Shown here piece by piece: positions 1 through 39,196 of a stretch of DNA of 39,196 nt. Both the position numbers and the translations under genes were made by a program. Within the stretch, counting starts at the first letter, position 1; each line of letters starts with the position of its first letter. Origin of the DNA: an uncultured Oxalicibacterium sp. (GTDB taxonomy: Bacteria; Pseudomonadota; Gammaproteobacteria; Burkholderiales; Burkholderiaceae_D); assembly GCF_913776015.1 (NCBI RefSeq), contig NZ_CAJYMD010000029.1, positions 1-39,196 on the forward strand, in the 5' to 3' direction. The notes beneath the pieces are model-generated. The model made no database searches. It was not told the DNA's origin and saw only the letters and a list, made by a program, of their open reading frames with translations.

Positions 1-684
1 ATAATCGGCCGCAGCCGAGGGAAGCGGCGCCGCCAGACGCGGCACGCAACCCAGCAACGGCGCGGGCAGGCGGGCCTGCAAAGCCTCGACATTATCGCTC
101 GCAAAGGCCATGCCAGGGTCAACTGTGTTGGCGACCCAGCCCGCCAGCGTCAATCCCTGCCCGACAATTGCTTCGGCCGTCAGCAGGGCATGGCTGATGC
201 ACCCCAGCCGCAAACCGACCACCATTATGACCGGCAAACCCAGTTGGCGGGCCAGATCGGCCGTATCTTCGCGATCCGAAATCGGCACGCGAAAGCCGCC
301 CACGCCTTCCACGATCACGCTGTCGGCAAGCGTTGTCACCTTTGCATAACAATCGAGAATGTGCGCGATCTGCATGTCTACACGCATCAATTTCGCCGAA
401 ATATGCGGTGCAGCAGGTTGTTGCAAGAGATAGGGCACGGCCAGTTGCTGCGGCAAGGCGACATTGGCGGCGGCGGCGAGTTGATCGGCGTCCTCATTGT
501 GCCAGACCTCGCCATCGGCTTCCTGAATGACCACCGCACCGGCTGCAATCGGTTTCATTGCCGCAACACGGCGTCCCTGGCGACCGAGCGCGTGCAACAT
601 GGCACAGGAGATGAAGGTTTTGCCGATTTCAGTATCGGTACCCGTCACGAAGTAACCGTGATGACGGCTGCCGGATGCATTCAT
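1..684 (-). CDS. bioD: Dethiobiotin synthetase BioD (partial, C-terminus beyond the left edge)
   Basis: BioD forms the ureido ring of dethiobiotin from 7,8-diaminopelargonic acid, CO2 and ATP in the cytosol. The reading frame runs open from the ATG at 684 to base 1 with no stop, giving 228 residues; the family is usually about 225-240 residues, so only a few are missing. The N-terminal P-loop GTDTEIGKT (about residues 15-23) is the family signature, and [10 protein letters not shown] near residue 125 matches the conserved VEGxGG substrate loop, with a Phe-Arg variation after it. The start codon overlaps the bioF stop in an ATGA, which implies translational coupling. It is the fourth gene of the ychJ-bioA-bioF-bioD set; bioB is not inside the window and may lie just to the left. 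Confidence 0.95.
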
Positions 685-1871
685 GCGTGCTCTCCTTCAA
701 GCTGTTGCAACACGGCGACCAATTGCCCCAAATCGGCCATGTCATGCGCAGCCGACAAGGTCACGCGCAAACGCGCGGTACCGGCTGGCACCGTGGGCGG
801 GCGAATCGCCGGCACCCAGAAGCCGCGTTTGTACAAGGCAGTGGCTGCGCGCATGGCTTCGGCATTGTCGCCGATCAGCACGGGCTGAATAGCCGTTTGC
901 GATGCCATGCGCTGCCAGCGTTGCAACTGCATCTTGTCTTGCCATGCCGCAATCAAGCCGCATAAATGTACGCGCCGTGCTGCACCTTCGCGACCTTCGA
1001 TGATGTCGAGGCTGGCCTGTACGGCATGCGCAATCGCAGGCGGTGAGGCAGTGGTGTAAATGTAGGGACGTGCTCGCTGCACCATCCATTCAATCGCGGT
1101 GGCGTGTGCAGCGACGAAGGCGCCACCGACGCCAGCAGCCTTGCCCAGCGTGCCCATGTAGATCAGTTGCGGCGAGCACAAATCAAGATGTTCGAGTACG
1201 CCACGCCCGTGCTCGCCCAGCACACCAAAGCCGTGTGCATCGTCCACCACCAGCCAGGCATCGTGCTGCTCGCACAGCGCCAGCAAGTCTTTCAATGGCG
1301 CCAGATCGCCATCCATGCTGAAGACGCTGTCGGTGACCACCAGCTTGCGTGCCGCCGTGCTTGCTGCCAGCAAAACCGCCAGTTGCGCGGTATCGCCATG
1401 CGCATAAATCTGCACTTGCGCACGCGACAGGCGCGCGCCATCGATCAGCGAAGCGTGATTGAGTTCTTCCGAAAACAGCGCGACGTCGCTGCCGCCAAAG
1501 GCGCTGAGGATCGCCAGATTCGCCATGTAGCCGGTGGAAAACGTCAACGCGCGCGCCTGTGGCACATAGGGTGACAGGAAAGCGGCCAGGCGTTCTTCCA
1601 GCAAAGCATGTGCACGTGAATGCCCGTTGATCAGATGCGAGGCACCACTACCGACACCGTACAGCGCCGCGCCTTCCTGCAAGGCAGAGACGATGCGCGG
1701 ATGTGTGGCGAGGCCCAGATAATCGTTGCTGCAAAATGCCAAGAGCGGTTTGCCATCGACCTGCATATGCGGCGCACAGGGCGATTCCGCCACGCGCAGG
1801 CGACGACGGAGGCTTTGCGCATCGAGATCGGCAATACGCTGTTCAAGATCGGCAATCAGCTTGCTGCTCAT
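681..1871 (-). CDS. bioF: 8-amino-7-oxononanoate synthase BioF
   Basis: BioF is a PLP enzyme that condenses pimeloyl-ACP (or pimeloyl-CoA) with L-alanine to 8-amino-7-oxononanoate, the first step of biotin ring assembly. The 396-residue protein has the normal length. Visible motifs are CSNDYLGLA (47-55), [10 protein letters not shown] (75-84), the PLP-contacting VVDDAHGFG (208-216), and [11 protein letters not shown] with the Schiff-base lysine at about 244. The start ATG overlaps the stop of bioA (ATGA at 1868-1871), and its own stop overlaps the start of bioD. Alternatives among alpha-oxoamine synthases, such as Kbl or HemA, are made unlikely by the bioA and bioD neighbours. Confidence 0.97.
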
Positions 1872-3223
1872 ACGCTGCTTTCCTGCGCCATCACCTGTTC
1901 GAACACGCTTTGCGTGCGTGCTGCCAGCAGGGCGATTTCTTCGTCGTCCAGAATGTAGGGCGGCATCAAATAGACCGTATTACCGATCGGGCGCAACAGC
2001 AATTCCTGTTCGAGTGCGGCGGAAAAGAAGCGGCGCGAAAAACTGGACGCCATGTCGGCATCGTCGATCACGGCATCGAAAGCCCAGATCATGCCGCGCT
2101 GGCGAAAATGGCTGGCTTGCGGATGATCGATCAGCGGTGCCAGTGCTGCCGTCAGCTTGGTCGCCTTGACGCGATTGGCTTCCAGCACATCATCGTTTTC
2201 AAAAATCGCCAGCGTGGCAAGTGCGGCGCGACACGCCAGCGGATTGCCGGTGTAGGAATGCGAATGCAGGAAGCCACGCGTGACATCGGCATCATAAAAG
2301 GCGCGATAAATTTCATCGCGCGTCATCACCAGCGACAAGGGCAGGTAACCGCCGCTGATCCCCTTGGATAGACACAGGAAGTCGGGCCAGATGGCGGCCT
2401 GTTCACAGGCGAAGAACGTTCCGGTACGGCCGCAACCGACCGCGATCTCGTCCGCGATCAGATGCACCTGGTAACGGTCGCACAAGGCGCGTATTTCCTG
2501 CAGATAAACAGGATCGTGCATCGCCATGCCGGTGGCGCATTGCACCAGAGGCTCGACGATGATGGCGGCAATCGTGTCGCTCTGTTGTTCCAGCAAGGTC
2601 TCGAACGCCTTGGCGGCGCGACGTGCGACATCGACTGCGGTTTCGCCCGGTTGCGACTGCCGCGCATCGGGGCTGTCGATGACATGCGCGCGTTGCAGCA
2701 GCGGCCCGTACGCATCGCGGAAAATCGCCACATCGGTGACGGCCAGCGCACCGATGGTTTCGCCGTGATAACTGCCCTTGAGGCAGACGAATTCCTGCTT
2801 TTCGCTACGCCCGCTGTTGCGCCACGCGTGGAAACTCATCTTCAATGCAATCTCGACTGCGGATGCACCATCGGAGGCATAGAAGCAATGGCCGAGTACA
2901 TGGCCGGTGCGTTCGGCGAGCTGTTCCGACAACTGCACGACCGGTTCGTGCGTGAAGCCGGCCAGCATTGCGTGTTCGAGCTTGTCGAGCTGTTCCTTGA
3001 GGGCCGCATTGATGCGCGGATTCGCATGGCCGAACAGATTCACCCACCACGAACTGATGCCATCGAGATAGCGTTTGCCATCGGTATCAAACAGCCACGC
3101 ACCCTTGCCATGCGTGACGGGAATCAAGGGCACGGTTTCGTGATGCTGCATCTGCGTGCATGGATGCCAGACGCTGCGCAGACTGCGCGTGACCAGACTG
3201 TTTTGCTGTCGCGAATCGATCAT
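1868..3223 (-). CDS. bioA: Adenosylmethionine-8-amino-7-oxononanoate aminotransferase BioA
   Basis: BioA is a class III PLP aminotransferase that converts 8-amino-7-oxononanoate to 7,8-diaminopelargonate, normally with S-adenosylmethionine as amino donor. The 451 residues match the family length. The sequence shows [10 protein letters not shown] (58-66), typical of BioA, the phosphate-binding [13 protein letters not shown] (116-128), [14 protein letters not shown] (255-268) with the pyridine-nitrogen aspartate, and [12 protein letters not shown] with the PLP lysine at about 287. The ATG overlaps the stop of the upstream ychJ-like gene and its stop overlaps the bioF start, so all four genes are probably translated from one message. 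Confidence 0.97.
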
Positions 3224-3630
3224 GCCTGTTTGTCCTTTTTCTGTTCCGCCGGGAACACGCCATCGACATAAAACCAGCGGCCATCCTCACGCACGAAGCG
3301 GCTGACTTCATGCAGGCGATGTGCCCGGCCATCAATCTTCGAGCGCGCCACGAATTCGACTTGCGCCTCTTGTTCGTTACCGCCAGTCTGCTTTACCTCC
3401 AGACCAAGCCAGCGCAATGCCGTATCGTGCGTCAGTTCCGACAGGGCAGGTCGCGTCGAAGCGTGCCAGGTGACATGGATATAAGGCATCAGACCGAGGA
3501 CATAAGCACTGTAGCGCGAGCGCATGAGTTGTTCGGCACCGGGGGCCGGCGTACCGTCGTGGAACGGCTTGCAGCACTTTGCATAATCGGCACCGCCGCA
3601 AGGGCAGGTCGTAATCGCCGGTTTCTTCAT
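3220..3630 (-). CDS. YchJ-like SEC-C motif protein (UPF0225 family)
   Basis: A small protein of the YchJ/UPF0225 family; its biochemical role is not known. It starts with a compact cysteine cluster (CPCGGADYAKCCKPFHDG), a SEC-C-like zinc-binding motif, followed by the characteristic MRSRYSAYVLG segment and a C-terminal NTF2-like half ending in a region of RFVREDGRWFYVDG type. I placed the start at 3630 (MKKPAITTCPCGG, 136 residues). In-frame alternatives are 3645 and 3708, and none has a convincing ribosome-binding site. Its stop overlaps the bioA start (ATGA), so it appears to head the biotin operon. Whether it helps biotin synthesis or simply shares the transcript cannot be told from the sequence. 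Confidence 0.85.
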   Translation of the reverse strand: MKKPAITTCPCGGADYAKCCKPFHDGTPAPGAEQLMRSRYSAYVLGLMPYIHVTWHASTRPALSELTHDTALRWLGLEVKQTGGNEQEAQVEFVARSKIDGRAHRLHEVSRFVREDGRWFYVDGVFPAEQKKDKQA

Positions 3631-3797
3631 GGTTTTTGCTGGCATGGCGCATAAAGCGGCAGCATGCGTCACGATGTGGTTGGAACGATGATCAAAAGAA
3701 AGATGCACACCGGATACCGACAGGCAGCGGGCCCTGCCGGTAAAATGGCATCTTCGTTCAAGGCCGCTATTGTAGCGCGCCAGCTTGGCCGGAAACG
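3631..3797. promoter_or_regulatory. Divergent promoter region of the ychJ-bio operon and the first metallo-hydrolase
   Basis: About 165 bp separate the leftward ychJ-bioAFD operon from a rightward gene. On the minus strand a TACAAT hexamer (plus-strand positions about 3770-3775) could be a -10 element for the bio operon, but no good -35 lies at the right distance. I looked for a BirA-type operator (TTGTAAACC and its inverted partner) and did not find one, so biotin control by BirA is not supported here. Confidence 0.35.
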
Positions 3798-4877
3798 GTG
3801 CCAGATCAAATCATGAATCCTCAGGAAGCCCAACTCGCCTACCCTTTCGACGATGCCTTGCCGGCCCCCGGCAGCGTGCTCGATGTCGCGCCCGGCATCA
3901 AGTGGCTGCGCATGGCGTTGCCGTTTGCACTCAGCCACATCAACTTGTGGTTGCTGGAAGACGTGTTCGATGGCCCGCAGGGCCGCGTGCGGGGCTGGAC
4001 GATGGTTGATTGCGGCATCGGCAACGACGCCACACGCGAGGCGTGGGAGCGCATTTTTGCCGACCATCTGGATGGCCTGCCAATCGTGCGCGTGATCGTG
4101 ACGCACTGCCATCCCGATCATGTGGGGCTTGCCGACTGGCTATGCCAGCGCTGGCAGGTACCACTGTGGATGACGACCGGCGAGTATGCGTTTGCCCGCA
4201 TGATGTCTGCCGGCTTGCCCGGTGCGGATGGCACGTCGATGTTCCCGTTCTTCCAGCAGCACGGCCTTGCCGATCCGCAGATGCTCGAAGAACTCAAGGG
4301 CCGCAAGACCTACTATCCGACCTATGTACCCGATGTCCCGCATCACTACGCGCGCATGCATGACGGGCAAAGTTTCCGCATCGGCGACCATGTCTGGCGC
4401 GTGATCACGGGCTTCGGTCATTCGCCTGAACATGCGGCCCTCTACTGCGCCGATCTTGGCGTACTGATTTCCGGCGACATGGTCTTGCCGCGCATTTCGA
4501 CCAATACATCGGTGTTCGCCATCGAGCCGCACTCCAACCCGGTCCAGCAATTTCTCGATTCGCTGCAGAAATTCCTGCCCTTACCCGCCGATACGCTCGT
4601 ACTGCCGTCACACGGCAAACCGTTTCTCGGGATGCACACGCGCATCCAGCAATTGTGCGATCACCACGCCGCACGATTGGCCGAAGTGCTGACCGCCTGC
4701 GCCACGCCACAATCGGCAGCCGATATCGTGCCGATCATGTTCACCCGCAAACTCGATTCGCACCAACTGAGCTTTGCGCTCGGCGAAGCGCTCGCGCACT
4801 TGCACAAGCTTTGGGTGGACGGCCTGCTGCAACGCCAGATCGATACGGAAGGCGTGGTTCGCTTTCAGACATACTGA
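3798..4877 (+). CDS. Metallo-beta-lactamase-fold hydrolase with C-terminal winged-helix domain
   Basis: A cytosolic MBL-fold hydrolase of the LACTB2/glyoxalase-II-like branch. Its substrate cannot be named. The metal motif THCHPDHVG lies near residue 101 (HxHxDH), with further ligands in GFGHSPEH (about 205), ISGDMVLPRI (about 225) and LPSHGKPF (about 272). The last 80 or so residues look like the winged-helix extension often fused to this branch. The GTG at 3798 has GGAAA just upstream and gives 359 residues; the ATG at 3813 is the other plausible start. No signal peptide is visible. It is transcribed away from the biotin operon and followed by a second MBL-fold gene after 186 bp. Confidence 0.85.
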   Translation: MPDQIMNPQEAQLAYPFDDALPAPGSVLDVAPGIKWLRMALPFALSHINLWLLEDVFDGPQGRVRGWTMVDCGIGNDATREAWERIFADHLDGLPIVRVIVTHCHPDHVGLADWLCQRWQVPLWMTTGEYAFARMMSAGLPGADGTSMFPFFQQHGLADPQMLEELKGRKTYYPTYVPDVPHHYARMHDGQSFRIGDHVWRVITGFGHSPEHAALYCADLGVLISGDMVLPRISTNTSVFAIEPHSNPVQQFLDSLQKFLPLPADTLVLPSHGKPFLGMHTRIQQLCDHHAARLAEVLTACATPQSAADIVPIMFTRKLDSHQLSFALGEALAHLHKLWVDGLLQRQIDTEGVVRFQTY

Positions 4878-5063
4878 TCAACGTAGATCGCCATAGACGG
4901 ACTGCGCACGACAACGCATGCGCGCGTATGAAATCCCGGAGCGGGAAGAACGATCTGATCATCACTAGTGTTCTCATCTCCGATGTTTTCCGCGCACCGT
5001 CTCGCACTAATTCAGACTACTGCGGTCAGAACGACATCGTCCGGCCACTTGATGGGAGGCAGC

Positions 5064-5936
5064 ATGTTCAAGCAGATTCTGTTCGCACTCTTCGCAGTAC
5101 AACTCTTCCTGCCCGCCTCGGTCGCCATTGCGCAGGAAAACAAGCGATCGATTACCGATCTCGGTAAAAGCATCTATCGCTTTCAGGACAATCTGCACTA
5201 TTCCATCTTCATTGTCGGCAAGGAAAGCGTGTTGCTGACCGACCCCATCAATACCGAAGCCGCCACGTGGCTGCGCAAGGAGATTCGCCAGCGCTGGGGC
5301 AATCTGCCCGTCAAATATGTGATCTATTCGCACAATCATCTCGACCATATCGGCGGCGGCGACGTGTTCCGCGATCGTGATACGCACATCGTCGCGCATG
5401 AACTTGCTGCACAGGACATTCGCCGCAACCAGATGCCGACCGCCACGCCTGACATCACGTTTTCGGATCGCCTGCGGCTCGACTTCGAGGGGCGCGCGAT
5501 TGAGCTGCAGTACTACGGCCCCAACAATGGTGCCGGCAACATCAGCCTCTACGTACCCGACGCAAGATTGCTATTCGTGGTTGACTGGATCGTGCTCAAG
5601 CGTCTGCCCTTCCGCGAAATGTATTACTACGACCTTGAAGGCACGATCGCCTCGTTGAAGGCGGTACTACAACTGGATTTCGATATGGTGGCACCAGGTC
5701 ACAGCGTAGTCGGCAACAAGGAGGATGTGCGGGAAAGCCTGGCGTATCTGGAAGATTTGCGGGATGCGGTATTGCAGGGCATGAACGAGGGAAAGTCGCT
5801 CGAGCAGATGCAGCGTGAAATCCGACTCGACAAATACCGGCACTTCGCCAGCTACGAGCAATGGCTGCCATTGAACATCAAGGGGGCGTACGAACAGTTG
5901 GCGCGCCTGTCCGGGCGCTACGGTCAGGAAAAGTGA
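5064..5936 (+). CDS. Exported metallo-beta-lactamase-fold hydrolase
   Basis: A periplasmic MBL-fold protein of 290 residues. The ATG at 5064 is preceded by GGGAGG (5054-5059) and begins a clear signal peptide, with probable cleavage after AIA at about residue 23; upstream in-frame starts lack this support. The zinc motif SHNHLDHIGGGD places H90, H92, D94 and H95. A later histidine is present in APGHSVVG, and VVDW carries an aspartate. In the segment that normally carries the middle histidine (GxxH type) this protein reads YYGPNNGAGN, with no histidine, so the second metal site may be altered. Relatives occur among quinoprotein-associated and class B-like hydrolases. Nothing in the sequence supports naming it a beta-lactamase. 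Confidence 0.85.
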   Translation: MFKQILFALFAVQLFLPASVAIAQENKRSITDLGKSIYRFQDNLHYSIFIVGKESVLLTDPINTEAATWLRKEIRQRWGNLPVKYVIYSHNHLDHIGGGDVFRDRDTHIVAHELAAQDIRRNQMPTATPDITFSDRLRLDFEGRAIELQYYGPNNGAGNISLYVPDARLLFVVDWIVLKRLPFREMYYYDLEGTIASLKAVLQLDFDMVAPGHSVVGNKEDVRESLAYLEDLRDAVLQGMNEGKSLEQMQREIRLDKYRHFASYEQWLPLNIKGAYEQLARLSGRYGQEK

Positions 5937-5939
5937 GGT

Positions 5940-6245
5940 TCAGACACGCTGGTCGATGAATTGGCGCGCCAGCTTCACACCGACCTTGATACATTCGTCG
6001 ACCGAATGAAAGCCGCCATCGCACGGCACTTCCAGCTCGCGAAAACCGATGGACTGCTGTTCGGTCACCACGATCATCGGACAATAATTGCAATCTGGAC
6101 AATCCCGCTTCTCACTGCATAAACGTGTCGTCACCTGCAAGGGCCAACCCTTGTAGGTTTCGCGGTGCGACTTCATCGCGGCACGGCGGACGTTTTCAAG
6201 ATACTGGAGGGTGTTCATCACGGCTTGGATTACGGATTCGAGCAA
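5940..6245 (-). CDS. Small cysteine-rich hypothetical protein
   Basis: Unrecognised. The frame gives 101 residues from a TTG at 6245, or 92 from an ATG at 6218 (MNTLQYLENV). Neither has a clear ribosome-binding site. The middle of the protein holds CSEKRDCPDCNYC, a C-x6-C-x2-C-x2-C arrangement that could bind zinc or an iron-sulfur cluster, followed by a further VPCDGG and DECIK. There is no signal peptide or membrane segment. It ends 3 bp from the convergent MBL-fold gene. A perfect inverted repeat lies upstream at 6270-6284. Coding is supported by a conserved-looking composition and the absence of a better frame on the other strand. Confidence 0.6.
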   Translation of the reverse strand: MLESVIQAVMNTLQYLENVRRAAMKSHRETYKGWPLQVTTRLCSEKRDCPDCNYCPMIVVTEQQSIGFRELEVPCDGGFHSVDECIKVGVKLARQFIDQRV

Positions 6246-6269
6246 TCGTTTCTGGAAGCGTTCTTCATA

Positions 6270-6284
6270 TGAGAACTGTTCTCA
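6270..6284. promoter_or_regulatory. 15-bp perfect palindrome, possible operator
   Basis: TGAGAAC-T-GTTCTCA is a perfect inverted repeat around a single central base. It lies 25-65 bp upstream of the possible starts of the leftward cysteine-rich gene and downstream of the leftward SDR gene. It is not followed by a T-run on either strand, so it is not a standard terminator. A dimeric regulator could bind it; which one is unknown. Confidence 0.35.
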
Positions 6285-6353
6285 CTGTAAACCAATTAGC
6301 CCTTATCGGCAAAAAATCCTGTTTGCCAAGCGTATCTGCTGGCGCAGAAAACG

Positions 6354-7154
6354 CTATTCGTTCGGCTGCGCGCGCTTCTTGCGCGGCGCATTCCTGAACA
6401 GGAAGTCATACAGACAATTTGGCAACAATCGCAGGATTTTTGCCACCACGCCCATCTGCCAGGGAATCACGCGATAGCTGTCGCCGCGTGCAATAGCCGC
6501 TGCCGCATGACGGGCAAAATCGTCTGCCGGCATCAGGAAAGGCATGGCGTAATCGTTGGCTTGCGTCATCGGCGTATCGATGTAGCCGGGCGCAATGGTC
6601 ACGACCTTGATGCCATCTTTCTTCAATTCCACACGCAGCGATTCGCAGTAGCTGATGACGGCCGCTTTCGACGCGCTGTAGGCGCCGGCGCCGGGCAAGC
6701 CGCGAATGCCAGCCACGCTGGCAATGCCGACCAGCCGACATTGCGATTGCACGGCTGCAGCCTGTTCACGCATGGTATCGATGAAAGGGGAAAACGTGGC
6801 CACCGTGGCAATAACGTTAGTGGCGAAGATGCGCTCGAACACGTCGAGGTCTTCCGTGTATTCCGTCAGCGTGCCGCGCGAGATGCCGGCATTGGCGATC
6901 ACGATGTCGATACCGCCGGCATGCTGAATAAAGTCGTGCGCGGCATTGTGCAAGGCGGCACGATCCGTCACATCGAGCGAATAGACGCAATGCCGCTCGC
7001 GGTTCGGCAAGACATCGACCAGCGCCAGCAACGATTCGCCACGGCGCGCCGCCAAGCCGAGCATCGCGCCCTGTTTTGCATAGTGATGCGCCAAGGCGCT
7101 ACCCAAGCCGCTGGACGCACCTGTGATGAAAACGCGGAGCGGAGCATTCTGCAT
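6354..7154 (-). CDS. Short-chain dehydrogenase/reductase (SDR)
   Basis: A classical SDR that should use NAD(H) or NADP(H); the substrate is unknown. From the ATG at 7154 it has 266 residues. The cofactor motif TGASSGLG is at 11-18, NAG at 88-90, the catalytic serine near 146 (IASVAG) and YSASK at 159-163. The arginines in AARRGES after the second strand hint at NADP(H). The ATG at 7154 has GGAAAG upstream and is preferred over an in-frame TTG at 7172, which would fall inside the dsbA terminator. The C-terminal tail is hydrophobic then strongly basic (APRKKRA), so peripheral membrane contact is possible. It lies downstream of dsbA but is separated by the terminator. Confidence 0.9.
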   Translation of the reverse strand: MQNAPLRVFITGASSGLGSALAHHYAKQGAMLGLAARRGESLLALVDVLPNRERHCVYSLDVTDRAALHNAAHDFIQHAGGIDIVIANAGISRGTLTEYTEDLDVFERIFATNVIATVATFSPFIDTMREQAAAVQSQCRLVGIASVAGIRGLPGAGAYSASKAAVISYCESLRVELKKDGIKVVTIAPGYIDTPMTQANDYAMPFLMPADDFARHAAAAIARGDSYRVIPWQMGVVAKILRLLPNCLYDFLFRNAPRKKRAQPNE

Positions 7155-7170
7155 ACCGGACTTTCCAAAC

Positions 7171-7204
7171 AAAAAGCCCGCCCTCTTGCGAGGTGCGGAC
7201 TTTT
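7171..7204 (-). terminator. Rho-independent terminator of the argS-SPOR-dsbA transcript
   Basis: An 8-bp GC-rich stem (CCGC-CCTC pairing with GAGG-GCGG, one bulged base, loop TTGC) is flanked by AAAAAG on the left and CTTTT on the right. Read leftward, the stem is followed by a run of five T residues, so it should end transcription after dsbA. The symmetry would let it work on the other strand too. Confidence 0.8.
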
Positions 7205-7257
7205 AAACCATGTGATCGCTGCCTGTACGCTGGCAGCGCGACAATCAATCGAAGCGC

Positions 7258-7920
7258 TTACTTGGCGGACTTGGCGACCAGCCAATCCATTACTTGCAAG
7301 GTCGACGCATGCAGTACATCTTCCGACACATTACGGCCAAGGCTCTTGCCAATCAGTGATGGCGAGGTGATGTAGCGACCATCGATCGCAATCATCGGAA
7401 CACCGTCGACACGGTAATCGCTCTGCAACTGAATCGCGCGCTGCACCTTGGTCTGAACACCGAACGAGTTGTAGACATTGGCGAACTGCTTGGCATCGAC
7501 ACCTTGCTTGGCGATCCATGCAGCGATCTGCGCATCGGTATCGAGCGCCTGCTTTTCAACGTGGATGGCGCGGAATACTTTGGCGTGCAATTCATTCACT
7601 TTGCCCATGGCTTCGATCGTGTAATACAGCTTTTGCTGTGGCACGAAGGAATCGCGGAAAGCGATTGGCACACGCTTGAAGCTGATCTTGTCGCCCTGCT
7701 TTTTCACCCATGCTTCGAGCGATGGTTCCAGCAGGTTGCAGTGCGGGCACGAATACCAGAAGAATTCGGTGACTTCGACTTTTTTGCCACTATCCGTCTG
7801 CTGCGGCTTGTCCAGCGTGCGGTAATCGGTACCGTTCACTGGCGCGGCAGGCGAAGCGCCCGCAGTGGCGGCGACCAGACCCAGGGTAGCGACCGCCAGC
7901 AGATGTTTGATGAAACGCAT
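7258..7920 (-). CDS. dsbA: Thiol:disulfide interchange protein DsbA
   Basis: A periplasmic thioredoxin-fold oxidase that introduces disulfides into exported proteins and is reoxidised by DsbB. The 220-residue form starts at the ATG at 7920, which has AAAGGA a few bases upstream (GAAAGGAATTTCATG); the longer frame from 7947 has no such site. A signal peptide covers about residues 1-22 (AxA-type cleavage near GAS). The active site CPHC is at 58-61 in the context FFWYSCPHC, and the cis-proline loop is GVPMIAI. It is the third gene of the leftward argS - SPOR - dsbA series, 59 bp after the SPOR gene, and is followed by a terminator. Confidence 0.95.
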   Translation of the reverse strand: MRFIKHLLAVATLGLVAATAGASPAAPVNGTDYRTLDKPQQTDSGKKVEVTEFFWYSCPHCNLLEPSLEAWVKKQGDKISFKRVPIAFRDSFVPQQKLYYTIEAMGKVNELHAKVFRAIHVEKQALDTDAQIAAWIAKQGVDAKQFANVYNSFGVQTKVQRAIQLQSDYRVDGVPMIAIDGRYITSPSLIGKSLGRNVSEDVLHASTLQVMDWLVAKSAK

Positions 7921-7979
7921 GAAATTCCTTTCAGGAGTGTTGCTCATAAAGTACCGACGTATTCTGCCGCATCTGCCGT

Positions 7980-8597
7980 TTATTTGCCCATGCGCACCAC
8001 GGCAACATCGATGCCGTTATCAGACAGTTTGTTGCGAACGCGGTTCATTGTGTCGAGCTGGCCGAACGGACCGACGCGCACGCGGTACAACGTACCGGTT
8101 TCCGCCTGCCGTTCCGACACCGTCGCTTCGAAACCGAGCAAGGCCAGTTTGGCGCGCATGCCTTCGGCATCGGTCCGCTCACGGAAGGCGCCTGCCTGCA
8201 GGTAGTAAATCCACTTTTCATCGGCATCTTCCGCCTTGGCTTTGGCTTCCGCCTTGGCTTCGGCTTTTTGTGCTGCCGGATTCACGCGTTCGACCGGCTG
8301 CGCCTTGATGCTTTTTTCCTCGACCACCACGGCTGACGGTGCCGGATCGGCTGGTGCATCAGCGGCCGGTGCTTGCGGCAAGGTCTGCGGCTTCTTGCCG
8401 TACATCGACTTGTTCGGATCGGCAGGTTCGCCGCTTTGCGAATTGATGCGATCGACCGGCGCCACCTTGTTGGTGAACGGCAGAGGTGTCTTGGAAATCA
8501 TCAAGGCCACGCCGACAGCAATGCCGAGACCAATGATGAGACCGAGGATCAGGCCGAGCAAGGTGCCGCCGGCCTGCTTGTTGCGATTTTTTTTCAT
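7980..8597 (-). CDS. SPOR domain protein (FtsN-like)
   Basis: A single-pass inner-membrane protein with a periplasmic peptidoglycan-binding SPOR domain. It has 205 residues: a short basic N-terminus (MKKNRNKQAGG), one hydrophobic helix at about 12-34, a low-complexity linker rich in proline, alanine, lysine and glutamate (about 40-125), and a C-terminal SPOR domain beginning YYLQAGAF and containing YRVRVGPFG. This is the layout of FtsN and related division proteins, which bind denuded septal glycan strands. A division role is inferred. It sits between argS (41 bp gap) and dsbA (59 bp gap), an order I associate with betaproteobacteria. Confidence 0.9.
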   Translation of the reverse strand: MKKNRNKQAGGTLLGLILGLIIGLGIAVGVALMISKTPLPFTNKVAPVDRINSQSGEPADPNKSMYGKKPQTLPQAPAADAPADPAPSAVVVEEKSIKAQPVERVNPAAQKAEAKAEAKAKAEDADEKWIYYLQAGAFRERTDAEGMRAKLALLGFEATVSERQAETGTLYRVRVGPFGQLDTMNRVRNKLSDNGIDVAVVRMGK

Positions 8598-8638
8598 GTG
8601 CTTCCTGTACGAGCGCGAGGCATGTGCGGTGGCGATTC

Positions 8639-10387
8639 TTACATCCGGGTCGGTGCGGAAACACCGATCAGGGCTAGGCCGTTGCGTAACACCTGACGGG
8701 TAGCAACTAGCAGGGCAAGACGCGCCATCTTGACAACGGCATCGTCCACCAGCACGCGTTCTGCATTGTAGTAGCTATGCAGTTCACCTGCCAGATCGCG
8801 CAGATAGAAGGCAACCTGATGCGGGCCCAGTTCTTCGAGCGCCTTTTGCAGCATCTCCGGATATTCGGCCAGCTTGGCCAGCAAGGCGGCTTCACGTGGC
8901 GCTGTCAGTGGCGACAGGTCGGTGACGTTCTTGAGCTCGTCTTCGTTACCGCCCCACTTGCCCAGCACCGTGCAGATACGGGCGTGTGCGTACTGCACGT
9001 AGTAGACGGGATTTTCATCCGACTGCGCGAGTGCCAGATCGACGTCGAACACGAATTCGGTATCGGCCTTGCGCGAGATGAGGAAGAAACGCACCGCATC
9101 GCGGCCGCGTGTCAGATCGCGCACCGCATTTACCCCATTGTCGCCTTCCGGCGTTTCGCCTGCCGACCATTCGATCAGATCGCGCAACGTGACGTAGGAG
9201 CCGGCACGCTTGGAAATCTTGACCTCTTCGCCATTGCGCATGACGGTGACCATCTTGTGCAGCACATAGTCGGGATAGCCTTGCGGAATGCCGACATCCA
9301 GCGCCTGCAAACCGGCACGCACGCGTGCGATGGTGCCGTGGTGGTCGCTGCCCTGCACATTGATGGCCTGCGTGAAACCGCGCTGCCACTTGACCGTGTG
9401 ATAGGCGACGTCCGGCACGAAATAGGTGAAGGTGCCGTCCGACTTCTTCATCACGCGATCCTTGTCGTCGCGATAGTCGGTCGTGCGCAACCACAATGCG
9501 CCATCCTGCTCGTAGGTCTTGCCGGCGCGGATCAGCGCATCGACGGTATCGATGACCTTGCCATCGCTGTAGAGCGAGGATTCGAGGAAGTAGTTGTCGA
9601 ACTTGACGCCAAAGGCTTGCAAATCCAGATCCTGTTCGCGGCGCAGATAAGCGACGGCAAACTTGCGGATGGATTCGATATCGTCCGCATTGCCACTGGC
9701 AGTTACCGGCTCGCTATCGCTGGCGGAGACGGTTTTCTTTGCAAGGAAATCGTTGGCGATGTCCTGGATGTAATCGCCGTTGTAGGCCGACTCCGGCCAG
9801 CCTTCGACACCGGGCTTGAGTCCCTTGGCGCGAGCCTGCACCGACGTGGCGAGCGTGGCGATCTGCACGCCGGCATCGTTGTAATAGAACTCGCGGGTGA
9901 CATCATAGCCTTGCGCCTGGAACAGCGACGACAGCGCATCGCCGAGCGCACCCTGACGACCGTGACCGACGTGCAGCGGGCCGGTCGGGTTGGCCGAGAC
10001 GAATTCGACGACAATCTTCTTGCCGCTGCCTCCAAAGCCGCGACCGTAATCGCCACGCTGCTGCAGGATGGTACGCACCACTTCCTGACGCGAGGCTGCA
10101 GTCAGGCGCAGATTGATAAAGCCGGGGCCAGCGATTTCTGCCGTTTCGATCAAGTCGCGATTGTCGGCATTGTCGAGCAAGGCGCTGACCAGGGCTTGCG
10201 CCACTTCGCGCGGATTTTTCTTGAGCGGCTTGGCGATCTGCATCGCCAGATTGCAGGCGATATCGCCATGCGATGGATCGCGCGGGCGTTCCAGCACGAT
10301 GTTGGGATTGAGTTCGGTACCGGCGATCAGCGGGGCGACGGCTGCGCGGAAAATAGTGATAAGGCGTTCTTTTTGTGCTGCGAGCAT
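8639..10387 (-). CDS. argS: Arginyl-tRNA synthetase ArgS
   Basis: A class I aminoacyl-tRNA synthetase charging tRNA-Arg. It has 582 residues from the ATG at 10387 ([10 protein letters not shown]); an in-frame ATG at 10441 would add 18 residues without family support. Visible parts are the N-terminal Add-1 domain with [20 protein letters not shown], the HIGH-type motif in [20 protein letters not shown], the KMSK-type loop written [12 protein letters not shown], and a C-terminal anticodon-binding domain starting near YVQYAHAR. The stop is 41 bp ahead of the SPOR gene. It should be the first gene of the leftward transcript, with its promoter in the region shared with terC. Confidence 0.97.
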
Positions 10388-10651
10388 GAATGAAGGCGCG
10401 CCGCGGCAGGGCGCTGCAGGTTGATTGAAACGTGCCGGCATTATACCGGCTGCCGGTGACGGCTTTCGTACAGATTTGATATCAAAAAGTTACAGCAACC
10501 GCCGCACACGCCCGATCTGGCGCAAACAAGCAGTGCTTTTGTTTCTTAACGGAATTCTCACGAGCGCTTGCGTACACTCGGCTTGCCTCACCGCTGCAAG
10601 CAATCCCTCGTTTCACCCTTCTACTACAAGACAAGAACAAGGAGACAGGCC
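10388..10651. promoter_or_regulatory. Divergent control region between argS and the TerC gene
   Basis: 264 bp hold the promoters of both genes. TerC-family genes are often controlled by the yybP-ykoY manganese riboswitch; I looked for its conserved loops on the plus strand and did not find them. No confident -35/-10 pair could be assigned. The ribosome-binding site of terC (AAGGAG, 10639-10644) is the one clear element. Confidence 0.4.
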
Positions 10652-11416
10652 ATGCTTGAACTACTCACCGATCCGCACGCGTGGATGGCGTTCGTCACAC
10701 TGACCGCCCTCGAACTCGTGCTCGGTATCGACAACATCATTTTCATTTCCATCCTCGTCGATAAACTTCCCAAGGAACGGCAGGAATTCGCACGCAAGCT
10801 CGGCCTGTTCATTGCGATGTTCATGCGCATCGGTCTGCTGATGGTACTAGCGTGGATTGTCGGATTAACCGCTCCGTTGTTCACGATCATGCAGCAGGAG
10901 ATTTCCGGGCGCGACATCATTCTGATTGCCGGTGGCCTGTTCCTGATCTGGAAAAGCACGGGTGAAATCCATCAGTCATTGGAAGGTGAAGAAGGCCATA
11001 CCTCGAGCGCCGTCAAGGCGACCTTTGCTTCCGTCATCATGCAAATCATGGTGGTCGATCTGGTGTTTTCGCTGGATTCCATCATCACGGCGGTCGGTAT
11101 GGTGGATGAACTGGCCGTCATGGTTGCTGCGGTCATCGCCTCGGTCGGCTTGATGATGGTGTTCGCCGGGCCGATCGGCCGCTTCGTGTCGGCGCATCCT
11201 TCGATCAAGATTCTGGCACTGGCATTCCTGGTGGCGATTGGCGTGATCCTGATTGCCGAAGGCTTCGATCAGCACATTCCGAAAGGCTATATCTACACGG
11301 CGATGGGCTTTGCGCTGGTGGTCGAACTGATCAACATTCGCGCACGCAAGAAAACTGTTAAACCCGTGCATCTGCATGCGCCCTACGCGAGCAAAGAGGC
11401 GGACAAAGCGCCCTGA
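10652..11416 (+). CDS. TerC family integral membrane protein
   Basis: A polytopic inner-membrane protein of the TerC family, whose better studied members export manganese or take part in metal homeostasis and tellurite resistance. It has 254 residues from the ATG at 10652, with AAGGAG seven bases upstream. Family hallmarks are ELVLGIDNIIFISILVDKLP near the N-terminus and DLVFSLDSIITAVGM near the middle; the acidic residues in these two repeated helices are thought to line the ion path. About seven hydrophobic helices are visible. The cytosolic tail is basic with several histidines. A strong terminator follows 50 bp after the stop. Confidence 0.93.
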   Translation: MLELLTDPHAWMAFVTLTALELVLGIDNIIFISILVDKLPKERQEFARKLGLFIAMFMRIGLLMVLAWIVGLTAPLFTIMQQEISGRDIILIAGGLFLIWKSTGEIHQSLEGEEGHTSSAVKATFASVIMQIMVVDLVFSLDSIITAVGMVDELAVMVAAVIASVGLMMVFAGPIGRFVSAHPSIKILALAFLVAIGVILIAEGFDQHIPKGYIYTAMGFALVVELINIRARKKTVKPVHLHAPYASKEADKAP

Positions 11417-11467
11417 TCCGGTCGCATTCCAGTTTGCACCGCAGTGCGAGTGGTCCGCGGCATGAAC

Positions 11468-11505
11468 GGTCAGCCTGTGCGACGATGCAGGCTGACCATT
11501 TTTTT
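11468..11505 (+). terminator. Strong rho-independent terminator after the TerC gene
   Basis: A perfect 10-bp stem (GGTCAGCCTG, 11468-11477, with CAGGCTGACC, 11488-11497) encloses a 10-nt loop and is followed by A and seven T residues (11499-11505). It ends only 8 bases before the start of the next gene. Confidence 0.92.
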
Positions 11506-11513
11506 GTACTGCC

Positions 11514-12113
11514 ATGTCCACGCCTTCCGCCTCGTTCCCTGTACTCACCGGCGAATCGGTCACTCTCCAGCCATTACAAGCAAAGCATGCCGAAGCCTTG
11601 CTCGATGCTGCATCCGATGGCAGCTTGTGGGAATCGAAAGTGACGGTCATTCCCGGCCCGCAAACGGTCGATGACTATATCGCCAAGGCCCTGGCGGGAC
11701 GTGCGGCAGGCACCGTGCTGCCATTCGTTATCGTACGCCGCGACATGGGCACCATCGTCGGCAGTACACGCTTCTGGAAAATTGATCGCGCCAACCGCAA
11801 GATGGAAATCGGTCATACCTGGCTGGCACGCTCGGCGCAACGCACCCGCATCAATACCGAAGCCAAGCTGCTGCTGTTGCGCCATGCGTTCGAGACGCTG
11901 CACGCCACGCGTGTGCAATTCACGACGGATGAACTGAATACCGCATCGCGGGCGGCGATTCTACGATTGGGCGCGGTACAGGAAGGCATCGTGCGGCATG
12001 AACGCATCATGCCGGATGGCCGGATTCGTAATTCGGTGCGTTTCAGCATCATCGAACCCGAATGGCCGGCAGTGAAAGCCGGCCTGCTGGAAAAACTCGC
12101 GGCACCACGCTGA
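11514..12113 (+). CDS. GNAT-family N-acetyltransferase (RimJ/RimL-like)
   Basis: An acetyl-CoA-dependent N-acyltransferase of the Acetyltransf_3 (RimJ/RimL) branch, with 199 residues. The N-terminal pattern LTGESVTLQPLQAKHAEAL, the central GTIVGSTRFWKID and EIGHTWLARSAQRTRINTEAKLLLLRHAFE (acetyl-CoA pyrophosphate region) and the later ELNTASRAAILRLGAVQEG fit that branch. The acceptor may be a protein N-terminus or a small molecule; this cannot be told. The ATG at 11514 has no Shine-Dalgarno because the terminator T-run ends eight bases before it, so either initiation is leaderless or unusual, or the gene is read from transcripts that pass the terminator. Confidence 0.9.
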   Translation: MSTPSASFPVLTGESVTLQPLQAKHAEALLDAASDGSLWESKVTVIPGPQTVDDYIAKALAGRAAGTVLPFVIVRRDMGTIVGSTRFWKIDRANRKMEIGHTWLARSAQRTRINTEAKLLLLRHAFETLHATRVQFTTDELNTASRAAILRLGAVQEGIVRHERIMPDGRIRNSVRFSIIEPEWPAVKAGLLEKLAAPR

Positions 12114-12123
12114 AGAAGCGGGT

Positions 12124-12525
12124 CTATTTTGGCGTGGCAGGATCGGGACAGTAGGCATCCATGAAGTGCTGCATGCGAAATGCCTCGGGTTGCCAAGGCT
12201 GACGCGTCAATCGGTCAGCAGCCATGAAAACATAGGTAGCAGCCATCTGGTTTTCATCGGCCGCAATCGAAACGCGCACTTGCTCACGCCGATACTCGCC
12301 TCCTTCGAAGACATCAAGCGCCAGCAGATCGGCCTCGTCGACATCGAAGTACAACACGCCATTCACAGCCGAATCGCTCTGCTGCACCATGCCCGGATAG
12401 GTCTCGCCTTCCACCGCATGGCGGGCATAACCCGGCAACATGGCCGGCGCGCTGCGATAACGACCGCGTACCACGCGTTCCCACACGGCAGGGAACATCA
12501 GCGATCCGTAAGTAAATACATGCAT
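12124..12525 (-). CDS. Gamma-glutamylcyclotransferase-fold (AIG2-like) protein
   Basis: A small cytosolic protein of the gamma-glutamylcyclotransferase / AIG2 fold, 133 residues. The family start is visible as MHVFTYGSLMFPAVW, and the glutamate in LDVFEGGEYRRE is at the place of the catalytic acid. Members cleave gamma-glutamyl compounds or resolve gamma-glutamylamines; the substrate here is unknown. It has an AAAGGG ribosome-binding site and starts 12 bp after the DUF2062 stop, so the two are probably cotranscribed. The convergent GNAT gene ends 10 bp away. Confidence 0.85.
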   Translation of the reverse strand: MHVFTYGSLMFPAVWERVVRGRYRSAPAMLPGYARHAVEGETYPGMVQQSDSAVNGVLYFDVDEADLLALDVFEGGEYRREQVRVSIAADENQMAATYVFMAADRLTRQPWQPEAFRMQHFMDAYCPDPATPK

Positions 12526-12537
12526 GTCTTGCGCCCT

Positions 12538-13125
12538 TTACCTGTTCAAGTCATCACGAATGCGTTGCACGCGACGCTGCCAGCGCAAGCGTGCATTCAC
12601 TTGCCAGATCACGTGCACCAGCACATAACCCAGCACGGCCGATACCACGGCAAAGATCGCCAGCCCCAGCATGAGTTGCGGACCGGCGGCCTGCAGCCAG
12701 TCGAGCATATTGGCAAACCAGTTGCCGATCCCGCCTTCAAGGCTGCCCGCACCGACGATACGTTGCATGGTTTCCGGATCGAGATCGTCAGCCGTACCCG
12801 GCTCGCCCCCGATGATGGCCTTGCCAACACGATAGGCAGCGTAATAGATCGGCGGCACTGTAAATGGATTGGTCACCAAGGTCGCAAACGCCGCCACCGG
12901 CAGGTTGACGCGCGCAATCATGGCAAGAATGGCAGCGAACAGAATCTGCGCCACCGGACTCAGAATGCCGGCGAATAAGCCGACAGCCAACCCACCCGCC
13001 ACACCGCGACGATTGAATTGCCACAAATAATGATGGTGCAGGTAGCGCGCCAACGGCCGCAGGTAGCGATTGTCATGAAAACTCTGCGAAGTCGGCATGT
13101 GCTTGAAAAAGCGGGTGCGACGCAT
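12538..13125 (-). CDS. DUF2062 membrane protein
   Basis: A 195-residue inner-membrane protein of the DUF2062 family; function unknown. The ATG at 13125 (MRRTRFFKHMP) has GGAG nine bases upstream and is preferred to the longer frame from 13260, which would overlap the SulP gene. A basic N-terminus is followed by the DUF2062 core: VAGGLAVGLFAGILSP, then a hydrophobic segment and NPFTVPPIYYAAYRVGKAI, with a final pair of membrane helices and a strongly basic tail. Related domains occur fused to glycosyltransferases in other bacteria, hinting at envelope work. It lies between SulP and the cyclotransferase-like gene. Confidence 0.85.
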   Translation of the reverse strand: MRRTRFFKHMPTSQSFHDNRYLRPLARYLHHHYLWQFNRRGVAGGLAVGLFAGILSPVAQILFAAILAMIARVNLPVAAFATLVTNPFTVPPIYYAAYRVGKAIIGGEPGTADDLDPETMQRIVGAGSLEGGIGNWFANMLDWLQAAGPQLMLGLAIFAVVSAVLGYVLVHVIWQVNARLRWQRRVQRIRDDLNR

Positions 13126-13219
13126 GAAGCGGTTCTCCAAGGCAATGAAGGTCTTGCATGGGTGAATCGGTGCCAAATTGCGGGCAATCAAGAGTCGGAC
13201 CAGCAAACCCGCGCAGAAT

Positions 13220-14917
13220 TCACTGCACTTGCGCATGCGCCGGATCGGCCAGCGCGGCAATCGCCTCGCGATCGGTCATGAAAATATGGTCATTGCCGAG
13301 CACCTTGATCCAGCCAGCATCATCCAGCACATCCCAAATCTGCTTCTTGATCGCCGTCACATACAGATCGATGCCCATACCTTTGAGTGCCGTCTGCAGC
13401 GATTCGAGCGTATCCACACCCGTCGCATCGATATCGTTGACCGAGCCAACGCACAGCAGCACGCGCCGCAACTGTGGTTCCTGACTGCAATGTTCGGTGA
13501 CGAAGCGTTCGAGCGCGGCACCCGTCAGGAAATTCAGCGCCGCATCAATGCGCACGGCGATCAGATCGTCGGCCAGCCGCGGCAGATCGAAACGCTTGCT
13601 GTCGCGCAAGGTGCCGTCCTTGTGTTCACTGACTTCGATGATGCGCGGCTGCATATGGCGATACAGATAGCAAACCATGGTCAGGGCGATGCCGGCCATC
13701 ACACCCCAGTGCAAACGCGGCATGGCAACGATCGTGACGACAAAAGTGACGATCGCGATGGCGGCATCATCCTTCGCGATCGAGAACAGACGCTTGAACG
13801 CGCCGAAATCGAACAGGCCGAACACCGGCATGATGATCATCGCGGCCAGTACCGAGCGCGGCACGTAATACAGCAGATCCGTGAAAAACAGCAGGCACAA
13901 CACCACGCACAGCACGGTAAACAACGTGGCCCATGCACTGGTGGCGCCGGCATAGAGGTTCAGTGCCGAACGCGAGAAGGAGCCGCTGACCGGAAACGCC
14001 CCGCTGAAACCGCTCGCCACCTTCGCCAGACCCTGCCCGATCAATTCCTGATTTTCATCCCAGCGCTCGCGTCGCTTGCGCGCCAGTACGCGGCAGCTCG
14101 ACATGGCTTCGGTAAAGCTGATCAGGGCCAGTACCAATCCCGCCGTCCACAATTCACGATGCTGCTCGAATGAAATCGCGCCCGGTAACACGAGTGGCGG
14201 CAAGCCCTTGGTAATCTCGCCAACCACTTCGCCGCCAGCCGGCGCATAGTCCAGCAGCCAACTGAGAAAGGTCGCCAGCACCGTTACCAGCAGAATGCCG
14301 GGAAAACGCGGCAGGAATTTCTTTGTCGCCCACAGCATCAGCAATGCGCCAAAACCGAAGGCGGATGTCATCAACACATGCGAAGGATCATCCGTCACGC
14401 GCTCCAGCACGACGGATGGCGCGCGCGTGAACAGATCGGGAATGCCAATCAGCGTCGGTATCTGCGATGCCATGATGATCAGCGCTGCAGCATTGATGAA
14501 ACCGATGATGACTGGTTGCGACACCAGATTCGACAGGCGGCCGAGTCGGAATGCGCCGAGCAAAAATTGAAACAGGCCCGAATAGATCGCCAGCCAGATT
14601 GCCAGCGTGACCCATTGCGCCGAAGCCGGTACCGCCAACGGCGTCAACGAACCGAACACCAGCAGGCTACTCAGTGCCGCCGGACCAACCGCCAGCAGCG
14701 CCGACGATCCCCACAGCACGCCCACCAAGGCCGGAATCAGGGAAGCATACAAACCCGTGGCTGCCGGCATGCCAGCCAAGGTAGCGTAGGCCACCGCCTG
14801 TGGAATCAACACCAGCCCAACGCTGAATCCCGCCCATGCATCACTCTTGAGCGACGACAGGGTCGGCCGCGGCCAGCGCAAAAAAGGAAAGAAACGCGTG
14901 ATATCGAATGGACTCAT
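13220..14917 (-). CDS. SulP family anion transporter with STAS domain
   Basis: An inner-membrane SLC26/SulP transporter of 565 residues, probably moving sulfate, bicarbonate or another anion with H+ or Na+. The start is set at the ATG at 14917 (MSPFDITRFF); the upstream in-frame TTG at 14956 is less likely. The transmembrane part starts with DAWAGFSVGLVLIPQAVAYA and LAGMPAATGLYAS, the SulP signature, and spans about residues 20-410. The C-terminal STAS domain (about 430-560) contains VLLCVGSVNDIDATGVDTLESL, where a phosphorylatable serine or threonine normally sits. No carbonic anhydrase gene is beside it, so bicarbonate is not favoured. It heads a leftward set with DUF2062 and the cyclotransferase-like gene. 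Confidence 0.93.
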   Translation of the reverse strand: MSPFDITRFFPFLRWPRPTLSSLKSDAWAGFSVGLVLIPQAVAYATLAGMPAATGLYASLIPALVGVLWGSSALLAVGPAALSSLLVFGSLTPLAVPASAQWVTLAIWLAIYSGLFQFLLGAFRLGRLSNLVSQPVIIGFINAAALIIMASQIPTLIGIPDLFTRAPSVVLERVTDDPSHVLMTSAFGFGALLMLWATKKFLPRFPGILLVTVLATFLSWLLDYAPAGGEVVGEITKGLPPLVLPGAISFEQHRELWTAGLVLALISFTEAMSSCRVLARKRRERWDENQELIGQGLAKVASGFSGAFPVSGSFSRSALNLYAGATSAWATLFTVLCVVLCLLFFTDLLYYVPRSVLAAMIIMPVFGLFDFGAFKRLFSIAKDDAAIAIVTFVVTIVAMPRLHWGVMAGIALTMVCYLYRHMQPRIIEVSEHKDGTLRDSKRFDLPRLADDLIAVRIDAALNFLTGAALERFVTEHCSQEPQLRRVLLCVGSVNDIDATGVDTLESLQTALKGMGIDLYVTAIKKQIWDVLDDAGWIKVLGNDHIFMTDREAIAALADPAHAQVQ

Positions 14918-15058
14918 GGAAATCGGGCCAGCGCAAGGAAGATTGCGTACATGCAATTTGCCTATTGTATGTTGTCAAACGCGCCGCCGCAGGCTCTTGC
15001 CTAACATCATCGGCGATTTGATCCGGCGCAAACCCGACCCGTACGCGGCGCGTAGAAT

Positions 15059-15283
15059 ATGTGCATGGAACTCACTCTTACAGAACTCGAACAGGCTATC
15101 AATCATTGGCGCCAGCAACGCCCTTCGACTGGCGAAGAGCACGCGCTCTCTGCCGAAGTCAATACACTGGCGAAGATTTATGCCTTGATGATCTTTCATC
15201 ATCGATCCAGCCTGCCGCTCAATGAATTGAAGGAAGAAACACGCCACTTGATCGAGGATTGGCGTAACGGTGTTTCACGCTGA
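15059..15283 (+). CDS. DUF3717-type small protein
   Basis: A 74-residue protein (or 72 from the second ATG at 15065) that resembles the DUF3717 family common in Burkholderiales. The sequence begins MELTLTELEQAINHWRQ, then STGEEHALSAEVNTLAKIYALMIFHH and a helical C-terminus. No catalytic motif, signal peptide or membrane helix is visible; it should be a compact helical cytosolic protein of unknown role. It is transcribed away from the SulP gene and ends 31 bp before the convergent radical SAM gene. Confidence 0.75.
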   Translation: MCMELTLTELEQAINHWRQQRPSTGEEHALSAEVNTLAKIYALMIFHHRSSLPLNELKEETRHLIEDWRNGVSR

Positions 15284-15314
15284 ACCACGTTGACATCAAT
15301 GCAGCGCAAGCATC

Positions 15315-16838
15315 TCACGCTGCCAGATGTCTGCTCTGCCGCCGGGTGAGGCTTGATAATGCTTCCTGCGATATGGCCGATGCCGTCTTTTGCTCGACCT
15401 TGCCTTCACTCTTGCGGGCGCCGCCCTGGCCGGCGTAATCGCTACGCACCAGCGATTGGGCCGCCACCGCATCCATGCCTTGCAACGTCAGCCATTGCGT
15501 GACGAGCGTCGCCAGCTTTTCCAGCGCAATGCGATGGGTCGCATCAGTATTTTCATACAACCAGCGCGACAAGCGCATGAAGTTGTCGAACGGTGCGTCG
15601 CCCAGCAACTGCGGCAGCGTATTACCGAAACGACCTGAATTGGCAATCAAATCCCAGTAGCGCGCAAAACGCACGAGTTCCTGCATTTCATCGAAGGAGA
15701 TGCGATCGGTCGCCAGAATGGAATAGGGCGGATACGGATCGAAGACGAGTTTGTATTCTTCCGTGTGGCGAATGATCGGCGTACCGCGCAAACGCTTGAG
15801 AATGCCGAACTGGATTTCATGCGGGCCAAGCGCCACCAGCTTGTCGAAGCCGCGCGCAAAACTCGCCACGTCCTCACCGGGCAAGCCGGCAATCAGATCG
15901 ACGTGCAAATGCGCATGCGTGTGTTCGCACAACCAGCGAATGTTGTCGGCAGCTTTTTCATTGTTCTGTTTGCGGCTGACCAATGTTTGCACATCAGGAT
16001 TGAAACTCTGGATGCCAATTTCGAATTGCAGCGTCCCCGGCGGGAATTTCAGGATGCTTTCGCGTAGCGCTTCGGGCAGATGATCGGGTACGACTTCAAA
16101 GTGTGCGTAGACCGGATCATCGGGATGGGCTGCCAGCTTGTCGAGGAAGAACTGCATGATCTTCAGACTGACCTTTACGTTCAGATTGAAGGTGCGATCG
16201 ACAAACTTGAACAGCCGTGCACCACGCGCATGCAAGGTTTCCATCTGCGCCAGAAAGGCATCGATATCGAACGGCCATGCGGTCTTGTCGAGCGAAGACA
16301 GACAGAACTCGCACTTGAACGGGCAGCCGCGCGAGGCTTCGACATAGAGTGTGCGATTGCGAATATCGTCATCGGAATACAGCTCGTAGGGCATGACCAG
16401 ATCGGTCAGCGGGGGCTGCACACCGGCATGGATTTTCATCAACGGCTTGGGGCCGTGCAGAATCTGTTTGCACAGGGCAGGAAATGTCACGTCACCCCAA
16501 CCCGTCACCAGATAATCGGCCAGCTTCACGATCTCTTGCTGCTCTGGCTCGTACGACACTTCCGGCCCGCCGAGGACCACCGTGACATGCGGTGCCACGC
16601 GCTTGAGCAAGGCGACGACCTTGGTGGTTTCTTCGACATTCCAGATATAGACGCCAAAGCCGACGATGCGCGGCTGATGCGCCAGCAAGCGCTCGACGAT
16701 GTCGTTGGCACGTGCGCCGATGACAAATTCCTGTATCCGCGTTTGCGCCTGCAACTCGCCCATGTTTGCCAGCAGATAGCGCAAGCCGAGAGAGGCGTGC
16801 GTGTAACGAGCATTGAGCGTGGAGAGCAGGATAGTCAT
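15315..16838 (-). CDS. B12-binding-domain radical SAM protein (DUF4080 type)
   Basis: A 507-residue enzyme with an N-terminal cobalamin-binding-like domain (about 1-130; VVLGGPEVSYEP is the typical loop), a radical SAM domain with the cluster motif C172-x3-C176-x2-C179 (SRGCPFKCEFC), and a C-terminal DUF4080 region. The usual cobalamin-ligating DxHxxG motif is not apparent in the N-terminal domain, so B12 binding is uncertain. Such proteins are widespread and their substrates are unknown; they should use SAM to make a 5'-deoxyadenosyl radical. The last 40 residues are low-complexity and basic. It is a single leftward gene, divergent from the M15 peptidase gene. Confidence 0.9.
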   Translation of the reverse strand: MTILLSTLNARYTHASLGLRYLLANMGELQAQTRIQEFVIGARANDIVERLLAHQPRIVGFGVYIWNVEETTKVVALLKRVAPHVTVVLGGPEVSYEPEQQEIVKLADYLVTGWGDVTFPALCKQILHGPKPLMKIHAGVQPPLTDLVMPYELYSDDDIRNRTLYVEASRGCPFKCEFCLSSLDKTAWPFDIDAFLAQMETLHARGARLFKFVDRTFNLNVKVSLKIMQFFLDKLAAHPDDPVYAHFEVVPDHLPEALRESILKFPPGTLQFEIGIQSFNPDVQTLVSRKQNNEKAADNIRWLCEHTHAHLHVDLIAGLPGEDVASFARGFDKLVALGPHEIQFGILKRLRGTPIIRHTEEYKLVFDPYPPYSILATDRISFDEMQELVRFARYWDLIANSGRFGNTLPQLLGDAPFDNFMRLSRWLYENTDATHRIALEKLATLVTQWLTLQGMDAVAAQSLVRSDYAGQGGARKSEGKVEQKTASAISQEALSSLTRRQSRHLAA

Positions 16839-16943
16839 GACGTGGAAAATGGACAGCGAGCCGCCATTTTACGCGCCATATCGCACCCTCACGATAATTG
16901 GGTTAAGGTTTGACGCCACGCAACGCAAGCTTTCTTTTCCCGC

Positions 16944-17750
16944 ATGACCATGTCGACACAGCCTATCCAATCCATCCCAAACGCTCTATCTGCCATCCTG
17001 TTTGGCATGATGTTACTTGCCTCTGGCAACACCAGCGCCCGCAGTGCACAGCCGGATCCCACGTTTTGCCAGCAACTGCAACAAACCGGCGTCTTGCATG
17101 CCACCGCGCCTGTGCGTTGTGAGCAATTGCGTGTCGTGCGTTTTTCGTATGTCGATTTCAACGGCAAACTGCGCGACGATGGCGAAATCACCGTGCTGGC
17201 GGCTACCGCCGACCACGTGAGTGCGTTGTTCTCGGCGCTGCGCGAACGTGGATTCAACTTGGCAGGTGCGCGCGGCATGGAACACTTCCGAGGGGACGAT
17301 GCTGCATCCATGCGCGCCAACAATACTTCCGCATTCAATGATCGTGCCATCGTCAGCGGCAGCGCACCATCGCTACACGCCTACGGCCTCGCCATCGATA
17401 TCAACCCTGTCCAGAATCCGTTTATCGAAGTCGGCAAGGATGGCAGCGCGCAGATCAGCCCGGCCGCCGGTCGTCAGTATCTGAATCGCCAAACCAACCG
17501 TCCCGGCAAAGCCGCTCGCAAGGGCATGGCCGAAGACGTCGTCGAACTGTTTGCACTACATGGCTTCACCATCTGGGGTGGCGACTGGGATGCGCCAATC
17601 GACTATCAGCATTTTCAGGTGAGTCGCAAGCTCGCGAAGAAGCTGGTGGCATTATCCGATGCACAAGCCAGAACGGCATTCGACGAGCACGTCAAGGCAT
17701 ACCGCAGCTGCCGCGATAGTGGCAAGCCGCGTAGCGCTTGTGTCGACTGA
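16944..17750 (+). CDS. M15-family peptidase (peptidoglycan D,D- or L,D-carboxypeptidase)
   Basis: A secreted zinc peptidase of 268 residues related to the M15 group (VanY, CwlK). An N-terminal signal peptide ends near SARSA (about 35). The zinc ligands can be placed at H145 and D152 in SLHAYGLAID and H223 in IDYQHFQ, with the WGGDWD motif (211-216) typical of the CwlK/Peptidase_M15_4 branch. It probably trims peptidoglycan cross-bridge peptides in the periplasm; the exact bond is not evident. The gene is alone, divergent from the radical SAM gene and 79 bp upstream of corA. Confidence 0.88.
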   Translation: MTMSTQPIQSIPNALSAILFGMMLLASGNTSARSAQPDPTFCQQLQQTGVLHATAPVRCEQLRVVRFSYVDFNGKLRDDGEITVLAATADHVSALFSALRERGFNLAGARGMEHFRGDDAASMRANNTSAFNDRAIVSGSAPSLHAYGLAIDINPVQNPFIEVGKDGSAQISPAAGRQYLNRQTNRPGKAARKGMAEDVVELFALHGFTIWGGDWDAPIDYQHFQVSRKLAKKLVALSDAQARTAFDEHVKAYRSCRDSGKPRSACVD

Positions 17751-17780
17751 CGCGACTGTACGAATCCGTCAACGCATCCC

Positions 17781-17786
17781 TATACT
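17781..17786 (+). promoter_or_regulatory. Possible -10 element for corA
   Basis: TATACT lies 44 bp upstream of the corA start, inside the short gap after the peptidase gene. No good -35 hexamer is found 16-18 bp upstream, so this is a weak call. Confidence 0.3.
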
Positions 17787-17829
17787 GTGCGCATCTGGCG
17801 CATCATTCCCTCTTCATCGGAGACCATTC

Positions 17830-18795
17830 ATGCTCATCAACTGCGTTGCCTATCAGGACGGCAACAAGCTGGCCGACATTCCGGTCGAACAGATCAGCGA
17901 TTATCTGCAAAAGCCCAATTGCTTTGTCTGGGTGGCGCTCAAGGATGCCAGCCATGACGAACTGACGCAGATGCAGCAGGAATTCAACCTGCATGAATTG
18001 GCAGTCGAAGATGCACACCATGGCCATCAGCGCGCCAAGATCGAAGAATACGGTGACTCGCTGTTTGCCGTGGTACCGACGGTGGAAATGGTCGACGGTA
18101 AATTGCAGCGCGGCGAGCTCGATATCTTTGCAGGTCCCAACTATGTGCTCTCGGTACGCAGTCACAGCCAGCATGGTTTCCTTGGCGTACGCGCGCGTTG
18201 CGAACAAGAACCCGAACAGATGCGCAAAGGCTCAGCCTTCGTGCTCTATGCGCTGATGGATGCGGTGGTGGATCGCTACTTCCCGGTGGTGGAAGCACTG
18301 GAAGCGCATCTCGATCGCATCGAAGGCAGCATCTTCCAGACACAGCAGCAACGCGACAACATCGAACAGCTTTACGACCTCAAACGCGATGTCGTCATGC
18401 TCAAGCACATCGTCGCACCACTGATGGAAGCAGTAGGGCGCCTGTATGGCGGGCGTGTGCCGCCGCTTTGTGAAAGCACGCGCGATTACTTCCGCGATGT
18501 GGGCGATCACCTGTACCGCATCAATGCGCTGACCGATGCCATCCGCGACACGATTGCCACGGCGATCCAGGTGCATCTGTCGATGGTGGCGATCGAGGAA
18601 ACCGAAGTGAACAAAAGATTGGCCGCCTGGGCTGCCATTTTCGCCGTCGCCACTGCATTCTTTGGCCTATGGGGCATGAACTTCAAGTACATGCCCGAAC
18701 TGGACTGGCGCTTTGGCTATCCGATGGCGATCGGCATGGTGGTCGTGGTGTGCGGTTATCTGTATTACCGCTTCCGCAAGTCGGGCTGGCTCTAG
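17830..18795 (+). CDS. corA: CorA family divalent cation channel
   Basis: A CorA-type magnesium/cobalt channel of 321 residues, expected to form pentamers in the inner membrane. The ATG at 17830 (MLINCVAYQDG) has GGAGA seven bases upstream; the longer frame from 17659 overlaps the preceding peptidase gene and is rejected. The soluble N-terminal domain includes the VEDAHHGHQRAKIEEYGD segment, a long stalk helix follows, and the C-terminus has two membrane helices with the signature GMNF at about 282-285 (LWGMNFKYMPEL). A TATACT hexamer at 17781-17786 may be its -10 element. The basic tail ends YYRFRKSGWL. Confidence 0.93.
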   Translation: MLINCVAYQDGNKLADIPVEQISDYLQKPNCFVWVALKDASHDELTQMQQEFNLHELAVEDAHHGHQRAKIEEYGDSLFAVVPTVEMVDGKLQRGELDIFAGPNYVLSVRSHSQHGFLGVRARCEQEPEQMRKGSAFVLYALMDAVVDRYFPVVEALEAHLDRIEGSIFQTQQQRDNIEQLYDLKRDVVMLKHIVAPLMEAVGRLYGGRVPPLCESTRDYFRDVGDHLYRINALTDAIRDTIATAIQVHLSMVAIEETEVNKRLAAWAAIFAVATAFFGLWGMNFKYMPELDWRFGYPMAIGMVVVVCGYLYYRFRKSGWL

Positions 18796-18810
18796 CCTCG
18801 GGAAGAGGTT

Positions 18811-20421
18811 CTACTGCTTGCCCTGCACGATGTCGAGCGCAACCGCTTCCGCGACGCGAATGCCATCGATGGCAGCAGACATGATACCGCCGGCATAACC
18901 CGCACCTTCGCCAGCCGGGTACAGACCGCGCGTGTTCAGGCTTTGCAGATTCTGATCGTTGCGCTTGATACGTACCGGTGAAGAGGTCCGTGTTTCGATG
19001 CCGGTCAGCACCGCATCATGCATCGAAAAACCCTTGATCTGCTTGTCAAAGGCCGTCAGCGCTTCGCGGATGGCGTCGATGGCGTAATAGGGCAGGGACG
19101 GATTCAGGTCACCCAGTTTGACGCCCGGCTTATACGACGGTTGCACCTTGCCGAATGCCGTCGAAGGCTTGTTCGCGATGAAGTCACCGACCAGTTGGCC
19201 CGGCGCATCGTAATTGCTGCCACCAAGTTCAAACGCACGCGATTCCCAGAAGCGCTGCATTTCCATGCCAGCCAGAGGTCCGCCCGGATAATCGTCGGGC
19301 GTAATGCCAACCACGATACCGGCATTGGCGTTGCGTTCGTTGCGCGAATACTGACTCATGCCATTGGTGACGACACGGCCCGGCTCGGACGTCGCTGCCA
19401 CCACGGTACCGCCCGGGCACATACAAAAACTGTAGACGCCACGTCCGTTGCTGGCGTGATGCACGAGCTTGTAGTCTGCCGCACCGAGAATCGGATGACC
19501 GGCGCTGGGACCAAAACGGCAGGCATCGATCAGCGATTGCGGATGCTCGATGCGGAACCCCATCGAGAACGGTTTGGCTTCCATATAAACACCACGCTTG
19601 TGCAGCATCTCGAAGGTATCGCGCGCACTGTGACCGATCGCCAGCACGACATGATCACTGTCGATCTGTGTACCGTCCGACAGGATCAGGCTGCGCATCC
19701 GACCGTCTTCGATCAGCACGTCGTCAACGCGGGCCTCGAAACGGAATTCGCCGCCGAGCTGCACGATCTTCGCGCGCATGAGTTCGATCATCTTCACCAG
19801 ACGGAAGGTACCGATGTGCGGCTTGCTGACATACATGATTTCCGGTGGCGCATCGGCAGCGACGAACTCTGTCAGCACCTTGCGGCCATAATGCTTGGGG
19901 TCCTTGACCTGCGTCCACAACTTGCCGTCAGAGAAAGTCCCCGCACCGCCTTCGCCGAACTGCACGTTCGATTCCGGCTGCAGCTCGCGCTTGCGCCACA
20001 AGCCCCAGGTATCCTTGGTCCGCTCGCGCACAACCTTGCCGCGCTCCAGAATGATCGGTTTGAAGCCCATTTCGGCCAGAATCAGCGCGGCGAAAAGACC
20101 GCACGGTCCGAAACCGATTACGACAGGTCGTGTCTTCAATTCGGTTGGCGCCTGCGCTACATGCTTGTAGCTGGTATCGGGCGTCAACGAAACATGGCGA
20201 TTGCCTTTTTTTCGCTTCAGTACTGCCGCTTCATTCTTTACTTCCACATCGAGCGTATAGACCAGCGCTATCGCGCTGCGCTTGCGCGCATCGTAACCGC
20301 GCCGAAACACCGTATGCGACAGCAGATCGCCACGCGCAATGCCGAGATGCGCGATGATGGCCGCAATCAGGTCGTCATCGGCGTGGTCGAGGGGAAGTTG
20401 AACGTCGGTCAGTCGCAGCAT
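18811..20421 (-). CDS. FAD-dependent dehydrogenase (COG2509-type)
   Basis: A 536-residue flavoprotein of the uncharacterised FAD-dependent dehydrogenase group. The ATG at 20421 (MLRLTDVQLPLD) has GGAA eight bases upstream. An N-terminal domain of about 90 residues (ending near the lysine-rich LKRKKGNRH) precedes a Rossmann dinucleotide-binding motif VVIGFGPCGLFAALILAEMG. A second FAD contact is ALVGH-like (VVLAIGHSARDTF), and the C-terminal FAD motif reads LYPAGEGAGYAGGIMSAAIDGIRVAE. A redox role is certain from the fold; the substrate is unknown. It is a single gene, convergent with corA (15 bp apart). Confidence 0.88.
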   Translation of the reverse strand: MLRLTDVQLPLDHADDDLIAAIIAHLGIARGDLLSHTVFRRGYDARKRSAIALVYTLDVEVKNEAAVLKRKKGNRHVSLTPDTSYKHVAQAPTELKTRPVVIGFGPCGLFAALILAEMGFKPIILERGKVVRERTKDTWGLWRKRELQPESNVQFGEGGAGTFSDGKLWTQVKDPKHYGRKVLTEFVAADAPPEIMYVSKPHIGTFRLVKMIELMRAKIVQLGGEFRFEARVDDVLIEDGRMRSLILSDGTQIDSDHVVLAIGHSARDTFEMLHKRGVYMEAKPFSMGFRIEHPQSLIDACRFGPSAGHPILGAADYKLVHHASNGRGVYSFCMCPGGTVVAATSEPGRVVTNGMSQYSRNERNANAGIVVGITPDDYPGGPLAGMEMQRFWESRAFELGGSNYDAPGQLVGDFIANKPSTAFGKVQPSYKPGVKLGDLNPSLPYYAIDAIREALTAFDKQIKGFSMHDAVLTGIETRTSSPVRIKRNDQNLQSLNTRGLYPAGEGAGYAGGIMSAAIDGIRVAEAVALDIVQGKQ

Positions 20422-20830
20422 GCTTGATTTCCAGCCAACCCGAAAAGAATGCCTTGCCACCAGGGTTGAATCGGTCGGCAACCCGCTATTTTACTCCAGC
20501 GCCCGAGCCGTCAAAGCCTTCCCACCTGCGCGCCGAACTGGATTGCTACAGCAAACTTGGGATGCTCGGTACGCACGAAAGATGAACGTCCGCGCGCAAC
20601 TGTCATCGCCCACTGGATGCAACATCGTAGAAAAATGTTCGTAAACGGCTGCATCTATCTAGTATGCGATGCCCGCGCCTTGTATGCCTTAGCGGATACG
20701 CATTCTCTCAACACCCCAACCAGCAAACCCAGCGCAGTTTGCCGCCATGATGAAGCCGATTGTTCTTGCCCGGCGTTTGTTGGACAATGGCGCTCGGCAC
20801 GAAACCTCGCGCCATCCTTCAGCCCAGCCA
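20422..20830. other. Intergenic region without a supported gene
   Basis: About 410 bp between the divergent FAD dehydrogenase and SET-domain genes. Open frames here are short, lack ribosome-binding sites and look like chance frames. Promoters for both genes should lie here, but no convincing -35/-10 pair was found. Confidence 0.5.
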
Positions 20831-21337
20831 ATGCCGACACTCATGAGCGCATCCAGCAAGCCCAAATCCGCCCCGACACCTGCAGACAAACCCTACATCA
20901 TCGTTCGCAATTCGCCGATCCACGGTCGTGGCGTCTTTGCCGCGCGCAAGATACCGGCTGATACCTTGCTCATCGAATACGAAGGCGAACGCATCAGCGA
21001 GAAGGAAGCCAGCCGCCGCATGGGCGCTGATCCGGAAAATCCTTTTCACACTTTTTTCTTCAGTCTGGAAAGCGGCAAGCTTATCGATGGCGGCGACAAC
21101 GGCAGCGATGCGCGCTGGATCAACCATGCCTGCGAACCGAACTGCGAAGCGCGCGAAGAAAAAGGGCGCGTCTACATCTATTCGCTGCGTGACATCAAAA
21201 AGGGCGAGGAATTGAATTACGACTATGGTCTGGTGCTGGACGAACGCTATACCAAAAAGGTCAAAAAAAACTACGAATGTCGCTGTGGTGCGCCGACTTG
21301 CCGCCACACGATGCTGGCACCGAAGAAAAACCGTTGA
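20831..21337 (+). CDS. SET domain protein (lysine methyltransferase-like) with post-SET motif
   Basis: A 168-residue protein made almost entirely of a SET domain, the fold of SAM-dependent protein lysine methyltransferases. Seen in order are NSPIHGRGVFAARKIPADTLLIEYEGE (SET-N), RWINHACEPNCEA (the NHxCxPN SAM-binding and knot motif), GEELNYDYG (catalytic tyrosine region), and a C-terminal CRCGAPTCR, which matches the zinc-binding post-SET signature CxCxxxxC. Starts at 20831 or 20843 (MSASSKPKS) fit; an upstream frame from 20747 adds a basic stretch with little support. The bacterial substrate is unknown; DNA-binding proteins or ribosomal proteins are possible. A terminator follows directly. 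Confidence 0.88.
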   Translation: MPTLMSASSKPKSAPTPADKPYIIVRNSPIHGRGVFAARKIPADTLLIEYEGERISEKEASRRMGADPENPFHTFFFSLESGKLIDGGDNGSDARWINHACEPNCEAREEKGRVYIYSLRDIKKGEELNYDYGLVLDERYTKKVKKNYECRCGAPTCRHTMLAPKKNR

Positions 21338-21350
21338 TTAAAAAAGAGAC

Positions 21351-21383
21351 AAAAAAGCCGGGCAATACTGCCCGGCTTTTTTA
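21351..21383 (+). terminator. Rho-independent terminator after the SET-domain gene
   Basis: A perfect 8-bp stem (GCCGGGCA, 21357-21364, with TGCCCGGC, 21369-21376) and a 4-nt loop ATAC are followed by six T residues. The left side is flanked by six A residues, so it could also act on the other strand. Confidence 0.92.
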
Positions 21384-21667
21384 TTGCCCGCTAATTTTCC
21401 GCTTCATGCAAGCCACTCATGTCGACTTCACAATACTCTCGCGGTCGCATTTGCTCCAAATCTTCCCTGATTAAGATCTGCAGCATCAACACTCAGAAGA
21501 CCGGCAATTACCCGTAAAGCAACAAATATCTTGCCGAAAAGAATATTTTTCCCATCAAGATGCCATTCACTCTAGAAGAGAACTTTCAAAGAGACAAAAA
21601 AGCGACAACTTGAGCATGCCAATATTGCATTACGTTATTCACTATTTCGATAACTGATATGGCAAAA
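21384..21667. other. AT-rich intergenic stretch with no gene seen
   Basis: About 285 bp upstream of the small-RNA pair. It is visibly richer in A and T than the rest of the window. Open frames are short and unsupported, and no hairpin with a T-run is seen. It may hold regulatory sites or decayed sequence. Confidence 0.5.
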
Positions 21668-21672
21668 GGAAA

Positions 21673-21702
21673 TTGGCTTGTAAACCTTGCCATCCCTATA
21701 CT
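21673..21702 (+). promoter_or_regulatory. Sigma70-like promoter of sRNA copy 1
   Basis: TTGGCT (21673-21678) and TATACT (21697-21702) are separated by 18 bp. The same pair with the same spacing precedes copy 2. A start around G21709 is predicted. Confidence 0.75.
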
Positions 21703-21708
21703 TCAGTT

Positions 21709-21771
21709 GTCTCCTCTATGTCTCCTCCTTTGATATAGATTTAGCCCGCTCCACCGAGCGGGCTTTTTTTT
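21709..21771 (+). ncRNA. Putative anti-Shine-Dalgarno small RNA, copy 1
   Basis: A predicted RNA of about 63 nt. Its 5' half forms a stem of 8 pairs (21715-21722, TCTATGTC, with 21732-21739, GATATAGA; one G-U pair) whose 9-nt loop is UCCUCCUUU (21723-21731). The loop contains CCUCCUUU, identical to the anti-Shine-Dalgarno of 16S rRNA, so the RNA could pair with ribosome-binding sites of mRNAs. The 3' half is a terminator: AGCCCGCTC (21743-21751) with GAGCGGGCT (21756-21764), loop CACC, then eight T residues. No open frame fits. I recall an Rfam family called betaproteobacteria toxic small RNA, found by toxicity of cloned fragments; this pair probably belongs to it or to a sister family. Confidence 0.85.
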
Positions 21772-21773
21772 GC

Positions 21774-21873
21774 TTGTCCGCCGACAGCCTTCAGGAAGCA
21801 TTTTGTAGGCAACTGAATCACCAATCTGTAACCGATCAAGTTATTTGAATTGTGAATATCGGATATCAGAAAT
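21774..21873. other. Spacer between the two sRNA copies
   Basis: A 100-bp spacer with no open frame or hairpin of note. It isolates the two transcription units, each with its own promoter and terminator. Confidence 0.5.
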
Positions 21874-21878
21874 GGAAA

Positions 21879-21908
21879 TTGGCTTGTAAACATGCCGATC
21901 CCTATACT
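21879..21908 (+). promoter_or_regulatory. Sigma70-like promoter of sRNA copy 2
   Basis: TTGGCT (21879-21884) and TATACT (21903-21908) are separated by 18 bp, as in copy 1, although the spacer bases differ. Predicted start near G21915. Confidence 0.75.
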
Positions 21909-21914
21909 TCAGTT

Positions 21915-21977
21915 GTCTCCTCTATGTCTCCTCCTTTGATATAGATTCAGCCCGCTCTCTTTAGCGGGCTTTTTTTT
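21915..21977 (+). ncRNA. Putative anti-Shine-Dalgarno small RNA, copy 2
   Basis: A predicted RNA of about 63 nt, equal in layout to copy 1. The 5' stem (21921-21928 with 21938-21945) and its loop UCCUCCUUU (21929-21937) are identical to copy 1. The terminator stem is AGCCCGCT (21949-21956) with AGCGGGCT (21963-21970), with a 6-nt loop CTCTTT in place of CACC, followed by eight T residues. Changes that leave both stems intact argue that each copy is a working gene. The unit points toward the 3' end of tag, which is transcribed the other way and ends 88 bp further on. Confidence 0.85.
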
Positions 21978-22064
21978 GCCCTTTTTTCCCTTTTCCTGCT
22001 CTACCAGTAGCCGTTCCAAAGCGAATGACCATCCTGCCGTCCGGCAATCAAGCGCTGACTTTCC

Positions 22065-22631
22065 TCATTTCTTCTTGTGCAAGTAGCAATCGCGCGCATG
22101 ATCGTTGACCATGCCGATCGCCTGCATGTAAGCGTAGACGATGGTCGAGCCGACGAATTTGAAGCCACGCTTGCCCAGATCCTTGGACAAGCGATCCGAC
22201 AATTCGGTACGGGCCGGCGTTTCAGACGTGTGTTCACGCGTATTCAGGATCGGCTTGCCATCCACATAGGCCCACAAAAAGGGATCGAGTCCACCGAGGT
22301 CATCGCGTAAACGCAGATACGCTTGCGCATTGGTGATGGTTGCCGCCACCTTCAGGCGATTGCGCACGATGCCGGGATTGGCGAGTAATTCAGCTACCTT
22401 GGCATCGTCGTAACGGGCGATTCTTTCTGCATCCCATTCATCAAAAGCCGCACGATAATTTTCGCGCTTGTTGAGGATGGTGATCCAGCTCAGACCAGCC
22501 TGTGCGCCTTCCAGATTCAAGAGTTCGAACAACTTGAGCTCGTCATGACACGGTACGCCCCATTCTTCATCGTGGTAGCGGACATACAAGGGATTGGCCA
22601 GATTCACCCAGGTGCAACGCGCGACACTCAT
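22065..22631 (-). CDS. tag: DNA-3-methyladenine glycosylase I
   Basis: Tag removes 3-methyladenine from alkylated DNA, leaving an abasic site for base excision repair. The 188-residue form starts at the ATG at 22631 (MSVARCTWV) with GGAA upstream; a TTG at 22652 is the alternative. Family features are the N-terminal cysteine in RCTWV and the YHDEEWGVPCHDELKLFELL segment, GAQAGLSWITILNKRENYR, FKFVGSTIVYAYMQAIGMVNDH, and the C-terminal H-x3-C pair (DHARDCYLHKK) that completes the zinc snap. It is a single gene, divergent from the next flavoprotein gene. Confidence 0.95.
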   Translation of the reverse strand: MSVARCTWVNLANPLYVRYHDEEWGVPCHDELKLFELLNLEGAQAGLSWITILNKRENYRAAFDEWDAERIARYDDAKVAELLANPGIVRNRLKVAATITNAQAYLRLRDDLGGLDPFLWAYVDGKPILNTREHTSETPARTELSDRLSKDLGKRGFKFVGSTIVYAYMQAIGMVNDHARDCYLHKKK

Positions 22632-22803
22632 GACGATTTCCGATTCGCTCAATTCAACAAGTCGTCATTATCGCCGAGCCTGCATTGAGGGCGCTTGATA
22701 AAATGGCGCTTTCCAAAGCTTTCTCTTTTTTCATGCGCTGCGTCTATCTTTCCACGTCATCCTTGGTCACATCCCGTATCGGCTCAACGATGCCGGTTAA
22801 ACC

Positions 22804-24063
22804 ATGCAGGCAATGACGTACACGACAGAACATTGCGACGTTGCCATCATCGGTGGCGGCCCGGCAGGCTTGATGGCGGCGGAAACCATTTCTGCCAGCG
22901 GCCATGCAGTGCATCTATACGATGCAATGCCTTCGGTAGGGCGCAAGTTTCTACTCGCTGGCAAAGGCGGCATGAACCTCACGCATGCGGAACCGAGCGC
23001 GCAATTTCACGCGCGCTATGGTCAACGCAGCGCCACGCTTACACCCATGCTGCATGCCTTCGGTGCAGATGCGGTACGCGACTGGACAAAGGGACTGGGC
23101 ATCGATACCTTCGTCGGCAGCTCGCAGCGCGTCTTCCCGACCGATATGAAAGCTGCGCCCTTGCTGCGCGCCTGGCTCAAACGTCTGCGTGAAAGTGGCG
23201 TGCAATTCCACATGCGGCATCGCTGGATGGGCTGGGACGAGCACCAGGCATTGCGTTTTGCCACGCCTGACGGTGAACGCCATGTGCAAGCCAATGCCGT
23301 TGTATTGGCACTTGGCGGCGGTAGTTGGGCGCGATTGGGATCGGATGGCGCATGGCTGCCATTGCTGCTGGATGCAGGTATCGCGAGCACACCGCTCAAA
23401 CCGGCCAACTGCGGTTTCGATATCGCTTGGAGCGAACATTTCCGTAGCCGCTTTGCCGGGCAACCATTGAAATCCGTGATCGCCCGTTGCACGGATACCA
23501 GGGAACAACTGCACACGCGGCAAGGTGAATGTGTCATCAGCGAAAGCGGCATCGAAGGCGGCCTGATCTATGCACTGTCTGCTTTCCTGCGTGATCGGAT
23601 TGACCTTGACGGCCACGCCACACTAACGCTGGATCTGGCGCCGGGCAAATCGGCCGAACGCGTGCTGGATGAAGTCAGTCAACCGCGTGGCGCACGCTCC
23701 TTATCCAGCCATCTGCAAAGCAAGGTCGGCATCACGGGCGTCAAGAGCGGTTTGTTGCGCGAAGTCTTGAGCAAGGAAGCCTTTGCCGATCCTCATCAAT
23801 TGGCTGCTGCCATCAAGGCACTGCCACTGACGCTCGTTGCAACGCGGCCGATTGACGAAGTCATCAGCAGCGCCGGTGGCGTGTTGTTCGAATCGCTGGA
23901 CGAAAACTTGATGGCGCACGCCATGCCTGGCGTTTTCTGCGCAGGCGAAATGCTGGACTGGGAAGCCCCGACCGGCGGCTATTTGCTCACTGCCTGCTTC
24001 GCCAGTGGCCGCCGTGCGGGCGACGGCGTCACCGCGTGGCTCAAGCATCGCTCAGCACGCTGA
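22804..24063 (+). CDS. TIGR03862-type NAD(P)/FAD-dependent flavoprotein
   Basis: A 419-residue flavoprotein of the HI0933/BaiN-like group, closest in pattern to TIGR03862. The FAD-binding motif VAIIGGGPAGLMAAETISASGH is followed by VGRKFLLAGKGGMNLTHAEP, the group signature. A second glycine-rich stretch is ALGGGSWARLGSDG, and the C-terminal FAD contact reads MPGVFCAGEMLDWEAPTGGYLLTACFASGRRAGDGV. The enzyme is cytosolic and its substrate is unknown. The start may be 22804 or the next ATG at 22813 (MTYTTEHCDV). Its 3' end is 4 bp from that of the convergent AI-2E-type permease gene. Confidence 0.9.
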   Translation: MQAMTYTTEHCDVAIIGGGPAGLMAAETISASGHAVHLYDAMPSVGRKFLLAGKGGMNLTHAEPSAQFHARYGQRSATLTPMLHAFGADAVRDWTKGLGIDTFVGSSQRVFPTDMKAAPLLRAWLKRLRESGVQFHMRHRWMGWDEHQALRFATPDGERHVQANAVVLALGGGSWARLGSDGAWLPLLLDAGIASTPLKPANCGFDIAWSEHFRSRFAGQPLKSVIARCTDTREQLHTRQGECVISESGIEGGLIYALSAFLRDRIDLDGHATLTLDLAPGKSAERVLDEVSQPRGARSLSSHLQSKVGITGVKSGLLREVLSKEAFADPHQLAAAIKALPLTLVATRPIDEVISSAGGVLFESLDENLMAHAMPGVFCAGEMLDWEAPTGGYLLTACFASGRRAGDGVTAWLKHRSAR

Positions 24064-24067
24064 ACAC

Positions 24068-25090
24068 TTACACGAGGCCGCGCACAGCCAGTTCGCGTTT
24101 GATGTAAGCATAAAAAACCGGTGCCGCAATCAGTCCCGGAATACCGAACATCGATTCCATAACCAGCATCGCCGCCAGTAATTCCCAGGTCTTGGCATCG
24201 ATGTGATGACCGATGATGCGCGCGTTGAGAAAGTATTCCAGCTTGTGAATACCAATCAGGAACAACAGCGAAATCAACGCGATGTGCAGCGAATGCGAGA
24301 GACCAATCACCACCAGAATCGTATTCGATACCAGATTGCCGATTACCGGCAGCAAGCCGACCAGAAAGGTCACCGCGACCATGGTTTTGCGTAGCGGCAG
24401 ATGGACATCGCACAAGGGCAGGATCACCAGCAGATAGATGCCGGTCAACACGGCGTTGATGGCGGCAATGCGTACCTGCGCAAATACCACGTTGCGAAAT
24501 GCGACATGCAAGGTCACCACGCGCGCGTGCAGGGCGGCGGCCAACGGACGAAACACCGGCTGCGTCGTCGTATCGTACAGCGCGGCCATCGCACCGATGA
24601 TCATGCCAATCAGGATGTGTGCGAGGATGCGACCAGCGGTGGCGCCGATGGTGCGCGCTTCCAGCGTATGCGCATGCAGCCAGTCCACCACCATCGTGCG
24701 CAATGCTTCGGCATCGACTGGCACATAAGCGGCCAGCCAGTCCGGAATCTGCCCGCGCGTGGCATCGATGACATCGGCCAATTTCTTGAACAGCACCTGC
24801 ACGCTGCCGACATCGCTACGCAAATAGGTCACGCCCGCCCAGATCAGCGCAGTCAACACCGTAACGATCAAGGCACTGAGCAAGGCGACGACAAACATGC
24901 GCGCACGCCGGCCGACCAGCTTACGGCCCAGGCGCGGCGCCAACAATTGCACCAGCGAATACACCAGCAGGCCGGAGAACAGGGCGGCCAGCAAGCCCTG
25001 ATGCAGCACCACGAACAGTGCCAGCGCTGCCAGCACATACGAGGCCAATACGATGGCGTCCGGACGTGATTGGGATGAACCGTCAGGCAT
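24068..25090 (-). CDS. AI-2E family transporter (PerM/TqsA-like permease)
   Basis: A polytopic inner-membrane protein of 340 residues with about eight hydrophobic helices. The overall layout fits the AI-2E transporter family: two N-terminal helices, a hairpin, a long extracytoplasmic domain (about 95-155) and a C-terminal bundle with FLVGLLPVIGNLVSN and IGHHIDAKTWELLAAMLVMESMFGIPGLIAAPVFYAYIKREL. Members export autoinducer-2, or act in Na+/H+ exchange or other export; the name does not establish the substrate. It starts 9 bp after the creA stop on the same strand and is probably cotranscribed with it. Confidence 0.88.
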   Translation of the reverse strand: MPDGSSQSRPDAIVLASYVLAALALFVVLHQGLLAALFSGLLVYSLVQLLAPRLGRKLVGRRARMFVVALLSALIVTVLTALIWAGVTYLRSDVGSVQVLFKKLADVIDATRGQIPDWLAAYVPVDAEALRTMVVDWLHAHTLEARTIGATAGRILAHILIGMIIGAMAALYDTTTQPVFRPLAAALHARVVTLHVAFRNVVFAQVRIAAINAVLTGIYLLVILPLCDVHLPLRKTMVAVTFLVGLLPVIGNLVSNTILVVIGLSHSLHIALISLLFLIGIHKLEYFLNARIIGHHIDAKTWELLAAMLVMESMFGIPGLIAAPVFYAYIKRELAVRGLV

Positions 25091-25099
25091 CGTCGCCTC

Positions 25100-25585
25100 T
25101 TATTTGGCAAATGGAATCGGATTGCTGCGTGGTACCGGCACCGCCGTCACGGCATTCTGAGGACTGCCATCGATGAGCTTGTCGGAATAGGTCAGGTAAA
25201 CCAGTGTATTTCGTGCCGGGTCCACCACGCGAACGATGTGCAGCCGCTTGAAGAGAATGGACGTGCGCTCGGAAAACACGTTTTCCTGCTGCGGCAACTT
25301 GCCCTTGAATTGCAGCGTGTCACCCACCTGACGGCAGGCAATCGATGCATCGGATTTATCTTCTGCCAGACCGACAGTGCCGCTAATGCCACCCGTGCGT
25401 GCACGCGAGACAAAGCAGGTAATGCCGTGTACCTTGGGATCGTCATAGGCTTCGATCACGATGCGATCGTTCTTGCCAAGAAAACGGAATACCGTGCTTA
25501 CTTCGCCGATCTGCTCGGCATGTACACTGCCCGCCACCAGCGTGGCTGCCAGCAGCATGGCGGTGGCGAATCTGTTTGCTTTCAT
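25100..25585 (-). CDS. creA: CreA family periplasmic protein
   Basis: A 161-residue exported protein of the CreA family, whose function is not known. The ATG at 25585 has GGAG seven bases upstream and starts a signal peptide (cleavage near VHA, about residue 23); the longer frame from 25669 has none of these. The family pattern is clear: EQIGEVSTVFRFLGKNDRIVIEAYDDPKVHGITCFVSRAR, GGISGTVGLAEDKSDASIACRQVG, and SILFKRLHIVRVVDPARNTLVYLTYSDKLIDGSPQNAVTAVP. Two cysteines (in GITCFVS and IACRQVG) may form a disulfide. It is the first gene of a leftward pair with the AI-2E-type permease. Confidence 0.93.
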   Translation of the reverse strand: MKANRFATAMLLAATLVAGSVHAEQIGEVSTVFRFLGKNDRIVIEAYDDPKVHGITCFVSRARTGGISGTVGLAEDKSDASIACRQVGDTLQFKGKLPQQENVFSERTSILFKRLHIVRVVDPARNTLVYLTYSDKLIDGSPQNAVTAVPVPRSNPIPFAK

Positions 25586-25739
25586 TCTTCTTCTCCAGAG
25601 GCATGTCACATCGATGCATTGCTGCCCGTTGGTGGTGACACATGCAGGTTCAACGCACGAGAGCAACAAAGGTTACGCAGCGTGGCATCGGCCAACAATG
25701 TCATAATCGCGCATCCCGCATTTTTCGACAGGAACCCAC

Positions 25740-26042
25740 ATGATTCTCGAACTCGTAGACATCCGCATCCAACCCGGCAAACAGGCCGAATTCGACGAAG
25801 CCGTGCAGCGCGGCCTGACCACCGTCATCGGCAAGGCCAAGGGTTACAAGGGCCACGCCATCAACAAGGGCATCGAATCTCCAGAGCGCTACGTCGTCCA
25901 GATTTACTGGGAAACGCTGGAAAACCACACCGTCGATTTCCGCGAATCGCCTGCTTTTCAGGAATGGCGCGGCATCGTCGGCCCGTTCTTCGCTGCACCG
26001 CCAGCAGTCGAGCACTTCAACATCGTGGCCAAATCGGCCTGA
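25740..26042 (+). CDS. Antibiotic biosynthesis monooxygenase (ABM) domain protein
   Basis: A 100-residue dimeric ferredoxin-like fold protein of the ABM family. It begins MILELVDIRIQPGKQAEFDEAV and includes KGYKGHAINKGIESPERYVVQIYWETLENHTVDFRESPAFQEWR, the usual ABM layout. Some members are cofactor-free oxygenases or heme-degrading enzymes, many have no known activity, and this sequence does not decide. AGGAA precedes the ATG. It is divergent from creA and shares a two-way terminator with the convergent DUF3144 gene. Confidence 0.85.
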   Translation: MILELVDIRIQPGKQAEFDEAVQRGLTTVIGKAKGYKGHAINKGIESPERYVVQIYWETLENHTVDFRESPAFQEWRGIVGPFFAAPPAVEHFNIVAKSA

Positions 26043-26140
26043 TTTTTTCTTACCGATACTGCCCCGCGATCTTCCAACCGTCCGTGCGCCGTCGCGCACT
26101 GGCACGTTGAAGAAAAAATTGCTGCCAGCGATCCCGCTCA

Positions 26141-26181
26141 CAAAAAAGCCCCGAACTGCATGAGAGTGTCGGGGCTTTTTT
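26141..26181. terminator. Bidirectional rho-independent terminator
   Basis: AGCCCCGA (26147-26154) pairs with TCGGGGCT (26169-26176). A-run on the left and T-run on the right make it work in both directions, serving the ABM gene (+) and the DUF3144 gene (-). Confidence 0.88.
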
Positions 26182-26202
26182 ATTGGTCGCATGATACGGC
26201 GA

Positions 26203-26541
26203 TCACTGATTCTTTTCAGGATGATATTTGTGGAAATTTTCCGTGTAATCACGCAGGTTTTCGCGCAGCATCTTTTCGAATTCACCACGGAAATACTTGA
26301 TGGCTGGATCGGTTTCCTTCTTGAAGACGTCCAGATTCGGGGCATCGACCGATGCGGCAAAGGCATTGAAACGCGCAGCGGCATACATGATGGCTGCACA
26401 GACCTGACCGCGGTCGGCCGTCTTGCAGGCTTCGTTGGCCAGACGGATGAAGTCGTCCGCCGCATCCCAGAATTTCTGGTTCGGATCGGGTTCCTTGGAA
26501 GTCTGGCGGGAAATGCTTTTCGGTTTGAAATCGTCACTCAT
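26203..26541 (-). CDS. DUF3144 domain protein
   Basis: A 112-residue helical cytosolic protein matching DUF3144. The start is put at the ATG at 26541 (MSDDFKPKSI); a longer frame to 26595 has no support. The pattern FWDAADDFIRLANEAC, AAIMYAAARFNAFAASV, and FEKMLRENLRDYTENFHKY is characteristic of the family, whose role is unknown. No signal peptide or membrane helix is present. It is a single gene ending at the shared terminator. Confidence 0.85.
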   Translation of the reverse strand: MSDDFKPKSISRQTSKEPDPNQKFWDAADDFIRLANEACKTADRGQVCAAIMYAAARFNAFAASVDAPNLDVFKKETDPAIKYFRGEFEKMLRENLRDYTENFHKYHPEKNQ

Positions 26542-26634
26542 GATCGTACATGTACTCAAAATGGAAATCGGGGACCGATCGTGAAAAACCGGCACGAAGC
26601 CGGCATTTTCACATGAATCGCTCGCGGCCGCCTA

Positions 26635-27057
26635 TCAAACCCAAGGATCGTAGGTGCCAAAGTTCCACAAGCGTCCTTCGGGATCACGGCAACTGAAGCC
26701 CTGACCTCCGTAATCCTCGAATTTCAGTTCGACCACGATCTGCGCACCGGCTGCCTTGGCACGTTCATACATCGCCTGTGCATCTTCCACCACCAGATAG
26801 GCACTTTGCGTCTCGAAACCGCCGATTTCATCCGGCTGCTTGATGAAGGCATCGAAATCGGTTTCGTTGCGCACCGATCCGATCATGATCATGCCGTTAC
26901 CGAAGGTCAGTTGCGCGTGGATGATGGTGCCGTCGGGATTCTTGTAAACATCATCCACTTCGAAGCCGAATGCCTTGCAGAGCCAATCGATGGCAGCAGC
27001 AGCATCGCGATAGCGCATGCCGGGGATGATGGTAGAACGCGTGTTGCGGGCTGTCAT
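26635..27057 (-). CDS. VOC family (glyoxalase/bleomycin-resistance fold) protein
   Basis: A 140-residue VOC-fold protein. The ATG at 27057 follows AGGAGGAG at good spacing, while the longer frame to 27171 would overlap the DUF2238 gene. It shows the paired beta-alpha-beta-beta-beta repeats, with IIPGMRYRDAAAAIDWLCKAFGFEV at the start and FSCRDPEGRLWNFGTY at the end, the pattern of the PhnB-like/YjbR-like VOC branch. The metal-ligand set of true glyoxalase I is not evident. The activity is unknown. It lies 76 bp after the DUF2238 gene. Confidence 0.85.
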   Translation of the reverse strand: MTARNTRSTIIPGMRYRDAAAAIDWLCKAFGFEVDDVYKNPDGTIIHAQLTFGNGMIMIGSVRNETDFDAFIKQPDEIGGFETQSAYLVVEDAQAMYERAKAAGAQIVVELKFEDYGGQGFSCRDPEGRLWNFGTYDPWV

Positions 27058-27133
27058 GTTCTCCTCCTGTATCGGGTTGCGGCAGCGACCTCGTTGAGTC
27101 GCCGCTCTTTTTCTGCGACAGCAATGCAGGACA

Positions 27134-27760
27134 TCAGTTCCGAGATGCCAGACGGGCAATCTGCCTATCATGCCAGCGTCGCAGAATCAGCAGCGCAAAC
27201 AGCGCACCCATGCAGGCAAACCACATGTCGGATTGCGTATCCCATTCATCGCCCTGCAAGCCAAGAAACTCGTCCGCACCTTGGCCCATGATGAGGGCCG
27301 CCCACCATTCAATCAGCTCATACCAGGCACTAATCGCCATCGCCACACAAAGAGAAAGAAACACCACCATCTTGCGCCCTGTTACATGTCCATTCCGCAC
27401 GAGGATCTCTTTCGCCACCAGTGCCGGCACCAAGCCTTGCCAGAAGTGACCGAGCTTGTCGTAGGGATTGCGCGCCAGATCGAACCAGTCCTGCACCACG
27501 AAACCGATCGGTACATGCGCGTAGGTGTACGTGCCGCCTACAATCAGGATCAGGGCATGCAGGAAAATCAGGAAGTAGAGCAGGCCGGTCAGCGGAAAGC
27601 GCTTGTATGTCCATGCCAGCACGGGTACGACGATCAGCACAGGCATGACTTCCATCAGCCAGGTCAGGCGGTCGTGCGTGATGCCAAAAGATACGATCAG
27701 TGTCAGAGCAAGAAGCGCAGCGACTATCAAAAGGATGCGAGGTGAAATGGGAGCCGTCAT
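27134..27760 (-). CDS. DUF2238 (YjdF-like) membrane protein
   Basis: A 208-residue inner-membrane protein with about six hydrophobic helices, fitting the DUF2238/YjdF family. Key patterns are GGTYTYAHVPIGF, RNPYDKLGHFWQGLVPAL, AWYELIEWWAAL and DEWDTQSDMWFACMGALFALL. The conserved histidines, aspartates and tryptophans suggest an enzymatic or metal-dependent membrane function, but none is established. It starts at the ATG at 27760 and lies upstream of the VOC gene on the same strand. Confidence 0.87.
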   Translation of the reverse strand: MTAPISPRILLIVAALLALTLIVSFGITHDRLTWLMEVMPVLIVVPVLAWTYKRFPLTGLLYFLIFLHALILIVGGTYTYAHVPIGFVVQDWFDLARNPYDKLGHFWQGLVPALVAKEILVRNGHVTGRKMVVFLSLCVAMAISAWYELIEWWAALIMGQGADEFLGLQGDEWDTQSDMWFACMGALFALLILRRWHDRQIARLASRN

Positions 27761-27841
27761 GATGAAAAAATAGTGATTTCGACAACATCACCATACCTCT
27801 TTTCGTGGCTCAGAAAATGAGTCTTCCCTTAATGTATTGAG

Positions 27842-27976
27842 TTGGCTCACAGTTTTTCAACCGATGCGTACGCTACGCCTGAAATCGTCAAACTGGAAGA
27901 ACGTGTCCACCACGGACTGATAAAAAGCGTGTTGAGCATCTCGCTCGACTATGCGGAAGATAGTAAAAAGCGATAA
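27842..27976 (+). other. Possible small ORF or gene remnant
   Basis: A 44-codon frame from TTG 27842 to TAA 27976 encodes a charged, amphipathic sequence (PEIVKLEERVHHGLIKSVLSIS) that looks more protein-like than the surrounding intergenic bases. It has no ribosome-binding site and is short. It may be the decayed 3' end of a lost gene, a small protein gene, or chance. The rest of 27761-28025 shows no gene. Confidence 0.25.
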
Positions 27977-28025
27977 ATCGGTTGAGATGAGAAATTAGCC
28001 GAGGCGACAAGCAAATTGCCTCTTT

Positions 28026-28640
28026 TCAACGCACCCGCGGCAGCGCCTTCGCATCGATCGCCGCACCGGCCGTGATGAAATGTCCGCCGGCGACATGATG
28101 AATCGTCCGCAGATCGTCGTGTCCGTCGAAATGCCAGCGACCATTGCTGAAAACACGCGTATCGGCTTGCGCATGCAGGATTTCGCCGAGAAACAGATCG
28201 TAGGTTTGCTGGATATGCGGCTCGGGATACAGACGACATTCCAGCCACGCCACACAGCTCTCGATCAATGGTGCCTTTGTCACCTTCCCCTCAAAAGTCG
28301 TCAGGCCGTAGGCTGCAAACTTGTCGCTTCCTTCCTGTGCCAGTGCGCTCCCCGAACTGCTGCCTAGCGTTTCCGTCAAGTCCGCCAAGGCAACCGTCGG
28401 CACTTGCAAGGCGAATTCGCCGGAAGCTTCGAGTAAGCCGCGCGTGTAGGTGCTCTTGTCGATCACTATGGCGACCTTGCCCGGTTTGAAATCCAGGGGC
28501 ATGGCCCAGGCTGCCGCCATGATGTTGCGCTTGCCATCATGTGCTGCACTGACCAGCACTGTCGGGCCGTGGTTGAGCAGGCGATAGGCTTTTTCGGGTT
28601 CGACGGGGTGACGATACTGCGTGATTGAAGTCGCGTTCAT
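28026..28640 (-). CDS. Flavin reductase-like FMN-binding protein
   Basis: A 204-residue protein of the flavin reductase (FMN-binding split-barrel) family. The ATG at 28640 (MNATSITQYRHP) has AGGAG upstream; the longer frame to 28820 would run across the promoter region of the copper locus. It shows NHGPTVLVSAAHDGKRNIMAAAWAMPLDFKPGKVAIVI and STYTRGLLEASGEFALQVP, the family core, followed by FAAYGLTTFEGKVTKAPLIESCVAWLEC. It could reduce free flavin for a partner enzyme or bind FMN for its own reaction. It is divergent from the first DUF2946 gene. Confidence 0.88.
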   Translation of the reverse strand: MNATSITQYRHPVEPEKAYRLLNHGPTVLVSAAHDGKRNIMAAAWAMPLDFKPGKVAIVIDKSTYTRGLLEASGEFALQVPTVALADLTETLGSSSGSALAQEGSDKFAAYGLTTFEGKVTKAPLIESCVAWLECRLYPEPHIQQTYDLFLGEILHAQADTRVFSNGRWHFDGHDDLRTIHHVAGGHFITAGAAIDAKALPRVR

Positions 28641-28814
28641 GCCAGCTCCTGACAAAAGACAAAGCTTAACGTGTGCCTGCATTGTTTGCCTGTTGCAACA
28701 TGCAGCGAAGCGAAATGCTACTTGGGCAACTTGTCCACTTGCCTGCCGTTCCGATCCGCACGTATCATGCGCAAAAACCTTCTTGCCTTGCCCATCGTGA
28801 AAATAACCGCCACC

Positions 28815-29192
28815 ATGCATCGCTGTGCCGCATGGATCGCCTGTCTGGCGATCCTGATGGCCGCATTGGCGCCGGCGATTTCACATGCGATGGCATCGCA
28901 TGCCGCGCACAAGGCATGGGTAGAAATCTGTACCGAACAGGGCAGCAAGATGATTCAGGTGACGGATCATGCCGATCCTGTGTCGCCCTCGGACTCCCAG
29001 CATCTGGGTCATGTCGAACATTGCCCGTTCTGCAAGACCAGCGCCTTCAGCGCGACATTGCCGCCAGTCGTGCCCAACGTCCTTGCGACAATCGAGCCTG
29101 TTCATACCCTTCCACTTCTCTATTACCACGCACCAGGCGGCCAGTTCGTCTGGAATGTCGCCGCTTCGCGCGCGCCTCCCGCACACGCCTGA
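28815..29192 (+). CDS. cruR: DUF2946 protein, CruR-like copper-responsive upstream regulator (copy 1)
   Basis: A 125-residue exported or membrane-inserted DUF2946 protein from the ATG at 28815 (MHRCAAWIACLAIL); an in-frame ATG at 28767 would add 16 residues. A hydrophobic signal-like segment leads to a histidine-rich stretch (HLGHVEH) and CPFC (29022-29033), then a C-terminal RAPP (29169-29180) six codons ahead of the stop. In Bordetella pertussis, CruR (BP2923) senses copper with a CXXC motif while being made: without copper the nascent chain stalls at RAPP and transcription goes on; with copper the stall is relieved and Rho ends transcription. Both motifs are here. It precedes a small unknown gene and the PCu(A)C chaperone gene. 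Confidence 0.75.
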   Translation: MHRCAAWIACLAILMAALAPAISHAMASHAAHKAWVEICTEQGSKMIQVTDHADPVSPSDSQHLGHVEHCPFCKTSAFSATLPPVVPNVLATIEPVHTLPLLYYHAPGGQFVWNVAASRAPPAHA

Positions 29193-29267
29193 TCTCGCAC
29201 TACACGTCCGCACGCGTCGCCTGATGGCGCGCATGTGTGGCCTGTTCAAGTCGCTTCAGGAGGCTGC
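29193..29267 (+). promoter_or_regulatory. Inter-cistronic leader after cruR copy 1, possible Rho entry region
   Basis: The 75 bp after the cruR1 stop begin with a C-rich, G-poor stretch (29193-29220, TCTCGCACTACACG and on) of the kind Rho uses. A very strong AGGAGG site (29258-29263) for the next gene closes it. Rho action is inferred from the Bordetella CruR model. Confidence 0.4.
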
Positions 29268-29489
29268 ATGTCTGCCAAACGCAAATTTGTCATTGCACTC
29301 AATGTGCTCGCGCTCGTCATCTTTTTTACGGACCTGACTGCAACTCGCCTGCTGGCGTCCGAACAATCCTCACCAAAAGAACGCTTGATTTTGCTTCCGG
29401 CATTACAGAAACAAGATACCTCGGCGGTGACATGCGCACACTCCCCGTGCGGTACCGACATACGCAAATCGGTCGTCACCTCGCACTGA
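29268..29489 (+). CDS. Small membrane-anchored or exported hypothetical protein in the copper locus
   Basis: An unrecognised 73-residue protein. The ATG at 29268 has AGGAGG four bases upstream, one of the best ribosome-binding sites in the window. Residues about 6-30 form a hydrophobic helix (signal anchor or signal peptide, with a possible cleavage after LLA), then a short charged part and near the C-terminus TCAHSPCG, a C-x4-C pair with a histidine that could hold copper. It lies between cruR1 and the PCu(A)C gene, 23 bp upstream of the latter, and should be coexpressed. A copper role is inferred from position only. Confidence 0.65.
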   Translation: MSAKRKFVIALNVLALVIFFTDLTATRLLASEQSSPKERLILLPALQKQDTSAVTCAHSPCGTDIRKSVVTSH

Positions 29490-29512
29490 ACTTTTATCTC
29501 AAGGAGAAATAG

Positions 29513-29989
29513 ATGAAACGCCTCGCCCTCGCTACCCTTCTGCTGGCCGTTGCCGGCGCGTCCCTTGCGCAAGTCAAGGTAACCGATCCGTGGGTGCGCG
29601 GCACCGTCGCTTCGCAAAAATCCACGGGGGCCTTTATGCAGTTGAGCAGCCCGACTGCCACGCGTCTGGTCGATGTCAGCGCACCGGACATGCGCGTCGA
29701 GATTCACGAAATGTCGATGCAAGGAGATGTGATGCGCATGAAGCAGATCACGGGCCTTGATCTGCCCGCCGGCAAGACAGTCGAATTGAAACCGGGTAGC
29801 TATCACCTGATGTTCTTCAACGTCAGGCATCAGCTCAAGGAAGGCGATACGGTCCCGCTCACGCTGACGTTCGAGAATGCGCAAAAGGCCCGCGAAACTG
29901 TCAAGGTGCAGGCCCCAGTGCGCGCATTAAATGCGCAAGTGCCTGCCGACATGGGGATGAAGATGAAAGAGGGACATTCGTCCCACTAG
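29513..29989 (+). CDS. PCu(A)C-type periplasmic copper chaperone
   Basis: A 158-residue exported Cu(I) chaperone of the PCu(A)C family, which delivers copper to the Cu(A) site of cytochrome c oxidase or to SCO. A signal peptide ends near SLA-Q (about 19). The copper motif H-x10-M-x21-H-x-M is exact: H65, M76, H98, M100. The C-terminus is rich in methionine and histidine (MGMKMKEGHSSH), which may give a second binding site. The ribosome-binding site AAGGAGA precedes the ATG. It lies 23 bp after the small hypothetical gene and 22 bp before the second cruR-like gene, so it is embedded in the copper locus. Confidence 0.95.
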   Translation: MKRLALATLLLAVAGASLAQVKVTDPWVRGTVASQKSTGAFMQLSSPTATRLVDVSAPDMRVEIHEMSMQGDVMRMKQITGLDLPAGKTVELKPGSYHLMFFNVRHQLKEGDTVPLTLTFENAQKARETVKVQAPVRALNAQVPADMGMKMKEGHSSH

Positions 29990-30011
29990 GTTAATTACGG
30001 CGCTTTGATTG

Positions 30012-30413
30012 ATGACACATCGACGTGTTTCCCTGCTGACCGTCTGGATGGCTTTGTTTGCCATCCTGCTGGGCACGCTCGCGCCGACGGTTTCCCATGC
30101 GCTCGCCAACGACAAGGTATTGGGTGTCATGCTGGAAATCTGCGCCAGCGATGGCATGCGCATGATCGACGTCAGCAAACAGAAGGCCGATGAGGAACAT
30201 GGCGATTCCAGTGGGACCGATCATCTTCTGCACATGGAAGACTGCCCTTTCTGTCGGGTGAGCAGTCACACGGTCTCGCTATTGCCAACAAGCTGGCAGT
30301 TTTTCCCGCTTGTTACGGCAACCGCACACTATCCACCCCTGTTTTATCGCGCACATCGCCCCTTGTTTGCCTGGGCATCTGCCCGATCGCGCGCGCCACC
30401 CACGTTTTCCTGA
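30012..30413 (+). CDS. cruR: DUF2946 protein, CruR-like copper-responsive upstream regulator (copy 2)
   Basis: A 133-residue DUF2946 protein from the ATG at 30012 (a TTG at 30009 would add one residue). A hydrophobic signal-like stretch (LTVWMALFAILLGTLAP) is followed by a histidine-rich segment and CPFC (30243-30254, in HMEDCPFCRVSSH). RAPP (30390-30401) lies four codons before the stop, in the tail SRAPPTFS. Both motifs match those essential for CruR in Bordetella. It directly heads the TonB receptor - PepSY - TonB receptor - SCO group, matching the Bordetella arrangement in which cruR precedes the TonB receptor gene bfrG. Only the two motifs and the hydrophobic N-terminus are clearly shared with copy 1, so the pair is not a recent duplication. 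Confidence 0.78.
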   Translation: MTHRRVSLLTVWMALFAILLGTLAPTVSHALANDKVLGVMLEICASDGMRMIDVSKQKADEEHGDSSGTDHLLHMEDCPFCRVSSHTVSLLPTSWQFFPLVTATAHYPPLFYRAHRPLFAWASARSRAPPTFS

Positions 30414-30514
30414 CGCTTTGCAATCGGCCGGCATGGTGCCGCCGATATCACTCGCACTCGCACTTGCACGCTCAGCGGCAAGGCAATGATTCATTTCATC
30501 AGGAAAGCATTTTC
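30414..30514 (+). promoter_or_regulatory. Inter-cistronic leader between cruR copy 2 and the TonB receptor, possible Rho entry region
   Basis: A 101-bp gap, the largest between coding sequences in this part. It holds a C-rich, G-poor tract with the imperfect hexamer repeat CTCGCA-CTCGCA-CTTGCA (30451-30468), the sort of unstructured tract used by Rho. AGGAAAG (30501-30507) serves the next gene. Confidence 0.45.
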
Positions 30515-32728
30515 ATGACCGCTCTCGGCCATCCTTTTATTCGTCGCCACACAACGACGCCATCCCATCCAGGCAAGCCAACACGCATTGCCGTGCTTCT
30601 GGCGTTCGCCTTTTCCGGCACGCCAGCATTTGCAGACGACACAAACGAGACGAAACAGACACTGCCGGTAGTGGAAGTCCGCGGCGCGCAAGAAAACAGC
30701 AAGCTGAATCTGGACACCCCCTCCACCACCGGTAGCCGCCTCGGGCTGACACCGCGAGAAACACCGGCCACAGTCACCATCGTCGATCGCGCCACCATCG
30801 ACGCGCGGGGTGCCGACGATACGCAGGAAATCCTGAAAGCGATTCCCGGCGTGACGGCACACAACGCGCCGGGCAGCATCGGTGTCAGTTATCGCGGCTT
30901 CAACAGCGGCTCATTGAGCCAACTCTACAACGGCATCGATGTCAAATATACGATCGCCAGTCGTGCGGTCGATAGCTGGATTTACGATCGCGTGGAAGCA
31001 ATCGGGGGCGCATCAAGTTTCCTGAACGGTGCAGGTGCGATCGGCGGCTCGATCAACTACATCACCAAGCTCGCGCAGCGTCAGGATATTTCGGAAGGCC
31101 GTATCCGACTCGGCACCGATAACCTGAAGGAAGCCTCAATCGGATTGAACCGCCACATCGCCGGTGGTGAAGAGGGCAGCCCGGCGCACTATGCACGCAT
31201 CGACCTCAATCATCGCGATGCCGGCAGCTGGATCGACGGCACCAAGACAACGTCCACGCAGTTGGCAACCTCGCTGCTGTCGGATCTCGGCCGCGGGCTG
31301 ACGCATACGCTGGCGTATGAATATCAGAATGAACAAGTCGATCGTCCCTACTGGGGCACGCCTTTACTGAAGCCGACCGTCGGAACCTTGCGCATTGATG
31401 AAGGTACACGCTTCAAGAACTACAACAGCGCCGACGGCGAATATGCGCAACGGGTTCAGTGGTTGCGCTCAATCACCGATCTGCAAGTCAATGATGCGCT
31501 GCATTTCACGAACACCTTCTACGCATATGATGCGCAACGCGACTATCGCAATGTGGAAACCTACACATTCAATACCGCGAACACTGCGGTCCTTCGATCC
31601 GGCGCCTTGTTGCAGCGTCACGATCAACGGCTGGTTGGCAATCGCATTGATGGTACCTACAAGAGCGAGCTAGGCGGTAAACGCAGTGACTGGTCGTTCG
31701 GGCTGGATGTCAGTCTGAACAAACAAACACGCTTTCCCAATAGCCTTACTGGCACTGTGAGCACAGTCAATCCCTATGCCTTCACGACTGGAAATTTTTT
31801 TGATGAAACCGGACTGACGCCTGGCTACAACCCGGATCGCACCAACAAGATCACCACGGTTGCCGCCTATCTGGAAAACCGAACGGCGCTGGTGCCAACA
31901 TTGAATCTTGTGACCGCATTACGCGTCGAGCGTATCGATCTGGATCTCATCAATCGCCGTGCCGTATCAGCGAGCGCACCGGCCAGCTACCAACGCAGCT
32001 ACACCCCTGTCACCGGCCGTATCGGACTCGTCTGGGATATCACACCAAACGCAATGGCCTATGTTCAATACGCCACCGCAGCCGATCCACCAGCGGGTTC
32101 ACTCTCGACCGCCAGCTTTGCCAATGCCATCACGAATACCGAGCTGACGACCGGCAAGCAGATTGAAATCGGCAGCAAGCTCGATTTCTGGCAAGGTCGC
32201 GGCAATGCGGCTATTGCGGCCTACAGCATTACCCGCGAAAATTTTGGCGTCACCGATCCGACCAACAGTGCCAACACACTGCTGGTCGGCAAGCAGACAT
32301 CCAACGGTATTGATCTGTCGCTCGGTCTGGAACTGACCCGCAACTGGTCAATGCAAGGTAGTTTTTCGTATGTAGATGCCTACTACAACGCATTTTTTGA
32401 CACCGCTTCAAGAGCAGGCAATACACCGAGCGGCACACCAGCCACAGTGGCCAATCTGTGGACGACCTATGCCTTCACATCCGCACTGAAAGGCAGCGCC
32501 GGCATTCGGCGCGTCGGCAAGGTGTACGGCAATGCAGCCAACACCACGGTCTGGCCGCATTACACCTTGCTCGATCTCGCACTGAGTTATCAGATCAGTC
32601 CGAAGGTGTCGCTCATCGGCCGCATCAAGAATGCCACGGATGAAATCTACGCTGCGAGTGTGAGTGCGAACTCGGTGTACCTCGGTGCGCCGCGCACAGC
32701 GGACGTCACCTTGCGTATCGCGTTCTGA
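30515..32728 (+). CDS. TonB-dependent outer membrane receptor 1
   Basis: A 737-residue outer-membrane barrel with an N-terminal plug. The ATG at 30515 (MTALGHPF) has AGGAAAG upstream. A long signal peptide ends near AFA-DD (about 41). A TonB box candidate is TLPVVEVRG. The plug runs from TGSRLGLTPRETPATVTIVD to INYITK, with GASSFLNGAGAIGGSINY in place of the usual GPASxLYGxGxxGG. The barrel ends VTLRIAF, with the terminal phenylalanine needed for assembly. The plug pattern is that of siderophore-type receptors; the location after cruR and beside PCu(A)C suggests copper or a copper complex as cargo, which is inference. The PepSY gene starts 8 bp on. Confidence 0.9.
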   Translation: MTALGHPFIRRHTTTPSHPGKPTRIAVLLAFAFSGTPAFADDTNETKQTLPVVEVRGAQENSKLNLDTPSTTGSRLGLTPRETPATVTIVDRATIDARGADDTQEILKAIPGVTAHNAPGSIGVSYRGFNSGSLSQLYNGIDVKYTIASRAVDSWIYDRVEAIGGASSFLNGAGAIGGSINYITKLAQRQDISEGRIRLGTDNLKEASIGLNRHIAGGEEGSPAHYARIDLNHRDAGSWIDGTKTTSTQLATSLLSDLGRGLTHTLAYEYQNEQVDRPYWGTPLLKPTVGTLRIDEGTRFKNYNSADGEYAQRVQWLRSITDLQVNDALHFTNTFYAYDAQRDYRNVETYTFNTANTAVLRSGALLQRHDQRLVGNRIDGTYKSELGGKRSDWSFGLDVSLNKQTRFPNSLTGTVSTVNPYAFTTGNFFDETGLTPGYNPDRTNKITTVAAYLENRTALVPTLNLVTALRVERIDLDLINRRAVSASAPASYQRSYTPVTGRIGLVWDITPNAMAYVQYATAADPPAGSLSTASFANAITNTELTTGKQIEIGSKLDFWQGRGNAAIAAYSITRENFGVTDPTNSANTLLVGKQTSNGIDLSLGLELTRNWSMQGSFSYVDAYYNAFFDTASRAGNTPSGTPATVANLWTTYAFTSALKGSAGIRRVGKVYGNAANTTVWPHYTLLDLALSYQISPKVSLIGRIKNATDEIYAASVSANSVYLGAPRTADVTLRIAF

Positions 32729-32736
32729 GCATCATC

Positions 32737-34275
32737 ATGACGCTCTCGACTCGCTTGAAACGCTGGCTGTTTCTCATTCACCGCTGGCTCGGCATCGTTG
32801 CCTGCCTGTTCTTTGCAATGTGGTTCATCTCGGGCGTCGTCATGATGTATGTCGGCTATCCGAAGCTGACCGAACGGGAGCGTCTGCTGCACCTCCCTGC
32901 GCTGGCAGCGCAGGAAGCATTGCTGTCGCCGGCGCAAGCTCTCGATAGAGCGGGCCTGCAAGGTCCGTTGCAGGATCTGCGTCTTGCCAATGCACGAGGC
33001 GGCCAACCGGTCTATCTGGTCACACCGGAGAAGGCGCCTGCTTCTGCCGGCCAGAAGCAGGCTCGAAGGATGGACGTTGTCATGGTCGATGCCAGGACAG
33101 GCAAGCGCTTGACGGATGTCGATCAAACCCTGGTAATGGCATCGGCCCGTGCCTATGCCGGTCAAGACGTGCCACTGCGGTACGACGGCACCGTAATGGA
33201 AGATGCCTTCACGCATTCGCGCGCGCTGGATGCGCATCGGCCCTTGCATCTGGTCCAGCTCGCCGATCCCGATCACACGCTGCTCTATGTATCCGGCAGG
33301 ACAGGGGAAGTGGTGCGCGATGCCACGCGCAACGAGCGCATCTGGAACTACGCCGGTGCGTGGATACATTGGCTCTATCCATTCCGCGGCAACGTCTTCG
33401 AAAACTGGTGGACCGACATCGTAATCTGGCTATCGATTGGCGGCACCATACTGGCATTGACTGGCACCGTTGTCGGCACCCTGCGATGGCGCTTTGCCAA
33501 ACCCTACCGGAGCGGCTCACGTTCGCCGTATCAGACAGGCATGATGCGCTGGCATCACATCGTCGGACTGCTGTTCGCGCTCATCACCATCACCTGGATT
33601 TTCAGCGGACTGATGTCGATGAATCCGTGGCGGATTTTCGACAGCGCTGCCGCACCATTGCGAACCACAGAAATGCAGGGCGGTACGTTGACACTAACGG
33701 CGCTGGATCGCGCACCTGCCGATCTGCTGAAAGCGACGGACAGTCCGATCAGCGAGCTGCGCTGGATGCGAACCTTGGGCGCAAATGCCGTCGTGGCCTA
33801 CGGAGGCAATGGCTCATCCACATTGCTGGATAGTCAGACAGCCACGCCACGCATGATCGATGAGCAGGCGTTGATCACAGCAGGTAGCAAGCTGCTGCCA
33901 TATCCCGTAGCCAAGGTCGAAAAGCTCGAGCGCTACGATCTTTACTACTACGCACGCGACCCGCACACCATGATGGGCGGCACCGAAAAGCCGCTGCCGA
34001 TCCTGCGCCTGATCTTCAACGATCCCTACGCGACCTGGGTCCATCTCGACCTGCAAACCGGCGCCGTCCTTGGCAAGACAGACAGCTATCGTCGCACCAA
34101 CCGCTGGCTGTTCGCCATGCTGCATAGCTGGGACTGGCTGCCCCTGCTGGATCGTCGTCCACTCTGGGACGTACTGCTCATTTCACTCAGTCTTGGCGGT
34201 GCCGCACTGAGCATCACCGGCGTGATCATCGGTTGGCGACGCCTCGGCAAGAAGCTGCGCACCCACCACGCCTGA
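32737..34275 (+). CDS. PepSY-associated transmembrane protein (putative metal-chelate reductase)
   Basis: A 512-residue inner-membrane protein of the PepSY_TM family. It shows four groups of hydrophobic helices: RWLFLIHRWLGIVACLFFAMWFISG at the N-terminus, a pair at about 235-300 (including MMRWHHIVGLLFALITITWIFSGL), and a C-terminal helix near SLGGAALSITGVIIGW, with two large periplasmic parts between. Conserved histidines in the first (IHRW), central (RWHH) and last (LHSWDW) helix areas could bind heme, as in FoxB-like siderophore reductases. It probably reduces or processes the metal complex imported by the neighbouring receptors. It starts 8 bp after receptor 1 and is followed by receptor 2 after 29 bp. 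Confidence 0.88.
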   Translation: MTLSTRLKRWLFLIHRWLGIVACLFFAMWFISGVVMMYVGYPKLTERERLLHLPALAAQEALLSPAQALDRAGLQGPLQDLRLANARGGQPVYLVTPEKAPASAGQKQARRMDVVMVDARTGKRLTDVDQTLVMASARAYAGQDVPLRYDGTVMEDAFTHSRALDAHRPLHLVQLADPDHTLLYVSGRTGEVVRDATRNERIWNYAGAWIHWLYPFRGNVFENWWTDIVIWLSIGGTILALTGTVVGTLRWRFAKPYRSGSRSPYQTGMMRWHHIVGLLFALITITWIFSGLMSMNPWRIFDSAAAPLRTTEMQGGTLTLTALDRAPADLLKATDSPISELRWMRTLGANAVVAYGGNGSSTLLDSQTATPRMIDEQALITAGSKLLPYPVAKVEKLERYDLYYYARDPHTMMGGTEKPLPILRLIFNDPYATWVHLDLQTGAVLGKTDSYRRTNRWLFAMLHSWDWLPLLDRRPLWDVLLISLSLGGAALSITGVIIGWRRLGKKLRTHHA

Positions 34276-34304
34276 AATCCATCCCATCCTTTTTGAACAT
34301 TCTC

Positions 34305-36410
34305 ATGCATACCATCCCATTTCACCGTCATCCGCTGGTGCTTTCCATCGCACTGGGCCTTGCTCATACCCATACGCTTGCTGCCGACACGGTCACGACA
34401 CTGCCAACCATTTCCGTCGAAGGCGGTCAGCAAGGCGCACTGCAACAGCCTGCCACCACAGGTAGCCGCCTCAAGCTGACACCGTTGCAAACACCTGCCA
34501 GTATCGACGTCATCACGCGCGACCAGATCGAGGAACGCGGCGACAGCAATATCAGCGATGCGATCACGCGCAGCACGGGCATCACGTCGATGGCGCATCC
34601 GGGCAACGGCAATAGTTCGCTGTCCGCACGCGGCTTTACCGACAGCACGTCAGTCATGCGACTGTATGACGGTACACGCCAGTATGGCGGCGTCGGGGTG
34701 ACGTTTCCGTTCGATACCTGGTCGATCGATCACATCGAAGTATTGCGCGGCCCGGCTTCCGTCATCTATGGCGAAGGGGCCATTGGTGGTGTCGTCAATA
34801 TCGTGCCGAAAAAACCGACACAAGGGGTAATACAGAACGAAGTACAAGCCACTGTCGGCACTGACAACACGCAGCGCCTCGGCCTGGGTAGCGGTGGCGC
34901 CATCAACGACAAACTATCTTATCGTGTCGATCTGAGTGGCGAGCGCTCCGATGGCTGGGTCAATAGGGGCGATTCACGCAATCTCACCTTTTCTGGTGCA
35001 TTGCGTCTCGACGTGTCACCGGATTTGTATTTCCAGCTCAGTCACGCGCAAGGGCGACAAGAACCGATGCGCTACTTCGGTACGCCTTTAGTCAATGGTC
35101 GCCAGCTTTCCGCCTTGCGTGAACAGAACTACAACGTCGCGGACAGCAGCATCGTGTTCAACGATCGCTGGACACAAGTGGCCATGGAATGGACACCCAA
35201 CGCCGATGTCACCGTACGCAGCAAGCTGTATCTGATCGATAGCAAGCGGCACTGGCGCAATACCGAGAATTACGCTTACGACAATGCGACCGGCCTCATC
35301 AATCGCAGTGGCGACACGGAGATCTTTCACGATCAGGCCGAGATCGGCAACACGACCGACGCGACGTTTCGCAATCGTGTCTTTGGTTTGAAGAATCAGG
35401 TATCGGTCGGCGTCGATGTCAGTGCGAGCAGCTTCCAGCATCGTAATAACGGCTACAGCGGCACGCCCAACCCCGCCAGCGTCGATCCATTCAATCCGGT
35501 CGCAGGCAATTATGGCAATTCGGTTGCCGTTCCTGCCTATCGCAACAAGGCCGATCAATTCGCGGTGTTTGCAGAAGACCGCATCGAATTGTCCGACAAG
35601 TGGTCGGTCATCGGCGGCTTGCGCTACGACCATGCTGACGTCTCGCGCACCAATCTGATGAACGGCACTCAAGCCTTTGCGCGCACTTACACCAATGTCG
35701 GCTGGCGTCTGGGTACGGTCTATGCCGTCACGCCAGATCTCTCGCTGTATGGGCAATATGCGGAAGCTGCCGATCCGGTCGGCACGTTGCTGATGATTAC
35801 GGCTGTCAACAGCGCATTCAATCTTTCCAGGGGCAAGCAACTTGAAGTAGGCATCAAGCAGGCATTTGCCGATCGCAAGGGTGAGTGGACGCTGGCTGCG
35901 TACGAAATACGCAAGAACGATTTGCTTGCGCGCGACACGGTCAACCAGCCCGTGCAGGTAGGGCAACAATCTTCTCGCGGGATCGAGGCGGCTTTCTCGC
36001 TCGCATTCGCCAAAAACTGGAAAATCGATGTCAATGCGACCGTGCTGGATGCAAGGTACGACGACTTCAGTCTCAATGGCGTCGTGCTGGATGGCAAGAC
36101 ACCACCCAACGTCGCCGAGAAACTGGCCAATGTCTGGCTGAGCTGGAATGTCCAGCCAAACTGGCTGCTCAGTGGCGGCATGCGCTTCGTGGGCAAACGC
36201 TATGCGGATCGCGCCAACACCAAGACACTACCCGGTTACGCAACCACCGACCTGGCATTGCAATGGAAGGCTGATCGCGCCACTACCGTTGCCTTGCGCG
36301 GCTTTAACGTGTTTGACAAGGCCTACTTCACCACCGCCTATTACAACGACAGCCAGTGGTTCTACGGCATGGGGCGACGTGTGGAGCTCAGCGTGCATCA
36401 CCGCTTCTGA
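34305..36410 (+). CDS. TonB-dependent outer membrane receptor 2
   Basis: A 701-residue receptor from the ATG at 34305 (MHTIPFHRHP). No good ribosome-binding site precedes it; translation may be coupled to the PepSY gene. A signal peptide ends near LAA-DT (about 27). TLPTISVEGG is the probable TonB box. The plug contains TGSRLKLTPLQTPASIDVITRDQIEERG, IEVLRGPASVIYGEGAIGGVVNIVPKKP, the classical siderophore-receptor pattern, and the barrel ends VHHRF with terminal phenylalanine. It resembles receptor 1 in the plug (SRL-LTP--TPA-) but is far from identical, so the two probably recognise different ligands. Confidence 0.92.
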   Translation: MHTIPFHRHPLVLSIALGLAHTHTLAADTVTTLPTISVEGGQQGALQQPATTGSRLKLTPLQTPASIDVITRDQIEERGDSNISDAITRSTGITSMAHPGNGNSSLSARGFTDSTSVMRLYDGTRQYGGVGVTFPFDTWSIDHIEVLRGPASVIYGEGAIGGVVNIVPKKPTQGVIQNEVQATVGTDNTQRLGLGSGGAINDKLSYRVDLSGERSDGWVNRGDSRNLTFSGALRLDVSPDLYFQLSHAQGRQEPMRYFGTPLVNGRQLSALREQNYNVADSSIVFNDRWTQVAMEWTPNADVTVRSKLYLIDSKRHWRNTENYAYDNATGLINRSGDTEIFHDQAEIGNTTDATFRNRVFGLKNQVSVGVDVSASSFQHRNNGYSGTPNPASVDPFNPVAGNYGNSVAVPAYRNKADQFAVFAEDRIELSDKWSVIGGLRYDHADVSRTNLMNGTQAFARTYTNVGWRLGTVYAVTPDLSLYGQYAEAADPVGTLLMITAVNSAFNLSRGKQLEVGIKQAFADRKGEWTLAAYEIRKNDLLARDTVNQPVQVGQQSSRGIEAAFSLAFAKNWKIDVNATVLDARYDDFSLNGVVLDGKTPPNVAEKLANVWLSWNVQPNWLLSGGMRFVGKRYADRANTKTLPGYATTDLALQWKADRATTVALRGFNVFDKAYFTTAYYNDSQWFYGMGRRVELSVHHRF

Positions 36411-36570
36411 TGATGGCGACAGGCACGGGCAATTATTTCGACGTAGAAGTCCCTTATGTATGCCGAGCCATGGCAAGCGATACCGCCGTGACGGAAACTT
36501 GCCTGCCCACATCGTGTCAACCAAGGCGGTCGCCGCGCCGCCCCTCAATCACCAGACTTAAAGGAAATCC
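36411..36570 (+). other. Gap between TonB receptor 2 and the SCO gene
   Basis: 160 bp without a clear gene. A short frame (ATG near 36469) would end inside the SCO start region and contains two cysteines (TCLPTSC), but it lacks CPFC and RAPP. AAAGGAA lies seven bases before the SCO start. No terminator is seen, so read-through from receptor 2 is possible. Confidence 0.4.
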
Positions 36571-37185
36571 ATGGCCCTACCCGTTTCGTTCGGCATGACA
36601 TCGAAAACCCCGTCGTCGCTACATGTTTATGTGCTGGCGCTCCTCGTTTCGCTTTTTCTTCTCGGTTGTGAACGTCCCGCGCCGCCGACCTCATCCGTCA
36701 AGCTGAAGGGCGCATTGGACGCCGATTTCACACTGCAGGATCCAGACGGCAACAAGGTGTCACTTTCGGACTTCAAAGGCAAGGCCGTGTTGCTGTTTTT
36801 CGGCTTCGTGCATTGCCCCGATGTCTGTCCGACGGCATTGGGACGCGCCGCCATGGTCAAACAGTTGCTGGAAAAGGATGCCGACCGATTGCAGGTCATT
36901 TTTGTATCACTCGATCCCGCGCGGGATACACCGCAGATTCTGCGCGAATACACCGCCGCGTTCGGCAGTGACTTTCTCGGCCTGACTTCGGACGAAAAAA
37001 CAATCGAGGACACCGCCAAGGCATTTGGCATCGTGTACAAAAAGGTCCCGACAAAAGAGTCCTACACCATCGACCACTCGACGATCTCGTATCTGTTTGC
37101 ACCTTCGGGAAAAGCGGATGCCATCATCAAGGCCGAAGCGTCTGCGGAAGAAGTGGCACGCGACGTACGACGTATCCTGAAGTAG
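36571..37185 (+). CDS. SCO1/SenC family copper chaperone lipoprotein
   Basis: A 204-residue periplasmic lipoprotein with a thioredoxin fold that works in loading the Cu(A) centre of cytochrome c oxidase and in redox control of its thiols. The signal peptide ends in a lipobox LFLLGC with the lipidated cysteine at 33. The copper ligands are C82 and C86 (HCPDVC) and H169 (YTIDHST). FSLDPARDTP-type residues (SLDPARDTP) are also typical. The ATG has AAAGGAA upstream. As the last gene of the copper locus it provides a partner for the PCu(A)C chaperone encoded at its start. Confidence 0.95.
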   Translation: MALPVSFGMTSKTPSSLHVYVLALLVSLFLLGCERPAPPTSSVKLKGALDADFTLQDPDGNKVSLSDFKGKAVLLFFGFVHCPDVCPTALGRAAMVKQLLEKDADRLQVIFVSLDPARDTPQILREYTAAFGSDFLGLTSDEKTIEDTAKAFGIVYKKVPTKESYTIDHSTISYLFAPSGKADAIIKAEASAEEVARDVRRILK

Positions 37186-37413
37186 CGCGTGCAGCAGCAT
37201 CAGAAAGAATGTGCGGTTGCCACCGGTGCGAGTCAGTGCCTACGCGCTGCCGCACCTTTCTTGCAAGCGCATGCGCCTGCCTAACAGCAAATGAAACGCC
37301 TTACGGAAGTATCCCGACATGGCAAACATGTCATTGCTTTCTTTGCATCTTGAAAGAGTCGCAAGACACGTGGCGGGTTAAGCCGACCCATCCATTTCTG
37401 ATGGCATTCACGC
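37186..37413. other. Convergent gap, nothing recognised
   Basis: 228 bp between the SCO gene and a convergent small gene. No terminator of standard form and no supported open frame were seen. Confidence 0.5.
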
Positions 37414-37623
37414 TTAGCGCATCAACGAAAACAGATCGTCCTGCTGGTGATTGGCGTGGCCGGGGCGCTGAAGATTCCCCTTGATATCGCAGCGCAGCAC
37501 TTCGCAATTGCGGTAAACCTGCCGCAACTTTCGTTCGGCGTCGTGTCGATCATGCCCACCAATGATGATGCTTCTGAGGCATTGACCTTCTCTGGTTCTC
37601 AGTGAAAAATCGTACTTCAACAT
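37414..37623 (-). CDS. Small hypothetical protein (Oxalobacteraceae-like)
   Basis: A 69-residue protein from the ATG at 37623 (MLKYDFSLRTREGQ), which has a strong ribosome-binding site (GGAAAGGGAA upstream). The sequence continues IIIGGHDRHDAERKLRQVYRNCEVLRCDIKG: two short strands and an amphipathic helix with the DRxDAERKLRQ(V/I)YRxC pattern that I associate with small orphan proteins of this bacterial family. Function unknown. No signal peptide or membrane segment. The upstream frame to 37704 is less likely. It is divergent from the DUF6139-like gene. Confidence 0.7.
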   Translation of the reverse strand: MLKYDFSLRTREGQCLRSIIIGGHDRHDAERKLRQVYRNCEVLRCDIKGNLQRPGHANHQQDDLFSLMR

Positions 37624-37883
37624 CCCATTTCCCTTTCCGTGCGGATTTGGCACACCGCTCTTTGTGCATCCGATGTTACGTGACATTCCGTAACGCACCG
37701 ACATCTTTCATTTTTATCGCCTACTCTGAGAACAAGCCGCATGGCTCCCAAAGTCTGCGCAGTTTCTTGTCGGACATGTCGTTGTAGCAAGGAATGGACC
37801 AGATGCAAGGTCTTTTTCCGCGCAACCTTTGTTTGTCAACGCGGTCACAAAGGACCGTTCACTACTTCAGGAGGAATCTCGTC

Positions 37884-38135
37884 ATGCGCGTCGATATCTA
37901 CAAGCGAGCAGAACATGCAGGTCATTTTTCCTATCTTGCCGTACCAGAAGGCAAGACCATCCCCGAAGAAGCGATCAATACCGACTGGGAACTCGACACA
38001 CGCAGCGTGGACGTCGATGATGATGCAACCCAGCTCGAAGTCTTTGCCATCGACAATCCGCACGAACAGATCAGCGCCAAAGGTTACGCCATCACCAGCA
38101 TCAAGGAATTGCAGGACGGCGCTGCACCAACCTGA
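37884..38135 (+). CDS. DUF6139-like small protein
   Basis: An 83-residue acidic protein from the ATG at 37884, with AGGAGGAA at 37869-37876. It begins MRVDIYKRAEHAGHFSYLAVPEGKTIPEEAINTDWEL and ends in ISAKGYAITSIKELQDG, a pattern common to a small family of Burkholderiales proteins (I recall DUF6139). No enzymatic motif, signal peptide or membrane helix is visible. Function unknown. The next gene begins 123 bp downstream on the same strand. Confidence 0.75.
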   Translation: MRVDIYKRAEHAGHFSYLAVPEGKTIPEEAINTDWELDTRSVDVDDDATQLEVFAIDNPHEQISAKGYAITSIKELQDGAAPT

Positions 38136-38258
38136 TTCCGCGTCATGATTCGGCACACCGCTTTCGCAACGTGCCGTAACCACCCTTGTTTGCATCCTGC
38201 GGTGTCGCTTCAACGGCACCGCACCTTTATCGTTGTTATCGAGAAAGGTTGATTTCGC

Positions 38259-39196
38259 ATGTCTTCATCCATTGCCTCATTCCCACGCGCTTCTCGCCTG
38301 TCACTTTCCAGCCATGCCATGGGTCTTGCTCTGTTTGCAGCGGTCCTCCCTGCCGAAGCGCTCGAGCTGCGTACCGAAGTGCTGGCCAAAGGCCTCAACC
38401 ATCCTTGGGCGATTGCCTTCATCGATGACAAAAACATGCTGGTGACCGAACGCCCAGGCCGCCTGCAACTGGTGCAGCCGGGCAAACCCCTGGTCACCGT
38501 CAGCGGCTTGCCGAAAATCGAGGCGGGTGGACAGGGCGGCTTGCTCGATATCATCGTCGACAGCAAGTTCGCGACCAATCGCACCGTTTATTTCTGCTAC
38601 AGCGAGGCCGCCAACGACAAGACCGGTGGCAGCGGCAACTCGACCGCGCTGGCGTCGGCCAGATTGTCCGACGATGGCAAGGCACTCGATAACGTAAAGG
38701 TACTGTTCAGCCAGCAACCCAAATACCGCAGCGCGCTGCACTTCGGCTGCCGCATCGTGGAAAACCCGGACGGGACGCTATTTCTCGGTCTTGGTGACCG
38801 CTCGCATCGCATGCAGGATGCGCAAACGCTAGACAATCATCACGGCAAGATCGTGCGCATTCGCAAGGATGGCAGCGTGCCACCCGACAATCCCTACGTG
38901 AAAACACAAGGCGCCTTGCCCGAAATCTGGAGCATCGGCCATCGCAACATCCAGGGCGCGGTGCGCGGGAGTAACGGCGGCTTATGGATTCACGAGCACG
39001 GCCCGCAGGGTGGCGATGAAGTCAATCGCATCGAACCCGGCAAAAACTATGGCTGGCCCGTCATCACCTATGGCGAACAATACGGTGGCGGCAAGATCGG
39101 TGACGGCATTACGACCAAGGCCGGCATGGAACAGCCGGTGCACCAGTGGACGCCCTCGATCGGCCCATCCGGCATGGCGCTATTACAAAGCGACCG
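38259..39196 (+). CDS. PQQ-dependent sugar dehydrogenase (partial, C-terminus beyond the right edge)
   Basis: An exported soluble aldose/sorbosone dehydrogenase-type beta-propeller. It is open from the ATG at 38259 to the window end (312 codons present; such proteins are about 370-390 residues). A signal peptide ends near AEA-LE (about 32). Typical elements are LNHPWAIAFIDDKNMLVTERPGRLQLV, GGQGGLLDI, IWSIGHRNIQGAV and IHEHGPQGGDEVNRIEPGKNYGWPVITYGE; the histidine of GHRN is at the place of the catalytic base and the later basic residues of the PQQ site are beyond the edge. AAAGG lies upstream. It oxidises sugars in the periplasm if PQQ is available. Confidence 0.93.
   Translation, partial: MSSSIASFPRASRLSLSSHAMGLALFAAVLPAEALELRTEVLAKGLNHPWAIAFIDDKNMLVTERPGRLQLVQPGKPLVTVSGLPKIEAGGQGGLLDIIVDSKFATNRTVYFCYSEAANDKTGGSGNSTALASARLSDDGKALDNVKVLFSQQPKYRSALHFGCRIVENPDGTLFLGLGDRSHRMQDAQTLDNHHGKIVRIRKDGSVPPDNPYVKTQGALPEIWSIGHRNIQGAVRGSNGGLWIHEHGPQGGDEVNRIEPGKNYGWPVITYGEQYGGGKIGDGITTKAGMEQPVHQWTPSIGPSGMALLQSD

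Follow-up and report, generated by a model that had tools for sequence, protein, structure and literature searches.

A tandem pair of predicted RF02278 small RNA genes conserved between SET and Tag genes in Herminiimonas/Oxalicibacterium

The window, i.e., the whole stretch of 39,196 nucleotides that was analyzed, carries two closely spaced predicted small RNA (sRNA) genes between a gene for a SET-domain protein and a gene for a 3-methyladenine DNA glycosylase. The locus has the following features:

20747-21337, plus strand: gene for a SET-domain protein, the upstream neighbour (Pfam PF00856, E 1.7e-25)
21650-21660, plus strand: upstream element of copy 1, ATAACTGATAT, with the consensus ATATC-N-GATAT, centred at about -53 from the RNA start
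21673-21702, plus strand: promoter 1, identified by sequence (TTGGCT at 21673-21678, 18 bp, TATACT at 21697-21702)
21708-21771, plus strand: sRNA copy 1, predicted from its RF02278 match (E 4.3e-13) and fold
21708-21714, plus strand: 5' tail of copy 1, UGUCUCC, complementary to GGAGACA, unpaired in the fold and proposed as the main seed
21715-21739, plus strand: hairpin 1 of copy 1, TCTATGTC, loop TCCTCCTTT (21723-21731) and GATATAGA, from the fold and pair counts over 45 sequences
21743-21771, plus strand: terminator hairpin and T-run of copy 1, from the fold
21856-21866, plus strand: upstream element of copy 2, ATATCGGATAT, the sole exact ATATCNGATAT in 259,229 bases of the genome's own sequence
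21879-21908, plus strand: promoter 2, identified by sequence (TTGGCT at 21879-21884, 18 bp, TATACT at 21903-21908)
21914-21977, plus strand: sRNA copy 2, predicted from its RF02278 match (E 1.5e-12) and fold
21914-21920, 21929-21937 and 21949-21977, plus strand: tail, loop and terminator of copy 2, from the fold
22065-22652, minus strand: gene for a 3-methyladenine DNA glycosylase (Tag-like), the downstream neighbour (Pfam PF03352, E 2.2e-77)

The two repeat units (21668-21772 and 21874-21978) are offset by 206 bp and agree at 95 of 105 positions, including an identical run of 50 bases (21692-21741 and 21898-21947). No other same-strand repeated 24-mers were found in the window. The original prediction had described this repeat, with TTGGCT-18-TATACT ahead of both RNAs and an 8-bp hairpin, a 9-nt loop and a terminator in each of them. 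Comparison of the units, inspection of the sequence and folding bore this out, whereas the predicted RNA length of 63 nt was corrected to the 64 nt of the Rfam match. Both RNAs were predicted to fold into an unpaired tail, an 8-bp hairpin whose loop is UCCUCCUUU, and a terminator hairpin with a U-run. The fold energies were -25.6 kcal/mol for copy 1 and -22.4 kcal/mol for copy 2 (z -7.2 and -6.6), and none of 200 shuffled sequences was equally stable. The -10 region of promoter 1 was conserved in the genus alignment. The host genome's own 16S rRNA ends in GGATCACCTCCTTTCT, so the CCUCCUUU of the loop equals the host anti-Shine-Dalgarno (anti-SD) sequence, as had been proposed. What had been overlooked is that the unpaired 5' tail, UGUCUCC, is a further CU-rich element. 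Each RNA contains the motif UGUCUCCUC twice at a distance of 11 nt, and in copy 1 it recurs at 21719-21727. A six-codon reading frame within the RNA, ATGTCTCCTCCTTTGATATAG, was dismissed because it is absent from most aligned members of the family.

A link to an Rfam family of toxic small RNAs of betaproteobacteria had been suggested, and cmscan identified the family as RF02278 (Betaproteobacteria toxic sRNA). Both units matched over the full length of the model with 73.2 and 71.0 bits, above the gathering cut-off of 50 bits. Both RNAs also have the family layout of a 5' CU-rich tail and two hairpins, the second being the terminator, as judged from the fold and the pair counts of the first stem. 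Judged by sequence, both units are genes of the already known RF02278 sRNA family. The family was named for toxicity in E. coli, and its Burkholderia members are described as expressed, and as toxic when cloned there (PMC4603805).

At E 0.001 these two were the only RF02278 matches in the host genome. Of 60 relatives, 48 had a match with an E value of 0.001 or lower and the cut-off was passed in 40, while 211 of 300 Burkholderiales genomes had a match at E 0.01 and 114 passed the cut-off under stricter filters, with which weak matches are lost. None of 14 control genomes outside Burkholderiales was over the cut-off, and one (Caulobacter) had a match below the cut-off at E 0.01. RF02278 is multi-copy in many Oxalobacteraceae, the highest number of matches at E 0.01 being 23, in the genome G034. 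In another genome of the same family, three copies lie head-to-tail with a spacing of exactly 185 bp (L083:1594-2030, minus strand); elsewhere five copies were found within 15 kb (L084:1972-16863) and three within 1.7 kb (L085:1825-3498). Two RF02278 units (L036:6218-6291 and L043:2368-2441) gave weak sub-threshold matches to suhB/mmgR (RF00519). Such matches to suhB/mmgR, anti-hemB (RF02837), Trp_leader, GcvB and Bp1_781 were taken as chance or as a reflection of a shared CU-rich terminator form.

The genus set comprised 13 genomes, i.e., the window genome and 12 Herminiimonas/Oxalicibacterium relatives. Searching related genomes for the core, as the original prediction had advised, revealed two copies with the same core 206-228 bp apart in all 13. 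The first 34 nt of the RNA were identical in 25 of the 26 copies, the remaining one reading ACT for ATT, and the alignment showed variation in the terminator loop, in the promoter spacer and between the copies. The SET and Tag genes flank the pair in all 12 relatives. Outside the genus, four loci (L017, L004, L036 and L043) have the SET gene with a single sRNA copy, and the Tag gene was found within the stretch at L017 only; L035 and L023, where the stretches end too near the unit, were left out of this comparison. A SET gene with a single copy beside it is likely to represent the state before duplication.

The upstream block of a copy was nearest, among other genomes, to the copy at the same position in 23 of 26 cases (1 tie, 2 nearest to the other position), a value reached in 2 of 2000 swaps. 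The corresponding numbers for the spacer were 18 of 26 (3 ties, 5 other; 6 of 2000 swaps). As both regions are nearest to same-position copies the duplication is old, and on this comparison it most likely predates the Herminiimonas/Oxalicibacterium genus. The 3' part of the units gave no orthology signal in the same test (15 of 26 same position, 10 other, 1 tie; 509 of 2000 swaps). Concerted evolution was rejected as the main cause of copy identity, since orthology is supported for the upstream block and spacer, though not for the 3' part. For window/G006 and G005/G012 the spacer distances within the own pair were 0.05-0.14 compared to a mean of 0.34 between genomes, and none of 5000 permutations was as low. 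Spacer conversion is likely to have occurred in these lineages.

We found no description of a tandem RF02278 pair in this genus in the literature searched, a search with most subscription journals outside its scope. What is new is the conserved side-by-side arrangement of twin copies between the same SET and Tag genes; the family itself is known. The analysis thus confirms a widespread Burkholderiales family in a genus for which the searched literature holds no description of it, and reveals old tandem siblings with a near-invariant RNA core. The copy numbers in Oxalobacteraceae could also be taken to mean that the units are no more than copies of some repetitive or mobile element, or repeated terminators devoid of RNA function. 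This is highly improbable given the conservation of promoter region and neighbours in 13 genomes, the covarying stem described below, and the expression reported for relatives (PMC5688073).

Upstream of the promoters, GATAT was found at -52/-53 in 24 of the 26 copies from the 13 genomes, and in these copies four or five of the five arm positions of ATATC-N-GATAT match. GATAT is followed on its 3' side by GAAA and then by a GGAAATTGG-like stretch that reaches into the -35 hexamer. A comparable upstream block was present at four single-copy loci, in two of which GGTAT replaces GATAT. It is likely, judging from this arrangement, that a regulator binds the ATATC-N-GATAT element. An upstream motif is reported to be common to three Burkholderia homologues (PMC5688073), so ATATC-N-GATAT need not be new.

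Conservation within the RNA was assessed in an alignment of 45 family members that we selected from the units fetched. GUCUCC of the tail was present in all 45 and was preceded by U as the first base in 42, whereas CCUCCUUU was present in 23 of 45. CCUCC was found within the hairpin region of 39 members, and none of the 26 tandem copies of the genus differed in the loop. In hairpin 1, 225 of 225 cells were paired, 30 had changes on both sides and the covariation score was 0.386, values that were each reached in 0 of 500 shuffles. Two of the five measures were not above the shuffles, namely double-change pairs (462 of 500) and further pair types (282 of 500). Two of the five pairs covary and three never vary.

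A dispersed third copy was identified in 9 of the 12 genus relatives (L074-L082), and the genome search gave no third RF02278 match in the window genome. All nine third copies keep GUCUCC and have lost CCUCCUUU; their loops include CUCCUCAAG, CUUCUCAAG and CUGAUCAAA, and their tail is kept save for U or C at base 1. Their promoter region differs as well, e.g., CTATGCAAATAA...TATAGT. In G027, the copy at the orthologous SET locus (L004) has UCCUCAUUU as its loop and an otherwise unchanged 34-nt core. A loop that varied while the rest was conserved had been named in the original prediction as an argument against it; this is what we observed in the nine third copies and in G027, and the opposite holds for the 26 tandem copies with their invariant loop. 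The anti-SD loop is therefore not the whole story, the 5' tail being more constant across the family than CCUCCUUU, and attention moves from the loop to the 5' seed.

We searched the genome for sites to which the tail and loop could pair. The exact complement of the full loop, AAAGGAGGA, occurs nine times, and two of these are the sRNAs themselves. Three of the other seven sites precede an ATG that opens a frame of at least 25 codons, one of which exceeds 100 codons. For GAGGAGACA, four of nine occurrences lie inside the sRNAs. The pattern AGGAGG-N2-9-ATG occurs 95 times, compared to 42 for the reversed pattern. Together with the identity of CCUCCUUU to the 16S 3' end, its presence in 26 of 26 tandem copies, the CCUCC that 39 of 45 members have in the hairpin region and the E. 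coli toxicity that gave the family its name (PMC4603805), this could mean that the loop is an anti-SD mimic serving as a broad brake, under stress, on mRNAs with very strong SDs (AAAGGAGG). We consider this unlikely. Full-loop complements are scarce, with seven besides the sRNAs, and none of the 17 occurrences of AAGGAGG in a 259-kb sample preceded a start, counting motifs at least 3 nt from the start. Moreover, CCUCCUUU is kept in 23 of 45 members against 45 of 45 for GUCUCC of the tail.

The complement of the tail, in the pattern GGAGACA-N0-8-ATG, occurs 32 times, compared to 14 for the reversed pattern. We fetched 30 of these 32 sites and dropped 12 because of a short open reading frame or a long open frame upstream. 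The remaining 18 were judged to be true gene starts. All 18 encode a protein with a Pfam family, and six are transport or outer-membrane proteins. The candidate targets are two TctC proteins, DctP, MFS, AmiS/UreI, OmpW, formamidase, FAA hydrolase, M20 peptidase, a transketolase-type protein, COX3, TerC, MCP, a response regulator, Tim44-like, TadE, DUF1989 and DUF1097. Within the window, the start region of a TerC-family gene, GGAGACAGGCCATG (10641-10654, plus strand), is a candidate target of the sRNA tail. As a comparison set we used 10 of 30 AGGAGG sites fetched from the 95; the share of transport genes was 6 of 18 for GGAGACA and 2 of 10 for AGGAGG, a difference too small to count. No enrichment of GGAGACA ahead of starts was seen in the 259-kb sample (1 of 12; rank 3532 among 7-mers), though motifs closer than 3 nt to the start were outside this count. 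In that sample it does not behave as the general ribosome-binding site (RBS) of the genome.

We call the transketolase-type protein aceE-like because of its Pfam domain and the length of its open frame, about 900 aa. GGAGAC precedes the starts of aceE-like and TctC in 13 of 13 genomes each, the window genome included, and the longer GGAGACA in 10 of 13 each. The two genes were picked because the motif is present in the own genome, and SDs in general are conserved anyway. The sole control gene for this conservation was tctB, which is incomplete in many of the stretches compared.

Altogether, these observations make it quite probable that the two units are autonomous sibling RF02278 sRNAs which stem from a duplication older than the genus and act in trans, through tail and loop, on SD regions. 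Each copy would be transcribed from its own promoter, in response to some presumed physiological signal, into an RNA of about 64 nt that starts with the unpaired seed UGUCUCC and carries the second CU-rich element UCCUCCUUU in the loop of its first hairpin. Hfq would probably engage the U-run of the terminator. The tail is predicted to pair with GGAGAC(A), and the loop with AGGAGG, at the SD region of chosen mRNAs, and this pairing would keep the 30S subunit from binding. Genes of uptake and central metabolism, e.g., aceE-like and TctC, are the likely targets, and the pair probably turns off such genes by covering their RBSs. Published work on relatives, like the conservation found here, suggests that tail and loop mask RBSs. 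A preprint reports that S17, which depends on Hfq, represses BP2158 via Site 1 at its 5' end, as tested by compensatory mutations (PMC11722255), and overexpression of ncS27 is reported to slow growth (PMC5688073). Of the original proposal that these RNAs block or tune initiation, the family, the anti-SD loop and a probable action at RBSs stand, but a central role of the loop and AAAGGAGG sites is not supported. Since both the RF02278 family and RBS masking have already been published, the pair is less surprising than that proposal held.

Protein-titrating RNAs have repeated motifs and duplicated genes. The presence of UGUCUCCUC twice per RNA and the duplication of the RNA gene would thus also fit an RNA that mainly titrates a protein, e.g., Hfq or another RNA-binding protein, with the repeated CU-rich motifs as binding sites. 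We regard this as improbable, because complementary SDs are kept in two candidate targets and a compensatory-mutation test has been published for S17 (PMC11722255).

The proposed pairing of the tandem siblings with SD regions resembles what is described for three known systems. The Burkholderia double-hairpin RNAs of RF02278, ncS03, ncS05, ncS27 and ncS62, likewise have a 5' CU-rich tail, a CU-rich loop and a terminator hairpin, and RBS pairing has been predicted for them (PMC5688073). Their copies are stated by Sass et al. not to be in tandem (PMC5688073), whereas we found a conserved tandem pair with a near-identical core and its own upstream element.

In Bordetella S17/S17S, Site 1 at the 5' end and Site 2 in a loop are reported to pair with RBSs (PMC11722255, preprint). 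The short form S17S, of 67 nt, is cut by RNase E out of a 190-nt RNA according to the same source, whereas each RNA predicted in the window has a promoter right in front of it. This consensus-like promoter immediately 5' of both predicted RNAs would speak against a processed 5' end of the S17 type. Sequences of the UGUCUCCUCCACCCUCCUCCUUUGGUGG type have no such promoter box adjoining the RNA in the stretches examined, and their hairpin 1 stem differs from that of the window pair. This promoter-less type, present in many genomes, may be the counterpart of S17S, an assignment set by the description of S17 rather than by its letters.

RF02278 matches were examined in six genomes of one Burkholderiales family. 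Four of these had two sub-cut-off matches on the same strand (30.0-36.4 bits) 197-405 bp apart, the fifth had two that lie about 4 kb from each other on opposite strands, and a single match was found in the sixth. The DNA uptake sequence occurs two to seven times per 3-kb locus in the four tandem genomes and is absent from the loci of the other two; on this ground we take the four to be Neisseria-like. Tandem sub-threshold matches that resemble NmsRA/NmsRB and have an extra 5' stem-loop were observed at L127, L129, L131, L133 and L145-L147. The Neisseria siblings NmsRA/NmsRB (NgncR_162/163) are described as a tandem pair with TCC at 32-34 and 43-45 that targets RBSs of metabolic genes (PMC5362039, PMC9973317), and the likeness of the Burkholderia RNAs to them in structure was noted by Sass et al. 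(PMC5688073). The window RNAs share with them the tandem near-identical pair, present in all 13 genus genomes, and two anti-SD motifs 11 nt apart, the second in a loop. The Neisseria-like loci have two UCUCC motifs with the same 11-nt distance, matching the published NmsRA spacing. They differ from the window RNAs in an extra 5' stem-loop, SL1, before the first anti-SD, for which the window RNAs have no room, as five bases separate the end of the -10 hexamer from the predicted RNA. No SET or Tag gene was found near the four Neisseria-like loci tested; a shared locus was therefore rejected, and the tandem state probably arose separately.

It is conceivable, though we put it forward tentatively, that the ancient genus-fixed pair with its own promoters and the rare palindrome ATATC-N-GATAT acts as a master switch that controls carbon uptake and the entry of pyruvate through a GGAGAC-type SD code, and that NmsRA/B belong to the same superfamily as divergent members which became tandem separately. 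The sequences and structures described here form a bridge between the RF02278 RNAs and the Neisseria sibling sRNAs by which a shared ancestry becomes testable.
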